From an uncultured Roseibium sp. (GTDB lineage Bacteria > Pseudomonadota > Alphaproteobacteria > Rhizobiales > Stappiaceae), in assembly GCF_947494555.1 (NCBI RefSeq), contig NZ_CANLVF010000003.1, positions 620,001 to 684,000 of the forward strand: a DNA stretch of 64,000 nucleotides, written 5' to 3'. Position numbers and translations under genes: made by a program. How positions within the stretch are numbered: position 1 is the stretch's first letter; the number at the start of each line of letters is the position of its first letter. Positions 1 to 64,000 of this stretch are shown piece by piece. Under the pieces are notes generated by a model that was not told the origin of the DNA, did not search any database, and saw only the letters and a list, made by a program, of their open reading frames with translations.

Positions 1-293
1 CAACGCAGATTGATCGCGGTTGGACGGGTCTTGTCCAAATACTCCCAGGCCTTTTGCAGGTTCTGGTCCGAGGGATCCAGTTTGGCGGCCAACGCCATGC
101 CATAGGCGGCTGTTGCACCGATCAGCGGCGCGCCGCGTACACGCATCTCTATGATCGCGTCGGCGAAGTCCTTTAGCGTGTCGACCTGCTGAATGCGGAA
201 TTCATGGGGCAGCCAGCGTTGATCGATAATCTGGAGCGCGCCCTTGCCTTCATCCCACCAGAGCGAACGGTAGTGGGTCCCATTGACTTTCAT
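1..293 (-). CDS. mtnA: 5-methylthioribose-1-phosphate isomerase, N-terminal part (cut by window edge)
   Basis: Only the first 97 codons are present; the rest lies beyond base 1. The visible protein starts MKVNGTHYRSLWWDEG and continues with IIDQRWLPHEF and MRVRGAPLIGATAAYGMALA, typical of the N-terminus of MtnA. This enzyme converts methylthioribose-1-phosphate to methylthioribulose-1-phosphate in methionine salvage. The ATG at 293 overlaps the mtnK stop by four bases (ATGA), so the two are translationally coupled and in one operon. The family call is safe; nothing can be said about the C-terminal half. Confidence 0.9.
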   Translation of the reverse strand, partial: MKVNGTHYRSLWWDEGKGALQIIDQRWLPHEFRIQQVDTLKDFADAIIEMRVRGAPLIGATAAYGMALAAKLDPSDQNLQKAWEYLDKTRPTAINLR

Positions 294-1552
294 AGGATGT
301 CCTCAGTGTTGATTTTGCGTGCGAGGGCCAGCACGTCGTTGATGGAACCGAAACTGCCCGCTTCCCGGATCAATTGCGCACCCATGTGCAAATTGCGCGC
401 TTCCAATTTCGCCTTAAGCGCCTTGTCCTCGATTTCCTCGAAGTCGGCATTGTGGGCGAGCGACAAGGTCCTGCGGTGCATTTCTATCCCGCAGAAGCCC
501 ATCGCGTCGGTCATGATTTCAGCCAGCAGTTCGTCGCAGGCATCAGCCGAATGATGTCCCTGGTCTTCAAACAGCGCACCGGGATAGAGCATGCCGGTCC
601 GCTCGGTTTGCCACAGCTGCTTGAACTCGTCCTCGAATGCGCCAACGGTCTCGGTGATGACAGACAGAAGCCATTCCTGATATCCGGCCAATTCCCCTGC
701 ACCGCGGTGCGCTGGCTGACTGAAATAGGCCATCAGAAAGTTTGCCAGCAGCATGCCGATGTCGAACCCCATCGGTCCGTACTGAACGAACTCCGGATCG
801 ATGACACGGGTTTGCGTATCGGTCGACATGATCGATCCGCTATGCAGATCGCCATGCACCATCGTCTCCGTGTTGGAGGCAAACTTCATCAACAGGCGCT
901 GCACCTTGGCCTTCAGGCGCGCATCAGACCGGAGCGCAGACACCACCGGCTCGAGCCCATCGGTATGATGGTTCATTTCCGCTTCGTGATAGGGATCGGT
1001 GAAGACCAGCGCCTCAGTGATCGCCGGAATTTCAATGTTGCCGGCAAACAGGCTGACATCCTGTTTCTTGTCGGCACTCTTCATTGACAGTTCCGATCCC
1101 CGAAAAGCTGTCCGGGCACAAAACTTGCCGAGAAACTCACCCAGGCCTGCAACCTGTTCTCCGTCAATGAGCTTGCGGCGGAGGATCTTGTGAGGAGCAA
1201 TGTACTCCATCACGATCAGCGCCTGCTCTTCATCGAAGTGATAAATGGCAGGGACCGAGCCTGGATCTCTCTGTTCCTGCCGCAGCAAAGCGTGGTTCTC
1301 GAAAAAGGCCCGGTAGAGTGGCAATGGCCAACTGTCGCCGACAAGGCGCACATAAGGCAGCGCCTGTTTGACGACTACGGTTCCCTGCGGCCCCTCAACG
1401 ATAAAAACCAGGTTCAGATTGCCGTCACCGACCTCGCTCACGGTCCAGCCAGCCGGATCCTGTCCGACACGTTTTGCCACGGCGGCGACTGGCGCCAGAC
1501 GAGCTGCGAGGTCCTCCGGCGACAATGGCCGATACTGCTCCGGCGTATCCAT
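290..1552 (-). CDS. mtnK: Methylthioribose kinase
   Basis: Phosphorylates 5-methylthioribose on the 1-hydroxyl with ATP, feeding MtnA. The protein has the aminoglycoside-phosphotransferase fold: the catalytic loop VHGDLHSGSIM, the metal-binding VIDPEFVQYGPMGFDIG, and the family-typical MEYIAPHKILRRKLIDG stretch. About 420 residues, normal for MtnK. The start is uncertain. The ATG at 1552 gives MDTPEQYRPLSPEDL, but its GGGAGG lies 13 bases away; a TTG at 1564 is in frame but only one or two bases from the GGAGG. It is first gene of an mtnK-mtnA operon and divergent from a sugar-type importer, which suggests uptake and use of methylthioribose. Confidence 0.92.
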   Translation of the reverse strand: MDTPEQYRPLSPEDLAARLAPVAAVAKRVGQDPAGWTVSEVGDGNLNLVFIVEGPQGTVVVKQALPYVRLVGDSWPLPLYRAFFENHALLRQEQRDPGSVPAIYHFDEEQALIVMEYIAPHKILRRKLIDGEQVAGLGEFLGKFCARTAFRGSELSMKSADKKQDVSLFAGNIEIPAITEALVFTDPYHEAEMNHHTDGLEPVVSALRSDARLKAKVQRLLMKFASNTETMVHGDLHSGSIMSTDTQTRVIDPEFVQYGPMGFDIGMLLANFLMAYFSQPAHRGAGELAGYQEWLLSVITETVGAFEDEFKQLWQTERTGMLYPGALFEDQGHHSADACDELLAEIMTDAMGFCGIEMHRRTLSLAHNADFEEIEDKALKAKLEARNLHMGAQLIREAGSFGSINDVLALARKINTEDIL

Positions 1553-1605
1553 GACTGCGTTCAATCCTCCCTTTTCCGCTCAGATAATGATCGAGTTTAT
1601 TCAAA

Positions 1606-1645
1606 AGTCAACTTAGTTGACAAATGACTATATTGCATGTTGTAT
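1606..1645. promoter_or_regulatory. Divergent promoter region with perfect 15-bp palindrome
   Basis: GTCAACTTAGTTGAC at 1607-1621 is a perfect inverted repeat (7+1+7) between mtnK and the importer. Its right arm holds TTGACA (1617-1622), a consensus -35 box for the importer, with a weak TTGTAT 17 bases on (1640-1645). Its left arm read on the minus strand holds TTGACT (1606-1611), with CATTAT 16 bases on, suiting mtnK. One regulator bound here could control both promoters. The palindrome is seen; promoter function is inferred. Confidence 0.6.
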
Positions 1646-1689
1646 CAATGACAAGCGGGAGAGGAGCCCGCAAAAAATTGGGAGGAACG

Positions 1690-3204
1690 GTGCAAAACGT
1701 CACCTGCAAACTCCGCGGTCTGGAAAAGTCCTTCGGGCAGAATCACGTTCTCAAGGGCATCGATCTGGATCTGCGGTCCGGGGAAGTCACTGCGTTGATG
1801 GGGGCCAACGGTGCCGGCAAGTCAACGCTCGTCAAAGTGCTGTGCGGCTACCACTTTGCCGACGCAGGTGAGATCGAGCTTGGCGGAAAACCGTTTTCGC
1901 CGGCAGACGCCGCAGACGCGATCTCCAAAGGCGTCGTGACCGTTCACCAGTCCATTGACGATGGCGTCATCCCCGACCTTGACGTTGCGACCAACCTGAC
2001 GCTCGACCGGTTGACGGAGCCGGGTGTCGGCCTGTTCGTCAATGACAGGAAGCTCCGCAATCAGGCCCGGAAAGTTGCCGAAAGCATGGGCCTGACTATG
2101 GATGTGCGCATGCGGGTCGCCGACCTTGACGTCGCGGACCGGCAGATGATCGCAATCGCTCGCGCGATGGCGAGATCACCAAAGCTGCTTATCCTGGACG
2201 AACCGACCTCATCGCTCTCTTCCACCGAAGCCGAACGCTTGTTCGAGCTGATCGACCGGTTGCGCGGCGAAGGCGTCGCAATTCTTTATATTTCACACCG
2301 CATGTCCGACATCAGGCGGGTCGCCGACCGGATCATTTCCATGCGGGACGGGGCAATCTCCGGCGTATTCGAAACAGAACCGCTTGATTATGTCGGGGCT
2401 GTCAACGCCATGCTCGGCCACCAGATGACAGAGGTCGACATCGATCCCGTTCAAGGTGGTGAAACCGTGCTGCGCCTGGACAAGCTCAGGCTGTTCGCCG
2501 ATAGCCGGGACATCAATTTTGAAGCACGGGAAGGCGAAGTGGTCGCCTTTACCGGATTGCTCGGGAGCGGCAAGACGCGTCTTGCCGAAGTCATCTACGG
2601 TCTTGCCGAACCTGCGGGCGGACATCTTGACCTGGATGGCAAGTCCTATCGGCCGACAGATTCGGGCGACGCTGTCTCAAAAGGCGTTTTCATGTCTCCA
2701 AAGGACCGGAGCATCAATGCCGTCGTGCCGGACTTCGACATTGCCAACAACATGACCGTACCGTTCCTCGGCGCTTTCAGTAGCCTGTCTTTTTTGAATG
2801 ACAAAAAGCAGCGAACCGCGGCCAGGGACATGATCGAAAAAATCGGCGTCGTCTGTCAGAGTGACGGGGACGCCATCGATACACTGTCGGGCGGCAACCA
2901 GCAGAAAGTCATGATCGGCCGCTGGCTCCTGAAGGCATCACGTGTGCTCCTGCTGGACGAACCGTTTCAAGGTGTCGATATCGGTGCGCGGCGCGATATC
3001 GGCCGTTACATCCGGCAAACCGCAAAAGGCCGAACAACGCTTGTCTTTGTCGCGGAGATCGACGAAGCGCTTGAAATCGCCGACCGGATCGTCGTGCTGA
3101 ACGAAGCCGCGATCGCGGGCGAATACATCAATCAAAATGTTGACCTGAACAGCCTGGTCGCGGACGTGTCCGGCCCCGGTGAACGACTGGCTCTTGCAGG
3201 ATGA
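1690..3204 (+). CDS. Sugar-type ABC transporter, double ATPase subunit (RbsA family)
   Basis: Energises import of a sugar-like substrate. It has two fused nucleotide-binding domains. The first carries GANGAGKST, a weak signature LDVADRQMIAIARA and the Walker B LLILDEPTSSLSS. The second has a degenerate P-loop GLLGSGKTR but a full LSGGNQQK signature and VLLLDEPFQGVDIG, the usual RbsA asymmetry. I chose GTG at 1690 because GGGAGG sits just before it; an ATG at 1624 would lie inside the promoter. This gives 504 residues, normal for the family. It is first gene of an ATPase-permease-binding-protein operon. The divergent mtnKA makes methylthioribose the likely substrate; ribose or another pentoside remains possible. 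Confidence 0.88.
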   Translation: MQNVTCKLRGLEKSFGQNHVLKGIDLDLRSGEVTALMGANGAGKSTLVKVLCGYHFADAGEIELGGKPFSPADAADAISKGVVTVHQSIDDGVIPDLDVATNLTLDRLTEPGVGLFVNDRKLRNQARKVAESMGLTMDVRMRVADLDVADRQMIAIARAMARSPKLLILDEPTSSLSSTEAERLFELIDRLRGEGVAILYISHRMSDIRRVADRIISMRDGAISGVFETEPLDYVGAVNAMLGHQMTEVDIDPVQGGETVLRLDKLRLFADSRDINFEAREGEVVAFTGLLGSGKTRLAEVIYGLAEPAGGHLDLDGKSYRPTDSGDAVSKGVFMSPKDRSINAVVPDFDIANNMTVPFLGAFSSLSFLNDKKQRTAARDMIEKIGVVCQSDGDAIDTLSGGNQQKVMIGRWLLKASRVLLLDEPFQGVDIGARRDIGRYIRQTAKGRTTLVFVAEIDEALEIADRIVVLNEAAIAGEYINQNVDLNSLVADVSGPGERLALAG

Positions 3205-3214
3205 AGTTTAAAAA

Positions 3215-4228
3215 ATGAACAGCAGTGCACTCGATTTTGCAATTAAGTACGGTTTCCTGATCCTGCTCGGCGGGCTTGCTTTGTTCTTTTCACTTTATGC
3301 AAGCGGATTTGCCAGCCCGCGATCAGCTGTTTTCGTTTTGCAGTCGGTTGCCATAACCGGCATCTTGGCACTTGGTGTCACTTGCACCCTTGTCGTCGGA
3401 GGCTTTGACCTTTCCATCGGCTCCGTTGCGACCTCCGCGCTGATGCTGTCGGCCTACACCATGGTAATCCTGGAACAATCGGCTTTCGTTGCAGTCGCGC
3501 TGTGTCTGCTGATGGGCGCTCTGGTCGGGCTCGTGAACGGATTGCTGATCGTCAAGATGCGTGTGCCTGACCTTTTGGCGACGCTCGGCATGATGTTTCT
3601 CCTGATCGGGCTGCAGCGCATTCCGACACAGGGCAACTCGATCGCAACCGGGATGAGCCTGGAGGACGGGTCCGTGGCGGAAGGTACTTTCTCCGCTGCA
3701 TTCCTTTGGCTCGGCCGCCACCGGTTCGATCTCTTTCTCGACCGTCTTATGCCGGTGCCGGTCGTTGTCTTCCTGTTGATTGCGGTGCTGATCTGGCTCT
3801 TTCTCGGCTATACGCGGCACGGACGGCTCATGTACGCGATCGGGTCAAACGAACGAGCAGCCGGGCTCGTCGGTACCAACGTTCATCGCTACAAGGTCGT
3901 GGCCTACATGATTTCCGGGATGCTCGCTTCTGTCGGAGGCATTCTCCTGGCGGCGCGCCTCGGACGCGGCGACATTGCGTCCGGAAACAATCTGCTGCTC
4001 GACAGTGTTGCCGCGGCGCTGATCGGTTTCGCCGTGCTCGGCGCGGCCCGTCCAAACGCGTTCGGAACGGCTGCGGGCGCGTTGTTCGTCGGAATCCTGC
4101 TTCAGGGCCTGACCATGATGAACGCACCTTACTACATGCAGGATTTTGTAAAAGGGGCCGTTCTGGTCGCCGCACTTGTCTTTACATTCTATCTGTCTTC
4201 GCGGCGCGGGGGCAGGAGAACAGCGTGA
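3215..4228 (+). CDS. Sugar-type ABC transporter permease (RbsC family)
   Basis: Inner-membrane channel of the importer. The 337-residue protein is hydrophobic throughout, with about nine or ten predicted membrane segments. It carries the family motif GGFDLSIGSVATSALML near residue 65 and a coupling-helix region around YAIGSNERAAGLVGTNV. It starts ten bases after the ATPase stop and is followed closely by the binding protein, so the three form one operon. The RbsC/BPD_transp_2 family is clear; the substrate is inferred from the neighbouring mtnKA only. Confidence 0.88.
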   Translation: MNSSALDFAIKYGFLILLGGLALFFSLYASGFASPRSAVFVLQSVAITGILALGVTCTLVVGGFDLSIGSVATSALMLSAYTMVILEQSAFVAVALCLLMGALVGLVNGLLIVKMRVPDLLATLGMMFLLIGLQRIPTQGNSIATGMSLEDGSVAEGTFSAAFLWLGRHRFDLFLDRLMPVPVVVFLLIAVLIWLFLGYTRHGRLMYAIGSNERAAGLVGTNVHRYKVVAYMISGMLASVGGILLAARLGRGDIASGNNLLLDSVAAALIGFAVLGAARPNAFGTAAGALFVGILLQGLTMMNAPYYMQDFVKGAVLVAALVFTFYLSSRRGGRRTA

Positions 4229-4264
4229 CGCCTGAAGGCGCCGCTCATATTGGGAGGAAACAAT

Positions 4265-5305
4265 ATGTTCAGACGTGAATTCATGAAACTGGCTCTTGCA
4301 GCCGGAGTTGGTCTTGGAGGCGGCAGCGCGTTTGCCGCGGACATGCCTGCTCCCTTCGACAAGCCCGAGGACGTCAAGATCGCGCTCGTGCGCTATCTTT
4401 CGACCGGTGACTTTTTCCAGTCCTATCTGTCCGGCGTCGAGAAGCAGGCCGAGGCACTCGGTGTGGACCTGCGCGTTTTCGACAGCCGACAGGATGCAGC
4501 GCTTCAGGCAGACATGGTGGACCAGGCGATCGCCCTTGGCGTCGATGGCATCGTCATTCAACATGGCTTGACCGAGTCCATGAAACCGGCCGCACAGCGC
4601 GCAGTTGACGCGGGCATCAAGGTTGTCGCCTTTGACGTGAATGTCGAGAACGACGCCATCCCCCAGGTGGAGCAATCGGATTATCTGCTTGGAAAAATGG
4701 CTCTTGAGCAGGCGATCAAGGACAACGGCACCTCCTTTACCGCAGGTTACGTCTACGTTCCGGGCATTGCGCCGCTCGACCGCCGAGACAAGGCCTGGAA
4801 GGAAGTGAAGGGTGACAATCCGGGCATCAAGGAAGCGGCGATGTTCGGCACGCTGGACAATCCGATTGCCAACTCCGTTGCAAACCAGGCACGGTCGGTG
4901 CTTCAGGCAAATCCGACCATCAACGTGGTGTTCGCGCCTTATGACGAGTTCGCAAAGGGCGTCAAGATCGCGGTTGACGAGGCCGGGCTGAACCAGGACA
5001 TCAAGATTTACTCGGCAGATGTATCGACTGCCGATATTTCCGCCATGCGCGAGCCGGACTCCGCCTGGGCTGCAACTGTCGCCACCAACCCTGCCGTGGT
5101 CGGCGAGGTAAGCGTTCGCACGCTTGCCCTGATGCTGGCCGGTGAAGACCCCGGAAAGCAGGTGATCGTTCCGCCGACCCTGATCACGCAGGACTTCCTC
5201 AACGAACAGGACGTGCGCAACATGGAGGATCTCGGCGAAAAGATGCCCCAGTTCCAGCATGCGGACGTTTCCGTCGCCGAATGGATCCCGCTTCCCGCGC
5301 GGTGA
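4265..5305 (+). CDS. Periplasmic sugar-type substrate-binding protein with Tat-like signal
   Basis: Captures the substrate in the periplasm for the preceding ABC importer. The ATG at 4265 follows GGGAGGAAACAAT and gives 346 residues. The N-terminus MFRREFMKLALAAG matches the twin-arginine export pattern (RRxFMK), with cleavage likely after SAFA-AD near residue 26. The body has the RbsB-like (Peripla_BP_4) fold pattern: repeated DMVDQAIALGVDGIVI and AGIKVVAFDVNVEN stretches. Tat export of a ribose-type binding protein is less common than Sec export. The 12-bp terminator just downstream closes the operon. Confidence 0.86.
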   Translation: MFRREFMKLALAAGVGLGGGSAFAADMPAPFDKPEDVKIALVRYLSTGDFFQSYLSGVEKQAEALGVDLRVFDSRQDAALQADMVDQAIALGVDGIVIQHGLTESMKPAAQRAVDAGIKVVAFDVNVENDAIPQVEQSDYLLGKMALEQAIKDNGTSFTAGYVYVPGIAPLDRRDKAWKEVKGDNPGIKEAAMFGTLDNPIANSVANQARSVLQANPTINVVFAPYDEFAKGVKIAVDEAGLNQDIKIYSADVSTADISAMREPDSAWAATVATNPAVVGEVSVRTLALMLAGEDPGKQVIVPPTLITQDFLNEQDVRNMEDLGEKMPQFQHADVSVAEWIPLPAR

Positions 5306-5325
5306 TCCAGGCATGAACAATCGCT

Positions 5326-5355
5326 GCAAACCCGGTCCCGCGCGACCGGGTTTGC
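5326..5355 (+). terminator. Rho-independent terminator of the ABC importer operon
   Basis: GCAAACCCGGTC (5326-5337) pairs perfectly with GACCGGGTTTGC (5344-5355) over 12 bp with a 6-base loop, 20 bases after the binding-protein stop. The following T tract is short (TTCC), so termination could be partial. Confidence 0.7.
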
Positions 5356-5396
5356 TTCCACGACCAGGCATCCGGATGCCGGTGCAAACTTCCTGC

Positions 5397-5412
5397 GTCT
5401 TAATCTTAAGAC
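5397..5412. promoter_or_regulatory. 16-bp inverted repeat upstream of the FKBP gene
   Basis: GTCTTAATCTTAAGAC is a perfect 7-2-7 inverted repeat in the 5' region of the FKBP gene, about 120 bases before its start. It has the form of a small operator. A second perfect palindrome, GGCATCCGGATGCC, lies at 5367-5380. No regulator can be named. Confidence 0.3.
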
Positions 5413-5533
5413 CATCGTAAATCTTGCAAGCTTTACAAATTTGCCCGGTGCTTTACGGTGCCGTCCGGCGACGAGCATCCGCATCCCGACGCGGCCTCAA
5501 AATTCAACTCAAGACAGGATTGCGAAACGCATA

Positions 5534-5962
5534 ATGACCGAAGCCAAAGCCGGTGACACGGTTCGTCTTCACTACAAGGGCACGCTTGATGACGGGTCCG
5601 TATTCGACTCGTCCGAAGGACGGGAACCACTTGAGTTTACTGTCGGGTCCGGCCAGATCATTCCAGGTCTCGACCAGGCGATTCCTGGCATGAAAGTCGG
5701 CGACGAAAAGACCGTTCGCGTTGAAGCGGAGAACGCATACGGGCCGATCAACCTCGAAGCCAGACAATCGGTACCGCGCGCCAATATTCCTGACACCGTT
5801 CCCCTTGAGATCGGATTGCAGCTTCAGGCTCAGACCGAAAATGGCGGCGTCATGAGTGTGACCGTCGTTGAGTTTTCCGATGACGAGGTCGTACTGGACG
5901 CGAACCACCCGCTGGCAGGTCAGGCCCTGACATTTGAAATCCAGATGGTCGGAATCAATTGA
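5534..5962 (+). CDS. FKBP-type peptidyl-prolyl isomerase (SlyD-like)
   Basis: Catalyses cis-trans isomerisation of proline peptide bonds. The ATG at 5534 gives 142 residues starting MTEAKAGDTVRLHYKGTLDDG. The order is FKBP strand (VRLHYKGTLDDGSVFDSS), QIIPGLDQAIPGMKVGDEKTV, then an inserted flap, the SlyD/FkpB layout. It ends NHPLAGQALTFEIQMV, also typical. There is no signal peptide and no His-rich tail, so it is a cytoplasmic chaperone/isomerase without the metal-binding extension of E. coli SlyD. It stands alone between two terminators. Confidence 0.88.
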   Translation: MTEAKAGDTVRLHYKGTLDDGSVFDSSEGREPLEFTVGSGQIIPGLDQAIPGMKVGDEKTVRVEAENAYGPINLEARQSVPRANIPDTVPLEIGLQLQAQTENGGVMSVTVVEFSDDEVVLDANHPLAGQALTFEIQMVGIN

Positions 5963-6006
5963 TCAGGTTCTTCATCGGCGCGCCGGTACAACATTGAACA
6001 ATCTCA

Positions 6007-6030
6007 AAAACCCACCTTCCGGTGGGTTTT
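6007..6030. terminator. Bidirectional terminator between FKBP and MFS genes
   Basis: AAAACCCACC (6007-6016), loop TTCC, then GGTGGGTTTT (6021-6030). The A- and T-runs on both sides fit convergent use by the FKBP gene (+) and the MFS gene (-). Confidence 0.8.
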
Positions 6031-6056
6031 GGCTGAGAATTCTCAAGCGACAGCGA

Positions 6057-7286
6057 TTATTCTGACACCGCTGCTTGTGGATTGTCCGGTTTGTCCCGGA
6101 CCAGCGTTTCTTCCATGAACAAGACGTAGATGATCAAGCCGACCGTTGCCGTTGCCGCAAGGCTGAGAAACGCGACGGTGTAGCTGGTAAACTGCACAAT
6201 GTACTCCGCGACAATGTTGCTGAGCGAAGCGCCTATCCCGATCAGCATTGCCAGAACACCCTGGGCGAAATTGAAGCGGCCCGTTCCGGCAGTGATATCG
6301 GCAAGAACAAGCAGAAAGACCATAGCGAAAATACCGTTTGCAACGCCGTCCAGCGCCTGGATCGCGACCAGCGCGTAGGTATTGTCGAACTGGCTGAACA
6401 GGATACCGCGAACCGGCAATACCAGAAACGCGATCAGAAGCAGCGGTTTACGGCCCCACACATCTGCCTTCTTGCCACAGAAAATCGCCATCCCGATCAT
6501 GACAAGCTGAGCTGCAATCACGCAGGCGGCCGTGAAAGCGACGCCGTGCTCTGCATCGCTGTTGGATGACAGTTTCTGGCTGACCAACGGCAACATGGAC
6601 GCATTGGCCGAGTGAAACAGAAAGATGCAGATGGCAAAGACCAACAGGCGCCGGTCTTCAAACAGACTGAAGATACCCTCAGGAGATTTAGCGCCGGTGT
6701 TTTCTTCGCCGACACCGCCGCGGGCAAGATCGTGATCGATCGCATCCTTGTTGATCAGCAGCGCGCAAAAAATCATGCCGCACGCCATTGCCGCCACAAG
6801 CCAGAATACGCCAAGAGCCGACCAGGTCAGCGCCAGAATTGCAGCGAGCATCGCCGCGATCATGTTGCCAGCATGGTTCCAGGCCTGGTTTGCACTGGTC
6901 TGTCTCGTGAAATAAGCGTGCCCGACCAGTCCCAGGGTCACGGCGGCAATAAGGGGCCCGAGAAACGCTGATGCGGACCCGATCAGGATCTGGGCCGTGT
7001 AAACCGCATAAGCGTCGTTGAAAACCAGAATCCCGATGGTGCTTGTGGCAATTGCGATCGCGCAAATGATCAGCAAGGTGCGTTTCCATTTCACCGTATC
7101 GACGATAGCACCCGCTGGCGATTGCATGACAACCGTCGCAATGCTCCCCGCGGCGAGCGCGAAACCAATCGCGCCCGGTGACCAGTGCTGAAGCGTAAGC
7201 AGGTAGATCGCGAGATAGGGGCCGATACCACCCACCACGTCTCCGGCGAAGAAATTCACGCCCAGCAACGGTTTGTTCAACTGCAT
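6057..7286 (-). CDS. MFS transporter
   Basis: Twelve-segment major facilitator superfamily membrane protein of about 409 residues. Hydrophobic stretches are spread evenly along it, with a basic loop after segment 2 (DTVKWKRTLL) and another between the halves (KKADVWGRKPLLL), as expected for MFS. I prefer the ATG at 7286 (MQLNKPLLGVNFFAGD), with CAGGAC just upstream, over an in-frame ATG at 7337 that lacks a ribosome-binding site. It is divergent from an anion/proton antiporter-type gene. Substrate unknown. Confidence 0.8.
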   Translation of the reverse strand: MQLNKPLLGVNFFAGDVVGGIGPYLAIYLLTLQHWSPGAIGFALAAGSIATVVMQSPAGAIVDTVKWKRTLLIICAIAIATSTIGILVFNDAYAVYTAQILIGSASAFLGPLIAAVTLGLVGHAYFTRQTSANQAWNHAGNMIAAMLAAILALTWSALGVFWLVAAMACGMIFCALLINKDAIDHDLARGGVGEENTGAKSPEGIFSLFEDRRLLVFAICIFLFHSANASMLPLVSQKLSSNSDAEHGVAFTAACVIAAQLVMIGMAIFCGKKADVWGRKPLLLIAFLVLPVRGILFSQFDNTYALVAIQALDGVANGIFAMVFLLVLADITAGTGRFNFAQGVLAMLIGIGASLSNIVAEYIVQFTSYTVAFLSLAATATVGLIIYVLFMEETLVRDKPDNPQAAVSE

Positions 7287-7422
7287 GTCCTGCGCCCCGG
7301 CGTTCCTTGGGTTTTCGACTTGATTCACAAGTATCATAAACAGGAACTGGAATTCGGATTTTAATGCGTCTTAAAATAGAATAACAATGTCTTTCAACAG
7401 AATTTGCGCGAGAACTGATTAG

Positions 7423-8670
7423 ATGCCTTTAAGTTTAATTGTATCTATATTTGTTTTTTTCATGATCGCAATCAGGCAATGGCTGCCAGATTGGCTTAAA
7501 ATCTGGATGATCATGACCATTGGCGCCGTATTTCTTTTGGTTACTGGAAATATTTCACCTACGGAAGCTTTGAAAGCGATCGACTGGAACGTCATCGCCT
7601 ATTTATTTGGTGTATTTGCTATCTCCCATGCCCTTTTCGCTTGCGGTATTTCTTTGAAGGTGAGCAACTGGATCTGTGCCGAAAACCGGTCCGTGCCGCA
7701 AATCCTTTTCTTCTTCATTTTGTTCGTGACAGCAGTCTCTGCGGTGCTTACGAACGACGCTGCAGCGGCAATCGGGACACCGATTGCCATTGCGATTGCG
7801 GCCAGCCTGGGCATCTCCGCAGCTCTGCCGCTGATTGCGCTGTGTGTCTCGGTGACTGTCGGCAGCATGTTTTCTCCGGTCGGAAACCCTCAGAACCTGC
7901 TGATTGTCGCAGACGGGCATTTCAACAATCCGGTTGGGGTTTTTCTGGAATGGCTCGCTGTTCCGGGCCTGATCTCGCTGGCCTTCACACTGCTCTGGTT
8001 CTGGTTTTGCTTTTCAAGAACGCCGAAGGGAAATGCACCGCAACATGTCGCACCGGAAGAGCAGACAAGCCGCCGCTGGCCGGCATTGCTTGCCACAGGG
8101 CTATTGTGTGTGCTCGTCATAACAGACAGCGTTGCCCATGAAAGCGACTGGCTGCCAGACCTGCCGCTCGGTGCACTCAGCCTGATCGCAGCGGTTCCCT
8201 TGTTTCTGTTTTCCTCGAACCGGCTTCAGCTGGTCAAGGAGGTGGACTGGCATACGCTGGTTTTCTTTGTGGCCATGTTCATCGTGACCGGTGCTGTCCT
8301 GAAGTCCGGCGCGCTGCAGGAATGGCTCAGCCCCTGGCATGATCAACTCGGCGAACCGTTGCTTGTGACTTCCATCGCATTTTTCGGCAGTCAGGTGTTT
8401 TCAAACGTTCCGCTCGTGGAGATCTATCTGAACCTGCTCAAAGGCCATGACACGCCTACGCTGATGTTGCTCTCCGGGATTTCGACGCTCGCCGGAAATC
8501 TTTTTATCCTCAGCGCGGCCAGCAACGTGATCATCGTTCAGCAGAGCGAAAAACACGGTGTGACACCGTTCCAGTTCTGGCAGTTCACGCGCTACGTTTT
8601 GCCGGTGACCGTGGTTTCTCTGCTCGTTTGCTATGCATGGATCGCCTTCCTGGTCTCGATTTCAGAATGA
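7423..8670 (+). CDS. ArsB/NhaD (SLC13) superfamily membrane transporter
   Basis: Ion transporter of about 415 residues with roughly ten to eleven membrane segments. The marks are VLTNDAAAAIGTPIAIAIA near residue 108 and SMFSPVGNPQNLLIV near residue 148, the two half-helix hairpins of the ArsB/NhaD/SLC13 ion-transporter fold. The second repeat has ITGAVLKSGALQ-type and SNVPLVEIYL segments. Function could be sodium/proton antiport or anion export; arsenite resistance is not supported because no arsenic genes are near. The first 130 bases are AT-rich compared with the rest, and there is no strong ribosome-binding site. Confidence 0.78.
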   Translation: MPLSLIVSIFVFFMIAIRQWLPDWLKIWMIMTIGAVFLLVTGNISPTEALKAIDWNVIAYLFGVFAISHALFACGISLKVSNWICAENRSVPQILFFFILFVTAVSAVLTNDAAAAIGTPIAIAIAASLGISAALPLIALCVSVTVGSMFSPVGNPQNLLIVADGHFNNPVGVFLEWLAVPGLISLAFTLLWFWFCFSRTPKGNAPQHVAPEEQTSRRWPALLATGLLCVLVITDSVAHESDWLPDLPLGALSLIAAVPLFLFSSNRLQLVKEVDWHTLVFFVAMFIVTGAVLKSGALQEWLSPWHDQLGEPLLVTSIAFFGSQVFSNVPLVEIYLNLLKGHDTPTLMLLSGISTLAGNLFILSAASNVIIVQQSEKHGVTPFQFWQFTRYVLPVTVVSLLVCYAWIAFLVSISE

Positions 8671-8821
8671 GATCGGGAGCTGTCGGCGTTAATTTTTCTG
8701 CCTGCCTGCCCTAATCTGCCGCAATCTGATGCCAAAGTCCGATAAGCGATTGCAATTTTCCCAACACTCACCCTATGTAGGTTATTGGTTTTCATAAGAT
8801 CTTGATCGGAGCGACCTGTTC

Positions 8822-9808
8822 ATGCCTGTAGACGTTGACGCGCTGGTGGATAGACGAAGATTGCGGCGTAAAGTGACTTTCTGGCGTGCAGCGACGTTTT
8901 TGGTGATTGCAGCGGCTCTCATTGCCGGTCTGGCCTATGCATCCGGCGTCTCCGGGCTCTCCAAGCGCTCTGCTCACATTGCGCGCATCCCTGTCGAAGG
9001 GGTGATTGTCGAGAATCGCAAGACGCTCAAGATGATTGAAAAGATCGCCAAGGCGGATGCGGTTAAGGGTGTCGTGATTTCCATCAACTCGCCCGGCGGA
9101 AGCACAACAGGGGGCGAAGCACTTTATCAGGCCCTGCGGGAACTGGCCGAGAAAAAGCCGGTCGTTGCCGAAATCCGCACGGTAGGCACTTCAGCCGGTT
9201 ACATGGTTGCGCTCGCATCCGATCACATCGTCGCCCGATACAACACGATCACCGGTTCGATCGGTGTGCTGTTCCAGTTCGGAAATCTTGAAAAGCTTCT
9301 GGAAACCGTTGGTGTCCAGATGGAGGCGGTCAAAAGCGCGCCGCTCAAGGCAGAGCCGGACTTTTATTCCGCCACCACGCCTCAGGCACGTGCGATGCTG
9401 CAATCGCTCGTCAACGACTCCTACGACTGGTTTGTCGGACTGGTTGCCGAACGGCGTCAGCTCGAACCGGCGACTGCACGCGAACTCGCCAACGGGCGCA
9501 TCCTGACCGGTCATAGCGCGTTGGAAAACAAGCTCGTCGATGCAATTGGCGGAGAGGATACCGCCGTTGCATGGCTGGAGACTGAAAAGGGCGTTGCCAA
9601 GGATCTGCCGGTCGTCACGTGGACGACAAACGAAAACCTTGAAGAGCTGCCGTTTTCGTCCCGGATTTCGCGGGAATTGGGAAAAGGTATCGGATCAGCT
9701 GTCATAAACCCGCTAAATGACGCTAAGGGGCTGATTCCTCGAGGCCTTACGCTTGACGGGCTCGTATCCGTTTGGCAGGCTTCTGACGCGGCAGAACAAA
9801 AACCGTAA
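8822..9808 (+). CDS. sppA: Signal peptide peptidase SppA (S49 serine protease)
   Basis: Membrane-bound protease that degrades leftover signal peptides. The 328-residue protein has one N-terminal membrane anchor (residues about 20-41) and a single S49 domain, the short 36-kDa form. The likely nucleophile is Ser124 in GTSAGYMVA and the likely general base Lys171 in VKSAPLK. INSPGGS (residues 88-94) and GSIGVLFQFGN are family landmarks. It starts 15 bases before nothing else on the left and is followed 15 bases later by ihfB, a pairing common in alphaproteobacteria. Confidence 0.92.
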   Translation: MPVDVDALVDRRRLRRKVTFWRAATFLVIAAALIAGLAYASGVSGLSKRSAHIARIPVEGVIVENRKTLKMIEKIAKADAVKGVVISINSPGGSTTGGEALYQALRELAEKKPVVAEIRTVGTSAGYMVALASDHIVARYNTITGSIGVLFQFGNLEKLLETVGVQMEAVKSAPLKAEPDFYSATTPQARAMLQSLVNDSYDWFVGLVAERRQLEPATARELANGRILTGHSALENKLVDAIGGEDTAVAWLETEKGVAKDLPVVTWTTNENLEELPFSSRISRELGKGIGSAVINPLNDAKGLIPRGLTLDGLVSVWQASDAAEQKP

Positions 9809-9823
9809 GCGAGGGGGCTCTCC

Positions 9824-10123
9824 ATGATCAAATCTGAGCTGGTTCAGCATATCGCAGAACAGAATCCGCATCTCTACCAGCGAGATGTCGAGAACATTGT
9901 CAATGCGATCCTGGATGAGATTACCGAGGCCCTCATGCGCGGAGATCGGGTCGAGTTGCGTGGTTTCGGTGCGTTTTCCGTCAAAAACCGCCCAGCACGC
10001 GTTGGACGCAACCCGCGTACCGGGCAGAAGGTGGAAGTGGATGAGAAACACGTTCCCTTCTTCAAAACCGGAAAAGAAATGCGTATACGTCTGAACGACG
10101 GTGTCGATCACGGCGACGACTGA
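9824..10123 (+). CDS. ihfB: Integration host factor beta subunit
   Basis: DNA-bending nucleoid protein that pairs with IhfA. The 99-residue sequence begins [19 protein letters not shown] and has [17 protein letters not shown] followed by the DNA-intercalating arm [11 protein letters not shown], all diagnostic of the HU/IHF family; the length and N-terminus fit the beta subunit. It is probably co-transcribed with sppA upstream and a LapA-domain gene downstream. IHF is relevant to the sigma-54-type promoter found near hcp, where DNA bending is often needed. Confidence 0.94.
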
Positions 10124-10178
10124 CCGAAGGTCACCTGTCCGAATTTGAATTTTGACCTGAACCCGCCAGGAGAGCGCA

Positions 10179-10544
10179 GTGACCCGTTTCATCAAGAATG
10201 TGATCCTATTCGCAATCGCGGTGGTTCTGGTTCCCCTTTCGGTCGCCAACAGGCATACGGTCAACCTGTCTCTCAATCCTTTCGATCCGCAGGATCCGAG
10301 GCTGACGATCCCTGAGATCCCGCTTTTCTGGGTGATCTTTGCAAGTCTTGCCGTCGGGATTGTTGTCGGAGGATTGGGCGCATGGGCAAAGCAGGGACGC
10401 TGGCGCAAGGAGGCACGTCTCAAACGCCGGGAAGCCGATATGTGGCACAAGGAAGCCGATCAGCTGCGTGAAATGACAGGGGCATCCCAACCTGCGGCGA
10501 ACACCAAAGGGCTCCCGGGACCGGACAAGCGTTCGGCGGCCTAG
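10179..10544 (+). CDS. LapA-domain (DUF1049) inner-membrane protein
   Basis: Small membrane protein of 121 residues. It has two hydrophobic segments (about residues 6-25 and 48-72) separated by the conserved NRHTVNLSLNPFDP loop, then a basic, probably helical cytoplasmic tail rich in Arg, Lys and Glu. This is the lipopolysaccharide-assembly LapA domain layout. It starts with GTG after CCAGGAGAGC. Position after ihfB is the usual one for this family in proteobacteria. The role in envelope assembly is known for the enterobacterial relative and inferred here. Confidence 0.8.
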   Translation: MTRFIKNVILFAIAVVLVPLSVANRHTVNLSLNPFDPQDPRLTIPEIPLFWVIFASLAVGIVVGGLGAWAKQGRWRKEARLKRREADMWHKEADQLREMTGASQPAANTKGLPGPDKRSAA

Positions 10545-10558
10545 GGCGCAGATCGCGC

Positions 10559-11467
10559 ATGCGAATAATCTCCAGCGATGAGATTGATGCCTGTCTGGAG
10601 GACAGGGAAGTTCTTGAGACGCTCCGCAGCGCTTACAGGTCGAATATCGTCGCTCCCCCGTCCCCTGATTTCCGCGTCAATCGCCTGAACGGCATGTCGG
10701 GCGCTCTTGCCGTGCAACCCGCCTGGACAAATTTTTCAGCCCAGAACGACGTGGAACGCGGCTATGTCGGATGCAGCTTGGCGCTCAATCTGCCCGAAAA
10801 CAGAAGTGTTTCGTCGAACCTTTACATTCTCTTTTCCGGAACAGGCGCTCAACCGATAGCCTTGATCGACGGAATGCGCCTCGGAACATGGCGGATAGCG
10901 GGTGTGCACGCACTTGCGATGTCGTATCTGGCGCGGGAGGATACATCGCGGCTCCTGGTCATCGGCGACAATCCGCGTCTGCCCAGAGTGCTTGCCGCCT
11001 ATGCCACGGCGCGAAACCTGACGTCGGTCCTTTTCGCGGGAACATCACCGGAAGTGCGGAAAAAGGCTGCCAGTCAACCGGCGTTGTCGAATGTGCATCT
11101 TGGCGAAACGAGCGAAATCCATGCCGCGCAGGAAGGGGCCGACATGATCTGCATCGCAGGTCCGGACATTAACACCGGCACGTTTCACGCACTTACCTAT
11201 CTTGACCCGCCCGCCGGTTGTCACATCGACATACTGGATATGACCTCAAGTCTGTCCTCCGAGCTTCTGGAAGACGTACGCCTGTTCACTACAGATTTGT
11301 CAGACCCGCCCCGGGCCGAACTCGAATGGGCTGCCGATCTGTCGGAGCTTGCCAAGGGGAATAAAGCCGGGCGCCGGTATTACGGACAAAGGACCTTGTT
11401 CCTTCCGGGCAAGAGAACCGGGCTCACGGACTTCACACTTGCCGCACACATTTTTTTGAGAACCTGA
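10559..11467 (+). CDS. Ornithine cyclodeaminase / mu-crystallin family protein
   Basis: NAD(P)-dependent enzyme family. The 302-residue protein has the family's N-terminal half (MRIISSDEIDACL, then AVQPAWTNFS) and a Rossmann-type region around LLVIGDNPRLPRVLAAYATARNL, though the usual GxGxQA signature is replaced by GDNPRLP. The conserved lysine of true ornithine cyclodeaminases (in MKxG) is not evident. It may therefore be a related imine reductase or dehydrogenase rather than an ornithine-to-proline enzyme. Fifteen bases separate it from the LapA gene, suggesting the end of the sppA-ihfB operon. Confidence 0.72.
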   Translation: MRIISSDEIDACLEDREVLETLRSAYRSNIVAPPSPDFRVNRLNGMSGALAVQPAWTNFSAQNDVERGYVGCSLALNLPENRSVSSNLYILFSGTGAQPIALIDGMRLGTWRIAGVHALAMSYLAREDTSRLLVIGDNPRLPRVLAAYATARNLTSVLFAGTSPEVRKKAASQPALSNVHLGETSEIHAAQEGADMICIAGPDINTGTFHALTYLDPPAGCHIDILDMTSSLSSELLEDVRLFTTDLSDPPRAELEWAADLSELAKGNKAGRRYYGQRTLFLPGKRTGLTDFTLAAHIFLRT

Positions 11468-11605
11468 GATCTGGATATTGTCCCATGCGACACCACATTT
11501 GGTTGCAGCAGGGGGAGAATTCCGGACTGCCACCTCTTTACCGGCTGGCAACAAAAGCAGGGAAGAGCCGCGGTTCACAGATACCGTTTTGCAAAGGAGC
11601 AGGAC

Positions 11606-11698
11606 ATGCTGAGGACACTTGCCTATTCGGCAAGCCTACCAGCAATTTCGATTGGTCTGATTTTTTACGTGTCAGCCACATCGGGGCTGGTCTACTAG
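11606..11698 (+). CDS. 30-residue single-pass membrane microprotein
   Basis: An ATG preceded by AAAGGAGCAGGAC opens a 30-codon frame ending in TAG. The product begins MLRTLAYSASLPAISIGLIF and ends TSGLVY: a short basic start, then one hydrophobic segment, with no charged residue after Arg3. It is followed within ten bases by a strong terminator, so it has its own compact transcription unit or ends the preceding one. No family is recognised. The strong ribosome-binding site plus immediate terminator make it likely to be real. Confidence 0.6.
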   Translation: MLRTLAYSASLPAISIGLIFYVSATSGLVY

Positions 11699-11707
11699 GC
11701 CAAACAG

Positions 11708-11740
11708 AAGCCGGTTCTGAAAGGAACCGGCTTTGTTTGT
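11708..11740 (+). terminator. Rho-independent terminator after the microprotein
   Basis: AAGCCGGTTC (11708-11717) pairs with GAACCGGCTT (11724-11733) around a 6-base loop and is followed by TGTTTGTTTT. Confidence 0.85.
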
Positions 11741-11764
11741 TTTGAAAGCAAGTTCCTGCCTAAA

Positions 11765-12151
11765 TCAGTTCGCCATTTCCGTTGGCGTCATCCATCCTTG
11801 AACAGCACCACCAACGTCCTTAAGGATCGCGATCCTGCCGATGCCCGGTACATCGAACGGTGGCCGCATCACATCGCCGCCGTGCGCAACGGCGAGTTCG
11901 AGACGCTCATCGACATTATCGACAGCGATATAGGACATCCAATGCTCGGGAACGCCGTCGAAATGCGGACCTTCCATAGTGAAGAGGCCTGCAACCGGAT
12001 TTTCGCCAAGCTTTGCCAAGACATAAACACCGCCACCATCCATAGGCATCTCTGTAAATGTCCAGCCCAGGCACTTTTCATAAAACTCCCGGGCTTTTCC
12101 GGTATCCCGGGTCATCAGTTCATTCCAGTAGAATACACCGTGTTCAACCAT
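11765..12151 (-). CDS. VOC-family (glyoxalase-like) protein
   Basis: A 128-residue protein with two beta-alpha-beta-beta-beta modules of the vicinal oxygen chelate fold. It starts MVEHGVFYWNELMTRDTGKA and continues AREFYEKCLGWTFTEMPM, then HWMSYIAVDNVDERLELA and GIGRIAILKDVGGAVQGWM. GGAGGTCGCA directly precedes the ATG at 12151, which is why I reject a longer frame. VOC proteins include lyases, dioxygenases and resistance proteins; the specific reaction cannot be told from sequence. It is probably co-transcribed after the TRIC-type channel gene upstream. Confidence 0.8.
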   Translation of the reverse strand: MVEHGVFYWNELMTRDTGKAREFYEKCLGWTFTEMPMDGGGVYVLAKLGENPVAGLFTMEGPHFDGVPEHWMSYIAVDNVDERLELAVAHGGDVMRPPFDVPGIGRIAILKDVGGAVQGWMTPTEMAN

Positions 12152-12239
12152 TGCGACCTCCACGCATGACCAGTCTGCCGGGACCACGTTACCGTCATCG
12201 GCCGTACATTGCCACGCCAAGCACACATTTGAGGTCACT

Positions 12240-12851
12240 TCAGTTTTCGGCCTTGTTCCGATAGCCCGGCAACGTCCACCCGCGCAGGATCGCGCCGCCT
12301 CGCAGAACGAGTGCAATCGTTGCGGCAACAATCGCTGCCAGGATTTGCGGCGTGCCCAGAAGGCTCAGACACACAAAGCTGCCGGCACCGGCAAAAGCCG
12401 CACTTACGTAGATTTCAGGTTTGACGATCGCAGACGCTTCTCCGGCGATCGTGTCGCGAATGACGCCTCCGAATGTGGCGGTTGCAACGCCCATCAGGAT
12501 TGCGACCAATACCGTGTCCCCCACCGACATCGCCTTCGCAGCACCCATGACCGAATAGGCCGAGATGCCGACTGCGTCCGCCCATCGCAAGGGTTTGCCC
12601 AGCCGTTCAATCCGATCCGCCAATACCCAGACACTCACGGAGACGACCAGACACACCAAAAGGTATGTTTCGTTCTCCACCCAGAAGACCGGGACGCCAA
12701 GCAGCAAATCTCTCAAGGTTCCGCCGCCGACGCCGGTGACCGTTGCAAAAAACAAAAGCGCAATGAAATCCAGCTGCTTTCTGGATGCGACAATACCGCC
12801 GGTTACCGCGAAAACGGCAACACCCAGATAATCAAGCAACTGTAGCAGCAT
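12240..12851 (-). CDS. TRIC-type cation channel family protein (UPF0126/YicG)
   Basis: A 203-residue membrane protein of about seven segments made of two UPF0126 repeats. The first repeat holds TGGIVASRKQLDFIALLFFATVTGVGGGT and RDLLLGVPVFW; the second holds DAVGISAYSVMGAAKA and FGGVIRDTIAGE. The paired GGG(T/V)xRD(L/T) motifs bind ions at the trimer pore in structural homologues. Bacterial TRICs are potassium-permeable trimeric channels, so the likely role is monovalent cation flow in the inner membrane. It is transcribed away from a grpE terminator. Confidence 0.82.
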   Translation of the reverse strand: MLLQLLDYLGVAVFAVTGGIVASRKQLDFIALLFFATVTGVGGGTLRDLLLGVPVFWVENETYLLVCLVVSVSVWVLADRIERLGKPLRWADAVGISAYSVMGAAKAMSVGDTVLVAILMGVATATFGGVIRDTIAGEASAIVKPEIYVSAAFAGAGSFVCLSLLGTPQILAAIVAATIALVLRGGAILRGWTLPGYRNKAEN

Positions 12852-12864
12852 CGGTTACTCCAGC

Positions 12865-12896
12865 AAAAAACCGCTTCCCGCATATGCCGGAAGCGG
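12865..12896 (-). terminator. Terminator of grpE
   Basis: On the minus strand CCGCTTCC and GGAAGCGG (12889-12896 and 12871-12878) form an 8-bp stem extended by a GCATATGC loop, followed by a T6 tract (12865-12870). It lies 32 bases after the grpE stop. Confidence 0.85.
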
Positions 12897-12927
12897 CTTC
12901 CAAGGACAAATTCGAAATATGCGCGCG

Positions 12928-13566
12928 TCAGGCGCTCTTGTCGACCGTCTGGCCAGCGTCGCCGGTTTCCTGGGCCTGCGGTGCCGGTGCCTCCTTCGGC
13001 CCGCCCTTGGAAACTCCGACCATCGCCGGGCGCAGCACACGCTCGCCAATGACGTAACCTGCCTGAACAACCTGGACAACCGTATTGTTCGGGACTTCCG
13101 TGTTCGGGACTTCGAACATGGCCTGGTGGAAGTTCGGGTCAAACTTCTGCCCTTCGGGCTCAAGCTTTCGCACGCCGTTCTTTTCGAGCTGGTTCAGCAG
13201 ATCACGTTCGATCATTTCAACGCCCTCGATCAGTGCCGCGATACCCGCATCTGCATTTTTGCGGTCCTCGTCCGGCAAGGCGTCGAGCGCGCGGCGCAGA
13301 TTGTCAGACACAGTCAGCATGTCGCGCGCAAAACCCGAGACGGCGTATTGGCGCGCGTCCTTGATTTCCTTTTCGGTCCGCCGCCGCAGATTTTCCATCT
13401 CGGCCATCGTACGCAGGGCGCGGTCCTTGAACTCCGCGTTTTCCGCTTTCAGAACCTCGATCGGATCGACTGCAGCTCCAGGCATTTCAGGTCCCGCCGC
13501 CGCGGCGTCGGCCTCGGGCGCTGCATCCGTCGGTTGTTCTTCCGGGGTGTTGTTCTCGTCACTCAT
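12928..13566 (-). CDS. grpE: Nucleotide exchange factor GrpE
   Basis: Releases ADP from the DnaK chaperone. The 212-residue protein has an acidic, low-complexity N-terminus ([19 protein letters not shown]), a long coiled coil (about residues 35-90, with [23 protein letters not shown]) and the beta-sheet domain with [13 protein letters not shown] and [20 protein letters not shown], the GrpE signature. It is downstream of trxA on the same strand but separated by a hairpin and has its own candidate promoter, so it is probably expressed separately. A heat-shock-type promoter is proposed in a separate entry. Confidence 0.95.
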
Positions 13567-13601
13567 GAATGTTCCGTTCGGCTCAAACTCTTTGCGGTTG
13601 C

Positions 13602-13629
13602 TTATAAGACCGGCAGCAGAGATTTCAAA
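13602..13629 (-). promoter_or_regulatory. Candidate (possibly heat-shock type) promoter of grpE
   Basis: On the minus strand CTTTGAA (ending about 13624) is followed after 16 bases by TTATAA (13602-13607), 35-40 bases before the grpE start. The CTTATAAG context resembles the -10 element of alphaproteobacterial RpoH promoters, and grpE is a usual RpoH target. Match is partial; sigma-70 use is also possible. Confidence 0.4.
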
Positions 13630-13635
13630 GCAAAT

Positions 13636-13663
13636 CGGCGGACAAGCCGTTGCCTGTCCGCCG
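13636..13663 (-). terminator. Hairpin after trxA
   Basis: CGGCGGACA (13636-13644) and TGTCCGCCG (13655-13663) form a perfect 9-bp stem with a 10-base loop, about 50 bases after the trxA stop. The following minus-strand sequence ATTTGCTTTG is only weakly T-rich. Confidence 0.5.
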
Positions 13664-13709
13664 GATGCGTTCCTTTTGTCCGCAGCCGGGCAGCCGCTGA
13701 AAAACCTTG

Positions 13710-14030
13710 TTAGATTGCGCTCTTGATCCAGTCGGACAATTTACCTTTCGGCGCCGCGCCGACCTGGGTCGCCATCGGCTCACCATCCTTGAACAGGATC
13801 AGCATCGGGATCGACCGGACGCCGTATTTCATGGCCATGTCCTGATTCTCATCGATGTTGAGCTTTGTGATTTTCACCGCACCATCCATCTCTTCGGAGA
13901 TTTCTTCCAGGGCCGGTGCAATCATTTTACACGGGCCGCACCATTCAGCCCAGAAATCGACCACAACGGGGCCTTCGGATTTCAGGACCTCGGTTTCAAA
14001 GGATGCATCGGTAACTTGAGTGGTTGCCAT
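13710..14030 (-). CDS. trxA: Thioredoxin 1
   Basis: Cytoplasmic disulfide reductase of 106 residues. The active site [10 protein letters not shown] has Cys31 and Cys34, and the conserved cis-proline is in [15 protein letters not shown]. Length and fold order match TrxA. It follows addA on the same strand with an 85-base gap, the usual alphaproteobacterial order addB-addA-trxA. Confidence 0.96.
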
Positions 14031-14115
14031 AACTAGATCTCGTGGTTCGAAAATGCGCGCCTACACGATGTAAGCGCGCCAGTTGGCCCGAAGGTAGGTA
14101 GCAGGGCGTCCGTCG

Positions 14116-17100
14116 TCAAGCTGAAGTGCCGTCCGGTTTCAGTGAGGCCAGCGTCCGATCCAGAATATCGGCGGGAATTTCCATCAATGCGGGTCGAGCT
14201 GTCCACAATAGATAAGCCGAGACGGGACGATCCGGATAAATCTGGGAGAGCAATTCCCTGTAAACACAAAGCTGTGCGCGGTACTCGAGCGGAACGGCGT
14301 CCACCACACCGGGCGGGCGGGCGTTGGTCTTGTAATCCACAATCACAACCCGTTCATCGGTGACAATCAGGCGGTCAATCTGTCCGGAAACCTCAACTTG
14401 CGTGCCATCGCTCGCGCGAATCGTTCCGACCAGCGAGACTTCGGCCTGCGATGTGCCATCGAACAGCGGCGCAAACTCATCAGCATGCAAGATCGACGAG
14501 ATCTCGTTCAGCAAATCTTGCCTGTTTGCCGAAAATTCCGGCTTTAGAACCTGTTTCAGAAATCTGTCCGCCGCACCGCTTCTTTCATCTTCGGGAACGC
14601 CTGGCAAAAGTTCCAGCAGCCTGTGGACCAGACGCCCCTTTTCGAGCGGCCAGGACTCCGGCTGGCTTTGCGCCTGGAGCCTGGCAAGGGCGGGAACAGG
14701 AACAATGCCGTCTTTTTCCTCCATGTCCTCAAAGGCTTTGGAGGGTTGCAGACGTCTGGTCTTCGGCAAGGGTACAACCTGTTCCCTGAGCCATTCCGGA
14801 ATTTCAGTTGGTGCCGGTTTGCCAGGCTGTTCGCCCGGCGCCTCCTTCATGCGAACATCGCTTTCCTCCGCCGCCGGTGACTTTTGCCAGCGCCACCCGA
14901 TCACGTTCCCGGATTGGTCGGTTTTCTCGCGCGCCTCCTGTTTCAACGCTCTTGCGACAAGCGCGTACCAGCAGTCTTCGTGAGCACCGCGTTTTGGCTC
15001 CCAGCCACAGACAATCAGGCGGTCTTCGGCGCGCGTGAGCGCGACGTAAAGCAAGCGCCTGTATTCTTCCGCCTGGGTTTCCCGCAGGCTTTCGACCGCT
15101 TCCTCGTGCCATGGCGTCCGATCGGCTTTCGGCGGCAACCAGATGAGCGCCGGTGGAAGAAGCTCATTGTCCATCCGCTGGCGCGGTAAAAACGCAGGAT
15201 CGTGGATTGCGGAGACGGGCGCAGCACCTGGATCAACCAGGAAAACGGTCTTGGCTTCAAGTCCCTTGGAACCATGAACCGTCATGATCCGAACCATGCC
15301 TTTGGTGCTGGTCAATTCCCTTTTGATTTCTGTCGGCGCGGCCGCCATCCACGCCAGAAACCCTTCGAGGCCCGGGGTACCGGCCTGTTCGTAGGCCATT
15401 GTAAGTGCCAGAAACTCGTCGAGGACATCATCGACCTCAACACCGAGGCGGGCATGAAACGCCTTCCGGCCACCGTCGGCACCCAACAGTCGCGCATAGA
15501 ATTCATATGGCGGGACAAAGTCGGCGCGCGCGCGCCAATCCTCGAAACGTGTCCGCACCGCCATCCACCTGTCAGATGTTTCGGAGCGTTTGACGAGCAT
15601 TTGCCAAAGCGTGCCCGGACGGAGCTGTTCAGCACTTTCCCGCGCGACTTCCAACAGATTCTCATCAGTGAGCCCAAAGAGCGGGCTCTTCAGAACCGCC
15701 GCCAGGGACAGGTCGTCTTCCGGCAACAACAAAAAGCGCCCGAGCGCTGCAAGATCCTGCACCGCTATGTGCTCGGTCAACACAAGGCGGTCGCTGCCAG
15801 CAGCTGGAATTCCGCGCTCCTTCAGCTCTCTGTTCAACGCTTCCACAAAGGGACCGCGCTTGCGCACCAGGATCATGACATCGCCCGGGTCAGCTTCTCC
15901 GGTGCGCATCCAGTCTGCGATCTGCGATGCAATGCGCGCTGCGACCGTCAGCATCGGACTGCCAGAGCCGACGTGATCGACGGGCAGCCGCCAGTCATCG
16001 GGTTCTTCGATCTCTGCTTCTGCTTCAAGCGGCCAGATATCAACGATACCCGGATCGCGCCTTATGGCTTCGTGGACGGGCGCAGCCGTTTCCTGTGCCA
16101 GCCCGCGATGTGCCGATTCATCCTGAAAAACCGTATCCACCGCGCCGAGAACATCCGGCGTCGAGCGGAAGGACAGTTGAAGATTGACCGAATGAAACTC
16201 CTGCTCTGCCGCTTCTGCCTGTTTTGAAAAAGCCCGCCTCATGGCATCGAAATACGCAGGCACAGCACCCTGAAAAGAGTAGATCGACTGCTTTTCGTCA
16301 CCGACAGCAAAGAGGGTTCTTGTCCTGTCACCGGCCCCGTCGCCAACGAAAAACTCGGATGCAAGCGATGTGACCACATCCCATTGACGCGGGCTCGTGT
16401 CCTGGGCTTCATCGACCAGAATGTGATCGAGTCCCTGGTCCAGCTTGTACTGCACCCATTGCGCCGCATCGGACTTTTGCAAGAGTGTTGCCGTCTTCAC
16501 GACAAGATCCTCGAAATCCAGAAATCCGCGAGCGGTCTTGGCTCGTTCATAGTGACGGATCACAGCGTCCGCGAGCCGCAGCAAAGACGAGGTTCCCTCG
16601 AAGGTCCCTATTTTCCTGCGCGTGGACAACAAGTCCAGCAGGCGGTCCTGCTCGCCGGTCAGGGCTTCGATCATCTCGGGAAAATCCGCCGCGACTTTCT
16701 TGGTCGCAAGAGACTTTCTGGGTTCAAGCTTCGACGTCAAAAAGACCGCCAGCCAGGCGTCCCGAAACGTGTCCGGATCCTTGTGCCGCGCGGCACTCAC
16801 CAGGGCATCGGCGCGTGCCTGATCTGTTTTGCTGCCGATCTTCAGAGCCTCTGCATAACTCAGGCACTGGTTCAAATCGAAGGGACATTCGGCACGGAAA
16901 CGCTCATCAAAGCTCGCGAGCCGGTCCGTTGAAGATACCTCCAGCAAAACAGCAAGATCTGTGAGCGCGTTGTCCAGACCGCCGGCATCGACGATCCATC
17001 GGCGGAAGGAATCCCGGTTCTGGATCAGTTCCTCAAGCGCCTTTTGCGCACTCGCGTCGCTCATAAGACCGAGCACGGACGCGAGCGCCAAGCCCAAGGA

Positions 17101-17628
17101 GCTGCCGGGTTCGATTTCGGCCCTGTGCAGTACGCTCGCGCGTGCTTCAGCCATCAGTTCCGCGGCAATTCGGTCGTCAAGGACGGCGAAATGCCCCGCA
17201 ACATTGGCTTCCAAGGGGAACTGATGAAGAAGCGCTTCGCAGAACCCGTGAATGGTCTGGATTTTCAACCCCCCGGGTGTTTCAAGCGCGCGCGCGAACA
17301 GCCGTCTGGCCAGCGCAATCCGTGCACTGTCCGGTGTCCGCCCCTCGATCTCCCGCAACTCCGTCGCCAGCGCGTCGTCTTCCATGGTGACCCAGTCACC
17401 GAGGATCCGGAACACCCGTGTCGCCATTTCCGCTGCTGCAGCCTTGGTGAAGGTCAATGCGAGGATCCGGCCCGGATCCGTTCCATCAAGCAGGAGGCGC
17501 ACGACGCGGCGCGAAAGGACAAATGTCTTGCCCGACCCCGCATTCGCGCTAACCCAGGCAGACGCGCGCGGGCGTGACGCCAAGTCCTGCCTTTTGCGGG
17601 TCAGCTCGGGGATCTGGATACCGCTCAC
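14116..17628 (-). CDS. addA: Double-strand break repair helicase-nuclease AddA
   Basis: Large subunit of the AddAB helicase-nuclease that resects broken DNA ends for RecA. About 1170 residues: UvrD-type helicase motif I at SANAGSGKT (Lys34), motif II HILVDEAQDTS, motif III FAVGDEKQSIYSFQGA, motif V MTVHGSKGLEAKTVFL and motif VI YVALTRAEDRLIV. A C-terminal RecB-like nuclease carries GQIDRLIV and VIVDYKTN (the D...DYK active-site residues). I place the start at GTG 17628 because it overlaps the addB stop as GTGA, showing translational coupling; an ATG nine codons upstream lies inside addB. Confidence 0.94.
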   Translation of the reverse strand: MSGIQIPELTRKRQDLASRPRASAWVSANAGSGKTFVLSRRVVRLLLDGTDPGRILALTFTKAAAAEMATRVFRILGDWVTMEDDALATELREIEGRTPDSARIALARRLFARALETPGGLKIQTIHGFCEALLHQFPLEANVAGHFAVLDDRIAAELMAEARASVLHRAEIEPGSSLGLALASVLGLMSDASAQKALEELIQNRDSFRRWIVDAGGLDNALTDLAVLLEVSSTDRLASFDERFRAECPFDLNQCLSYAEALKIGSKTDQARADALVSAARHKDPDTFRDAWLAVFLTSKLEPRKSLATKKVAADFPEMIEALTGEQDRLLDLLSTRRKIGTFEGTSSLLRLADAVIRHYERAKTARGFLDFEDLVVKTATLLQKSDAAQWVQYKLDQGLDHILVDEAQDTSPRQWDVVTSLASEFFVGDGAGDRTRTLFAVGDEKQSIYSFQGAVPAYFDAMRRAFSKQAEAAEQEFHSVNLQLSFRSTPDVLGAVDTVFQDESAHRGLAQETAAPVHEAIRRDPGIVDIWPLEAEAEIEEPDDWRLPVDHVGSGSPMLTVAARIASQIADWMRTGEADPGDVMILVRKRGPFVEALNRELKERGIPAAGSDRLVLTEHIAVQDLAALGRFLLLPEDDLSLAAVLKSPLFGLTDENLLEVARESAEQLRPGTLWQMLVKRSETSDRWMAVRTRFEDWRARADFVPPYEFYARLLGADGGRKAFHARLGVEVDDVLDEFLALTMAYEQAGTPGLEGFLAWMAAAPTEIKRELTSTKGMVRIMTVHGSKGLEAKTVFLVDPGAAPVSAIHDPAFLPRQRMDNELLPPALIWLPPKADRTPWHEEAVESLRETQAEEYRRLLYVALTRAEDRLIVCGWEPKRGAHEDCWYALVARALKQEAREKTDQSGNVIGWRWQKSPAAEESDVRMKEAPGEQPGKPAPTEIPEWLREQVVPLPKTRRLQPSKAFEDMEEKDGIVPVPALARLQAQSQPESWPLEKGRLVHRLLELLPGVPEDERSGAADRFLKQVLKPEFSANRQDLLNEISSILHADEFAPLFDGTSQAEVSLVGTIRASDGTQVEVSGQIDRLIVTDERVVIVDYKTNARPPGVVDAVPLEYRAQLCVYRELLSQIYPDRPVSAYLLWTARPALMEIPADILDRTLASLKPDGTSA

Positions 17629-20600
17629 GCCGTGTCCTCGCTTCCAAGCGACCATTCCTTGGTGCGGGCGAGATGGTCATAGTCGCCATCCATCACCCGT
17701 TCGCGCATCACGCGTGCCCGTGAAAGATATCCGGTTTCCGCTTTTGCATAATGCGCAATCAGCTGTTCGAGACGCTGCCACGCGTCCTCGTTCAGGTCTT
17801 CCAGCGGCACGTCTTTCGGGTTGCGCAATACCGGTTCGACGCTGCTCTTCAATTGCAAATACAAAAGCTCGCAAACACGCTCCGTGGCCGGAACATCCTT
17901 GAATCCATAACGACTGATCATGGCCGCTTCGAGCGGCAGCTGTGGTGACAACAACGCATCGACCTGCTTCTGCGACGGCACCTGGCCGGTCTTATAGTCG
18001 ATGACTGAAAGACCTCCTGCCTTCAGGACATCAATGCGATCCGCGCGGCCGCGCAACCGGAATTCAAAACCCGGCAACTTGAGTTCCACACCTCCACCGA
18101 TTTCAAGGAACCTCTTGTCGATGGCCTTCGAGCGCTCGTCTTCAAAGGCCACGAAATCCGCTGCAATCTTTTGAAACCTCGGCCACCAGAGAGCCCGGAT
18201 CGCAGGGAAAGCGTCCAAGGGACGGAAAAGACTTTCGCCGATCCGGATCAGGGCCTCAACGGCGGCGTCATCGAATGGTCCATTCCAGGTCGATAGGAAC
18301 TGCGCCAGCGCATCATGGATCAGATTTCCCTTGTCGGCCGCGCCCGGCTCGCCGCCGATCGGGTCGACGGGCTGAAGGTCCAGAACATGGCGGGCAAATA
18401 TCGCATAAGGATCCCGGATCAGCCTTTCTATTTCCGTGATCGAAAGCGACTTCGGCCGCGCGTTCAGGGGTGGTGCAGGCTTCGGTCGTGCAGCAGACCT
18501 GATCGGCCCATCCGGACGGTCCAGCCCTGCCGCCAGTCTGGAGTAGACGTTGCCGCGCTGTTCCATCGCGCCAGTGACTTCCGGTCCGGCCAGTGTGGTC
18601 AGTCTTTGCAGCCAGCGGGACGCGACCGTCGGCGCTCCGTCGGCGCGCCCGGCACGCGACAGCAGGATACGCTTTGCCCCCATGCCTTGCGCGAAATCGT
18701 GGGCAGCCGCACCCAGGCGGCGCTCCGGCGGTTCCAGGCCAATGTCCTGTTTCATCGGCCGGTTCAACCACGGGTCATTTCGGGTGCGCTGTGGCCAGAC
18801 GCCTTCGTTCAGTCCGCCAAGAATGACAAAGTCGAAGCTCTGCAGCCGCGCTTCCATCGGGCCAAGGATCTGAACACGCTGATCACCCGGCAACCGGCGG
18901 CGCACTGCCTGTCCTGCCATCAGGGCGGGAAGCACCGTGGGCCATTCGGCAGGCGCAAATTCCAGACCGCCGCTGTCGGCTTCCAGAAGGTCGCCAAGAA
19001 ACTGGGCGAGCGCTTCCCCTGCCTCGCCGGCAAAGAGTTCCGCAGAGCTGCCGTTCTCATCGATTGCGACAGCCTGAATGACTTCCAGATGACGCCGGGC
19101 AAGTTCCGTCACGGATACTGGCTCGGCACGGTCGGCGAGATCCTCAAGGGGGGCGAGCGCCGCCTTCAGCCGATCGACAAGATCGCCGATAACGTCCCAA
19201 TCCGCCTCATGAACCTTTTTCCAGCGCGGTATGTGTGCCTTGCCGATCTCTTTTTGCGAAGCCTCAACCGCTGCCTTCAGCCCGTCCATTCCCGGAACAG
19301 CGCGAGGCCCGCGAACGACACCGCGCTCGAGCGCCCGGGCAGCAGACCGGATTTCCTTGTATGGCAGGCCGAGCCGGGCAAGCGGGTGCTTTAGCAGCGC
19401 AAGCAGGTCTATGGGTTCGCATCCGTTCAGCGCTAGCTTTGACGCCAGCAGCGAGAGGACCGCAGGCGCGGTCTGATCGAGCGGACGACCGGCGCTGTCA
19501 TCCACCTGTATGTTCCAGCGCGACAGCTCGGCCGCCACGCGGCGTGTCAGCAGCCTGTCGGGTGAGATCAAGGCGGCAAGTTCTTGCCGCTCGATTGCCT
19601 CGCGAAGCGCGATGGCGAGGCTCAATGCTTCATCTGCTTCGTTACGTGCCACCAGGATGCCGACGTCCTTCAAGGCACCGCTGCGCTCGTCAATGCCTGT
19701 TTCACGAAGATAACCGGTCCAGCCATCCGACGTGTCGGCAGGACGAAGAGCCTGGGACACCAGTTTTTCTCTTTCCAGCGCTTCCCGGGCAAGGTTCGGG
19801 CCGAGATCGGTTATATCGGCTCTGGTGACACCCAGCCGGTCCAGCAATTGCTTGAGCGAATACTGCGGATGCGACGGCAAGGCCGATATACGCCTCTTGC
19901 CTGGCGGGCCCCTGCCGGGCTCACGCGCCTGCTGCTGCCCGATCGAGGTCCAGGATTTATCATCAAGATGCTGATCGACGCCGGGCAGCACGATCACGCC
20001 CTTTTCCAGACCCGCCACCACCTTCAACAGCTCTGACGTCGCCGGAACCGAGCCCGTAACGCCCGCGACTATCACCGGATCACGGAGCGCGGCATTCATA
20101 AGGCGTTGCGCTTCCCTGCGGATCAACGCGGATCTGCGCGCCTTCGGATCCATCCGCCCGGTCTCCTTCAAATGAGCCGGCCAGGCCTCCTGGACGATTT
20201 TCAGAAAGTCGAGAGTGATCTGCCAATACCGCGCAAAATCGTCCGGAACGAGCGTCGACAACTGTGTCCAGTCAGCTTCCTCGGTTTCGATTTCATCCAT
20301 CAATGACAAGAGATCGGCGGCGAGCCATGCCGCGTCGGCCGTTGAAGCTGGAACCCCCAGTGGTTCGTCGAGGCGCAGGTCGAGCGCTTCACGCCGCAGA
20401 GTCCCCTTCCAGGCCTTGACGAGCCGCGTCATGGCCAGATGACGTTCCAGAAGCGGCATTGCCGGCGGAAGCGGCTCCAGATCGGCTTCCACCGCCAGGC
20501 TTTGAACATCTTCATCAGCGTCGCCTACCGGTCTGATCGTCGGCAGAAGCACCGGTTTGCCGCCAAATTTTTTCTGGAATACCCGCGGGAGGAGGCGCGC

Positions 20601-20762
20601 AGATCGCCGTGTCGGCAGATACAGGGTGACAGACGGCAACAGATGTGGCTCTGCCAGAGGGCAAAACCCTGGAATGAGGGTTCCATCGACGAGTGCATCA
20701 ACAAGTGTTTCGAGAAATGGAACAGAGGGCGAGATGGAATAAAGACGCGCTCGTTCAGTCAT
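17625..20762 (-). CDS. addB: Double-strand break repair protein AddB
   Basis: Second AddAB subunit, 1045 residues, which holds an inactive helicase-like body and a second nuclease. The N-terminus reads YLPTRRSARLLPRVF, the alphaproteobacterial AddB start. QILGPMEARLQSFDFVILGGLNEGVWP lies mid-protein. The C-terminal nuclease has FRLRGRADRIDVL and LSVIDYKTGQVPSQKQ, with the D...DYK residues intact. It ends in GTGA shared with the addA start. The gene begins ten bases from a MITE-like element, so its promoter may lie within or beyond that element. Confidence 0.93.
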   Translation of the reverse strand: MTERARLYSISPSVPFLETLVDALVDGTLIPGFCPLAEPHLLPSVTLYLPTRRSARLLPRVFQKKFGGKPVLLPTIRPVGDADEDVQSLAVEADLEPLPPAMPLLERHLAMTRLVKAWKGTLRREALDLRLDEPLGVPASTADAAWLAADLLSLMDEIETEEADWTQLSTLVPDDFARYWQITLDFLKIVQEAWPAHLKETGRMDPKARRSALIRREAQRLMNAALRDPVIVAGVTGSVPATSELLKVVAGLEKGVIVLPGVDQHLDDKSWTSIGQQQAREPGRGPPGKRRISALPSHPQYSLKQLLDRLGVTRADITDLGPNLAREALEREKLVSQALRPADTSDGWTGYLRETGIDERSGALKDVGILVARNEADEALSLAIALREAIERQELAALISPDRLLTRRVAAELSRWNIQVDDSAGRPLDQTAPAVLSLLASKLALNGCEPIDLLALLKHPLARLGLPYKEIRSAARALERGVVRGPRAVPGMDGLKAAVEASQKEIGKAHIPRWKKVHEADWDVIGDLVDRLKAALAPLEDLADRAEPVSVTELARRHLEVIQAVAIDENGSSAELFAGEAGEALAQFLGDLLEADSGGLEFAPAEWPTVLPALMAGQAVRRRLPGDQRVQILGPMEARLQSFDFVILGGLNEGVWPQRTRNDPWLNRPMKQDIGLEPPERRLGAAAHDFAQGMGAKRILLSRAGRADGAPTVASRWLQRLTTLAGPEVTGAMEQRGNVYSRLAAGLDRPDGPIRSAARPKPAPPLNARPKSLSITEIERLIRDPYAIFARHVLDLQPVDPIGGEPGAADKGNLIHDALAQFLSTWNGPFDDAAVEALIRIGESLFRPLDAFPAIRALWWPRFQKIAADFVAFEDERSKAIDKRFLEIGGGVELKLPGFEFRLRGRADRIDVLKAGGLSVIDYKTGQVPSQKQVDALLSPQLPLEAAMISRYGFKDVPATERVCELLYLQLKSSVEPVLRNPKDVPLEDLNEDAWQRLEQLIAHYAKAETGYLSRARVMRERVMDGDYDHLARTKEWSLGSEDTA

Positions 20763-20771
20763 GACCGGGCT

Positions 20772-21041
20772 CTAGGGTACGGACCCATAAATGAAGTTGA
20801 TTTGGTTTGAATCGTTTTGGCCAGATGAAAGGAGCGAAAGCGCAGGAAATGTGGTTCATTTTCTAGCCTTTCGCGACGCTGCAGCTGGCCAAAACGGCCA
20901 AATCCGAAGGACGGCAAAATGGCTTCACCTCGCCGCGTCAACGTGCTTGACCGGGCACAAAGCCCGCTCTTCGCACGTTTCCTCGCGAGAATTCGCCATT
21001 TCTGCCGCCAAATCAGCCTCATTTATGGGTCCGTACCCTAG
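20772..21041. mobile_element. MITE-like element with near-perfect terminal inverted repeats
   Basis: A 270-bp segment bounded by inverted repeats. The outer 23 bases at 20772-20794 (starting CTAGGGTACGGACCC) match 21019-21041 exactly in reverse complement. With two transitions the match extends to 34 bases each (20772-20805 and 21008-21041). Both outer ends are CTAG. A second, inner inverted repeat GTTTTGGCCAG (20814-20824) / CTGGCCAAAAC (20885-20895) adds secondary structure. It fills the whole gap between addB and murU, and the murU stop codon TAG is supplied by its outer CTAG. Open frames inside it look incidental. No second copy is in the window. Confidence 0.7.
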
Positions 21042-21772
21042 GCCGCGCTTTCGCGCACAGCATATTCCGCCGCCCGGATGGCATCGGGCGTGCCGATATG
21101 GAGCCACAAACCTTCCATCTGAACACCAAAGAGCCGCCCGGCCTCGATCGCCCTGTCGAAGAGAATGTTCATCGAAAACGGTCCGTCCGGGGCGCCGTCG
21201 AAAAATCGGGGATGAAGGATAGCTGCGCCCGCATAGGCGAACGGCGTCACGCTCTTTTCCAGACGTCTTGTCAGGCTGCCGTCTTTTGCCATTACGAAGT
21301 CGCCCTTGCCTGAATATCCGACCGACTTGACGGTCTCAGCAACCAGAAGCAGGGCGTCCATCCGTGTTTCGTCCCAGGCATCAATCATATGTTCCAGATT
21401 GGGCTTCACGCCTTCAATCCAGTAGCAGGTGTCGGCATTCAATTGAAAGAACGGTTCATCACCGAGCATCGGCAGCGCTTTCTTGATGCCGCCTCCGGTT
21501 TCCAGGAGCTGCTCGCGTTCATCGGAGATCAGGATATCCATGTCCTGGCGGCGGCGTACATGAACTTCAACAAGGTCAGCCAGGTAGTGAACGTTGACAA
21601 CACACGCCTTCACGCCTGCGGCAGCCAGCCGGTCCATGCCATGATCGATCAGCGCCTGTCCGTTGACCTCAATCAACGGCTTCGGTGTGGTGGCAGTCAG
21701 GGGCCGCATCCTTTTACCGAGGCCGGCGGCCAGGATCATTGCTTTGCTCGGTCGGAACCGCTCTTGTTTCAT
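21038..21772 (-). CDS. murU: Sugar-1-phosphate nucleotidyltransferase, likely MurU (MurNAc-1-P uridylyltransferase)
   Basis: Transfers UMP to MurNAc-1-phosphate in peptidoglycan recycling. The N-terminal nucleotide loop is AMILAAGLGKRMRPLT, followed by PKPLIEVNGQALIDHGMDRL, typical of the MurU/RmlA-like family; length 244 residues. ATG 21772 is chosen over an upstream TTG. The neighbouring gene encodes an AmgK-type sugar kinase that would make its substrate, so MurU is more likely than a mannose-1-phosphate guanylyltransferase. The last codons and TAG stop run into the inverted repeat of the MITE-like element, so the C-terminus may have been altered by insertion. Confidence 0.78.
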   Translation of the reverse strand: MKQERFRPSKAMILAAGLGKRMRPLTATTPKPLIEVNGQALIDHGMDRLAAAGVKACVVNVHYLADLVEVHVRRRQDMDILISDEREQLLETGGGIKKALPMLGDEPFFQLNADTCYWIEGVKPNLEHMIDAWDETRMDALLLVAETVKSVGYSGKGDFVMAKDGSLTRRLEKSVTPFAYAGAAILHPRFFDGAPDGPFSMNILFDRAIEAGRLFGVQMEGLWLHIGTPDAIRAAEYAVRESAA

Positions 21773-21814
21773 CTTGTCACTCGAATGTTGTCCCCGGCGA
21801 CGATACAAAGGTAT

Positions 21815-23341
21815 CTATTTCCGGAAACGTCCGTACCAGTCTTTCAAGTCCGACATGCCCGGCCTGTCAAGCACCCGGTCGAAATAGGCTTGCATGCGCG
21901 GCAGATGGCCGAGGTAGGCCGGCTTATTATCGCGGCGCGCAAGCCTTACGAATATGCCGAGAATCTTCGAAACCCGCTGCGCAGCCATCACTGAATAGGC
22001 CCTTGAAAAGCTCTCCCTGTCAAACCCCGAAGACTGCTTTTCCATCCCTGAAACATAGGCATCATAGAGACCTGTTTCCAGTTCCGGGCTCATTTCGGTG
22101 CGGGCGTCGAGCAGAAGAGAGGCAACATCGTAGGCGACAGGGCCGATGACTGTATCCTGCAGGTCTATCAGGCCGATCCTGTCCGTCCCGGCAGCGCCAT
22201 GTTGCCACAACAGGTTCGGGGAGTGGAAATCCCTCAAAACCCAGCCTTGCTGTGCTCCGGCAATTTCGTCCAGGTATTGCTGCCAAAGCGTTTCAAATTC
22301 GCGCCGCAGCTCTGCATCGACCGTTATTTTGCTGAATTCCGGTACATACCAGTCGAGGAACAGCGCCGCTTCGGCAATCAGGGCCTCATTGGAATAATTG
22401 GGGACAGTGTAGCTCCCACCATCAGCAAATTGCACCGTCCGCGGCCAGTTCCGGCCATGCATTCGCACCAGAATGTCGACCGCAACCCCATAGCGTTCGG
22501 GATCGGGACGACCGTCAACGACAATGGTCTCGCCGCCGAGATCTTCCGAAAGGACCAGGCCCTTTTCAAGATCAGACGCAAAAACCTGGGGCGCACGTAT
22601 CCCCTGCCGGCGCAATTCAGAACCGATTGCCAGAACGGATCTGCAGTCCTGAGCCAGATGAACGCGGGACATGTAATCGCGAACAGCGTTGGAGACAGCG
22701 TCCTGTGAGAACGGCCAGCGCATCAAAATGGATTTCCCGGTTTCGTCGGTCACGGTTTCAAACGTGCGCAGAGAAGCATCCCCTGCCAGAAAACGGCGCT
22801 CTGCCGTTGCCAAGTCGGCTGCTTTCAAAAAATTGCGGACTTCAATCGTCTGCCTGATCCGCTGCTCCCAAGCCGGGTCATTGGAAAAAAACGCAAATTG
22901 GCGCTCTTCTCCATCGTCAACGGTTTCAGTTATCTGGATCCACAACGCTTTTGCAGGCAGCAGGTCTTCAGCAAGCTCGGGCCACTCGATGAGCGCAGCA
23001 CCGGTTTCCAGGAGGTCATGGAGGCCAAGTTCCTCGAGCTCCTCCGGCTCCTCCAGCCGATAGAGATCGAAATGGGACAGATCAAAGCGCGGCAATTCGT
23101 AGACCTGGACAAGCGTAAACGTCGGACTTGGTACTTCCAATTCCGTATCGTCGGCGCAGGATCTGATCAGGGCACGCGCAAAGGTGGATTTTCCCGCTCC
23201 AAGATCACCGGAGAGGCAAACAACGTCACCCGGTCTCAGGATCATAGCGATATCGCCGGCAAGCCGGCGGGTTTCAGTTTCGTCCGAAGCTTCCAGTTCA
23301 AGGAATGTTGCAGGGAAACGCCGCAGCCGCTGTTGTGCCAT
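21815..23341 (-). CDS. tsaE: Fusion of TsaE (t6A ATPase) and AmgK-type MurNAc/GlcNAc anomeric kinase
   Basis: Two proteins in one 508-residue chain. Residues about 1-160 are TsaE, the ATPase of the tRNA threonylcarbamoyladenosine complex: P-loop SGDLGAGKSTFARAL, then VPSPTFTLVQVYE and SHFDLYRLEEPEELEELGL. Residues about 175-508 are an aminoglycoside-phosphotransferase-fold kinase with RFLAGDASLRTFETV, catalytic loop WVLRDFHSPNLLW and metal site GLIDLQDTVIGPVAYD, matching AmgK, which phosphorylates the anomeric hydroxyl of MurNAc. There is no stop or frameshift between them. It starts 12 bases after divL and is followed by murU, so kinase and uridylyltransferase act in sequence. Confidence 0.85.
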   Translation of the reverse strand: MAQQRLRRFPATFLELEASDETETRRLAGDIAMILRPGDVVCLSGDLGAGKSTFARALIRSCADDTELEVPSPTFTLVQVYELPRFDLSHFDLYRLEEPEELEELGLHDLLETGAALIEWPELAEDLLPAKALWIQITETVDDGEERQFAFFSNDPAWEQRIRQTIEVRNFLKAADLATAERRFLAGDASLRTFETVTDETGKSILMRWPFSQDAVSNAVRDYMSRVHLAQDCRSVLAIGSELRRQGIRAPQVFASDLEKGLVLSEDLGGETIVVDGRPDPERYGVAVDILVRMHGRNWPRTVQFADGGSYTVPNYSNEALIAEAALFLDWYVPEFSKITVDAELRREFETLWQQYLDEIAGAQQGWVLRDFHSPNLLWQHGAAGTDRIGLIDLQDTVIGPVAYDVASLLLDARTEMSPELETGLYDAYVSGMEKQSSGFDRESFSRAYSVMAAQRVSKILGIFVRLARRDNKPAYLGHLPRMQAYFDRVLDRPGMSDLKDWYGRFRK

Positions 23342-23353
23342 GGGCTGTCCTAT

Positions 23354-25864
23354 TTATTCGGCGGCGACCTGATCAGCCAGTTCGGGACGCGACGGGAAAA
23401 CGCATGTTACCGTTGTGCCCTTGCCCTCTGCCGATTCAATATCGACCGTCCCGCCGTGCAACTCGACAAAGCTTTTTACAATCGCAAGACCAAGCCCCGC
23501 ACCCTGGCGCCGACTGCCCGTGTCGTGTCCAACGAAGCGATTGAATACCTGGGTCAGGATTTCGGCGGGAATTCCATAACCGTGATCCTGGACAACGAAG
23601 GTAACCTTGTCATCGTCCCGATTGCAGCTCACGTCGACCACGCCGTTTTCTTCCGAATACCGCACGGCGTTGGCGATCAGATTGAACAGGACCTGGCGCA
23701 GCCGCCGTTCATCGGCGACGATCACACCAATATCGTCCGGAACATGCGTTCTGAGGCTGATCTTTGCTTCCGCAATCCGGTCCTTTAAGCCTTCAACGGC
23801 CGCCGAAACAGTCGAGGCGACGTCGACCTCACCAAGATCCAGCTCCATAATGCCCGCATCAAGCGTGGCAAGGTCCAGGATGTCGTTGATGATTGCCAGC
23901 AGGGCGGAAGAAGACGACTGAATGTAATCGGCGTATTCGCTCTGTTTTTCGCTGAGGTCACCGAATTTCGGATCGGCCAGAAGCTGCGCAAAACCGATAA
24001 TGTTGGTCAGCGGTGACCGTAATTCATAGGAAACATGCTGGATGAAAGCGTTCTTGATCTGATCGGCCTGCTGCAGAGCTTCGTTTTTCTCAAGCAGGGC
24101 GCGTTCGACATTCACACTGTCGGTGACATCGACAAACGTGACGAGCGTGCCGCCATCCGGCAAGGGCACGGTTGCGTAATCGAGGACGTCACCGTTCCGG
24201 CGTTCCAGCCGGCTCACCTTGTGCGTGCGATTGTCGAGAAGTCCGGTGACGTTGCCGACAAGCTGTTTCCACGCTTCTTCCTCGATTTCACTGAGTGTGC
24301 AAGCGGACACGACCTCATTCACATGCGGCAGTTCGGCGAGCTTTTCTTCTTCCAGCTTCCAGATTTGCCCGAAAGCCGGATTCCAGAGCCGCAGGCGACC
24401 ATCGGAACCGAACACGGCCACAGCTTCGGACAGATTGTCGAGTGTCTCGCCCTGCACCCGTGCCAGGGCGTTGTAGCGGCTTTCCAGATCCAGCCGTTCA
24501 GTGAAGTTCTCATAGATATATGTTACGCCCCCTTGCGGGTGCGGATTGGCAATCACGCGCAGCGTGCGTCCATCCGGCAAGTGCCACCAGTTTTCGCGTG
24601 CTTCCAGCGATTGATAGCTTTCCAGCATCTTGTTGCGCCAGACGCGATAATCGGCCTGTTCCGGCAGTTTGCGTGCAGCGCGCAGCGCATCAAGAACCGC
24701 GCCGTCTTCAGGGTGGCTTTCCAGAAGCGCTTCGTCCAGATCCCACAATTGCCGGAACGCGGCATTGTAGAATTGTAGCTTCCGGTCACTGCCGTAGATC
24801 GCCACCGCGGCCGCTAGCTGATCGAGCGTCCGCCCGTGATATTCCTCTGCCCGGCCGAGTTCCTTCCGGGCCTGCTCCAGATCACTGATGTCAACGGCAA
24901 TGCCGGCACCACCGACACTCGCGTTGACATCCGTGACTTCAAAGACCCTGCGCTCTCCGGAGGCAACAATTGGAATACGCGCGCTGAAGCGGCCGTCTTC
25001 CGTGCGCTGCACGGCCATCGCCGTGCGCGCGGCAGCGTCAAGGAACGTCGCTTTTTCCTGAACCGCTCGTTCTGCATCATACATTTCAACAGCTTCGGCA
25101 TAGGCCGCATTGGCCCAGGTCAGGTTGCCTTCAGCATCCCTTTGCCATGCGGGTGCCGGCATGGCGTCCAGCAGCGAATGCAACATATGGAGCTCGCCCG
25201 ACAGTCCGGCATTGCGTGCGGCAAGTTCCGCCTGCATCTGCCGCTCGCCTGTCAGGTCGCGCAAACGCAGGACCACGGCACCACCTGTTGTGCGCCCCAG
25301 CGCCTCTACATAAGTGCCGGTTCTTGTCTTCAAGGTCGCGGAAAAAGCTTCGCCGGACCGGAACAACATGTCGAGATGACGCTCCAGATCGCCTGCGCAT
25401 TTGGTGGTCAGCCAGCTGCCAAACGCGAGGAGCTGTGCAGGCGGGCGCGGTACACCTGATTTTTCGGGCAAAATCCCCCAGATCTGGGGAACAGCTCCGT
25501 TGCCGGTCCACACGATTACCCGCTGCTCATCGGTGTTGAGCATGGCTTCAAGACGATCGACCCGAAGTTTCAGGTCGCTCTTTTCCTTTTCAAGGGCAGC
25601 AGTGATCTGAGCGGATTGCTTCCGGTGCCTGACAAGCGAAACGGCGACTGTCACTGCAAAGGCGCACATTCCGCCGACCGCGCCCACGAGTATCATGGCA
25701 CCCGGGTTGATGGCGGCGGATGTATCGGCAAGCATGTCGGCGGCAGCTGGAGACGTCAAAAATCCGTAACCCGCCAGCATGGTGCTGCCGAGCTTTACGT
25801 TTTTCAGACTCCGTCCTCGCCACGCCGCGCTGATTCGCACGCCGTTTCCGCCGCCTTTCGGCAT
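23354..25864 (-). CDS. divL: DivL-type cell-cycle pseudo-histidine kinase
   Basis: Cell-polarity and cell-cycle regulator that in Caulobacter acts with DivK and CckA. The 836-residue protein has one N-terminal membrane segment (about 55-78), a coiled coil, at least three PAS-like domains (about 225-330, 345-455, 470-590), a HisKA dimerisation helix and an ATPase domain. In the phospho-acceptor box the sequence is HVSYELRSPLTN: Tyr613 stands where histidine kinases have His, the hallmark of DivL. The ATP-binding N box (NLIANAVRY), DHGYGIP and GAGLGLAIV remain intact. It is upstream of the tsaE fusion with a 12-base gap. Length exceeds the Caulobacter protein (about 770). Confidence 0.85.
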   Translation of the reverse strand: MPKGGGNGVRISAAWRGRSLKNVKLGSTMLAGYGFLTSPAAADMLADTSAAINPGAMILVGAVGGMCAFAVTVAVSLVRHRKQSAQITAALEKEKSDLKLRVDRLEAMLNTDEQRVIVWTGNGAVPQIWGILPEKSGVPRPPAQLLAFGSWLTTKCAGDLERHLDMLFRSGEAFSATLKTRTGTYVEALGRTTGGAVVLRLRDLTGERQMQAELAARNAGLSGELHMLHSLLDAMPAPAWQRDAEGNLTWANAAYAEAVEMYDAERAVQEKATFLDAAARTAMAVQRTEDGRFSARIPIVASGERRVFEVTDVNASVGGAGIAVDISDLEQARKELGRAEEYHGRTLDQLAAAVAIYGSDRKLQFYNAAFRQLWDLDEALLESHPEDGAVLDALRAARKLPEQADYRVWRNKMLESYQSLEARENWWHLPDGRTLRVIANPHPQGGVTYIYENFTERLDLESRYNALARVQGETLDNLSEAVAVFGSDGRLRLWNPAFGQIWKLEEEKLAELPHVNEVVSACTLSEIEEEAWKQLVGNVTGLLDNRTHKVSRLERRNGDVLDYATVPLPDGGTLVTFVDVTDSVNVERALLEKNEALQQADQIKNAFIQHVSYELRSPLTNIIGFAQLLADPKFGDLSEKQSEYADYIQSSSSALLAIINDILDLATLDAGIMELDLGEVDVASTVSAAVEGLKDRIAEAKISLRTHVPDDIGVIVADERRLRQVLFNLIANAVRYSEENGVVDVSCNRDDDKVTFVVQDHGYGIPAEILTQVFNRFVGHDTGSRRQGAGLGLAIVKSFVELHGGTVDIESAEGKGTTVTCVFPSRPELADQVAAE

Positions 25865-26016
25865 ATTCTGATCCCCTTACGCCGCTAGTCCCGCTGTACG
25901 GGTGCAGCCCCCGGTTTGTGGGAGCAAATCAAAGACATCCGCCTCCTGGCCTCTGATTCGCTTAAACCATAACCTTTTTGAGAATCACGCAGAAGAGTCC
26001 GTAACTGAAAAGTTAA

Positions 26017-26043
26017 CAGAACCCTTCAAACTGAAGGGTTCTG
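26017..26043. terminator. Strong stem-loop after ahcY
   Basis: CAGAACCCTTCA (26017-26028) and TGAAGGGTTCTG (26032-26043) form a perfect 12-bp stem with a 3-base loop. A T7 tract follows on the plus strand, an A-run precedes it on the minus strand, and the minus-strand T tract is weak. It probably ends ahcY, about 65 bases after its stop. Confidence 0.65.
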
Positions 26044-26107
26044 CATTTTTTTGTTCACATGGTCGAATCGCGGCCATTACCATATGTAGTGGCATGAAAC
26101 CTGAGAA

Positions 26108-27496
26108 TCAGTATTTGTAGTGTTCCGACTTGAACGGACCGACCTTATTAATCCCCAGATAATCAGATTGATCGTCCGTGAGTTCGGTTAACGTGATGCC
26201 CAGTTTTTCAAGGTGCAAACGGGCAACTTTCTCGTCCAAATGCTTCGGCAGAACGTAGACCTCGTTCTTGTACTGATCGCCCTTGGTGTAGAGTTCGATC
26301 TGCGCCAGAACCTGGTTCGTAAAGCTCGCAGACATCACGAAGCTCGGGTGACCGGTTGCGTTGCCGAGGTTCACCAGGCGGCCCTGTGACAAGAGGATCA
26401 TCCGTTTTCCATCCGGGAACTCGTACATGTCGACCTGGTCTTTGACCGGGCGGCATTTTGTGTTCTTCAGAGCGGCGACCTGTATTTCGTTGTCGAAGTG
26501 GCCGATGTTACAGACGATCGCCATGTCCTTCATGCCGCGCATGTGGTCGAAGGTGATGATGTCCTTGTTGCCCGTCGCGGTGACATAGATATCGCCTTCC
26601 GGCAATGCCTGTTCGATGGTCTTGACCTCGAACCCGTCCATGGAAGCCTGCAGCGCACAGATCGGATCGATCTCGGTCACGATCACACGTGCTCCGGAAC
26701 CGGCAAGCGATTGTGCAGACCCTTTACCGACATCACCATAACCGCAGACAACGGCGACCTTGCCGGACATCATGACGTCCGTGCCACGACGAATGCCGTC
26801 AACAAGCGATTCGCGGCAACCATAACGGTTGTCGAATTTCGACTTGGTGACGCTGTCGTTGACGTTGATTGCCGGGAAAGGCAGCTGGCCGTTTTTCTGC
26901 ATTTCATAAAGACGCAGAACGCCGGTCGTCGTTTCCTCCGAAACGCCCTGGATTAGGTCGCGCTGCTTGGTGAACCAGCCCGGATTGGACGCCATGCGCT
27001 TCTTGATCTGCGCGAAGAGGCATTCCTCTTCCTCAGACTGCGGGTTTTCAATGAGATCGGTTTCGCCCGCTTCGACGCGTGCACCAAGAAGGATGTAAAG
27101 CGTTGCGTCGCCGCCATCGTCAAGGATCATGTTCGCGCCGTCGGCGAAATCGAAGATCTTGTCCGCGTAGTCCCAATATTCTTCAAGCGTTTCGCCCTTG
27201 ACGGCGAACACCGGGACCCCCGCAGCAGCGATCGCGGCCGCAGCCTGATCCTGTGTGGAGAAGATGTTGCAGGACGCCCAGCGGACTTCTGCGCCCAGCG
27301 CGACCAGGGTTTCAATCAGCACAGCCGTTTGAATGGTCATGTGTAGTGAACCGGCGATACGCGCGCCTTTCAGCGGCTTCGCGTCGCCGAACTCAGCGCG
27401 GCATGCCATCAGACCCGGCATTTCGTGTTCAGCGATTTCAATCTCGGTGCGGCCCCAGTCTGCGAGCCCGATGTCTTTGACGATGTAGTCAGTCAT
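26108..27496 (-). CDS. ahcY: S-adenosylhomocysteine hydrolase
   Basis: Splits S-adenosylhomocysteine into adenosine and homocysteine, removing the product inhibitor of methyltransferases. ATG 27496 gives 462 residues starting [20 protein letters not shown]. Landmarks are [12 protein letters not shown], the NAD site [16 protein letters not shown] (about residues 249-264), and the C-terminal KSEHYKY that reaches the partner subunit's NAD. Residues 150-190 hold the long-form insertion ([20 protein letters not shown]) usual in proteobacterial enzymes. A promoter lies about 135 bases upstream. The adjacent cfa produces SAH, so the neighbours are metabolically linked. Confidence 0.96.
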
Positions 27497-27633
27497 GAGT
27501 TTGTCCTGCAATTGGATCCAGCTATCTATGCCGGCCTTGTGTGAGCGGCCGCCTTCTCTGCCAACTGTAACGCTACAAGACATGAGACGGACGCCAGCCG
27601 GTTTCCGGATCACGCCGGAAGCCGTTGAGAGGG

Positions 27634-27662
27634 GTTATAGCGCTCGGCGGCACTTCTCGCAA
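27634..27662 (-). promoter_or_regulatory. Sigma-70-type promoter of ahcY with ~130-nt leader
   Basis: On the minus strand TTGCGA (27657-27662), a 17-base spacer, then TATAAC (27634-27639). The start of transcription would be near 27627, leaving about 130 bases of leader. The leader contains TTCCGG-CGTGAT-CCGGAA, a 6-bp hairpin, but no sequence resembling the conserved GAGGAGCGCUGC core of the SAH riboswitch. Confidence 0.6.
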
Positions 27663-27708
27663 TAAAGATATAAAGAATTCTTTATATGGTTTTTCGAATG
27701 GTGAATTT

Positions 27709-29019
27709 TCACCTGTAAAGGTCTTCCCGCGAAGGCGGCAAGCCCGACGGTCCCTTGGTCCGGCGGGAGGCAACTGTCTGGAAAATTCCGATGGAACCGC
27801 GTTCAAAACCCAGCGAGACACCACAGAGATAGGCGAGCCAGAGCCGGTACTTCTGCTCTCCAATGTCCGCGATCGCCGCATCCTTGACCGCCATCAGGTT
27901 TTTGGCCCAGAGCTTCGTGGTCCGCGCATAATGTTCACGCCAGGCTTCCACATCGTGCACTTCAAAGCCGTGCGCTTCCAGGTTGGTCAGCGTCCAGCCG
28001 ATATGATCGACCTCGCCGCCCGGGAAAATGTAGCGCACGAGTGCCTGGTACTCGGGCTTCTTCTGGCGAAACTTCTTGAGATCCTTCTTGCCGCGTCTCG
28101 TGATCGCGTGATGCAGGTAGATCCCGCGCGGCTTCAACAGGCGATGCACGCTTTGAAAATAATTGTCGTAGTTGTCGAGACCGACCGCCTCGAACATGCC
28201 GATGGAGGAAATCTTGTCGAACCGCTCGCCCTTCATGTCGCGATAGTCGATGAGTTCCACCGAAACCTTGTCTTCCAGGCCGCGTTCGGCAATCCGTTCC
28301 CGAGCGAGCTTCAATTGTTCCTCGGCAAGCGTCACGCCAACAGCGGTTACGCCGTAGTTCGCTGCCGCGTGGCAGATCAAGGCACCCCAGCCGCATCCGA
28401 TATCGAGCATTCGGTCGCCGGGCTTCAGCCGCAGCTTCCTGCAAATCATGTCGAGTTTGTCCTTCTGCGCCGTCACCAGATCGTTGGACCAGTCGCGGAA
28501 GTAGGCACAGGTGTAGACCATCTCGGGGTCGAGGAAGAGCTTATAGAAGTCGTTGGACACATCGTAGTGGAAGGCGATGTCGTCTTTCCGGCTTCCAGAG
28601 CTCCGGTCAGCGACCTTACCGGCATCCAGACCGTCTTCCTGCTGCGGATCGCCCTTGTCTTTCGCGCCAAGCAACAACGGCACCGCGCTTTTCAAAATGA
28701 GGATCTTGTTCAGGCGCTTGCGCAATTCGCGGCTTTTGATCTTCGGTCTTTTTTCGGCGAACTCGAAGATCGTTCCGCCGCGCGGATCGATTTCCCCCGT
28801 CGAATAGAGGTCGACAACAGTCTTGATGCGCGGGCTGCGCAGGAGTTTCGTCAAAGCCGTGGGAGCAAGGGCAATCCGGAGACCTTCGGCGTCCATATCC
28901 GCGGGAACGCGGGATCCGTCCCAAAGTTCGAAACCGAATTGCAGGTCAAGCACCTGATGAAGATGTGTCAAAACCGAACGTGCTGCAAAGATCGTCCGCT
29001 CACCGGAATGGCTCGTCAT
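27709..29019 (-). CDS. cfa: Cyclopropane-fatty-acyl-phospholipid synthase
   Basis: Adds a methylene bridge from SAM across the double bond of membrane phospholipid acyl chains, giving SAH. About 436 residues: an N-terminal lipid-binding region, the SAM pocket DIGCGWGALICHAA (about residue 205), ISSIGMFEAVG, and YIFPGGEVDHIG near the C-terminus, all standard in Cfa. ATG 29019 is preferred over a TTG four codons earlier. It lies between ptsH and ahcY on the same strand. SAH made here is the substrate of AhcY next door, though ahcY has its own promoter. Confidence 0.93.
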   Translation of the reverse strand: MTSHSGERTIFAARSVLTHLHQVLDLQFGFELWDGSRVPADMDAEGLRIALAPTALTKLLRSPRIKTVVDLYSTGEIDPRGGTIFEFAEKRPKIKSRELRKRLNKILILKSAVPLLLGAKDKGDPQQEDGLDAGKVADRSSGSRKDDIAFHYDVSNDFYKLFLDPEMVYTCAYFRDWSNDLVTAQKDKLDMICRKLRLKPGDRMLDIGCGWGALICHAAANYGVTAVGVTLAEEQLKLARERIAERGLEDKVSVELIDYRDMKGERFDKISSIGMFEAVGLDNYDNYFQSVHRLLKPRGIYLHHAITRRGKKDLKKFRQKKPEYQALVRYIFPGGEVDHIGWTLTNLEAHGFEVHDVEAWREHYARTTKLWAKNLMAVKDAAIADIGEQKYRLWLAYLCGVSLGFERGSIGIFQTVASRRTKGPSGLPPSREDLYR

Positions 29020-29120
29020 ACTAATTCCCAAGATCTGCGGTGCGTGACCCGTGTTTCAAAATTTTCAAGCGACCGTGGATCGCACGTTCTCAGGTACATG
29101 AAAGGCCCGCTGCCGGACAG

Positions 29121-29405
29121 TCAATCCGTTTCGCCAAACCCGCTTTCAACAAGATCCGCTATTGCGTCCAGAGCTGCTTCGGCGTCTTCGCCGCTGACGC
29201 AAACCCTGATGCAACATCCCGGGCTGGCAGCGAGCATCATCAATCCCATGATCGACGTTCCGCCGACTGTCTGCCCGTCCTTCGAAACGTTCACGTCTGC
29301 TTCGAAAGTCTCTACGAGCTTGACCAGTTTTGCGGAGGCACGCGCGTGAAGCCCGCGGCGGTTGACGATTGTAAGATCTTTTTCGAACAAATTCTGTGCT
29401 GTCAT
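29121..29405 (-). CDS. ptsH: HPr phosphocarrier protein
   Basis: Phosphocarrier of a regulatory phosphotransferase system. The 94-residue protein has the active-site His20 in NRRGLHARASAKLV and the regulatory Ser51 in GGTSIMGLMMLAAS, the site phosphorylated by HPr kinase. It starts eight bases after manX stops and is in the chvI-chvG-hprK-manX-ptsH cluster. In this group no sugar EIIB/EIIC partners are usual, so the system is regulatory rather than for transport; none are seen here. Confidence 0.94.
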   Translation of the reverse strand: MTAQNLFEKDLTIVNRRGLHARASAKLVKLVETFEADVNVSKDGQTVGGTSIMGLMMLAASPGCCIRVCVSGEDAEAALDAIADLVESGFGETD

Positions 29406-29413
29406 ATTAGATG

Positions 29414-29818
29414 TTAGTTTTGTCCCGACAACACCTGGCTCGCAACCGAAATGTATTTCTGGCCGGCCTGACGCGCTTCGTCGACCGCGTCCGCCAATTC
29501 CCTATCCGCACGAACGCTTGCGAGCTTGATCAACATCGGCAGATTGACGCCCGCCACGACTTCAACGGACTTGCCGTCCATGACGGATATCGCAAGATTG
29601 GACGGTGTTCCGCCAAACATGTCGGTCAGCAGCACAACCCCATTGCCGGAATTCGCTGCTTCCACAGCGGACAGGATGTCCTGCCGTCTCTGCTCCATAT
29701 CATCATCAGGACCGATGGAGATTGTTTCGATCTGTTCCTGGGGACCGACAACATGCTCCAGCGCCGCCTTGAATTCTTCAGCGAGACGCCCGTGGGTAAC
29801 GAGTACTAGTCCGATCAT
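29414..29818 (-). CDS. manX: PTS EIIA component, mannose type
   Basis: Accepts phosphate from HPr. The 134-residue protein is a lone EIIA-Man domain with the phosphorylated His9 in VLVTHGRLAEEF and VVLLTDMFGGTPSNLAIS. No EIIB or EIIC domain is fused or adjacent, so it is a regulatory EIIA typical of alphaproteobacteria, where it can act on the ChvGI pathway or metabolism. It is followed eight bases later by ptsH. Confidence 0.93.
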   Translation of the reverse strand: MIGLVLVTHGRLAEEFKAALEHVVGPQEQIETISIGPDDDMEQRRQDILSAVEAANSGNGVVLLTDMFGGTPSNLAISVMDGKSVEVVAGVNLPMLIKLASVRADRELADAVDEARQAGQKYISVASQVLSGQN

Positions 29819-29936
29819 TCGGTCTTCAGCCTGACTTTAATGTGCAATTGGCTCTTTGCGGGAGCCGGGCTTTAGCAGTCTGATGCACTCTCTTCAACCG
29901 CTTAACCAGTTGCAAGCAAAAAACGCCATTTGTGTA

Positions 29937-30404
29937 CTAAATGTAATCCGGCACATTCGGGTATAGGGAGCGCAGTCCCCAACGGATAAGCCTCAAGGAA
30001 ACACCCGGGTTGTTGGCAGGACAGACCAACGCCGGCACCTCAATGTCTTTCAGCACCCGAGCCGCAAGCGCTTTTTCCGGCAAGCGCTCAATCGTTGCGA
30101 GAGGCTGCAGGTCTACAATCAGATCCACTTTTGCAGCCGGCACGGTCGTCTGGTGCACGATACCGGTTCCACGAACTTCCATCAGACCTTCGATTTGTTC
30201 CGGCACACGCGCCATGAGCCGGTTCTGGTTCGCCGAAAGAAACAACCGGTCATCAGCAACCAGCGCACCGAGATTTCCCTTGGCCTTGGCGGCTTCAATC
30301 AGCGTGTCGGTCAGTTCGGACTTTCCGCTTCCGGAAACACCCAGGATCAGAATGCCGCGCGTGCCGACAATGACGCAATTGCCGTGAAGCGACTGTTCCG
30401 TCAC
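29937..30404 (-). CDS. hprK: HPr kinase/phosphorylase, short alphaproteobacterial form
   Basis: Phosphorylates HPr on serine. At 155 residues it consists only of the catalytic domain: P-loop GVSGSGKSEL (residues 22-31) and LVADDRLFLS, then EVRGTGIV, the HprK signature region. The N-terminal domain of the roughly 310-residue Firmicute enzyme is absent, as is normal in Rhizobiales. It begins with GTG overlapping the chvG stop (GTGA), so sensor kinase and HPr kinase are translated together. A 118-base gap separates it from manX. Confidence 0.92.
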   Translation of the reverse strand: MTEQSLHGNCVIVGTRGILILGVSGSGKSELTDTLIEAAKAKGNLGALVADDRLFLSANQNRLMARVPEQIEGLMEVRGTGIVHQTTVPAAKVDLIVDLQPLATIERLPEKALAARVLKDIEVPALVCPANNPGVSLRLIRWGLRSLYPNVPDYI

Positions 30405-32218
30405 TTCCCGCTCCCTGCGGGAAGGTAGATCGTGAAGCGTGCGCCGCCAATGCGCGTGACGCCGTCTTCACCCTGCTCCTGCCGGTTGGTGGCAGAGATC
30501 GTGCCGCCATGGGCCTCGATGATTTGTCTTGATATGGAAAGGCCCAATCCGGAGTTGTTGCCAAAACCCTCGCCGTCGGGACGATCCGTATAGAAGCGCT
30601 CGAAGATACGTTCCGTGTTTTCCGCGCGGATACCCTGTCCGTCGTCATCGACGATAATCCGAATACTCCGCCCCTCGCGGGCGAGATCTATCCGCACGCT
30701 GCCATCGGGGGGAGAAAAGGATCGCGCATTGTCGAGCAGATTGCTCATCACCTGGCCCAGGCGGATATCGTGCCCCTGGACCCGATAGGGCTTCGGACCC
30801 GGCGCATCCGCGACCGTCAGCTTCACCTTAGTTTCGTCGGCGCCGGTCCTCTGGTTCACAGCATCGGCCATATTGCGAAGGAGTTCGGCAATATCGATCG
30901 TTTCGGACTGAATGCGCGCCAGTTCGGCATCAAGGCGCGAGGCGTCGGAAATGTCGCTGATCAGGCGATCCAGCCGGCGCACGTCGTGCTGGATCACTTC
31001 CATGAGCCGGTCCTGGGACGCTTTTGTCTTTGCAAGCGGCAAGGTTTCGACCGCACTTCTGAGCGACGTCAGCGGGTTCTTGAGTTCATGGGCAACGTCC
31101 GCGGCGAATTTTTCGATGGCATCGATCTTGTTGTAGAGCGCATTGGTCATCTCGCGAAACGCCCGGGCAAGGTGGCCGATTTCGTCCTGGCGGTCCGAAA
31201 AGTCCGGAATTTCCTCTCGCGAATTGGATCCGCGGCGCACGCGGTCCGCAGCCGCAGCCAATCGCCGGACAGGTCCGGCAATTGTTCCCGCCAGGAGAAT
31301 GGACAGCAAAATGGTGACCGTTGCCGCAAACAGAAAGACGCGAATGATCGCGATCCTTTCAGCGCGCACAATCGCATCAATGTCGCCGCCTTGTGTCGAT
31401 AGCAGCAATGAGCCGAGGACGGCGCGGAACCGCTGGATCGGCACGGCGACCGAAACAATGAGCTCGCCGCGCTGCGAAATCCGGGTCACGCTGGCAGGGG
31501 ATCCGGCAAGCGCGGCCTCGACTTCCGGATAGGCGCGTCCGTCCCCGCCACCAACCTCCTGGTACAGGGGCAAATCACCCTGCTGAAGCCAGCGTTTCGT
31601 CCATTGCCAAGTCGAATCCCAAAACCCTGTTTCCTGAGCCGTTGGTGGCGGCAGGTCGAAACGCAGGATCTGCGCGCTGGAATAAAGGTGGCGGGAATCG
31701 AGGATCAGGATCCCCTCGGGATCGTAAATCCGGGCCCTGGTCTTGGTTGGCGAGATCAGCCGCCTCAAAACCGGTCCGACACGCTCCGGGTTGATCGGAA
31801 AATCGAGGCTGTCCAGATCTTCGACCGTCGGCGTGATGCTCTCTCCGGCCTGGAGCTGCAGCAGCCTTTCAGGATCGACGGTTATGGTGCCGGTGTCGAC
31901 GGTTGCCGATGCGGCGATGGCGCCAGCGATAATCTCGCCCTGGGTCAGAAGGCTCTGTACGCGCGCATCGATCAGACCGGCGCGGAACTGATTGAGGTAA
32001 AGGATGCCGATTACGAGCGCGAGCAGGCCGACGAGGTTGATCGCGATGATCCGGCGCGTGAGTGAGGAAAGAACGTAGGTTCCGAAGATGCGTCCAAGCT
32101 GATTGACCAGACGGCGGCGAATACGTTTGTTGCCGAGCCGGCGCAAGCGCGAGCGGTCCGACCCGTTTACCGGATCAGATTCTGAAATTCCCCCAGCACT
32201 TTCGCTATCAACCGCCAT
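30401..32218 (-). CDS. chvG: Sensor histidine kinase ChvG (ExoS)
   Basis: Membrane sensor of acid and envelope stress that phosphorylates ChvI. The 605-residue protein has a cytoplasmic start, membrane segments at about 57-76 and 291-313, a periplasmic sensor domain of roughly 210 residues between them, a HAMP region, and HisKA with the phospho-acceptor His377 in ADVAHELKNPLTSL. The ATPase domain has LLDNARSFSPPDG, VDDDGQGI and GLGLSISRQIIEAHGG. It starts 25 bases after chvI and overlaps hprK, so signal sensing and HPr phosphorylation share an mRNA. Confidence 0.94.
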   Translation of the reverse strand: MAVDSESAGGISESDPVNGSDRSRLRRLGNKRIRRRLVNQLGRIFGTYVLSSLTRRIIAINLVGLLALVIGILYLNQFRAGLIDARVQSLLTQGEIIAGAIAASATVDTGTITVDPERLLQLQAGESITPTVEDLDSLDFPINPERVGPVLRRLISPTKTRARIYDPEGILILDSRHLYSSAQILRFDLPPPTAQETGFWDSTWQWTKRWLQQGDLPLYQEVGGGDGRAYPEVEAALAGSPASVTRISQRGELIVSVAVPIQRFRAVLGSLLLSTQGGDIDAIVRAERIAIIRVFLFAATVTILLSILLAGTIAGPVRRLAAAADRVRRGSNSREEIPDFSDRQDEIGHLARAFREMTNALYNKIDAIEKFAADVAHELKNPLTSLRSAVETLPLAKTKASQDRLMEVIQHDVRRLDRLISDISDASRLDAELARIQSETIDIAELLRNMADAVNQRTGADETKVKLTVADAPGPKPYRVQGHDIRLGQVMSNLLDNARSFSPPDGSVRIDLAREGRSIRIIVDDDGQGIRAENTERIFERFYTDRPDGEGFGNNSGLGLSISRQIIEAHGGTISATNRQEQGEDGVTRIGGARFTIYLPAGSGK

Positions 32219-32242
32219 CTAAACTTTGTCTCAATGGCTACG

Positions 32243-32941
32243 TCAGACTTCCCGGAAACGGTATCCTACTCCATACAGTGTTTCGATCATGTCGAAGTCG
32301 TCGTCAACAACCTTGAACTTTTTCCGTAGACGTTTGATGTGACTGTCGATCGTCCGGTCGTCGACATAGACCTGATCGTCATAGGCTGCATCCATGAGCG
32401 CGTTCCGGCTTTTGACCACCCCGGGGCGCTGTGCCAGAGCCGACAGGATCAGAAACTCGGTGACAGTGAGCGTGACTGGCTTGTTGTTCCATGTACAGGT
32501 ATGCCGCTCCTGATCCATGACGAGCTGGCCACGCTCAAGCAACTTATCGGCGTCTTCACGCGGCGCGCTTGCGTCTTTGGGTTGCGCACGGCGCAAGACC
32601 GCCCGCACACGCTCAACCAGCAACCGCTGCGAAAACGGTTTGCGGATGAAATCGTCAGCGCCCATCTTCAGACCGAAGAGCTCGTCGATCTCGTCGTCCT
32701 TTGACGTGAGGAATATGACGGGAAGGTCGGAATTCTGGCGCAGCCTGCGCAACAGCTCCATCCCGTCCATGCGCGGCATTTTGATATCGAAGATCGCCAG
32801 TTGGGGCGGGTCGCTCTGCAACCCGTCGAGGGCGGATGTGCCGTCCGTGTAAGTCTGGACGCGATATCCTTCCGTTTCCAAAGCAATAGAAACCGACGTC
32901 AAAATGTTGCGGTCGTCATCAACCAGAGCAATTGTTGGCAT
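32243..32941 (-). CDS. chvI: Response regulator ChvI
   Basis: OmpR-family transcription factor, 232 residues. The receiver domain has the acidic pocket DDD (8-10), phospho-acceptor Asp52 in [12 protein letters not shown], and Lys in FLTSKDDE. The C-terminal winged helix holds [21 protein letters not shown] and the recognition region [17 protein letters not shown]. It is the first gene of the cluster and is divergent from pckA across a 486-base gap. Confidence 0.95.
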
Positions 32942-33427
32942 ACTTCAATTTTCCAATTCGGTCAGTACGAACGGTACGCGTCAGTAATACTGTAGCACAC
33001 AGCCTTTGGCCTTCTAAATGCGCATAAATTAAGGCAAACCCCACAATCAAACACCGTGAAGACTTAAACATCGCTTGGCAACAGGCGGACCGAAGCCGGG
33101 TTGAACCGCCGGTCATGTTGAGATTTCGACTCCCTCAAACCGGCCATTGCGTTGCACGCATCGGGCACCGCAGGCGCACTTGAAACGCGAATTCTTTCGC
33201 TTTGACCTTCAAATCGAATATTTCGAAGGTTTCGTTTTTTTCTTTGCCTATCGAATTAATCATCAGAAAATTCGAGCAGTATTTTAATCGATTAAACAAA
33301 GACATAGCTCCTTTAGTAGTCTTGCTGCCCCTTGGTCATTCAACTACGTTCGCACCCCTCATAACCGGATTTAGTCTTCCTGGACTTTCTCCGGCGGCCA
33401 AAATGCACCTTACGAGGATCGCGGAAA
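32942..33427. other. 486-base intergenic region between chvI and pckA
   Basis: No gene is supported here. The half nearer pckA is AT-rich (TCGAATATTTCGAAGG, then TTTCGTTTTTTTC around 33220-33241, and TTTTAATCGATTAAAC around 33290), as expected of promoters. CCTTC..GAAGG at 33207-33230 is followed by a T tract and could be a weak terminator or an operator. ChvI or gluconeogenic control of pckA would act here; no site can be assigned. Confidence 0.4.
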
Positions 33428-35038
33428 ATGCAAGAAACTGGCGTCAGGAATCTCTCCAATGGCAGCGAAACTTTCGGCTTCAAGAACCTGAAAGCGCTCT
33501 ATTGGAACCAGAACGAGCCGGCCCTTTACGAGCATTCCCTCACCCGCAAAGAAACATGTCTTGCCGCCGGCGGCGCCCTTGTCGCCGAAACCGGCAGCCA
33601 CACGGGAAGGTCACCAAAAGACAAATTCGTTGTTTTGGACGATGAGACCCGCGATGCCGTCTGGTGGGATAACAATGCCCAGATGGCAAAAGCCCAGTTC
33701 GATCTGCTTCTGGCGGATTTCCTGGAACATGCTGAAGGCCGTGAGCTCTTCGCGCAGGATCTTTTTGGCGGCGCTGATCCGGTTCACCGCCTTCCTGTTC
33801 GCGTCTATACCGAATACGCTTGGCATTCGCTGTTCATTCGCAATCTGCTGCTTCGACCGGAAACGGCCGACCTTGCTGCTTTCGTGCCGGAAATGACAAT
33901 TGTGGACCTGCCGAGTTTCCGTGCCGACCCGGCCCGCCACGGATGCCGCGGCGAAACTGTTATTGCCTGCGACCTGACACGCAAGATCGTGCTGATCGGC
34001 GGAACGTCCTATGCCGGCGAAATGAAGAAATCCGTCTTCACGATGCTCAACCATCTCCTGCCGGCCAAGGGCATCATGTCGATGCACTGCTCGGCGAATG
34101 TTGGAGACAAGGGCGATACTGCTGTCTTCTTCGGCCTTTCGGGAACCGGCAAGACGACGCTTTCAGCGGATCCGGACCGCACGCTGATCGGCGACGACGA
34201 GCACGGTTGGAGCGACACGGGCGTTTTCAACTTCGAAGGCGGATGTTACGCGAAAACGATCAAACTATCGGCAGAAGCGGAACCGGAAATCTATTCCACG
34301 ACACAGCGTTTCGGCACAGTTCTGGAAAACGTGGTTCTGGACCAGAACAGGGTTCCTGACTTTGACGACGGTTCGAAGACGGAAAACACCAGAGCCGCCT
34401 ATCCGATCCACTTCATTTCCAATGCAAGCGCATCGGGATGTGCCCCCATCCCCAAAACCATCATCATGCTGACGGCCGATGCATTCGGTGTGATGCCGCC
34501 GCTGGCCCGCCTGACCCCTGCCCAGGCGATGTATCACTTTCTTTCCGGATACACGGCAAAAGTCGCCGGTACGGAAAAAGGTGTCACGGAACCGCAGGCG
34601 ACTTTTTCGACCTGTTTCGGCGCCCCGTTCCTGCCGCGCCATCCGTCCGAATATGGCAACCTTCTTAAGAAGCTTATCGCTGAGCACAATGTCGATTGCT
34701 GGCTGGTCAACACAGGATGGACGGGCGGAGCGTATGGCACAGGTGAGCGCATGCCCATCAAGGCAACGCGGACACTGCTGCAAGCCGCCTTGTCCGGCGC
34801 GTTGAAAGGATCAGAATTCCGTACCGATCCGAATTTCGGGTTTGAAGTGCCGGTGAGCGTACCAGGCGTCGACCCGGTCATTCTGACACCCCGCGAAACA
34901 TGGGACGACAGAGCTGCCTACGACCTACAGGCTTCAAAACTCGTCCAGATGTTCGTCGACAATTTCGAAGGTTTCGAACGGCATGTCGACACGACCGTCT
35001 TGAGTGCCGCGCCTTCTTTAAGGACCGCGGCCGAGTAA
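33428..35038 (+). CDS. pckA: Phosphoenolpyruvate carboxykinase (ATP)
   Basis: Converts oxaloacetate and ATP to phosphoenolpyruvate, the first gluconeogenic step. The 536-residue protein has [11 protein letters not shown] near the N-terminus, the nucleotide P-loop [14 protein letters not shown] (about 236-249), LIGDDEHGW for metal binding and [15 protein letters not shown], all PckA landmarks. Its position beside chvI-chvG is conserved in Rhizobiales. Transcription ends at a perfect 10-bp hairpin 30 bases after the stop. Confidence 0.96.
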
Positions 35039-35066
35039 CATATCCCGCATGTCTCGGCATTCCGGA

Positions 35067-35101
35067 CGGCACCTGAGCAATCAGGTGCCGTTTGTACTTT
35101 T
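35067..35101 (+). terminator. Rho-independent terminator of pckA
   Basis: CGGCACCTGA (35067-35076), loop GCAA, TCAGGTGCCG (35081-35090), then TTTGTACTTTT. Confidence 0.88.
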
Positions 35102-35177
35102 GAAGAGCTTTCATCTCTTTGAGAAAATTCTATATTTGAGATGAGCCACACGCGTTGTTTGCAGGGGCAGTGAAACA

Positions 35178-35510
35178 ATGACCACCGAAGAGACACAGAT
35201 CGCAGACGTTCTCAAGACTGCGGAAAACTGGAGCAAGTCCGGACGTCAGGTGGCACTCGCCACGGTGATTGAAACCTGGGGTTCCGCACCGCGTCCAGTC
35301 GGCTCGCATCTGGTGATCGACGCCGAGGGCAATTTCGAAGGGTCCGTTTCAGGCGGTTGTGTCGAAGGCGCCGTTGTTGCCGAGGCCGTCGACGTGATCG
35401 ACACGCGGAAACCGACAACCTTGGAATTCGGAGTTGCCGACGAAACCGCCTGGCGCGTCGGGCTTTCCTGTGGTGGCCGCATCCGTGTCTATGTCGAACC
35501 CGTCAACTGA
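35178..35510 (+). CDS. XdhC/CoxI-type maturation protein, N-terminal domain only
   Basis: A 110-residue protein equal to the XdhC_CoxI domain: VALATVIETWGSAPRPVGSH, SVSGGCVEGAV and FGVADETAWRVGLSCGG with the conserved Cys-Gly-Gly. XdhC proteins bind the molybdenum cofactor, help sulfurate it and insert it into xanthine-dehydrogenase-type hydroxylases. Here the C-terminal Rossmann domain is not attached but encoded separately at 36158, so the XdhC function is split. It is the first gene of a plus-strand cluster of cofactor maturation genes. Confidence 0.85.
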   Translation: MTTEETQIADVLKTAENWSKSGRQVALATVIETWGSAPRPVGSHLVIDAEGNFEGSVSGGCVEGAVVAEAVDVIDTRKPTTLEFGVADETAWRVGLSCGGRIRVYVEPVN

Positions 35511-35523
35511 TTGAGATCCTGCC

Positions 35524-36153
35524 TTGCCTTCCGTTGAAACGCTTCTCGCATTCTTTGCCGCAACTGCGCTGTTCGCCTACATGCCAGGGCCAGCTGTGCT
35601 TTATACGGCTGCTCAAACGATTTCACGGGGTCGAAAGGCCGGCTTCATGGCAGCTGCCGGCATTCACCTGGGGTGCTATGCGCACGTGTTTGCCGCGGCC
35701 TTCGGATTGTCTGCGATTTTCACGGTGGTCCCGACACTCTATTTCGCCCTGAAACTGGCCGGAGGTGCCTATCTGGTCTTTCTGGGTGTTCAGATGATCC
35801 GTACCCGCATCGATGCCGGGCCAGTCCCGAGTTTGCCGAAAAAATCCGCGCGCAGGGCTTTCGTCGACAGCATCCTTGTCGAGGTCCTCAATCCGAAAGC
35901 GGCAATTTTCTTCATTGCCTTTCTGCCGCAATTCGTCAGCCCGGAGGCTGGTTTCCCAATCTGGGTGCAGTTCCTGATACTTGGAACCATCGTCAATTTC
36001 GCTTTTGCATCTGCCGATATCGCGACAGTGTTCTTCGCATCGGAAGTCAAGAAACGGCTAGTGAAGACGTCGAGGTTCCAGGATTTCACGCGGTGGATCG
36101 GCGGTACTTTGCTGGTTGGCCTTGGCCTCAAACTGGCAACGGACCGGACATAA
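35524..36153 (+). CDS. LysE/RhtB-family amino-acid exporter
   Basis: A 209-residue inner-membrane protein with about six segments and the family's start: FFAATALFAYMPGPAVLYTAAQTISRGRKAGFMAAAG, then LKLAGGAYLVFLGVQMIR and LNPKAAIFFIAFLPQFV. These proteins export amino acids or related compounds. It opens with TTG, 13 bases after the previous stop, and sits between the two XdhC-type genes, so it is co-transcribed with them. Its link to the molybdenum genes is unclear. Confidence 0.86.
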   Translation: MPSVETLLAFFAATALFAYMPGPAVLYTAAQTISRGRKAGFMAAAGIHLGCYAHVFAAAFGLSAIFTVVPTLYFALKLAGGAYLVFLGVQMIRTRIDAGPVPSLPKKSARRAFVDSILVEVLNPKAAIFFIAFLPQFVSPEAGFPIWVQFLILGTIVNFAFASADIATVFFASEVKKRLVKTSRFQDFTRWIGGTLLVGLGLKLATDRT

Positions 36154-36157
36154 CGCC

Positions 36158-36853
36158 ATGGATCGATCACTGCTCGAAACCCTGAATGCGGAACGGGACG
36201 CCCGCCGCGCTGCAATTCTCGTTACGCGTCTCGCAGACGGCTCGCAAACGCTGGTGCGCCGGGAAGACGATTATTCTTCCGATCCTTTGGAACACGAGTT
36301 CCGCAAACGGTTTCTGTCGGGCAAGTCCGGGACGGTCACAACGGAAGCGGGCGACGCGTTCCTGACCGTGTCTGTCCCTGCTCCAAGGCTGGTTATCATC
36401 GGGGCTGTTCATATCAGCCAGGCACTTGTGCCGATGGCGGAAATTGCCGGCCTGGACGTGACGGTGATCGATCCGCGTACCGCGTTTGCGACCGAAGAGC
36501 GGTTTCCCGGCGCTGCCCTAAAGGCGGAATGGCCGGAAGACGTCCTCAAGGAAACGCCTCTGGATGCCTACACGGCTGTCGCTGCGGTCACCCATGATCC
36601 GAAGATCGATGATTTTCCGTTGATGGAAGCGCTGCGGACGCAGTGCTTCTATGTTGGCGCCCTCGGCAGCCGCAAGACGCATGGCAAGCGCCTTGAAAGG
36701 TTTACCGCATCCGGCCTGGATCCCGCGCTTTTTGAACGTATCGATGCACCGATCGGCCTGGATATCGGAGCGGCTTCCCCGGAGGAGATCGCAGTCGCCG
36801 TTCTCGGTTCCATCATCCTGGCACTGCGGAAGGCCCCGGAGCCTGCCGCATGA
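36158..36853 (+). CDS. XdhC-family protein with Rossmann domain
   Basis: A 231-residue protein. The first 75 residues resemble a second XdhC_CoxI-like module (ARRAAILVTRLADGSQTLVRR). The rest is the XdhC Rossmann domain: RLVIIGAVHISQALVPMAEIAGLDVTVIDPR, AVTHDPKIDDFPLMEALR, FYVGALGSRKTHGKRLERF and DIGAASPEEIAVAVLGSII. It acts in molybdenum-cofactor handling for a hydroxylase. The ATG at 36158 is four bases after the LysE stop; its own stop overlaps the next start (ATGA). Confidence 0.88.
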   Translation: MDRSLLETLNAERDARRAAILVTRLADGSQTLVRREDDYSSDPLEHEFRKRFLSGKSGTVTTEAGDAFLTVSVPAPRLVIIGAVHISQALVPMAEIAGLDVTVIDPRTAFATEERFPGAALKAEWPEDVLKETPLDAYTAVAAVTHDPKIDDFPLMEALRTQCFYVGALGSRKTHGKRLERFTASGLDPALFERIDAPIGLDIGAASPEEIAVAVLGSIILALRKAPEPAA

Positions 36854-38466
36854 AGTTCGGCCCCGTTTCCCTCAAAGAAGCCGTCGGCTGCATACTTGCA
36901 CACAAGACGAACCTGCCAGGCAGGGTTTTGAAAAAGGGGCACGTGCTCAGCGGCGAGGATTGCCGGGACCTTGCGTCACAGGGTATTGCAAGCGTTGTTG
37001 CCGCCCGTCTGGAAGACGGCGATGTTGGCGAGAATGACGCCGCAACCCGGCTGGGACTGGCCGCCAAGGGACGCTGCGTCAGTGAAGACAGCGCATTTAC
37101 AGGCCGCATGAATCTTTATGCTGACGCACCAGGCGTGCTGGTGGTCGACACCGAAGCCGTGACTGAGGCGAACCGTATTGATCCCGCAATCACATTCGCG
37201 ACGCTTCCGGACCACAGCAAGGTTTCGCGGGACCGAATGATCGCGACCGCCAAGATCATCTCCTTTGCGGTCTCCGGAGCTGCGCTTGAAAGGGCTGAGG
37301 GCGCCGTAAGGGGTGCTGTTCGGGTCGCGGAATTCCAGGCCAGAAAAGTCGGTCTGGTGGCAACAAAACTGCCACACCTGAAACCGGTGACCATGGACAA
37401 GACGCGGCGCGTTCTGGAAGACAGGCTGCGGCCCAGCGGCAGCACTATCCTTGCCGAAGAGCGGGTTCCCCACGCCAGCGAAGACGTTTCTGCCGCAATG
37501 AAGGCACTTGTTGAAAAGGGTGCCGATTTCCTTGTTCTTTTTGGCGCTTCGGCGGTGGTCGACCGACACGACGTCTTGCCGGCGGCTGTCGACCTTGCAG
37601 GTGGCAGTGTTGCGCATTTGGGCATGCCGGTTGATCCTGGCAACCTGCTCATGCTGGCCGAACTTGACGGCATTCCCGTTCTGGGCGCACCGGGTTGTGC
37701 GAGAAGCCCGAAGGAAAACGGCTTCGACTGGGTCCTCGACAGGCTGCTTGCAGGCGTTGAGACGGGGCCGGACGATGTCACCGCCATGGGCGTTGGAGGC
37801 CTCCTGATGGAAATCGGTACGAGACCGCAGCCACGCGAAGCCAAGCGACAGACGGATGCACCCAAAGTCGCGGCCATCATCCTGGGGGCCGGTAAATCCA
37901 CCCGTATGGGCGGCCCCAACAAGTTGCTGGCAACACTCGACGGCAAGGCGCTCGTGCGCCACGCCGGAGAAGCGGCGATCGGTGCCGGTCTCCGTCAGAC
38001 AATCCTTGTCACCGGTCATCTGGCAGACGAGGTGCGCAAGCAAGTTGAAGATCTCGACATCGAGACTGTCTACAATCCTGACTATGCCGATGGTATGGCG
38101 ACTTCAATCAGAGCGGGAATGAAGGCTCTTGAGGCAGACACTGAAGCCGTAATCGTTTTGCTTGGCGATATGCCACGCGTCGGTGAAGCCGCATTGAAGA
38201 AACTGATTGCCGCCTACAAGGAAAACGGCACCAGTCTTATTGTCGCGGCGACCGCCAACGGGAAACGGGGCAATCCGGTGCTTTGGGACAAACGTTTTTT
38301 CGACGACCTGAATGCGTTGACCGGCGATATCGGTGCCAGACATCTGATAGCCAGAAATCCCGGTTTTGTTGCCGAAGTTGAGATTGGTTCCGCTGCGAGG
38401 CTCGATCTCGACACCCCTCAGGCACTGCAAGAGGCTGGTGGCGCTCTTCCTGGGAAAGAGGGTTAA
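36850..38466 (+). CDS. Fusion of molybdopterin-binding domain and MobA/MocA-type nucleotidyltransferase
   Basis: A 538-residue two-part protein. Residues about 1-330 form a MoeA/MoCF-like molybdopterin-binding part (AVGCILAHKTNLPGRVLKKG, then FLVLFGASAVVDRHDVLPAA). Residues about 340-538 are a nucleotidyltransferase with AAIILGAGKSTRMGGPNKLL, VLLGDMPRVG and GNPVLWDKRFFDDL. The second half probably attaches CMP to molybdopterin (MocA-like), making the cytosine dinucleotide cofactor used by xanthine-dehydrogenase and CO-dehydrogenase types. It overlaps the XdhC gene by four bases. No hydroxylase structural gene is in the window. Confidence 0.83.
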   Translation: MKFGPVSLKEAVGCILAHKTNLPGRVLKKGHVLSGEDCRDLASQGIASVVAARLEDGDVGENDAATRLGLAAKGRCVSEDSAFTGRMNLYADAPGVLVVDTEAVTEANRIDPAITFATLPDHSKVSRDRMIATAKIISFAVSGAALERAEGAVRGAVRVAEFQARKVGLVATKLPHLKPVTMDKTRRVLEDRLRPSGSTILAEERVPHASEDVSAAMKALVEKGADFLVLFGASAVVDRHDVLPAAVDLAGGSVAHLGMPVDPGNLLMLAELDGIPVLGAPGCARSPKENGFDWVLDRLLAGVETGPDDVTAMGVGGLLMEIGTRPQPREAKRQTDAPKVAAIILGAGKSTRMGGPNKLLATLDGKALVRHAGEAAIGAGLRQTILVTGHLADEVRKQVEDLDIETVYNPDYADGMATSIRAGMKALEADTEAVIVLLGDMPRVGEAALKKLIAAYKENGTSLIVAATANGKRGNPVLWDKRFFDDLNALTGDIGARHLIARNPGFVAEVEIGSAARLDLDTPQALQEAGGALPGKEG

Positions 38467-38751
38467 TACATAGCATCGCTGTAGTCATTAAACAGCATAC
38501 GGTACGCAACTAACCTCCTGTTAACCTGCTATGCGCAGAACGCAGGCCGGAATTGCGGGGTCTTCTATTGCAATTTTGTGACGTGCCGCTTATGTAATCC
38601 CTGCGCTTGCTGAAGGGCACTCCTTGTGGGTTGGACAACGTATGACGTCCCGGGCGCCGATTATATCCGATTTCTATCGAAAGCTGTTCGGATCCTCTCC
38701 TCCCGAGGATGCTCGAGCGCTTTTGTTGCTTGTAAGAGAAGGAAGAACAAA

Positions 38752-38958
38752 ATGGCTGACATGTCCCTCCCGCGTCCGGGCTGCTGCAAGTGGGCAGAAG
38801 GCGATGCAGGAAGTTATGTATTCCCGTGCAACACGCGCATTGAACCGGGCGAATCCTATTGCACCGAACACCGCGCGATCGTTTACATTCCGCCTGAAGA
38901 GCGCCGCCGCAACCGTTCCGGTGGTGGCATGAGCCTTTCTTTCCGGCGCGCTGCTTGA
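38752..38958 (+). CDS. 68-residue GcrA-like zinc-knuckle protein
   Basis: Starts at the ATG after AGAAGGAAGAACAAA. The sequence runs GCCKWAEGDAGSYVFPCNTRI then EPGESYCTEHRAIVYIPP and a basic tail EERRRNR. Cys11, Cys12, Cys26, Cys37 and His40, with the spacing of Trp14, Gly17 and Tyr45, match the C-terminal zinc-binding region of the cell-cycle factor GcrA. GcrA's N-terminal DNA-binding and sigma-70-contact region is missing. It could be a small accessory protein of unknown role. A strong terminator follows. Confidence 0.65.
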   Translation: MADMSLPRPGCCKWAEGDAGSYVFPCNTRIEPGESYCTEHRAIVYIPPEERRRNRSGGGMSLSFRRAA

Positions 38959-39017
38959 CAGGCTAAACTGCCTTTGGATTAAGCAGATTATACGTGGAAC
39001 ACTCCACGCACTTTCAG

Positions 39018-39042
39018 ACCCGGCCCCCTGGCCGGGTTTTTT
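39018..39042 (+). terminator. Rho-independent terminator after the GcrA-like gene
   Basis: ACCCGGCC (39018-39025), loop CCCT, GGCCGGGT (39030-39037), continuing into a T6 tract to 39042. Confidence 0.9.
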
Positions 39043-39336
39043 GCGTTCTGAATTCCTCGTCCTATTTCGCAAAAAATGTTTTCCCCACAATAGGTTACTT
39101 TCCTTTACTATCGAAAAGGCACAGGACGCATCCATTTTTTTGAATTTCTAAAGATGGAAAAGTGTTCTTTTCATCGAAACAATAGTACAGTTTATATCTT
39201 AGCAGATTTCTGCAACTATTTGTCATTATTACCAATGCCTAATTCAATTCTGAGTTTATTGCGGAATAGTTGAAATTAAATCGATACTGTTACTAGGCTG
39301 GTATGCGGCGCTCTAAAAACGGAGTTGGTGTCGACC
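39043..39336. other. AT-rich leader of the first diguanylate cyclase gene
   Basis: About 290 bases with no gene. Bases are markedly A/T-rich against the surrounding DNA (for example AATAGTACAGTTTATATCTTAGC near 39180), with runs of A and T. This is the likely promoter region of the GGDEF gene and a plausible binding region for an AT-preferring silencer such as a MucR/Ros-type protein. No specific site is assigned. Confidence 0.4.
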
Positions 39337-41916
39337 ATGACGCTCGCGCAGGTTCAAGTTGAGGAAGAAAGACTGGAAGCTCTTCACAGACTTTCCATTC
39401 TTCATTCAGAACAACTGCCTGAATTCGATGCCATTGTGGCAAACGCTTCCGAACTCCTGGGCTGCCCTATCTCAGTCATCTCGATTGTCGATCAGGATGA
39501 AATCTGGTTCAAGGCGGCGGTCGGCCTTGACGCGAAGGAAGTCCCCCGCGCGAACTCGTTTTGCGGCCAAACCATTTTATCCGACGATGTCGTGATTGTT
39601 CCCGACGCGACCAAAGACGATCGGTTCCGGGACATACCTCTCGTGACGGGTGACTTCGGCGCGCGCTTTTACCTCGGATGCCCGGTCAAGGTAGACGACA
39701 AGCATCGCATCGCCACCATCTGCGTCATGGACACCAAGCCACATTCGGTCAGCCAAGCCGATGTTGAGCACATAAGAAATGCAGCGCGGGTGGTCGAGGG
39801 CCTCTTCAAAGCCCACAAGGCCGGCAATGAAACGCAAGATGCGTTGTATCAGGTCGCACGCGAACGCGACAAAGCCCGGCAGAAACAGGAATTGCTCGAC
39901 AAGATTACGCAGGTTTCCGGCGTCGGCGGCTGGGAATTTGAAATCGGCTCCGGTCTGCTTTCATGGACGTCCAGCACCCGAGACATTCACGCAGCGCCAG
40001 AGGGTTTCGAACCCGATTACGACGCGATGCTGTCTTTTTACACAGACGAAAGCCGCGAAGGGTTCGAAGCGGCCATGGACCTTGCCATTCGCACCGGACG
40101 CGAATTTGCTCTGGAAATGCGTCTGCTGACGGATGAGACTGATGACAGATGGGTGCTTGTGACCGGACGCCCGGTTTTTGAAAACGGCGTCGTGAACCGG
40201 GTTGTCGGCTCTATTCAGGACATTTCAAACAGCAAGCGCAGCCCTGCAGAAGCTAGTGCGTCAGAGCATCAACAGCGGTCAACCTTCGAAGCCTTGCGAG
40301 AAGGTGTTCTGCTGCTGAACCAGTCAGGCCGGATTGAGGCGGTCAATCCAGCTGCCTGCGAGCTACTGGGATGTGAGCAATCCGCATTGGACGGCGCAAA
40401 CGTCCGTGACCTTGATATCGGTCTGCGGGACTGTTTGAGTTCCGGAAGCGAGCGGGTCAGTCCGCTCCTGCTTGCGACGCTGGAACCTGACAGGGTTCTC
40501 GACCTGGAGATCCAACTGACGAAACCGCACTCCGGTACCATGAAGTGGCTGCGCATCAGCGCTAAACCACTCGGAGAGGAAAAGAGTGTCAACACGGTGG
40601 TGGTTTCGCTTACCGACATTACGGGCGTCAAACAGCAGGCTGATACGCTTCAGATCTTCTTCGACAATTTTCCCGGAGGCCTGGTCCACTATGACAGCCA
40701 GTTGCGGCTGACATTCTGGAATGAAGAGTTTTCACGCCTGCTGGACATTCCCCAAAGCTTCCTCGAAACGAGCCCTGATTTGCCTGAAGTCATCCAGTAT
40801 TTCGCCAGTCGCGGGGATTACGGGCCAGGAGACCCCGCCCGGATTGCATCGGAGCGGCTGGTAAAATTCGGCACCGGCGGGCTGAATGCCTATGAACGAA
40901 AAACGCGCAGTGGCAGGGTCCTTGAAGTTCGAGGCACGGCTCTTCCAGATGGTGGCAATGTTTCGAGCTTTCTGGATATCACCGCCCGCAAGAACATGGA
41001 AGTTCAGCTCGTTGAAAAGGAGAAACTCGCCAGCGACCGATTGCACAAGCTGGAGGCGGTTATCGCCAACATGCGCCAGGGTGTCAGCGTATTCGACAAC
41101 AAAGGCTGCATCACGCTCTGGAACCAGCACTTTTTGGACCTTTTTGGCAAATCCGAAACGGAGATCAAGAAAGGCATGAGCCTGATCGACGTTCTGGAGT
41201 TCGAAAAGGAACGCGGCGAGTTCAATGGCGACCCGTCCACCTTCTATGCGGAGCTCAAGGCCAAGCTTGATGCGGGCGAAGTGGTCAAGTCGACTTTCAA
41301 GCACCCAAATGGGACGATCATAAGCATTGTCCGCACGCCCCTGCCGGATGGTGGTTGGGTAGGAACGCACGAAGACATTACGTCGCGCGAAAAGGCGACC
41401 GAAAAGATCACATATGCCGCCCACCACGACACGCTCACAGGGCTGGCAAACCGGACGCTATTTAGCCTGAAACTCGAAGAAGCAATCGGCCGATCCGCGC
41501 GAGATGAGGAAGCGAGCGATCTGTTGATGATCGACCTGGACCGCTTCAAGCCGGTCAACGACACTTATGGCCATGATGTCGGCGACAAGCTTCTGCTCCA
41601 GGCGGCGACACGACTGAAGGAATGCGTGCGCTCGAATGACACTGTTGCCCGTCTCGGCGGAGACGAATTCGCAATCATTGTTCACAATCCTGACGGTGAA
41701 CAGAGCCTTGCCTCCAAGATAGCCCGACGCATCGTAGAAAAACTGAAGGCCCCTTACGTCATTGATGGACATGCAATTGAGATAAGCGGGAGCGTTGGCA
41801 TTGCATCTGTCACCGAACACGAACGCGGTGCTAATTCAGTTCTCAAAAAGGCGGATCTTGCTCTCTACGCCGTTAAACATGAGGGTCGAGACGGCTTCAA
41901 ATTCTTCGAGGAATGA
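39337..41916 (+). CDS. GAF-PAS-GGDEF diguanylate cyclase 1
   Basis: Makes the second messenger cyclic di-GMP. About 859 residues: an N-terminal GAF domain (about 15-165, with LHRLSILHSEQLPEFDAI and FYLGCPVKVDDKHRIATIC), three or four PAS modules, and a C-terminal GGDEF domain. The active motif RLGGDEFAII is intact (near residue 773), and five residues before it RSND gives the RxxD product-inhibition site. No EAL domain follows, so it synthesises only. There is no membrane segment; it is cytosolic and senses a small ligand or redox state. ATG 39337 is used; TTG and GTG codons upstream are less likely. The next gene is a paralogue. Confidence 0.9.
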   Translation: MTLAQVQVEEERLEALHRLSILHSEQLPEFDAIVANASELLGCPISVISIVDQDEIWFKAAVGLDAKEVPRANSFCGQTILSDDVVIVPDATKDDRFRDIPLVTGDFGARFYLGCPVKVDDKHRIATICVMDTKPHSVSQADVEHIRNAARVVEGLFKAHKAGNETQDALYQVARERDKARQKQELLDKITQVSGVGGWEFEIGSGLLSWTSSTRDIHAAPEGFEPDYDAMLSFYTDESREGFEAAMDLAIRTGREFALEMRLLTDETDDRWVLVTGRPVFENGVVNRVVGSIQDISNSKRSPAEASASEHQQRSTFEALREGVLLLNQSGRIEAVNPAACELLGCEQSALDGANVRDLDIGLRDCLSSGSERVSPLLLATLEPDRVLDLEIQLTKPHSGTMKWLRISAKPLGEEKSVNTVVVSLTDITGVKQQADTLQIFFDNFPGGLVHYDSQLRLTFWNEEFSRLLDIPQSFLETSPDLPEVIQYFASRGDYGPGDPARIASERLVKFGTGGLNAYERKTRSGRVLEVRGTALPDGGNVSSFLDITARKNMEVQLVEKEKLASDRLHKLEAVIANMRQGVSVFDNKGCITLWNQHFLDLFGKSETEIKKGMSLIDVLEFEKERGEFNGDPSTFYAELKAKLDAGEVVKSTFKHPNGTIISIVRTPLPDGGWVGTHEDITSREKATEKITYAAHHDTLTGLANRTLFSLKLEEAIGRSARDEEASDLLMIDLDRFKPVNDTYGHDVGDKLLLQAATRLKECVRSNDTVARLGGDEFAIIVHNPDGEQSLASKIARRIVEKLKAPYVIDGHAIEISGSVGIASVTEHERGANSVLKKADLALYAVKHEGRDGFKFFEE

Positions 41917-42241
41917 TAACGGCTATCATTTCCTTGGCTGTGCTGTGCCGGGTTGCCTGAGAACCAAACGCATATCGTCAATCTATAGCATTGCATTTCA
42001 ATAACTCAACCTATAGCTGCGTCGCTCTATGAACCCCAATTTTATTTTGATGCCTAAAATAATATTGACTGAAAAAACAAAGCCGTGAAAAGCAAAACCT
42101 GATTTTGAAACTGTCTTTCCAAGCGATCTGTTTGATCAAAAAATGGGCAAACTTAATCATTTGTTGCGCTTCTCCTCTCATGATGGGGCCATGTAATTTA
42201 CAAACGTGCTTCAAGAGATTCCCCGGGAGGCGAATCGCAGA
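41917..42241. other. 325-base gap between the two diguanylate cyclase genes
   Basis: No gene seen. At the left edge AATGATA-ACGGC-TATCATT (41912-41930) overlaps the stop codon and can form a 7-bp hairpin, without a T tract. The middle is AT-rich (near 42040-42080, TTTTATTTTGATGCCTAAAA), consistent with a separate promoter for the second gene. Confidence 0.4.
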
Positions 42242-45200
42242 ATGAAAACAATACGGCCGGAAAACGAAGAGGAGCGTTTGAAAGCCCTGCATGGACTTCA
42301 GATTCTCGGATCTGAACGCCTGCCGGAATTTGATGCCGTTGTCGAAACACTCGCCGCTATTTTCGATTGCCCCATTGCTCTTGTTTCGCTTGTGTCCGAA
42401 GACGAACAATGGTTCAAGGCCAAGTGTGGACTGGCGGCTGACAGCACCTCGCGTGACGTTTCTTTCTGTCAACATGCGATTTTGTCAGACAGTCTGTTCG
42501 TTGTGCCCGATACGCATGAAGACGCGCGCTTCAGGGACAATCCTCTGGTCACAGGTGAACCGCATATCCGCTTTTATGCAGGGTGCCCCGTTTCAATCGA
42601 CGGGACAAACCGTCTGGGTACGTTGTGTGTCATCGACCGCGTTCCGCATGCGCCTTCGAAGCAACAGCTCGATCAATTGCGCAACCTCGGAACTGTGGTC
42701 GAAGGCCTTATCAAGGCCCACAAGATGCGCCTCGACAAGGAAGCCGCACTCGCCGAAGCAGCGCAAGAACATGAACTTGCCGCGCTTGAGGGGGAACTCC
42801 TGGAGGAAGTGGCAAACGTGTCCGGCGTCGGCGGGTGGGAGCTTTGCATCCGGACCAATACGCTTACGTGGACTGAGAAAACCAAAGAAATTCACGAAGT
42901 TCCAGAGGATTTCAATCCGACGGTGGACTTCGCACTGTCATTTTATCCTCCGGACAGCCGGGATACGATTTCCAAAGCCGTTCAGGATGCAATCGAACAC
43001 GGCATTGGCTGGGATATTGAACTACCCTTTGTGACAGCGAAGGGGCGAAGCATCTGGGTTCGAGCTGTCGGCAGACCGATTTTCAAGGATGGCGAAGTCA
43101 TTCGACTCGTCGGTGCCATTCAGGACGTTACCGAACGCAAGAAAACCGAACAGTCCGTCAGATACTCCGAAGCTCTGCAAAGAGCTGTCGTGCATACGCT
43201 TTCTGAAGGGGTCGTATTTCTGAGCAGGTCAGGGCGCATCCAGTCGATAAACGCCGCCGGTTCTGAACTTCTTGGATACGCACAAGAAGAAATAGCCGGA
43301 TCGAGATTTCAGGATCTTGATCTTGCCTTTCAGTCCGAAGACGGCCAAAGCCTTGATCCAAAGGACCTGTTGCGACTGTCCTTCAACACGCCAGACGAGA
43401 TCAGCGGCACCGTCGTTCATGTTCAACGGAATGGCGATGCCAAAAGGATCTGGCTCCGGATCAATGCGGCACCGATCGACAACGCAAATGAATTCGGGCT
43501 CGATGGTGTCGTGATTTCCCTGACGGACATCACGGAAACCAAGCGTAACGGAGATACGCTGCGGGCGATTTTCGACAATTTCCCCGGCGGCATGGTTTAC
43601 TTCGACGAAGCCATGCGGCTTGAAAGCTGCAACGATGCCTTCCGGAAGTCTTTCAAACTTCCTGCAAGCTTGCTTACTCAAAAGCCGCATCTGAAAGACG
43701 TGATGACGCATGTCGCCCGGCGGGAAAATCATGAGCACGGCGACGTCGACACCGTTGTTGAGCAAAGGTATTCACCGTTCATGAGCGGAAAGCCTGTTCA
43801 GATGGAACGTGTGACTGCGGACGGCACGGCACTGGATGTCCGGTCAACCCCGTTGCCCAACGGTGGTCTCGTCTTCAGCCTTTTCGACATCTCGGATCGC
43901 AAACGCAAGGAACTGGCGGTTCGTCAGGCCGAAGCCGTTCAACGCACCACGCTTGATGCACTGAGCGAAGGTATCCTCCTCCTGTCGAGATCCGGAATGG
44001 TTGAGTCAGCCAATCCGATGGCTGAAAAGCTTCTGGGCAGCGAAGGCCGTTCGCTGACAGGCACCAGCATCGGCAGCCTTGGGCTTTCGCTCACATGCGC
44101 ATCGCTGGATGGACTTGAGCTTAGTGATCCGTTTGAGCTGGCAATTCAAGATCCAGAGGCTGTCACGGATCTTGTCGCCAGCCTGCATTCGCCCGCTCGT
44201 GGCGGCTTGACATGGGTTCGGCTTAACGCGCGACCGATAGACCCATTGGGGGAGAACGGACTGGACGGAATTGTTGTTTCTGTTGCCGATATCACGGAAA
44301 CGAAGGAACAGGCCGACACGCTACAAGCCATTTTCGACAATTTTCCCGGTGGATTTGCGTATTACGATCAGAACTATCAGCTCGGGTCCGCGAACACAGA
44401 GTTCGCGCGGCTGCTTGACTACCCGCAGGACTTTGTCGACCAGAAACTGCATATGCTGGACTACCTGAAATACAACGCAGAACGCGGTGACTATGGCGAA
44501 GGGGATCCGGAGCATCTCGCGCTGAATAAGTTCCATTCCTATGACCGGAACCAACCACACAGCTACGTGCGAAGTGCTGCGAACGGAGCGTTCCTGGAGA
44601 TTCGGGGAACGCCGTTGCCATCAGGTGGGTTCATCTACAATTTCTTTGATGTAACCGACCGCAAACAGCTTGAAGAGCAGCTGGAAGAAAACGAGCGCAA
44701 TGCGCGTTTGCGCTCTGAAGAACTTGAAGCAATCCTTGCCAACATGCGACAGGGTGTCAGCGTCTTTGACAAGGACGGCCGCTTGAAGCTCTGGAACAAG
44801 CAGTACATCGATGTTTTCGACAAGCCCGAGACAGACGTGCGGATTGGTGCAACGCTTGTCGAGCTTATTGAAGCTGAAAAAGAGCGCGGCGAATTCGAAG
44901 GCGATGTTCGTGAGCATGTCAGGGAATTGCTCATTCGCCTGTCTTCCGGCGAGGTCGTCCGCTCCAAGTTCAAGCATCCGGGTGGCAAGTTTATCAGCGC
45001 CGTTCATGCCCCCCTTCCGGGCGGCGGCTGGATTGGAACGCATGAAGACGTGACGCAGTCCGAGCTCGCGGTTCAAAAGATCGAGTATGCCGCGCACCAT
45101 GATACGCTCACCGGACTTGCCAACCGGACCCTCTTCAACGGCAAACTCGAGGAAATCCTTCAGGATCTGGAGACTGGTACGGAAAGCGCTTTGATGCTGC

Positions 45201-45607
45201 TTGATCTGGACAAGTTCAAGCCGGTCAACGACACCTATGGTCACGATGCGGGCGATGAACTTCTCAGGCAGGTCAGCGATAGGCTGAAGGCCTGTGTTCG
45301 ATCCACCGATCTAGTCGCGCGGCTTGGCGGTGATGAATTCGGCATCATTCTGGAGAGATCGACGCGAACGGTCGCCGAAGTCATTGCGAGCCGGATCGTG
45401 CGAAAGATACAGATGCCCTTTTCCATCCAGGACAAGTCGATCACGATCGGCGTGAGTGTCGGCATTTCGCCAATATGCACCGAAGTCACCGATGCGAGCG
45501 CCATCATCAAGAATGCAGACATCGCGCTTTATGACGTCAAGAACAGTGGCAGGAACGACTTCAAATTTCTGGATCTCGACCCTGAACGCCAAGCCTTGAA
45601 GGCTTGA
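42242..45607 (+). CDS. GAF-multiPAS-GGDEF diguanylate cyclase 2
   Basis: A paralogue of the preceding gene, about 1121 residues. The same N-terminal GAF (FYAGCPVSIDGTNRLGTLC) and final PAS-GGDEF parts are present, but the pair of PAS modules marked by LSEG...SRSG and IFDNFPGG occurs twice here and once in the first gene, accounting for the extra 260 residues. RLGGDEFGII near residue 1027 is intact, with RSTD five residues before it as the inhibition site. Cytosolic, no EAL domain. ATG 42242 follows GGGAGGCGAATCGCAGA and is preferred over GTG 42206. Confidence 0.9.
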   Translation: MKTIRPENEEERLKALHGLQILGSERLPEFDAVVETLAAIFDCPIALVSLVSEDEQWFKAKCGLAADSTSRDVSFCQHAILSDSLFVVPDTHEDARFRDNPLVTGEPHIRFYAGCPVSIDGTNRLGTLCVIDRVPHAPSKQQLDQLRNLGTVVEGLIKAHKMRLDKEAALAEAAQEHELAALEGELLEEVANVSGVGGWELCIRTNTLTWTEKTKEIHEVPEDFNPTVDFALSFYPPDSRDTISKAVQDAIEHGIGWDIELPFVTAKGRSIWVRAVGRPIFKDGEVIRLVGAIQDVTERKKTEQSVRYSEALQRAVVHTLSEGVVFLSRSGRIQSINAAGSELLGYAQEEIAGSRFQDLDLAFQSEDGQSLDPKDLLRLSFNTPDEISGTVVHVQRNGDAKRIWLRINAAPIDNANEFGLDGVVISLTDITETKRNGDTLRAIFDNFPGGMVYFDEAMRLESCNDAFRKSFKLPASLLTQKPHLKDVMTHVARRENHEHGDVDTVVEQRYSPFMSGKPVQMERVTADGTALDVRSTPLPNGGLVFSLFDISDRKRKELAVRQAEAVQRTTLDALSEGILLLSRSGMVESANPMAEKLLGSEGRSLTGTSIGSLGLSLTCASLDGLELSDPFELAIQDPEAVTDLVASLHSPARGGLTWVRLNARPIDPLGENGLDGIVVSVADITETKEQADTLQAIFDNFPGGFAYYDQNYQLGSANTEFARLLDYPQDFVDQKLHMLDYLKYNAERGDYGEGDPEHLALNKFHSYDRNQPHSYVRSAANGAFLEIRGTPLPSGGFIYNFFDVTDRKQLEEQLEENERNARLRSEELEAILANMRQGVSVFDKDGRLKLWNKQYIDVFDKPETDVRIGATLVELIEAEKERGEFEGDVREHVRELLIRLSSGEVVRSKFKHPGGKFISAVHAPLPGGGWIGTHEDVTQSELAVQKIEYAAHHDTLTGLANRTLFNGKLEEILQDLETGTESALMLLDLDKFKPVNDTYGHDAGDELLRQVSDRLKACVRSTDLVARLGGDEFGIILERSTRTVAEVIASRIVRKIQMPFSIQDKSITIGVSVGISPICTEVTDASAIIKNADIALYDVKNSGRNDFKFLDLDPERQALKA

Positions 45608-45638
45608 ATCAGCCGGCCTTTTCATCATCTAGCCAAAC

Positions 45639-45665
45639 AAAAACGCGGCCCGTTTCCGGACCGCG
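45639..45665 (-). terminator. Terminator of the atpHAGDC operon
   Basis: On the minus strand CGCGG-T-CCG, loop GAAA, CGG-G-CCGCG, then TTTTT. The stem has one mismatch. It lies 27 bases after the atpC stop; the second diguanylate cyclase gene converges here. Confidence 0.82.
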
Positions 45666-45691
45666 TCTGAATACTTTGATGGAGCTGGACG

Positions 45692-46099
45692 TCAGGCCTG
45701 CTTCAATGCCTCGGCAACGTCCTTCAACCGGCGAAGCGTGCGATCCGCTTTCTGTTTGGCTGAATCATCCTTCGCATCCACCGCATCTTCTTCTGCGTTT
45801 TTGATCGCCTGATCGAGCTGTTCCCGGCTGATTTCGGCAACCGGAACAGCCTGCTCGGCCAATACTGTCAAGCCTCCGGCCGCCACATCGGCAAAACCGC
45901 CGCGCACAAAGTACTCGTCCCACGCGTCACCGTCCTTGCGCACTTTAAGGATGCCCGGCGCGATGCTGGACATGAACGGACTGTGATCCTTCAGAACGCC
46001 GAATTCGCCTTCGGCACCGGGAACAACAACCTCGGCCACCTGTTCGGAGATGAGCTGGCGTTCCGGGGAGACCAACTCGAACTGGAAAAGTTCAGCCAT
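45692..46099 (-). CDS. atpC: ATP synthase epsilon subunit
   Basis: Small regulatory stalk subunit of F1, 135 residues. It starts [20 protein letters not shown] and has [21 protein letters not shown], the conserved beta-sandwich motif, followed by the two-helix C-terminal part that can inhibit ATP hydrolysis. It is the last gene of atpHAGDC; a 94-base gap with a strong hairpin separates it from atpD. Confidence 0.94.
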
Positions 46100-46155
46100 T
46101 TGGCGTCTTCCTTGTCAGTCTGCGTTTCGATGGCAGAGCCATCACACATAAAGAA

Positions 46156-46183
46156 GACCGGACGCCATGGCAGGCGTCCGGTC
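46156..46183 (-). terminator. 11-bp hairpin between atpD and atpC
   Basis: GACCGGACGCC (46156-46166) and GGCGTCCGGTC (46173-46183) pair perfectly around a 6-base loop. On the minus strand the following sequence is TTCTTTATG, a weak T tract. It lies ten bases after the atpD stop inside the operon, so it may be a partial terminator or a processing/stability element setting lower epsilon output. Confidence 0.65.
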
Positions 46184-46193
46184 AATCCTGAAA

Positions 46194-47648
<1,455 letters not shown>

Positions 47649-47740
47649 TCAACCTGCTTCCAATTCCTTTGCATTTTTCCGGAAGAGTCGATCGACAATG
47701 TTGTTAGTCCGGCATTCGCGCCCTGACGGGCGCAAATGCG

Positions 47741-48625
47741 CTAGAGCGCCTCGGCGCCCGAGATAATTTCAATCAGTTCCGTCGTGATCTGCGCCTGACG
47801 CCGACGGTTGTAGTTGATCGTCAGCTTGTCGATCATATCACCGGCATTTCGGGTCGCGTTGTCCATAGCGGACATCCGGGCACCCTGCTCGGACGCGGCA
47901 TTTTCCAGGAGCGCCCGGAAAATCTGAACGGAAATGTTGCGCGGCAGAAGATCTTCAAGGATCTCCGTCTCGTCCGGCTCGTATTCATAGACCGGGTGGG
48001 CTCCATCGCTCTCGCCATCCCCTTTGGCCTCGAAGCTGCCCGGGATTAGCTGCTGCGCTGTGGGCTCCTGAGCAATCACCGATATGAACGTCGAGTAGAA
48101 CAGCGTGCAGACGTCAAATTCTCCGTCTGCGAACATAGACAGTACCTTTTTGCCGATCTCGTCGGCATTGGCGTAGCCTACGCTCTTGACGCTGCGAAGA
48201 TCCACGGTTTCGATCACGTGCTGGCCTAGCTCACGCTTCAGGGCATCAAAGCCCTTCTTGCCGACACAGATGATCTTGACCGTCTTTCCGTCCGCGATCA
48301 GGCTGCGCGCCTTCTCACGGGCCAGCTTGGCGATATTTGTGTTGAAGCCACCGCAAAGTCCGCGTTCGGCCGTGGCGACGAGCAGGAGATGCACCTGATC
48401 GTTACCTGTGCCGGACATCAGCTTCGGAGCGTCATCGCGACCCTCGAATGCTTCCGCGAGGTTGGCCAATACGGCACCCATGCGTTCCGCATAGGGGCGT
48501 GCGGCCTCCGCAGCTTCCTGTGCACGACGCAGCTTCGCCGCGGCCACCATCTGCATGGCCTTGGTGATTTTCTGCGTCGCCTTCACGGAAGCGATGCGGT
48601 TTCGTAAGTCCTTCAGGCTCGGCAT
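47741..48625 (-). CDS. atpG: ATP synthase gamma subunit
   Basis: Central rotor shaft of F1, 294 residues. The N-terminal helix [36 protein letters not shown] and the C-terminal helix with [16 protein letters not shown]-like sequence ([21 protein letters not shown]) are typical, with [11 protein letters not shown] between. It is followed by a 122-base gap to atpD that holds a small GCGCCC-TGAC-GGGCGC hairpin at 47718-47733. Confidence 0.95.
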
Positions 48626-48658
48626 GGCCGCCCCTGCTCCTTATCCCGGCGTGTCGTC

Positions 48659-50188
48659 TTAAGCGAAGTTCTTGGCGAACGCGTCGATGGCAGCTTTCAG
48701 CTTGCCAGTCAGCTCGTCGTCAAGAGCCTTCTTTTCCCAGATGGCATCCAGAAGATCCGCATGCTCACCACGAAGGAAAAGAAGCAGACCTTCTTCAAAG
48801 TCCTTCACGCGATCGACACCAAAGCTGTCGAGATAACCGTTCACGCCGGCATAGATCACTGCGACCTGTTCCTGCGTCTTCAACGGAGAGAACTGCGGCT
48901 GCTTCAGGAGTTCGGTCAGGCGCGCACCGCGGTTCAGCAGGCGCTGCGTTGTCGCGTCAAGGTCTGAACCGAACTGCGCGAACGCGGCCATTTCGCGGTA
49001 CTGGGCAAGCTCACCCTTAACCGGGCCGGCGACCTGCTTCATGGCCTTGATCTGAGCAGATGACCCCACGCGGGAAACCGACAGGCCGACGTTCACCGCC
49101 GGACGGATGCCCTGGTAGAAGAGATCCGTTTCAAGGAAGATCTGACCGTCGGTGATCGAGATCACGTTGGTCGGAATAAACGCGGACACGTCGTTGCCCT
49201 GCGTCTCGATAACCGGCAGCGCGGTCAGAGAACCGCTACCATGCTCTTCGTTGAGCTTCGCCGCGCGCTCCAGCAGACGGGAGTGCAGGTAGAAGACGTC
49301 ACCCGGGAACGCTTCACGTCCCGGCGGGCGGCGCAGAAGCAGGGACATCTGACGATAGGCCACGGCCTGTTTGGTCAGATCGTCGTAGCCGATCACGGCG
49401 TGCATGGAGTTGTCACGGAAGTACTCGCCCATCGCGCAGCCGGCGAATGGTGCAAGGAACTGTAGCGGCGCCGCATCAGACGCGGTCGCAGCGATGACGA
49501 TGGAATATTCCAGTGCGCCGTTGTCTTCCAGAACCTTGACGAACTGGGCAACGGTGGAGCGCTTCTGGCCGACGGCAACGTAGATGCAGTAGAGTTTCGC
49601 ATCTTCGTCATCGCCCGCATGCAGCGGCTTCTGGTTCAGAAATGTATCGAGGATAATCGCGGTCTTGCCGGTCTGGCGGTCGCCGATCACGAGCTCGCGC
49701 TGACCGCGTCCGACCGGGATCAGTGCGTCGATGGCTTTCAGACCAGTGGACATCGGCTCGTGCACGGACTTGCGCGGCAGGATGCCCGGCGCTTTCACGT
49801 CCACACGACGTTTTTCCGTCGCCTCGATCGGGCCCTTGCCGTCGATCGGGTTGCCGAGCGGGTCAACAACGCGGCCAAGCAGGCCCTTGCCGACCGGGAC
49901 TTCCACGATGGCGCCGGTCCGCTTGACGGTGTCGCCTTCTTTGATGTCACGGTCGGAGCCGAAGATAACGACACCGACATTGTCCGATTCCAGGTTCAGG
50001 GCCATGCCCTTGATGCCACCTGGGAATTCGACCATTTCACCGGCCTGAACTTTGTCCAGACCATAAACACGGGCGATACCGTCACCGACGGAGAGCACTT
50101 GACCAACTTCAGAGACTTCGGCTTCCTGGCCAAAGCTCTTGATCTGGTCCTTGAGGATTGCGGAAATTTCCGCGGCCCGAATATCCAT
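48659..50188 (-). CDS. atpA: ATP synthase alpha subunit
   Basis: Non-catalytic nucleotide-binding subunit of F1, 509 residues. P-loop [13 protein letters not shown] at residues 169-181, arginine finger region [15 protein letters not shown]-like ([14 protein letters not shown]), and the N-terminal [20 protein letters not shown] that binds delta. The ATG shares one base with the atpH stop (TGATG), showing coupling. Second gene of the operon. Confidence 0.97.
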
Positions 50189-50748
50189 CAGCCGACCTCT
50201 TTCATCGCGAACTTGAGTGAATTGAGCTTGGTACGCAGGGACGTATCGATCATGCGGGACCCGACTTTGACCACAAGGCCTCCGATCAGTGCAGGATCAA
50301 CTTTCGCTGCGAGATTTACGGTTTTGCCAGTGGAAGCAGACAATGCCTCCTTAAGGGCAGCGACATGCTCATCTGACAAAGGCGCAGCAGACGTAACTTC
50401 CGCTGTTTCCTCGCCACGCTTTTCGGCAAGAAGTGCACGAAATGCCTTGATCATGTCGGGAAGAACGAAGAGGCGCCTGTTACGGGCGGCCAACTTCACG
50501 AAATTTGCGGCGAGGCCCGAAATGCCTGCCTTTTCAAGAAGCGCAGTGAGCGCGGTTAGCTGCTCTTCTGCACTGAATGCCGGGCTCTTCACGAGACGGT
50601 CGAGATCCTCGCTTTCGGCAAGCATGCCTTCGAAAGCGGCCAGATCCCGTTCCACGTCAGCCGTAGTGCCGTCACCCTCTGCCAGGTCGAGAAGGGCGGA
50701 CGCATAACGCTGTGCCACGCCGGATACGAGAGATACGTTGTCAGTCAC
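50188..50748 (-). CDS. atpH: ATP synthase delta subunit
   Basis: Peripheral stalk subunit linking F1 to Fo b subunits, 186 residues. Landmarks are [15 protein letters not shown] near the N-terminus, [14 protein letters not shown] in the middle and [29 protein letters not shown] at the C-terminus, the family signature. It is the first gene of atpHAGDC. The Fo genes are not in this window, as usual in Rhizobiales, where F1 and Fo operons are separate. Confidence 0.95.
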
Positions 50749-51044
50749 CAGGTCCGTGCTCTCTGACGTTTTTCAAGCCCGCAAAACGGTAAGCGTTCGC
50801 AAGGCATTGAAAATAATGAAAGATTTCGAGGTCAGAAGGTATGACGGTTAAACCGTTCCCCCAAAGCCGCGCCTCAATTAGCACAGGGTTTCTCAGTGTG
50901 CAACTTCGCCAAAAGACTGTTCTGAAGGAATCTTAGGTGTTTTTTGCTGCAGGACGAAAAAAACGCGTTCCGGACAACGCTTTCGCGGAATTGCCCATAG
51001 AGGCCTGGCCGCCAATTTCCCAACACGGAAATCGCACAGATTCA
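50749..51044. other. Promoter region of the atp operon, no gene seen
   Basis: About 296 bases between atpH and the Lrp-type gene. On the minus strand TTGCAC, 17 bases, then TAATTG (plus positions about 50875-50903) is a weak sigma-70 candidate; the promoter of this strongly expressed operon may differ. A T6 tract and A7 run at 50939-50958 flank a GCTGCAGGAC segment. No open frame with a ribosome-binding site was found. Confidence 0.35.
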
Positions 51045-51584
51045 TCAGCCTTGAGGTGGCAGAAACTGGCCGACAGTCGGCCAATCCTCCGTCGTATCCG
51101 CCTGGACCGGACGTTCGAGAAATGTCGACAGAACCACGTAGCTTTTCGTGCCGGTAACGCCGGGCAATTCGTAGATCTGCGCCAAGAGCTGCTCAAGGGC
51201 ATGGGAATCACGGGTTCTCACCTTGATGATGAGCCCCGTATCCCCTGCGACAGAGTGCATCTCCTCGACTTCGGGAAAGTCCGCAAGCTTCAGCATCTTC
51301 TGTTCCTTGCCCCATCCTGCGACATCGACATGGACAAAGGCCAGAAAAGGACGGCCGACGGACGGACCGTGAAGGCGTGCGCACACCGAGCGTATGACGC
51401 CGGTTCTCTTCAAGCGCTTGACCCGTTCGAATACCGCAGGTGCGGAAAGACCCACAATCCGCCCGAGTTCGGCAAAACTCGATTCAGCGTTGCCCACCAG
51501 GACACTTAATATCTTTCGGTCAAACCTGTCCGGGGATCGATCGGGCATGCTTGAGCGCTTAAGATTTTTCGTTTCTTTGCTCAT
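51045..51584 (-). CDS. Lrp/AsnC-family transcription regulator
   Basis: A 179-residue DNA-binding protein. The helix-turn-helix is FDRKILSVLVGNAESSFAELGRIVGLSAPAVFERVKRLKRTGVI (residues about 22-65), the Lrp pattern; the C-terminal RAM domain follows (PFLAFVHVDVAG, GLIIKVRTRDSHALEQLLAQIYELPGV, SYVVLSTFLERP). The start is ATG 51584; an upstream in-frame ATG lies in the promoter of the divergent gene. It is divergent from a RidA-family gene 64 bases away, which it probably controls in response to an amino acid. Confidence 0.88.
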   Translation of the reverse strand: MSKETKNLKRSSMPDRSPDRFDRKILSVLVGNAESSFAELGRIVGLSAPAVFERVKRLKRTGVIRSVCARLHGPSVGRPFLAFVHVDVAGWGKEQKMLKLADFPEVEEMHSVAGDTGLIIKVRTRDSHALEQLLAQIYELPGVTGTKSYVVLSTFLERPVQADTTEDWPTVGQFLPPQG

Positions 51585-51634
51585 GCCGAATTTTATTCTT
51601 GCTTGATGTACTTTTTCAATCTCTTCATTCGGCA
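51584..51634. promoter_or_regulatory. Spaced inverted half-sites between Lrp-type and RidA genes
   Basis: TGCCGAAT (51584-51591) and ATTCGGCA (51627-51634) are perfect inverted half-sites, 43 bases from start to start (about four helix turns), at the two edges of the divergent promoter. Such phased sites suit the multimeric wrapping mode of Lrp proteins. The regulator link is inferred from position. Confidence 0.5.
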
Positions 51635-51648
51635 AAAGGAGCGTCAAA

Positions 51649-52035
51649 ATGAATTTTATTCCGATCAATCCAACAAAGGACATTTATCAGGCAACGCCGG
51701 ACTATATACATGCCATCGCCGTCGACGCTCCGCAGAGGCTTTTGTTCGTGAGTGGAACAATGGGTTTGGATACTGACGGCACACCCGCGGAGACCCTCGA
51801 CAGTCAGCTGCAGCTGATATGGCGCAATATCTCGACGATCCTGCAAGATGCCGGGGGTGACATTGACAACGTTGTCCGCGTGACCAGTTACCTGCGTCAC
51901 CGCGACTATATGACCGCCAATCAGGACGCCCGTGTCAGCGCGCTTGGAGGCCGTGTGGTGCCCTGCACCACGATCGTCGCGGAAACACTGAGCGAGGACT
52001 GGCTGGTCGAAGTCGAGGTTATTGCCGCGCTCTGA
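51649..52035 (+). CDS. RidA-family protein lacking the usual catalytic arginine
   Basis: A 128-residue member of the YjgF/YER057c/UK114 family: HAIAVDAPQRLLFVSGTMGLD, WRNISTILQDAGGDIDNVVRVTSYL, and the C-terminal VEVEVIAAL. AAAGGAGCGTCAAA precedes the ATG. In true enamine/imine deaminases Arg105 lies 15 residues before the ExExIA end; here that place holds Cys106 (in VVPCTTIVAETL). It is therefore likely in a Rid subgroup without the classic deaminase activity. Divergent pairing with an Lrp regulator suggests amino-acid catabolism. Confidence 0.85.
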   Translation: MNFIPINPTKDIYQATPDYIHAIAVDAPQRLLFVSGTMGLDTDGTPAETLDSQLQLIWRNISTILQDAGGDIDNVVRVTSYLRHRDYMTANQDARVSALGGRVVPCTTIVAETLSEDWLVEVEVIAAL

Positions 52036-52086
52036 ATCGTGCAGTTTTCAATTCGGAAGCGCCTGCGATCTGAGCAGAAGCCCCTT

Positions 52087-54282
52087 TCACAGAAAATGCA
52101 GCGGATCGATGTCGACCTGTACCCGCAATCCCTTGGTTGGCTTCGGTCCTTTGCCGAGCCACTGCCGTAAATAGGACTGTAGGTCGTATTGGCGCGGCGC
52201 CATTGTCAGAAGCCGGTAGCGATGGCGGCCACGCACCATGGCAAGCGCTGCTTCTGCGGGACCCAGCAACGTTACGGCCTCGTCGGACGGTGCGGCCCTG
52301 GCGAGCGCGCGGGCGTAGCCTTCTGCAAAGACCTTATCCGGACCGGAGACGACGACAGCGGCCAGCCTGCCGAAAGGCGGCAGGCCCGCAACCTTCCGCG
52401 ACTCGATCTCCGCCTTGTAGAACGCATCCTTGTCGCCGCGATAAAGTGCTTTGATCACTGGATGGTCCGCATTGTAGGTCTGAAGAAATCCCAGGCCGCC
52501 GCCGGTAACGCGACCGGCGCGGCCGGTCACCTGTGCAAGCAGCTGAAAGGTTTTCTCCGCTGCCCGCGGGTCTCCATGCGCAAGGCCCAGATCAGCGTCG
52601 ACGACACCGACCAGTTTCATTTTCGGAAAATTGTGCCCCTTCGCGACCAGCTGGGTTCCGATGACAATGTCGGCGCCGCCCTCCTCGACGATCTTCATTT
52701 CCCGTTTTAACCGCTCCGGACCGCCCGGCAGGTCGGAAGACAGGATCAGCGTGCGCGCCTGGGGAAACAGGTCGGACACTTCTTCCGCGACACGTTCGAC
52801 ACCCGGCCCACAGGCCACCAGGCTGTTGGCGCTCTGACAGGAGGGACAGGTTTCGGGGACAGGCTCGGTATGACCGCAGTGATGGCAGACGAGTTTTTTC
52901 TGAAACCGGTGCTCGACAAGCCAGGCGCTGCAATGCGCGCACTGAAACCGGTGACCGCAGGTGCGGCAGAGCGTCAAAGGCGCATATCCGCGCCGGTTCA
53001 GAAAAAGAAGAGACTGATCGCCGGCCGCGAAGGTGTCCTTGATCGCGTGCACCAGCTGAGGCGCAAGCCATCTGCCCCGCTCAGGTCCTTCGCTGCGCAT
53101 GTCGATAGCCTTTAGCTCTGGCAAGGCAGCGCCAGACGCACGTTCGGGCAGTTGGTAAAGCGTATAACGCCCGACGTCCGCATTCACATGGCTCTCGACA
53201 GAGGGCGTTGCCGAGGCAAGAACGACCGGAAAGCCGGAGATATGGCCCCGAACGACCGCCATGTCCCGCGCACTATAAGGAACCCGGTCATCCTGCTTGA
53301 AGGCTGTATCGTGTTCCTCGTCGACGATGATCAGGCCCAATTCCTTAAACGGAAGAAAGAGGGATGACCTTGCACCGATGACGACACGCACGTCCCCGGA
53401 CGCCACACCGCGCCACACCCTTGCGCGGTTTTTCGGCGTGATCTCCGAGTGCCACTCTGCGGGATAAACGCCGAAGCGCTGTTCGAAGCGACGCAGAAAC
53501 TGCTCGGTGAGCGCGATCTCCGGCAACAGCACCAGCGCTTGCCTCTCACGCCGCAACGCTTCCGCGATGGCCTCGAAATAGACTTCCGTCTTGCCTGACC
53601 CGGTGACGCCGTCGATCAGCGAGACACCAGCGCCCCTATCGAAACTATCGATCAGGCCCCCGGCCGCCGCGGTCTGTGCCGGTGTCAGGTCCTTTTGCGC
53701 AAAGTCCAGCTGAGGCCGAGGAGGTGGTGGCGCCGCCGGCATGGAAACGACTTCCAGCACGCTTTGCTGGATCAGTCCGTCAATCACGGATGATGACACA
53801 CCCGCAGCATGGGCAAGACCGCTCTTGGTCCAGGCAAACCCGTCTTCCATTGTCGCGAGGACCCGGCTTCTCGCAGCGGTCTGACGGTCCGGCTGAGCGC
53901 CCTCGATCCGGCGCACACCGGGCACCGGGGGTTCGGGTTCCAGCGCTTCTTCCGAACGCAAGACCATGCGCAGCACCATTCCGGGCGCGCCGAGCGTCCA
54001 GTTCGCGACCCAGTCGACAAAGCGGCGCAAGTCCTTGTCGAGTGGCTGCGTCGTTTCGTACACCCTCGAAATGGTTTTCAGTTTTTTCGGATTGATCGCC
54101 GCATCGGGCTCGATATCCCAGACTGCACCGATGACTTCGCGCGGTCCCAACGGCACTTTGACGATCGTCCCGGGAACGACGTTTTGTCCCGCCGGGACCT
54201 TGTACGTATAAGCGCCGGGCACCGCGACCGGCACCAGCACGCTGGCAATGGTTTCCTCAATTTCGGGATCGTCGAACAGCAC
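52087..54282 (-). CDS. priA: Primosomal helicase PriA
   Basis: Reloads the replisome at collapsed forks. The 731-residue protein has an N-terminal DNA-binding domain (VLVPVAVPGAYTYKVPAGQNVVPG), helicase motif I DGVTGSGKTEVYF (about 219-231), DEEHD box (IIVDEEHDTAFKQDD), a zinc-binding insert with eight cysteines (CRTCGHRFQCAHCS, CHHCGHTEPVPETCPSC, about 435-480) and helicase motifs GTQLVAKGHNFPK and QVTGRAGR. It starts with GTG and weak ribosome-binding sequence. It is divergent from the transaldolase gene across 273 bases that hold a minus-strand terminator. Confidence 0.95.
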   Translation of the reverse strand: MLFDDPEIEETIASVLVPVAVPGAYTYKVPAGQNVVPGTIVKVPLGPREVIGAVWDIEPDAAINPKKLKTISRVYETTQPLDKDLRRFVDWVANWTLGAPGMVLRMVLRSEEALEPEPPVPGVRRIEGAQPDRQTAARSRVLATMEDGFAWTKSGLAHAAGVSSSVIDGLIQQSVLEVVSMPAAPPPPRPQLDFAQKDLTPAQTAAAGGLIDSFDRGAGVSLIDGVTGSGKTEVYFEAIAEALRRERQALVLLPEIALTEQFLRRFEQRFGVYPAEWHSEITPKNRARVWRGVASGDVRVVIGARSSLFLPFKELGLIIVDEEHDTAFKQDDRVPYSARDMAVVRGHISGFPVVLASATPSVESHVNADVGRYTLYQLPERASGAALPELKAIDMRSEGPERGRWLAPQLVHAIKDTFAAGDQSLLFLNRRGYAPLTLCRTCGHRFQCAHCSAWLVEHRFQKKLVCHHCGHTEPVPETCPSCQSANSLVACGPGVERVAEEVSDLFPQARTLILSSDLPGGPERLKREMKIVEEGGADIVIGTQLVAKGHNFPKMKLVGVVDADLGLAHGDPRAAEKTFQLLAQVTGRAGRVTGGGLGFLQTYNADHPVIKALYRGDKDAFYKAEIESRKVAGLPPFGRLAAVVVSGPDKVFAEGYARALARAAPSDEAVTLLGPAEAALAMVRGRHRYRLLTMAPRQYDLQSYLRQWLGKGPKPTKGLRVQVDIDPLHFL

Positions 54283-54409
54283 GAGGATTCAGTTTCCTGG
54301 CATCTAATGTGGCCGGTACTCTGGAACGCCGGCAAAGATCATTGAAGCGCAAACGTTTGCCCGCTCATGGCCACGGATCAAGAGTTGCGCGTTTTGAGGT
54401 ACGTACCAC

Positions 54410-54432
54410 AAAAAAATTCTCCACCGGAGAAT
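54410..54432 (-). terminator. Minus-strand rho-independent terminator upstream of priA
   Basis: Read on the minus strand: ATTCTCC, loop GGT, GGAGAAT, then a T6-7 tract (54410-54416). It is a near-ideal terminator, but no minus-strand gene ends here: hcp has its own terminator at 55291-55319. It lies 130 bases upstream of the priA start, so it may end a small RNA or attenuate a priA leader. Just below it GGTACGTACC (54398-54407) is a perfect palindrome. Confidence 0.7.
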
Positions 54433-54555
54433 CAGGGGTTCTTCTTGTCATCATCCTAGGGTAAAGAGAGCGCGAGTGACCACGCATTCGTTCTTCGCCT
54501 CAGACAAACGCCTGCATTTGGCGATCAAACGGCGCTTCACAGGGAGCAAACACAT

Positions 54556-55209
54556 ATGAAATTTTTTGTCGACACAGCCGACACCGCTGTCATCAAGGAA
54601 CTGGAATCTACCGGGCTCCTTGACGGCGTGACCACAAATCCCTCGCTCATCGCCAAATCAGGTCGCGACTTCAAGGAAGTGATTGCCGAGATCTGCGAAA
54701 TCACCGGAGGCGACGTTTCTGCTGAAGTTGCCGCCACCGAGTTCGATCAGATGATCAAGGAAGCCCATGTGCTCCGCGCGATTGCCGACAACGTCGTCAT
54801 CAAGCTGCCGCTGACCTTTGACGGACTGAAAGCCTGCAAGCAGCTGACGGAAGAAGGCACGAAGACGAATGTCACGCTGTGTTTCTCCGCGAACCAGGCG
54901 CTGCTGGCCGCCAAAGCCGGCGCGACCTACATCTCGCCGTTCATAGGCCGTCTCGATGACATGAATATCGAAGGCTTGGATTTGATCCGCGAAATCCGCG
55001 TGATCTACGACAATTACGGTTTCGATACGGAAATCCTGGCCGCGTCCATCCGCACAGCGAACCACGTCAAGGAGTGTGCACTCATCGGTGCGGATGTCGC
55101 CACGGTTCCGCCGTCGACGCTTCAGGGCCTGGTCAAGCATCCGCTGACGGACAAGGGCCTGGACGCGTTCCTCGCGGATTGGGCCAAGACAGGTCAGAGC
55201 ATTCTCTGA
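54556..55209 (+). CDS. tal: Transaldolase / fructose-6-phosphate aldolase family (TalC type)
   Basis: A 217-residue short-form transaldolase. It starts [16 protein letters not shown], and has [13 protein letters not shown], the Schiff-base Lys83 in [38 protein letters not shown] and [15 protein letters not shown], all conserved. Members transfer dihydroxyacetone units in the pentose phosphate pathway or act as aldolases on fructose-6-phosphate; the two cannot be separated here. The ATG follows ACAGGGAGCAAACAC. A clean terminator is 28 bases after the stop. Confidence 0.92.
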
Positions 55210-55237
55210 AGCCCGGTTCAAATCAGAGTACCAGGAG

Positions 55238-55265
55238 CGGCCCGGTTTTCCGGGCCGTTTTTCTT
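55238..55265 (+). terminator. Terminator of the transaldolase gene
   Basis: CGGCCCGG (55238-55245), loop TTTT, CCGGGCCG (55250-55257), then TTTTTCTTT. Confidence 0.9.
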
Positions 55266-55290
55266 TGATGTTTGAGCCTGCTTTCCAAAA

Positions 55291-55319
55291 ACAAACCGCC
55301 CGGCACGAAGACCGGGCGG
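55291..55319 (-). terminator. Terminator of hcp
   Basis: On the minus strand CCGCCCGG (55312-55319), 8-base loop, CCGGGCGG (55296-55303), then TTTGTTTTTGG. It lies about 70 bases after the hcp stop. Confidence 0.85.
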
Positions 55320-55389
55320 CTGCGGCTGACAGACGAGGCAGTCCTGCCAGCTCAGGGCCGGATCAGATCCGGCCCCTGCGGGACATAAA

Positions 55390-55902
55390 TCAGGTGACCG
55401 GAGCGCGGTAATCGTCGGATGCGCTTGTGCCGGCAACTTCGTGGGTCCACTCGCACTTGCGGTAGGTGAAGGAGAACTGGTCGATGTCACCACGCGAGGC
55501 GTTGGCTTCGTCGTTGACGTCCGGAAGGATCGTCTTGCCTTCAACAAGAACCGCGTCGATGAACTTGATCGTGTAGTAGTGCTCCTGAACGCCGGCTGTG
55601 GACGTGCGCCAGAACTCGACTTCGATTTCGAGCGCTTCACCGGTGGCAAGCGCCTGCCAGAAGAGCGGGGTTGCCTTGTCGACCGGCTTGACGAAAGTCG
55701 TCGGCAGGTGGCGGCGTGTTGCGATGATGGAACCGGACTGCGGGTCACGCGGTACGACTGCGTTCTGTTCCAGGGCGTAGACCAGGGACTGGCCTTCATG
55801 GCCTTCCTGCCACAGGTTGCCGATGCTGTCGCCTGTGGTTGCGTCTGCGGTTATGTCGCCTTGGGTTGCGCCTGTGGCTTTCAGGTATGCGATATTGGAC
55901 AT
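55390..55902 (-). CDS. hcp: Orphan Hcp (type VI secretion tube protein)
   Basis: Forms the hexameric rings of the type VI secretion inner tube and can carry effectors. ATG 55902 follows AGGAGATCAAA and gives 170 residues. The signature features are MSNIAYLKATGATQGDITAD, WQEGHEGQSLVYALEQNAVVPRDPQSG, EHYYTIKFIDAVLVEGKTILPDV and the C-terminal FSFTYRKCEWTHEVAGTSASDD. There is no long C-terminal effector extension. No other type VI gene is in the window, so it is an orphan copy. Upstream lie a sigma-54 promoter, a dyad and a CRP-like site. Confidence 0.92.
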   Translation of the reverse strand: MSNIAYLKATGATQGDITADATTGDSIGNLWQEGHEGQSLVYALEQNAVVPRDPQSGSIIATRRHLPTTFVKPVDKATPLFWQALATGEALEIEVEFWRTSTAGVQEHYYTIKFIDAVLVEGKTILPDVNDEANASRGDIDQFSFTYRKCEWTHEVAGTSASDDYRAPVT

Positions 55903-55989
55903 TTTGATCTCCTGGCTCTGTGCTGCTTGGCAGCTTTGATTTGAATTCCGGGGCGCTTGATTTGTGTTTGGCGCCGATGCCAGGAGAAT

Positions 55990-56005
55990 TGCAACGGGTG
56001 TGCCA
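55990..56005 (-). promoter_or_regulatory. Sigma-54 promoter of hcp
   Basis: On the minus strand TGGCACACCCGTTGCA: the -24 GG and -12 GC are exactly ten bases apart and both flanking blocks match the TGGCAC-N5-TTGCA consensus. Predicted start near 55980, giving a leader of about 80 bases before the hcp ATG. Confidence 0.8.
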
Positions 56006-56080
56006 GTTTGCCGATTTTTCGACAAGATATTGAAAAATATGAAGATATTTTATTTTTGCGGCTCATTAACGACCATGTCA

Positions 56081-56100
56081 CTGTGCAGATTTCTGCACAG
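56081..56100. promoter_or_regulatory. 20-bp dyad at enhancer distance from the hcp promoter
   Basis: CTGTGCAGATTTCTGCACAG: nine-base arms (CTGTGCAGA / TCTGCACAG) with two bases between. It lies about 100-120 bases upstream of the predicted transcription start, the usual place for a sigma-54 activator (bacterial enhancer-binding protein) site. The direct repeat AGCTGCGGCTAAGCTGCG follows at 56099-56116. Confidence 0.6.
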
Positions 56101-56137
56101 CTGCGGCTAAGCTGCGAGAAAACACGCGCAGGTCCGG

Positions 56138-56153
56138 TGTGACGAACATCACA
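56138..56153. promoter_or_regulatory. Perfect CRP/FNR-type site (TGTGA-N6-TCACA)
   Basis: TGTGACGAACATCACA matches the CRP consensus half-sites exactly with six bases between. It lies about 160 bases upstream of the predicted hcp start and 108 bases after the stop of the upstream hydroxylase gene. A CRP-family regulator or, less likely, a second activator dimer could bind. Confidence 0.6.
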
Positions 56154-56260
56154 AAATGCGTTCTGAAGCCCTGCCGGGAGGCAAGTTGGACCGCTGATCG
56201 TGCGAAAATCCCATGCCGAATACATCAGCTTTCAGCCGTTAAGGCCGAAACGTTCACATA

Positions 56261-57169
56261 TCAGGCCGGATCTGCCGGTTTTTCAGTCTCGGGAAGGTCT
56301 GGCGTTCCGCTCTTTGAACGAAACGCGGTGCGAAGCCCGGCTCTTGCCTGACGGCTCCACTCGGCAAATGGATAGAGAATGAGTTTTACAACGTCGTTCT
56401 GGGGCACGTCGTGGACACCGAACGGTTCTTTGCAGGGTCCAGGCACGTAGTAGGTCCCGAACATGAGATCAAACACCGGGAAGACGTTTGCCAGGTTCTT
56501 GCCATACGCCTCCGGCAGGTCGGCGTGGTGCCACTGGTGCATACGCGGCGAGGCAAGGACGTATTTGAACGGGCCGTGCCCCCAGTCCACGTTGATGTGC
56601 ACATACATGTTATGCAGGGTCAGAAGGATCGCGCCGTATCCCATGATGTCGGTCGGGAACCCCAGCCAGCTGAGCAGAAGGATATAGGACGTCGTCATGA
56701 CCAGCGATTCCAGAAAGTGGATCCGGTAGCTCGTCAGAACGTTGAGGTCTGGATCGGAATGATGGATCGCATGGATCGGCCAAAGCCACCGATGGTGCAG
56801 GATCCGGTGGTTCCAATAGTCCGCAAAATCATAGCAAACGGCGGCAAAGGGAACGAGAAGCCACCAGGGAATGCCGGACCATACGGCCTCATCAATGCTT
56901 GGAATGCCCAAAGTGTCATAGGCCTGCTTCACATAGCCGGCTGTCAGGAACACGATCGGAGCAAACAGCAGGTTAACCCACCAGAACCCGACATTGGCGC
57001 CGACGCTTCGGATCAGGCGGCGGGGCCAGTTGAACCTGTAACCGCGCCGGTGCAGATCGAAAATGAGCACGGCAAAAGCAAATGCCAATGTCGCCGCAAA
57101 CGAGACGCTGTAGACCCGTGTTGTAACGAGTAGCTCGAAAAATTCGTATATCCTGCCGACGAAGTCCAA
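56261..57169 (-). CDS. Sterol desaturase / fatty acid hydroxylase family membrane protein
   Basis: Di-iron membrane enzyme, 302 residues with about five membrane segments. The three histidine clusters are HRILHH (121-126), HAIHH (133-137) and HQWHH (211-215), which hold the iron pair. Bacterial members hydroxylate or desaturate lipids such as ornithine lipids, hopanoids or carotenoids; the substrate is not determinable. It is divergent from xerC. The 91 bases after its stop lead into the hcp control region on the same strand, so read-through into hcp cannot be excluded. Confidence 0.85.
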   Translation of the reverse strand: MDFVGRIYEFFELLVTTRVYSVSFAATLAFAFAVLIFDLHRRGYRFNWPRRLIRSVGANVGFWWVNLLFAPIVFLTAGYVKQAYDTLGIPSIDEAVWSGIPWWLLVPFAAVCYDFADYWNHRILHHRWLWPIHAIHHSDPDLNVLTSYRIHFLESLVMTTSYILLLSWLGFPTDIMGYGAILLTLHNMYVHINVDWGHGPFKYVLASPRMHQWHHADLPEAYGKNLANVFPVFDLMFGTYYVPGPCKEPFGVHDVPQNDVVKLILYPFAEWSRQARAGLRTAFRSKSGTPDLPETEKPADPA

Positions 57170-57292
57170 CGCACTACCTATCCGGACGCAACTTGCTCAA
57201 GTCCCCTTTCTAACCGTGCGCGGCTTAACTGAGCGTAAATCGGGCGAGGCGCGTTAACTAATCAGAACCTCCAATCACGCTAGGTTTCGGTC

Positions 57293-58252
57293 ATGAAAAC
57301 TCAGGACAACGAGACATCCGATCTTCTCGTCACAGCACGCCCGGATCTTAAAAACCGGGTCGATGCCTGGCTTGATCACCTGTCGGACGAGCGCCGCCTT
57401 TCCGACAAGACGTTGCTCGCCTATGAAAGGGATCTGCGTCAGTTCCTGCGTTTTCTCACGAACCATCTTGGTGGTGCCCCCGCGATCAAGGATATAGCCG
57501 CCCTTCGGCCTGCCGACTTCAGGGCTTTCCTGGCTTCGCGCCGTAAGCAAGGTGTGCAGAGCCGGTCTCTTGCACGCGGGCTTGCCGGAATTCGTTCCTT
57601 CCTGAAATTCCTGGAGCGGCGCGGAGAAGTGAATGCTGCGGCGTCTGCCGCTGTCCGGCCGCCACGCCAGGCGAAATCGTTGCCCAAACCTGTTTCCTCG
57701 CGCGACGCGATCGATGTGACAAGCGGTGATTTCGCGCTGGAAAGTGCCGCCTGGATCGAAGCACGCAACGCGGCGGTCCTGACCCTTCTTTACGGATGCG
57801 GCCTTCGGATCTCCGAAGCCCTGTCGCTGACCGGCGGTATGGCACCGGGACCAGGCACGAAGACCCTGCGTATCGTCGGCAAGGGCCGTAAGGAGCGCAT
57901 CGTTCCGATCCTGCCCGCTGTCTGCGAGGCGGTCAGCGAATACATGAAGCTTTGCCCCTATGCCATTGACCCTTCCGGCCCCCTGTTCCTGGGAGCGCGT
58001 GGCGGCCCCTTGAACCCGCGGATGATCCAGCTCGCCATGGAGAAGTTGCGCGGTGCGCTTGGATTGCCGGACAGCGCGACGCCGCACGCCTTGCGGCATT
58101 CCTTTGCCACACATCTGCTTGCCGGAGGCGGAGACCTCAGGACAATTCAGGAGCTGCTCGGCCACGCCAGCCTGGCGTCGACACAGATCTACACCGAGGT
58201 CGACAGCGCTCATCTGCTCGCCGCTTATGACAAGGTTCATCCCCGCAAGTAG
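57293..58252 (+). CDS. xerC: Tyrosine recombinase XerC
   Basis: Chromosome dimer resolution at dif with XerD. The 319-residue protein has the N-terminal SAM-like core-binding domain and the catalytic domain with Arg172 (GCGLRISEALSL), Lys197 (KGRKERIVPI), His265 and Arg268 (HALRHSFATH), His291 and the nucleophile Tyr300 (GHASLASTQIYTEV). All six residues are present. In Rhizobiales it usually lies near priA and transaldolase, as here, so a chromosomal housekeeping role is more likely than a mobile-element integrase. Confidence 0.92.
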   Translation: MKTQDNETSDLLVTARPDLKNRVDAWLDHLSDERRLSDKTLLAYERDLRQFLRFLTNHLGGAPAIKDIAALRPADFRAFLASRRKQGVQSRSLARGLAGIRSFLKFLERRGEVNAAASAAVRPPRQAKSLPKPVSSRDAIDVTSGDFALESAAWIEARNAAVLTLLYGCGLRISEALSLTGGMAPGPGTKTLRIVGKGRKERIVPILPAVCEAVSEYMKLCPYAIDPSGPLFLGARGGPLNPRMIQLAMEKLRGALGLPDSATPHALRHSFATHLLAGGGDLRTIQELLGHASLASTQIYTEVDSAHLLAAYDKVHPRK

Positions 58253-58263
58253 TTGAGCAGAGC

Positions 58264-58767
58264 TCAATCCGGGCACGGCAACTCGTAGACCGAACGCACG
58301 AGACCGTCCGGAAAGACTTCTCTTGCAATTTCTTTTCCGTTCAGCTTCCGAACCAGACCCCTTGCAGCGTGATTGTCGTCATTCATATGCGTTTCGACCA
58401 GCGTCCAGCCGTAATCCTTGTAAGCATGGCGAATGGCAGATCTTGAGGCTTCGGCGGCAAGTCCACTGCCACGCGCTTCAGGGAGGAGCCACCAGGTAAG
58501 TTCGCGCCTGGGCCATCCTTCCGGCCAGACAAAACCACACCCGCCGACGGCCTTGCCTGAAGACTTCATCTCGATCATCCAGATGCCGTAGTTGCGAAGA
58601 TGCCAATGGCCGATATGGGCCGCCAATACCCGCCAGGCCTGATCAGTCCGAAGCGGCCCACCGTAAAAATGCGATGCCTCCGCATCCATGAAGAATGATT
58701 TGTAGATTTCGAAATCACTGGCCATCGGAGGACGCAGCACAAGCTGCTCTGTCGTGATTGAATGCAT
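58264..58767 (-). CDS. GNAT-family acetyltransferase
   Basis: A 167-residue acetyltransferase of the RimJ/RimL type. ITTEQLVLRPPMASDFEIYKSFF opens the fold, then VGGCGFVWPEGWPRRELTWWLLPEARGSGLAAEASRSAIRHAYKDYG holds the acetyl-CoA loop, and VETHMNDDNHAARGLVRKLNG the C-terminal hallmark. I use ATG 58767, preceded by AAGGTGCCGAC, over an upstream ATG at 58854. The target is unknown. It converges on xerC with an 11-base gap. Confidence 0.85.
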   Translation of the reverse strand: MHSITTEQLVLRPPMASDFEIYKSFFMDAEASHFYGGPLRTDQAWRVLAAHIGHWHLRNYGIWMIEMKSSGKAVGGCGFVWPEGWPRRELTWWLLPEARGSGLAAEASRSAIRHAYKDYGWTLVETHMNDDNHAARGLVRKLNGKEIAREVFPDGLVRSVYELPCPD

Positions 58768-58923
58768 GTCGGCACCTTGTTGGATCGTCTGCGAATCGAC
58801 GATTGTGTTCAGCATACCGTCAACGATTTCTGGTGGCATGCCCGTCAATCGCATAGGCTGGGAATCGGTTTGAAAACGCGCCGTGCTCAGCTATTTCGGC
58901 CGTCACGTTGCAGGAGAACATGA

Positions 58924-59328
58924 ATGCGCTTCCTGGTTCTGGCTGCTGGCCTGCTGCTCTTGTCTTTTACATCCGCCCAGGCACAGAGGATTTATTGTCC
59001 ACTTCCCGAAGACGGCATCTGGGTCAATCCTGATGCCAAGCCCAAGGAAATCAGCCGGATCGAAGTTGAAAGCAAATGCGAAAACGAGCAGGTCCTGGTG
59101 CGCGTCAGGGCCTTCACGTCCTGTATTCCACGAGACTGCAAATGGGGCTGGACCAAGGCAGAGCTGCGCTCCGATGGCGCAATTCAGGTCGTGTTGATCG
59201 GTTTCCTGAGCAGCAAAAAGATCACGCTGCGCGCTTTCGGAAGTTTGCTCGACACGCATGTCGTCAACGTTGTCAATGACTTGTCGGAGCCTCAGACGAA
59301 AAAGACTTATAACCTAAACAGAAAGTAA
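58924..59328 (+). CDS. Small secreted protein of unknown function
   Basis: A 134-residue protein with a clear Sec signal peptide (MRFLVLAAGLLLLSFTSAQA, cleavage likely before QRIY). The mature part holds four cysteines (IYCPLPEDG, ESKCENEQV, FTSCIPRDCKWGW) that could pair as two disulfides, a WGWTKAEL motif and a beta-rich pattern. No family is recognised. GCAGGAGAAC precedes the start; a second ATG four bases earlier is in another frame. It has no operon partner. Confidence 0.65.
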   Translation: MRFLVLAAGLLLLSFTSAQAQRIYCPLPEDGIWVNPDAKPKEISRIEVESKCENEQVLVRVRAFTSCIPRDCKWGWTKAELRSDGAIQVVLIGFLSSKKITLRAFGSLLDTHVVNVVNDLSEPQTKKTYNLNRK

Positions 59329-59447
59329 ACGCACCGATCTTAACCTTGGTATCAATTTCCACCCGCTTTTTCCTTGTCGGATTTCATTTTTGCTTTACCC
59401 TACATATTACTGCGCCAGTCCCGCGCAGCAACAGACGGAGGCTCATC

Positions 59448-59684
59448 ATGCGTCTGATTAGCACAGCTATTGCAGGTCTTGCCCTGACCGCGTTCGCCGT
59501 TGTACCGGCAAGCGCATGTTCCTGGAACAAGACTGCCAAAGCCGACGAGAAAATGTCTGTCGCGGACACATCAATCGTTCCGGAAGTTGAAACAAATATC
59601 GCGATCGCGACCAACGATCTCAGCGATGAGGTCGTGCAGGAGGAAGCCATCCTGCCGGTTCCTGTCGAGGAACCAACCGAGTAA
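59448..59684 (+). CDS. Small acidic secreted protein (78 residues)
   Basis: The ATG at 59448 follows ACGGAGGCTCATC. The product has a Sec signal peptide (MRLISTAIAGLALTAFAVVPASA) and a short mature part of about 55 residues that is strongly acidic (EVVQEEAILPVPVEEPTE at the end) and probably disordered. One cysteine (ACSW) directly follows the cleavage site, so a lipoprotein-like or processed N-terminus is possible but the lipobox is not canonical. Unknown function. A UUCG-loop terminator follows. Confidence 0.65.
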   Translation: MRLISTAIAGLALTAFAVVPASACSWNKTAKADEKMSVADTSIVPEVETNIAIATNDLSDEVVQEEAILPVPVEEPTE

Positions 59685-59712
59685 TCCAAGTTACTTTTGC
59701 TCCAATCAATCT

Positions 59713-59740
59713 ACCGCTGCTTCGGCAGCGGTTTTTTTTT
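59713..59740 (+). terminator. Terminator with UUCG tetraloop
   Basis: ACCGCTGC (59713-59720), loop TTCG, GCAGCGGT (59725-59732), then a T9 tract. A very stable terminator for the small acidic protein. Confidence 0.93.
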
Positions 59741-59853
59741 GCGCTCATGCATGAACTCCTGAAAAAATGCTGAAACTCGCCCATCTTAAGCCGCTGGAAA
59801 TGCTGATCGTGCCATAGGTACAAACGTAATCAGCTGCGAAGATTTGAGATTCA

Positions 59854-60819
59854 ATGTATTCCAGACGATTTTTCCTGCAGGGACTTGGAGTGGCCGTTTT
59901 GGGGTCGCTCTCAACAGCCGCCTATGCGGTTGGCATCGAACCTTTCCGCTTGCGTATTCAGCACCACCATCTAACGCCGCCGCGTTGGCCCCGGGACCTG
60001 AACCTCACGGCGGCCCTCATTGCCGATCCGCATATCTGCGATCCGTGGATGGGCCTTGAACGGGTGAAGTATATCGTGGAACGCACAAACGCCTTGAAGC
60101 CCGACATCATACTCATGCTGGGTGACTATGTCGCCGACCACAAGATGCAGTATGAGCCTATCCCGCCTCAGGCGTGGGCCGACCTCTTTGCAGAGTTCTC
60201 GGCGCCCCTTGGAACGCACGCCATCCTGGGCAATCACGACTGGTGGGATGACGAGGACGCACAGCAATCGGGAAGCGGACCGACAAAATACGGCCAGGCG
60301 TTGCTGAATGCGGGCATTCCACTCTACCAGAATCGTGCCGTCCGGCTTGAAAAGGACGGAAAAGCTTTCTGGATTGCGGGACTGGACGATCAGATTGCGC
60401 TCGTCCCGAACTGGAAGCTGAAGCGCGGCAACTGGCTCGGCGTGGACGACCTTTCAAGCACGCTCGCCCAGGTCACCGACGACGCGCCAATACTGCTGAT
60501 GGCCCACGAACCGGACATTTTCGACGAGGTGCCGGAGCGTGTCAGCCTGACAGTGAGCGGCCACACGCACGGAGGCCAGATCAATTTCTTCGGATACCGA
60601 CCGGGTTATCCTGCAAAACACGGCAACAAGTTCCCTTACGGGCACATCGTAGGAACCAATGGAACAAGCATTGCCAGGCATCTGGGCCTGACAGCCGAAC
60701 CCAGGCATCTGGTCGTGTCAGGCGGTCTCGGGTGTTCCCTGTTGCCGATCAGGTTCGGTGTTCCACCCGAAATCACGCTCGTCCATCTCGGTGCGGAAGA
60801 GAGCACCGCTTCGGTTTGA
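59854..60819 (+). CDS. Tat-exported metallophosphoesterase
   Basis: A 321-residue calcineurin-type phosphoesterase. The N-terminus MYSRRFFLQGLGVAVLGS carries the twin-arginine motif SRRFFL, so it is folded before export. The metal motifs are in order: LIADPHICD, MLGDYVAD, ILGNHDWWDD, and GHTHGGQINFFG, with the final cluster of histidines. It resembles YkuE-type enzymes that cleave UDP-diacylglucosamine-like or other pyrophosphates at the membrane. Substrate unknown. It converges on the efflux gene with nine bases between. Confidence 0.86.
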   Translation: MYSRRFFLQGLGVAVLGSLSTAAYAVGIEPFRLRIQHHHLTPPRWPRDLNLTAALIADPHICDPWMGLERVKYIVERTNALKPDIILMLGDYVADHKMQYEPIPPQAWADLFAEFSAPLGTHAILGNHDWWDDEDAQQSGSGPTKYGQALLNAGIPLYQNRAVRLEKDGKAFWIAGLDDQIALVPNWKLKRGNWLGVDDLSSTLAQVTDDAPILLMAHEPDIFDEVPERVSLTVSGHTHGGQINFFGYRPGYPAKHGNKFPYGHIVGTNGTSIARHLGLTAEPRHLVVSGGLGCSLLPIRFGVPPEITLVHLGAEESTASV

Positions 60820-60828
60820 CAAGGCCGC

Positions 60829-61467
60829 TCATCCTGCCGAGGCCGTGTGTAGCCCGTTTTGCCTGAACTCGCGAATGCCCTGGCTCAGGATCTGGATCGA
60901 AGAACTCAAAAAGAGTGATGCCATCAGTCCCGCGACGATCAGGTCCGGCCAGGCCGTGGCCGAACCCCAGACACCGAGGGCCGCAATCATAACTGCGACA
61001 TTGCCGATCGCGTCGTTGCGCGAACAAAGCCAGACGGAACGGACATTTGCATCGCCATCCTTGTAGCGAACCAGCAGCAGAACGCTTGCGAGGTTGACCA
61101 CAAGTGCCAGAAAACCGATTGAGCCCATCACGCCAGCCTGCGGCACACCGAGTACAAAAACCTGGTAGAGCGTGGAGGATGCGACCCAAAGCCCCATCAG
61201 CAGCAGGCTGCCACCCTTTGCCAGCGCCGCAAGGGCTCGCGTTCTCAAGGATGCACCGATCACGGCCAGCGAAATTCCGTATGTCACGGCATCACCGAAG
61301 AAATCGAGCGCATCGGCTTGTAGCGCCTTTGACCCGGCTGCCTGGCCGGCTGCCATTTCCACAATGAACATTGCGGCATTCATTGCGATCACCAGCCAGA
61401 GACGGCGGCGGTAGTCGCGCGACATGCCATCGAATGGTTGCTGGGATTTTGCGCAACATGCTCCCAT
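60829..61467 (-). CDS. Short cation-diffusion-type metal efflux protein
   Basis: A 212-residue membrane protein with about six segments and no cytoplasmic C-terminal domain (typical CDF proteins reach about 300). The TM2 metal site is SKALQADALDFFGDA (Asp52, Asp55, Asp59). In the TM5 site the usual HxxxD appears as CSRND, with Cys148 and Asp152. The N-terminus has CC at 4-5. These changes favour a thiophilic metal such as Cd, Pb or Hg. It is divergent from a MerR-type gene and transcribed from a promoter with a MerR-style 19-base spacer. GGAG lies seven bases before ATG 61467. Confidence 0.8.
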   Translation of the reverse strand: MGACCAKSQQPFDGMSRDYRRRLWLVIAMNAAMFIVEMAAGQAAGSKALQADALDFFGDAVTYGISLAVIGASLRTRALAALAKGGSLLLMGLWVASSTLYQVFVLGVPQAGVMGSIGFLALVVNLASVLLLVRYKDGDANVRSVWLCSRNDAIGNVAVMIAALGVWGSATAWPDLIVAGLMASLFLSSSIQILSQGIREFRQNGLHTASAG

Positions 61468-61508
61468 CACATAACTCCGCGGGCCACTTGATTTCTTCCT
61501 GTCAGGCC

Positions 61509-61539
61509 TTTCTAATTCCTATAGCGACTAGAGCTTCAA
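61509..61539 (-). promoter_or_regulatory. MerR-type promoter/operator of the metal efflux gene
   Basis: On the minus strand TTGAAG (-35; plus 61534-61539), a 19-base spacer, then TAGAAA (-10; 61509-61514). The spacer contains the dyad CTCTAG-TCG-CTATAG (plus 61519-61533, one mismatch). The over-long spacer with a central dyad is the hallmark of MerR/CueR/ZntR-controlled promoters. Confidence 0.8.
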
Positions 61540-61549
61540 GAGGTTTTTG

Positions 61550-61969
61550 ATGGATTTTTCAATCGGTGAGCTGTCGAGACAGACCGGCGTAAAAGTCCCG
61601 ACAATCCGGTACTACGAAAAGGAAGGCCTGATTGACGCGCCGCTGCGCACTGAAGGCAATCAACGGCGGTACCAGGAAACGGATCGCGAGCGTCTGCGTT
61701 TCATAAGGCACTGCCGGGACCTCGGCCTGCCGATGCCGGCTGTCCGCGACCTGATCGAACTCAGCCAGCACCCGGACAGGCCCTGTGATGAGGCTGACCG
61801 GATAGCGGCTGAACAACTCAGATCGGTGCGCGAACGCATTCTGCATTTGAAAAAGCTCGAGGCAGAACTTGAACGGATCGCGGTGAGTTGTCAGGGCGAT
61901 CACACGGTGACGGAATGCAACGTGCTGAAGGCCTTTGGCGATCACGGCCAATGCCTGAGCAATCACTGA
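61550..61969 (+). CDS. MerR-family metal-responsive regulator (ZntR/CadR/PbrR type)
   Basis: A 139-residue regulator. The winged helix is FSIGELSRQTGVKVPTIRYYEKEGLI with RRYQ (residues 3-42), followed by a dimerisation coiled coil (about 80-112). The metal loop has Cys79 at the start of that helix, Cys114, His118 and Cys123, matching the ZntR/CadR pattern, plus Cys135. It binds the dyad in the divergent efflux promoter. ATG 61550 follows AAGAGGTTTTTG. The following methyltransferase gene starts 16 bases on, so it is probably in the same transcript. Confidence 0.88.
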   Translation: MDFSIGELSRQTGVKVPTIRYYEKEGLIDAPLRTEGNQRRYQETDRERLRFIRHCRDLGLPMPAVRDLIELSQHPDRPCDEADRIAAEQLRSVRERILHLKKLEAELERIAVSCQGDHTVTECNVLKAFGDHGQCLSNH

Positions 61970-61985
61970 GGCGGACGGCGATCAG

Positions 61986-62765
61986 ATGCTGCAATTCGAC
62001 GAACGCACGACCCGGCTCCTGGAAGAGGCTTATCTTGGGGCGGATTTTTCAAGACGCAGGCGAGCGTCCTTCGATGCACTTCAGCCGAAACCCGGCGACG
62101 TTGTTGCGGATATTGGCTGCGGCAACGGTTTGCTGACGCTGGAACTTTCGCGCTCCATCGGCGCCGACGGCAAGGTTATCGGCATAGACCCGAGCGACGA
62201 CATGCGCGGCGCTGCTTTAAAACGCTGTGCACATTGCTCAAATGTCGAGATTCTAAACGGCACCGCCACGCATTTACCTCTTGACCCGGCCTCTGCCGAC
62301 AAGGCGGTATCGCTGCAGGTTTTTGAATATCTGGACGATCTTCCCGGCGCTGTTTCAGAGGTCAAACGTATTCTGAAACCCGGTGGCCGGTTTGTCGTCG
62401 GTGACATGCACTGGGACACGACTGCCTGGTTCAGCGACAGGCCGCAGCGCATGAAGACAATGTTGGACATCTGGGACAAGCACCTTGTGGAACGCTGCGT
62501 CCCCGCTGTGCTGCCACCGATTTTACGCAAGGCCGGATTTCGCGTCGACAGCGTGACAGCTGTTCCCTTCGCCAGCACCCACCTCCATCCGGACGGATTG
62601 GCGAACATGATGATCCTTCTCATGAAGCCATTTGCCGTGAGGAAAGGTGAAGTGTCCGAAGAAGAGGCAAATGACTGGGCCGAAGAGCAGGTTCAACTTG
62701 CAAAGTCCGGGCGTTTCTTTTTCTCAATAACCCACTTTGTCATCACAGCCACGATGCCGGACTGA
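61986..62765 (+). CDS. SAM-dependent methyltransferase linked to a metal-efflux regulator
   Basis: A 259-residue class I methyltransferase. The SAM site is VVADIGCGNGLLTLELSRSIG with GIDPSDDMRG, then NGTATHLPLDPASADKAVSLQVFEYLDDLPGAVSEVKRILKPGGRFVVGDMHWD, the ubiE-like order. Cys-containing segments (KRCAHCSN, VERCVPAV) are present, but not in the ArsM pattern. Placement behind the MerR gene suggests a role in metal or metalloid stress; small-molecule methylation is also possible. Substrate unknown. Confidence 0.75.
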   Translation: MLQFDERTTRLLEEAYLGADFSRRRRASFDALQPKPGDVVADIGCGNGLLTLELSRSIGADGKVIGIDPSDDMRGAALKRCAHCSNVEILNGTATHLPLDPASADKAVSLQVFEYLDDLPGAVSEVKRILKPGGRFVVGDMHWDTTAWFSDRPQRMKTMLDIWDKHLVERCVPAVLPPILRKAGFRVDSVTAVPFASTHLHPDGLANMMILLMKPFAVRKGEVSEEEANDWAEEQVQLAKSGRFFFSITHFVITATMPD

Positions 62766-62772
62766 AACGCAC

Positions 62773-63993
62773 TCAATTTCCCGGGACGAGGAAGACACGC
62801 TCCAAAGCGTAGTCGGTCACCCTGACCTGATCGCCTTCCCGTTCAAGACGGAGCATTGTCCAGCCGTCGGCAGGCAACCGGCACGAATGGCGGCCCATCA
62901 CACAGGGCAGCTGGGGCGTTCGCCGATAGGTCACGTCAGCCTCGAGCGCTTTCGCGATTGCCGTATGTCCCTTCAGATACGCAAAGAGCGTATAGGGGCT
63001 GAGATACCAGACTTCACCGTCCCGCAATTCACTCAGCTCTTCAGCGCGCGCGAGCGGGAACTTCCTGCCCCATGTCCAGGAGATCGCATCCCGCGTCTGA
63101 TGATCGAGATAGTGATGCGCCATGGTCTCGTCGATGAAGACCCGCTTGTCAGCCTCGATATCCGACCCGTAGTCACGGGCGGCCGCTTCAAGACCAGGTG
63201 CATGGCCGGAAAGGACATAAAAGATCAGGAAATTGGCCGAGACGGCGAGAAAAACCAGCGTGTAGAGCACGTAGGCGGCTCTTTGGAACCGATCTCTCGT
63301 GACTGCATCAAGCCCCACCAGGAACACCATGCTGGCGGCAAGGTTCCGGACAAGAACCTTGTCATGAAGGATTGCGGCAAGTCCCTGGCCGGCAGACAAC
63401 ATCAGGCAGAGCAAGGCGGCAGAGCGGGACCACCGCGTCAGGACGCCGGCGACAACGGCAAATATCACTGCCCTGCCGAGCGCCTCGTCGTTGATGCCTT
63501 GACCCGTCGACCGCGCTGCGTGGAAGACAATCTGATCGACGAATTCGCGATACTGGAAATCTATGCTGAGGGAAAAGATCAGAAGTCCCAGAAGCAGAGC
63601 GGCGGCATTTTCAAGGACCAGTGGAACGATCCTCACCTCCCGGAAGGCGATCCGCCAGATGTCATGAATGACGATCGCGCCGAGGCTCCAGGCAAAAAGT
63701 GCAGGGGACGCAAGCGGTGCGAAGGCGAGCGCGAGTTTGGCCGCGGTCCTCAGAGACGACACTCCAAGGCCCGACGTCCGGTGATCCTGCCGGTTGGCGG
63801 CCCAAAACAACAGGAATAGCCCCAGCACCCAGAAGACGCATGCGGTTATTTCCAGCCGGAAGCCCGTGACCACATACATCGGAGCGAACAGCAAGGGTGC
63901 AAAGAGCGCAGCCTTCGGCAACCTGACCATCAAGCACAGACCCGAAAAGGCAAGTGATGTCAGAAGAAAGCAAAGGTACTCGTAAGTGACCAC
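62773..63993 (-). CDS. Polytopic membrane protein of unknown function
   Basis: A 406-residue protein with about eight to nine hydrophobic segments in the first 260 residues, then a C-terminal soluble domain of about 140 residues (FIDETMAHHYLDHQT, LSPYTLFAYLKGHTAIAKAL, MGRHSCRLPADGWTMLRLE). No known family is recognised; the layout resembles membrane glycosyltransferase-like or polymer-assembly proteins with a periplasmic tail. The start is a GTG at 63993; the frame stays open to the window end, so the true start may be further right. Confidence 0.6.
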   Translation of the reverse strand: MVTYEYLCFLLTSLAFSGLCLMVRLPKAALFAPLLFAPMYVVTGFRLEITACVFWVLGLFLLFWAANRQDHRTSGLGVSSLRTAAKLALAFAPLASPALFAWSLGAIVIHDIWRIAFREVRIVPLVLENAAALLLGLLIFSLSIDFQYREFVDQIVFHAARSTGQGINDEALGRAVIFAVVAGVLTRWSRSAALLCLMLSAGQGLAAILHDKVLVRNLAASMVFLVGLDAVTRDRFQRAAYVLYTLVFLAVSANFLIFYVLSGHAPGLEAAARDYGSDIEADKRVFIDETMAHHYLDHQTRDAISWTWGRKFPLARAEELSELRDGEVWYLSPYTLFAYLKGHTAIAKALEADVTYRRTPQLPCVMGRHSCRLPADGWTMLRLEREGDQVRVTDYALERVFLVPGN

Positions 63994-64000
63994 GCTTAGC

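What the first reader, a model, noticed from the sequence alone, without database searches (positions are those of the whole stretch)
55990..56153. Orphan hcp under a full sigma-54 promoter with a dyad enhancer and a perfect CRP-type site
The promoter TGGCACACCCGTTGCA has the exact GG-N10-GC spacing. About 100-120 bases further up is a 20-bp dyad CTGTGCAG-ATTT-CTGCACAG, and beyond it TGTGA-N6-TCACA. Sigma-54 control of hcp is established in Vibrio (through VasH), but here hcp stands alone with no activator nearby. The array suggests integration of nitrogen/stress and carbon or redox signals to fire a lone Hcp. The motifs are seen; binding is inferred.
Basis: partly seen in the sequence, partly recalled or inferred. 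Interest (0 to 1): 0.72.

Follow-up and report, generated by a model that had tools for sequence, protein, structure and literature searches.

The report
Shared switch for scattered Hcp genes
A gene for the tube protein of a bacterial injection weapon, which looked alone, is one of four closely similar copies scattered over the genome, each behind a similar switch that fits an activator encoded in the weapon's main gene cluster, so the copies are probably turned on together.

Summary
The three motifs are real and lie at the stated coordinates. They form a conserved promoter module: in 15 Roseibium-type genomes, 24 of 24 orphan and 10 of 14 cluster hcp promoters carry sigma-54 site, dyad and CRP-type site. 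Spacing is almost fixed (53 bp; 93-97 bp). A second, weaker dyad lies 31 bp upstream. The reading of a lone hcp without activator is wrong. The genome has three orphan copies plus one in a T6SS cluster on another contig, near clpV and a GAF/AAA+/Fis-HTH activator of VasH type. That activator occurs in exactly the 16 of 45 genus genomes with full-length hcp of this family. Most likely this is a dispersed VasH-like/RpoN hcp regulon, known in kind from Vibrio and Pseudomonas aeruginosa; it differs in that no vgrG or effector was seen beside the orphan copies examined (a sample). Promoters split into orphan and cluster types, while coding sequences group by species group (p-AU 0.0001), suggesting concerted evolution. 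Binding, start site and CRP's role are untested; nitrogen control is unsupported. New variant of a known kind, moderate interest.

The parts
55393..55902 (-). hcp (tssD), orphan copy, 170 aa, ATG start
   Evidence: TIGR03344 169 bits against cut-off 58.9; PF05638; closest solved chain Hcp3 3he1; ATG at the same place in all 38 copies compared
55990..56005 (-). sigma-54 promoter, -24/-12, TGGCACACCCGTTGCA
   Evidence: exact match; a site of at least 9 of 12 positions upstream of 38 of 38 hcp copies
56023..56035 (-). IHF-like site TTTCAATATCTTG, 8 of 9 positions, weak
   Evidence: best forward match at the same distance in 9 of 15 orphan promoters; group score reached by 0 of 500 mononucleotide shuffles
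56081..56100 (.). main dyad CTGTGCAG-N4-CTGCACAG, proposed binding site of the VasH-like activator
   Evidence: exact core at 3 places in the genome, each upstream of an orphan hcp; 35 of 38 promoters at 13 of 16 or better, 20 perfect
56113..56130 (.). second, weaker dyad TGCGAG-N6-CGCGCA, 31 bp upstream of the first
   Evidence: mean 8.6 of 12 over 27 promoters at this offset, against 3.0 in mononucleotide shuffles, largest 3.9; column conservation
56138..56153 (.). CRP-type site TGTGA-N6-TCACA
   Evidence: exact match; 35 of 38 promoters at 9 of 10 or better, 32 perfect; 53 bp from the dyad in 34 of 34 promoters where all three elements pass

Best explanation
The region is the promoter of one of several dispersed copies of hcp that feed one type VI secretion system. 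RNA polymerase with sigma-54 sits closed at TGGCAC-N5-TTGC. A VasH-like activator (GAF, AAA+ with GAFTGA, Fis-type HTH), encoded near clpV in the T6SS cluster on another contig, binds the tandem dyads 31 bp apart and opens the promoter, perhaps helped by a bend in the AT-rich spacer. A CRP-like protein at the outer site adds a metabolic input. Because the cluster hcp and the three orphan copies have the same layout, one activator would raise Hcp supply from all four loci when the machine is built. In this genome the four proteins are 98-100% identical, and recombination between copies probably helps to keep them alike while each promoter type stays in place. Shown: motifs, spacing, conservation, copies, activator gene, co-occurrence, tree conflict. 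Inferred: binding, activation, bend, CRP input, dosage role, recombination.
For: All three elements in 24 of 24 orphan and 10 of 14 cluster promoters, with almost fixed spacing. Motif columns more conserved than most columns between them. Second dyad at 31 bp. Activator in 16 of 45 genus genomes, exactly those with full-length hcp of this family, although the sheath family PF05591 is found in 39 of 45. Exact dyad core in 12 of the 16 genomes with the activator and 0 of the 29 without. Domains GAF, Sigma54_activat and HTH_8; GAFTGA and an almost invariant recognition helix in the 8 Roseibium-type activators aligned. In a sister genus the two activators nearest to hcp have another helix, and the 9 hcp promoters read (of 14 places found) keep a sigma-54 site but lack this dyad and the CRP site. 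Promoters group by orphan or cluster type, support 94/100; coding sequences reject that grouping, p-AU 0.0001. The hcp cluster promoter of G036 changes from cluster-like to orphan-like about 110-130 bp before the start codon. Precedent: VasH and Sfa2, encoded in main clusters, drive orphan hcp clusters (PMC8855297, passages; PMC10482370, passages).
Against: No binding or expression data. Four cluster promoters miss a threshold: G009, G015 and G029 lack a good CRP-type site; G014, G015 and G029 have weak dyads. At loose thresholds the dyad/sigma-54 pair also appears in shuffled sequence (1 in five shuffled windows). The activator lies in the same cluster as one hcp copy, so its co-occurrence with hcp is partly automatic. 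This genome has 20 Sigma54_activat matches, some of them in other ATPases such as ClpV, so other activators are possible. The IHF-like site is weak and its position varies. In G011 no hcp was found on the contig of the activator. Homogenisation of coding copies is visible between species groups, but within G000/G038 and within G007/G023/G033 cluster and orphan coding copies stay apart. The experimental precedents are all from gammaproteobacteria.
Confidence: 0.75

Rival explanations
1. Another regulator, not the VasH-like protein, binds the dyads: a different sigma-54 activator of the genome or a regulator of another family. The sigma-54 promoter is real but the signal is different.
For: This genome has many other sigma-54 activator genes; no binding data exist. 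In P. aeruginosa the only clear Sfa2 peak lay 2132 bp from the RpoN site (PMC8855297, passages).
Against: The exact dyad core was seen only in genomes with this activator, 12 of 16 against 0 of 29, and 28 of 29 places are before hcp. Sister-genus promoters lack the dyad where the activator nearest to hcp has another recognition helix. The arm order is the reverse of the NtrC consensus and the spacing is not that of NifA (both consensus sequences recalled, not from a call).
Confidence: 0.2
2. The conservation only reflects shared descent of recent copies, without regulatory constraint on the motifs.
For: The three orphan copies in this genome share about 930-950 bp at 92-93% identity, many promoters in the set are close relatives, and some columns outside the motifs are also conserved.
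Against: Among 27 promoters with near-identical ones dropped, most motif columns carry 1.4-2.0 bits (a few dyad columns 0.7-1.2) while columns between fall as low as 0.02-0.2. The window copy and the cluster copy share the layout although nucleotide comparison finds similarity only across the coding sequence, 523 bp.
Confidence: 0.03
3. The CRP-type site is the main switch, or is used by another regulator of that fold, so the promoter answers mainly to carbon or oxygen.
For: Site perfect in 32 of 38 promoters. Two CRP-like proteins with an R-E-N-V-x-R helix occur in this genome (comparison with E. coli CRP recalled). Hcp needs cAMP-CRP in V. cholerae (PMC2726435, abstract and passages).
Against: A sigma-54 promoter needs an AAA+ activator (established knowledge). 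The site lies about 158-173 bp upstream of the expected start. It falls below 9 of 10 in three cluster promoters (G009, G015, G029) and in the 9 sister-genus promoters read.
Confidence: 0.1

Closest known systems
Vibrio cholerae / V. fischeri / V. fluvialis hcp auxiliary clusters under RpoN and VasH (with IHF; CRP needed in V. cholerae)
   Same: Sigma-54 hcp promoters away from the main T6SS cluster, activator encoded in the main cluster, IHF site upstream of the sigma-54 site in V. fluvialis, CRP dependence in V. cholerae (passages).
   Different: In Vibrio the dispersed hcp genes lie in auxiliary or hcp-vgrG clusters; here the orphan copies examined stand apart from other T6SS genes. No TGTGCA-N6-TGCACA enhancer was reported in the passages read.
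Pseudomonas aeruginosa H2-T6SS: Sfa2/RpoN and hcp2ABC orphan islands
   Same: [quoted passage not shown] activator from the core cluster controls all (passages).
   Different: There each hcp is followed by vgrG; the repeats were not assigned to Sfa2 in the passages read (the supplementary figure was not seen), and the Sfa2 peak was 2132 bp away.
   Same: Several copies with sigma-54 promoters and a related activator.
   Different: Hcp only 42-46% identical, no TGTGCA dyad or CRP site in 9 promoters read, other activator helix, and a shared open frame (not scanned for family) downstream of the 4 copies examined.

Membership tests
VasH/Sfa2-type sigma-54 hcp regulon | sigma-54 -24/-12 promoter upstream of main and orphan hcp | tested here: met
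   38 of 38 promoters at 9 of 12 or better; G010's copy could not be read
VasH/Sfa2-type sigma-54 hcp regulon | GAF-AAA+-HTH activator encoded in the T6SS cluster | tested here: met
   L009:10514-12151 next to clpV; one match in each of 16 of 45 genomes at E up to 1e-100
VasH/Sfa2-type sigma-54 hcp regulon | common ancestry of the activator with VasH itself | not tested
   no VasH sequence was compared; of the NCBIfam models listed, none reached its cut-off (best 25 of 28 shown)
VasH/Sfa2-type sigma-54 hcp regulon | activator and RpoN needed for orphan hcp transcription | not testable with these tools
   needs mutants and reporters
T6SS auxiliary (hcp-vgrG-effector) cluster | vgrG or effector downstream of the orphan hcp | tested here: not met
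   sample only. Window hcp: convergent gene downstream that I read as a transaldolase (not scanned), fatty-acid hydroxylase upstream. Copy at C1:914096: opposed LysR gene next. Copy at C1:918989: neighbours not scanned. Other genomes: 9 open frames downstream of 8 orphan copies, none matched a T6SS family, 3 had no match
CRP-regulated promoter | TGTGA-N6-TCACA site | tested here: met
   35 of 38 at 9 of 10 or better
CRP-regulated promoter | CRP binds and changes transcription | not testable with these tools
   two CRP-like proteins seen; no binding data
IHF-assisted sigma-54 promoter | WATCAANNNNTTR between enhancer and promoter | tested here: inconclusive
   mean 7.4 (15 orphan) and 7.9 (13 cluster) of 9, against 6.8 and 7.0 in mononucleotide shuffles; position not constant

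The most novel reading that the evidence does not exclude
A distributed supply system for a contractile weapon: solitary hcp genes at old chromosomal positions, each with a tandem-dyad enhancer read by one T6SS-encoded activator, whose coding parts are homogenised from time to time by gene conversion so that all tube subunits fit, while orphan and cluster promoters are kept apart for different expression. The tandem TGTGCA-N6-TGCACA dyad would be a defined enhancer site for an alphaproteobacterial VasH-type activator. (Odds lowered from 0.45 to 0.40 on rechecking, because within two species groups cluster and orphan coding copies stay apart.)
Probability: 0.4. Interest if true: 0.6.

Novelty: new variant of a known kind. 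Interest (0 to 1): 0.5.

Why it matters
If true it gives a concrete, testable enhancer site for a VasH-type activator, extends the dispersed sigma-54 hcp regulon to alphaproteobacteria, and shows hcp multiplied apparently without effectors, which would argue that tube supply itself is what is being increased. The conflict between promoter and coding trees makes concerted evolution of a weapon part directly testable.

Tried and rejected
Chance: rejected by conservation and by genome-wide counts. Chance is not excluded by the single-motif counts in the window, nor by the loose dyad/sigma-54 pair, found once in the window and once in five shuffled windows. Nitrogen/NtrC reading: nothing found for it; the arm order is the reverse of the NtrC consensus as I recall it. 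Mobile cassette: orphan copies lie at positions shared between species (the region downstream of the window copy matches G019, G035, G036 and G038), so recent transposition is not needed; no element ends were looked for. A 9-base inverted repeat between the -12 region and the ribosome-binding site (55908-55916 and 55979-55987) looked like a possible mRNA switch, but the aligned G036 copies do not keep it, so it was dropped without folding. The class-wide activator search reached little near kin: 1 of 385 genomes matched (this one), only four others were of the same order, and in the rows shown at most 3 candidates per genome were scored. Literature: no paper on hcp control in Roseibium, Labrenzia or Stappia, no VasH enhancer sequence, and none on gene conversion of hcp copies was recognised in the listings. 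These cover only the held open library, and all but one search show a capped part (20 of 25, 20 of 128, 25 of 163, 20 of 44, 10 of 26, 8 of 9 and 8 of 766 papers). Five papers were read by passages (PMC8855297, PMC9972734, PMC5963220, PMC2726435, PMC10482370); the others were seen as listing and abstract start.

Rows dropped before counts: G010 (hcp at a contig end, no upstream DNA), G022 (40-residue relic) and the 88-residue third match of G011 are not among the 38 promoters. Ten near-identical promoters were dropped for the 28-row IHF test, and G009 as well for the 27-row column and second-dyad tests. Cluster or orphan was decided by comparing the positions; G011's two copies were counted as orphans because neither lies on the contig of its activator. 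Of 14 sister-genus hcp places, 9 were read.

Full report
OBSERVATION. The window is G000:C3:620001-684000 of a 7.0-Mb genome in 22 contigs. Its nearest named kin are Roseibium species; the genome itself is unnamed. The sigma-54 site (55990-56005, minus), the dyad (56081-56100) and the CRP-type site (56138-56153) are exact and at the stated places. Each alone would not impress in 64 kb, and a loose dyad/sigma-54 pair also turned up once in five shuffled windows. hcp is 55393-55902 on the minus strand and is a TssD protein well above the cut-off.

NOT ALONE. The genome has seven Hcp-family matches, of which four belong to this close family: three orphan copies (C3:675393, C1:914096, C1:918989) and one at C6:47014, with 98-100% protein identity to the window copy. 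The C6 copy lies in a T6SS cluster with TagF-like, PP2C, protein-kinase and VgrG-like genes, ClpV, and a GAF/AAA+/HTH_8 sigma-54 activator about 3 kb downstream, with a sheath-family match some 20 kb away on the same contig. The orphan copies resemble each other over about 930-950 bp including the promoter at 92-93%; window copy and cluster copy show nucleotide similarity only over 523 bp around the coding sequence.

CONSERVATION. I read the upstream 450 bases of 38 hcp copies from 15 genomes: 24 orphan and 14 cluster. A sigma-54 site of at least 9 of 12 is present in 38 of 38, a CRP-type site of at least 9 of 10 in 35 of 38 (32 perfect), and a dyad of at least 13 of 16 in 35 of 38 (20 perfect). 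All three occur in 24 of 24 orphan and 10 of 14 cluster promoters; the failures are G009, G014, G015 and G029. Where all three pass, CRP site to dyad is 53 bp in 34 of 34, and dyad to sigma-54 site is 93-97 bp. In 4000 random 450-base stretches of the window the same thresholds gave 424 (sigma-54), 59 (CRP) and 0 (dyad) hits, and no triple. Among 27 promoters with near-identical ones dropped, most motif columns carry 1.4-2.0 bits, some dyad columns only 0.7-1.2, and columns between range from 0.02 to about 1.3. Part of that conservation between the sites is a second dyad of the same form 31 bp upstream, about three helical turns: mean 8.6 of 12 at that offset in 27 promoters, against 3.0 in shuffles. 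IHF-like matches in the spacer are above mononucleotide shuffles but weak.

GENOME-WIDE SPECIFICITY. TGTGCAG-N4-CTGCACA occurs at three places in this genome, each upstream of an orphan hcp; the exact sigma-54 16-mer likewise. In 45 genus genomes the dyad core occurs at 29 places in 12 genomes; comparison with the hcp positions puts 28 upstream of hcp, the exception being G024:C1:4635750. The reversed-pattern control gave none.

THE ACTIVATOR. At E up to 1e-100 the activator has one match in each of 16 of 45 genus genomes. These are exactly the 16 with a full-length or nearly full-length hcp of this family; a seventeenth genome, G022, has only a 40-residue relic. The sheath family occurs in 39 of 45, so the pattern is not simply that of any T6SS. 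Since one hcp copy usually sits in the same cluster, this co-occurrence is partly automatic; the dyad pattern (12 of 16 against 0 of 29) is the more telling comparison. Eight activators aligned share GAFTGA and almost the same recognition helix. In a sister genus of the family, Hcp is 42-46% identical. Two activators there, chosen because they lie 10-11 kb from an hcp, are 37% identical over the aligned part and have a different helix. Nine hcp promoters read there (five, four; nine different places of 14, some of them close copies) have a sigma-54 site of 10-12 of 12 but no CRP site above 7 of 10, and at best 9 of 12 or 10 of 16 of the TGTGCA dyad. This fits, but does not prove, that the dyad is read by the activator.

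CRP. Of the seven strongest Crp-type HTH proteins in the genome, two (L072, L074) carry R-E-N-V-x-R in the helix. That this predicts TGTGA recognition rests on my knowledge of E. coli CRP. V. cholerae Hcp expression depends on cAMP-CRP and RpoN (PMC2726435, abstract and passages).

EVOLUTION. In the promoter tree the 24 orphan and 14 cluster rows fall on two sides of one branch (94/100, not starred; some long branches). The coding-sequence tree instead groups copies by species group, and forcing the orphans together is rejected (p-AU 0.0001, log-likelihood 588 lower). The window copy differs from the other three copies of this genome by 12-27 synonymous codons but only 1-3 others, and from orphan copies of G036 and G024 by 38-42 synonymous and 24-29 others (167 codons, compared without gaps). 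The G036 cluster copy has a cluster-type enhancer but an orphan-type core promoter, with the change about 110-130 bp before the start codon. Together these suggest gene conversion among copies. It is not complete: within G000/G038, and within G007/G023/G033, cluster and orphan coding copies form separate groups, and in G024 the cluster copy is nearer to that of G019 (90.0%) than to its own orphans (87.2-89.2%). Orphan positions are shared across species: the region downstream of the window copy matches G019, G035, G036 and G038.

NEIGHBOURS. The window copy lies between a convergent gene that I read as a transaldolase (not scanned) and a fatty-acid-hydroxylase gene. Nine open frames downstream of eight orphan copies in other genomes (two of them overlapping on opposite strands) gave no T6SS match; three had no match at all. 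This is a sample, not an exhaustive scan.

MECHANISM AND KNOWN SYSTEMS. The best fit is the VasH/Sfa2-RpoN design: a main-cluster activator drives dispersed hcp genes (PMC8855297 and PMC10482370, passages; PMC9972734, passages), with IHF as helper in V. fluvialis (PMC5963220, passages). In V. cholerae the VasH GAF domain is reported to interact with Hcp (as cited in PMC9972734); whether that holds here is unknown. What differs is the apparently solitary orphan copies, the tandem dyad and the conserved CRP-type site at fixed distance. I rate it a new variant of a known kind.

Noticed in passing
L089-L093 and L127-L130 upstream of hcp: Several sister-genus hcp promoters carry a different palindrome of the GGCCA-TTTT-TGGCC kind at variable distance; it might be the matching enhancer there.
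   Followed up: partly
L010:8900-14600: Two orphan hcp copies about 4.9 kb apart enclose a LysR gene and others; in G036 a single copy (L068) lies between flanks that match the outer flanks of both.
   Followed up: partly
L045 upstream of hcp: G036 cluster promoter is a hybrid: cluster-type enhancer, orphan-type core promoter.
   Followed up: yes
L039:1504-1620: G022 keeps only a 40-residue hcp relic with stops; no match to the activator at E up to 1e-100 and no exact dyad core.
   Followed up: no
window 55908-55916 and 55979-55987: 9-base inverted repeat linking the -12 region and the ribosome-binding site; not kept in the aligned G036 copies.
   Followed up: partly
G024:C1:4635750-4635767: The only exact dyad core in 45 genomes that is not upstream of a detected hcp; its spacer is not AT-rich.
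   Followed up: no
window 56261-57169: Fatty-acid hydroxylase upstream of hcp; 80.7 bits against a cut-off of 475 for the ornithine-lipid hydroxylase OlsE model.
   Followed up: no
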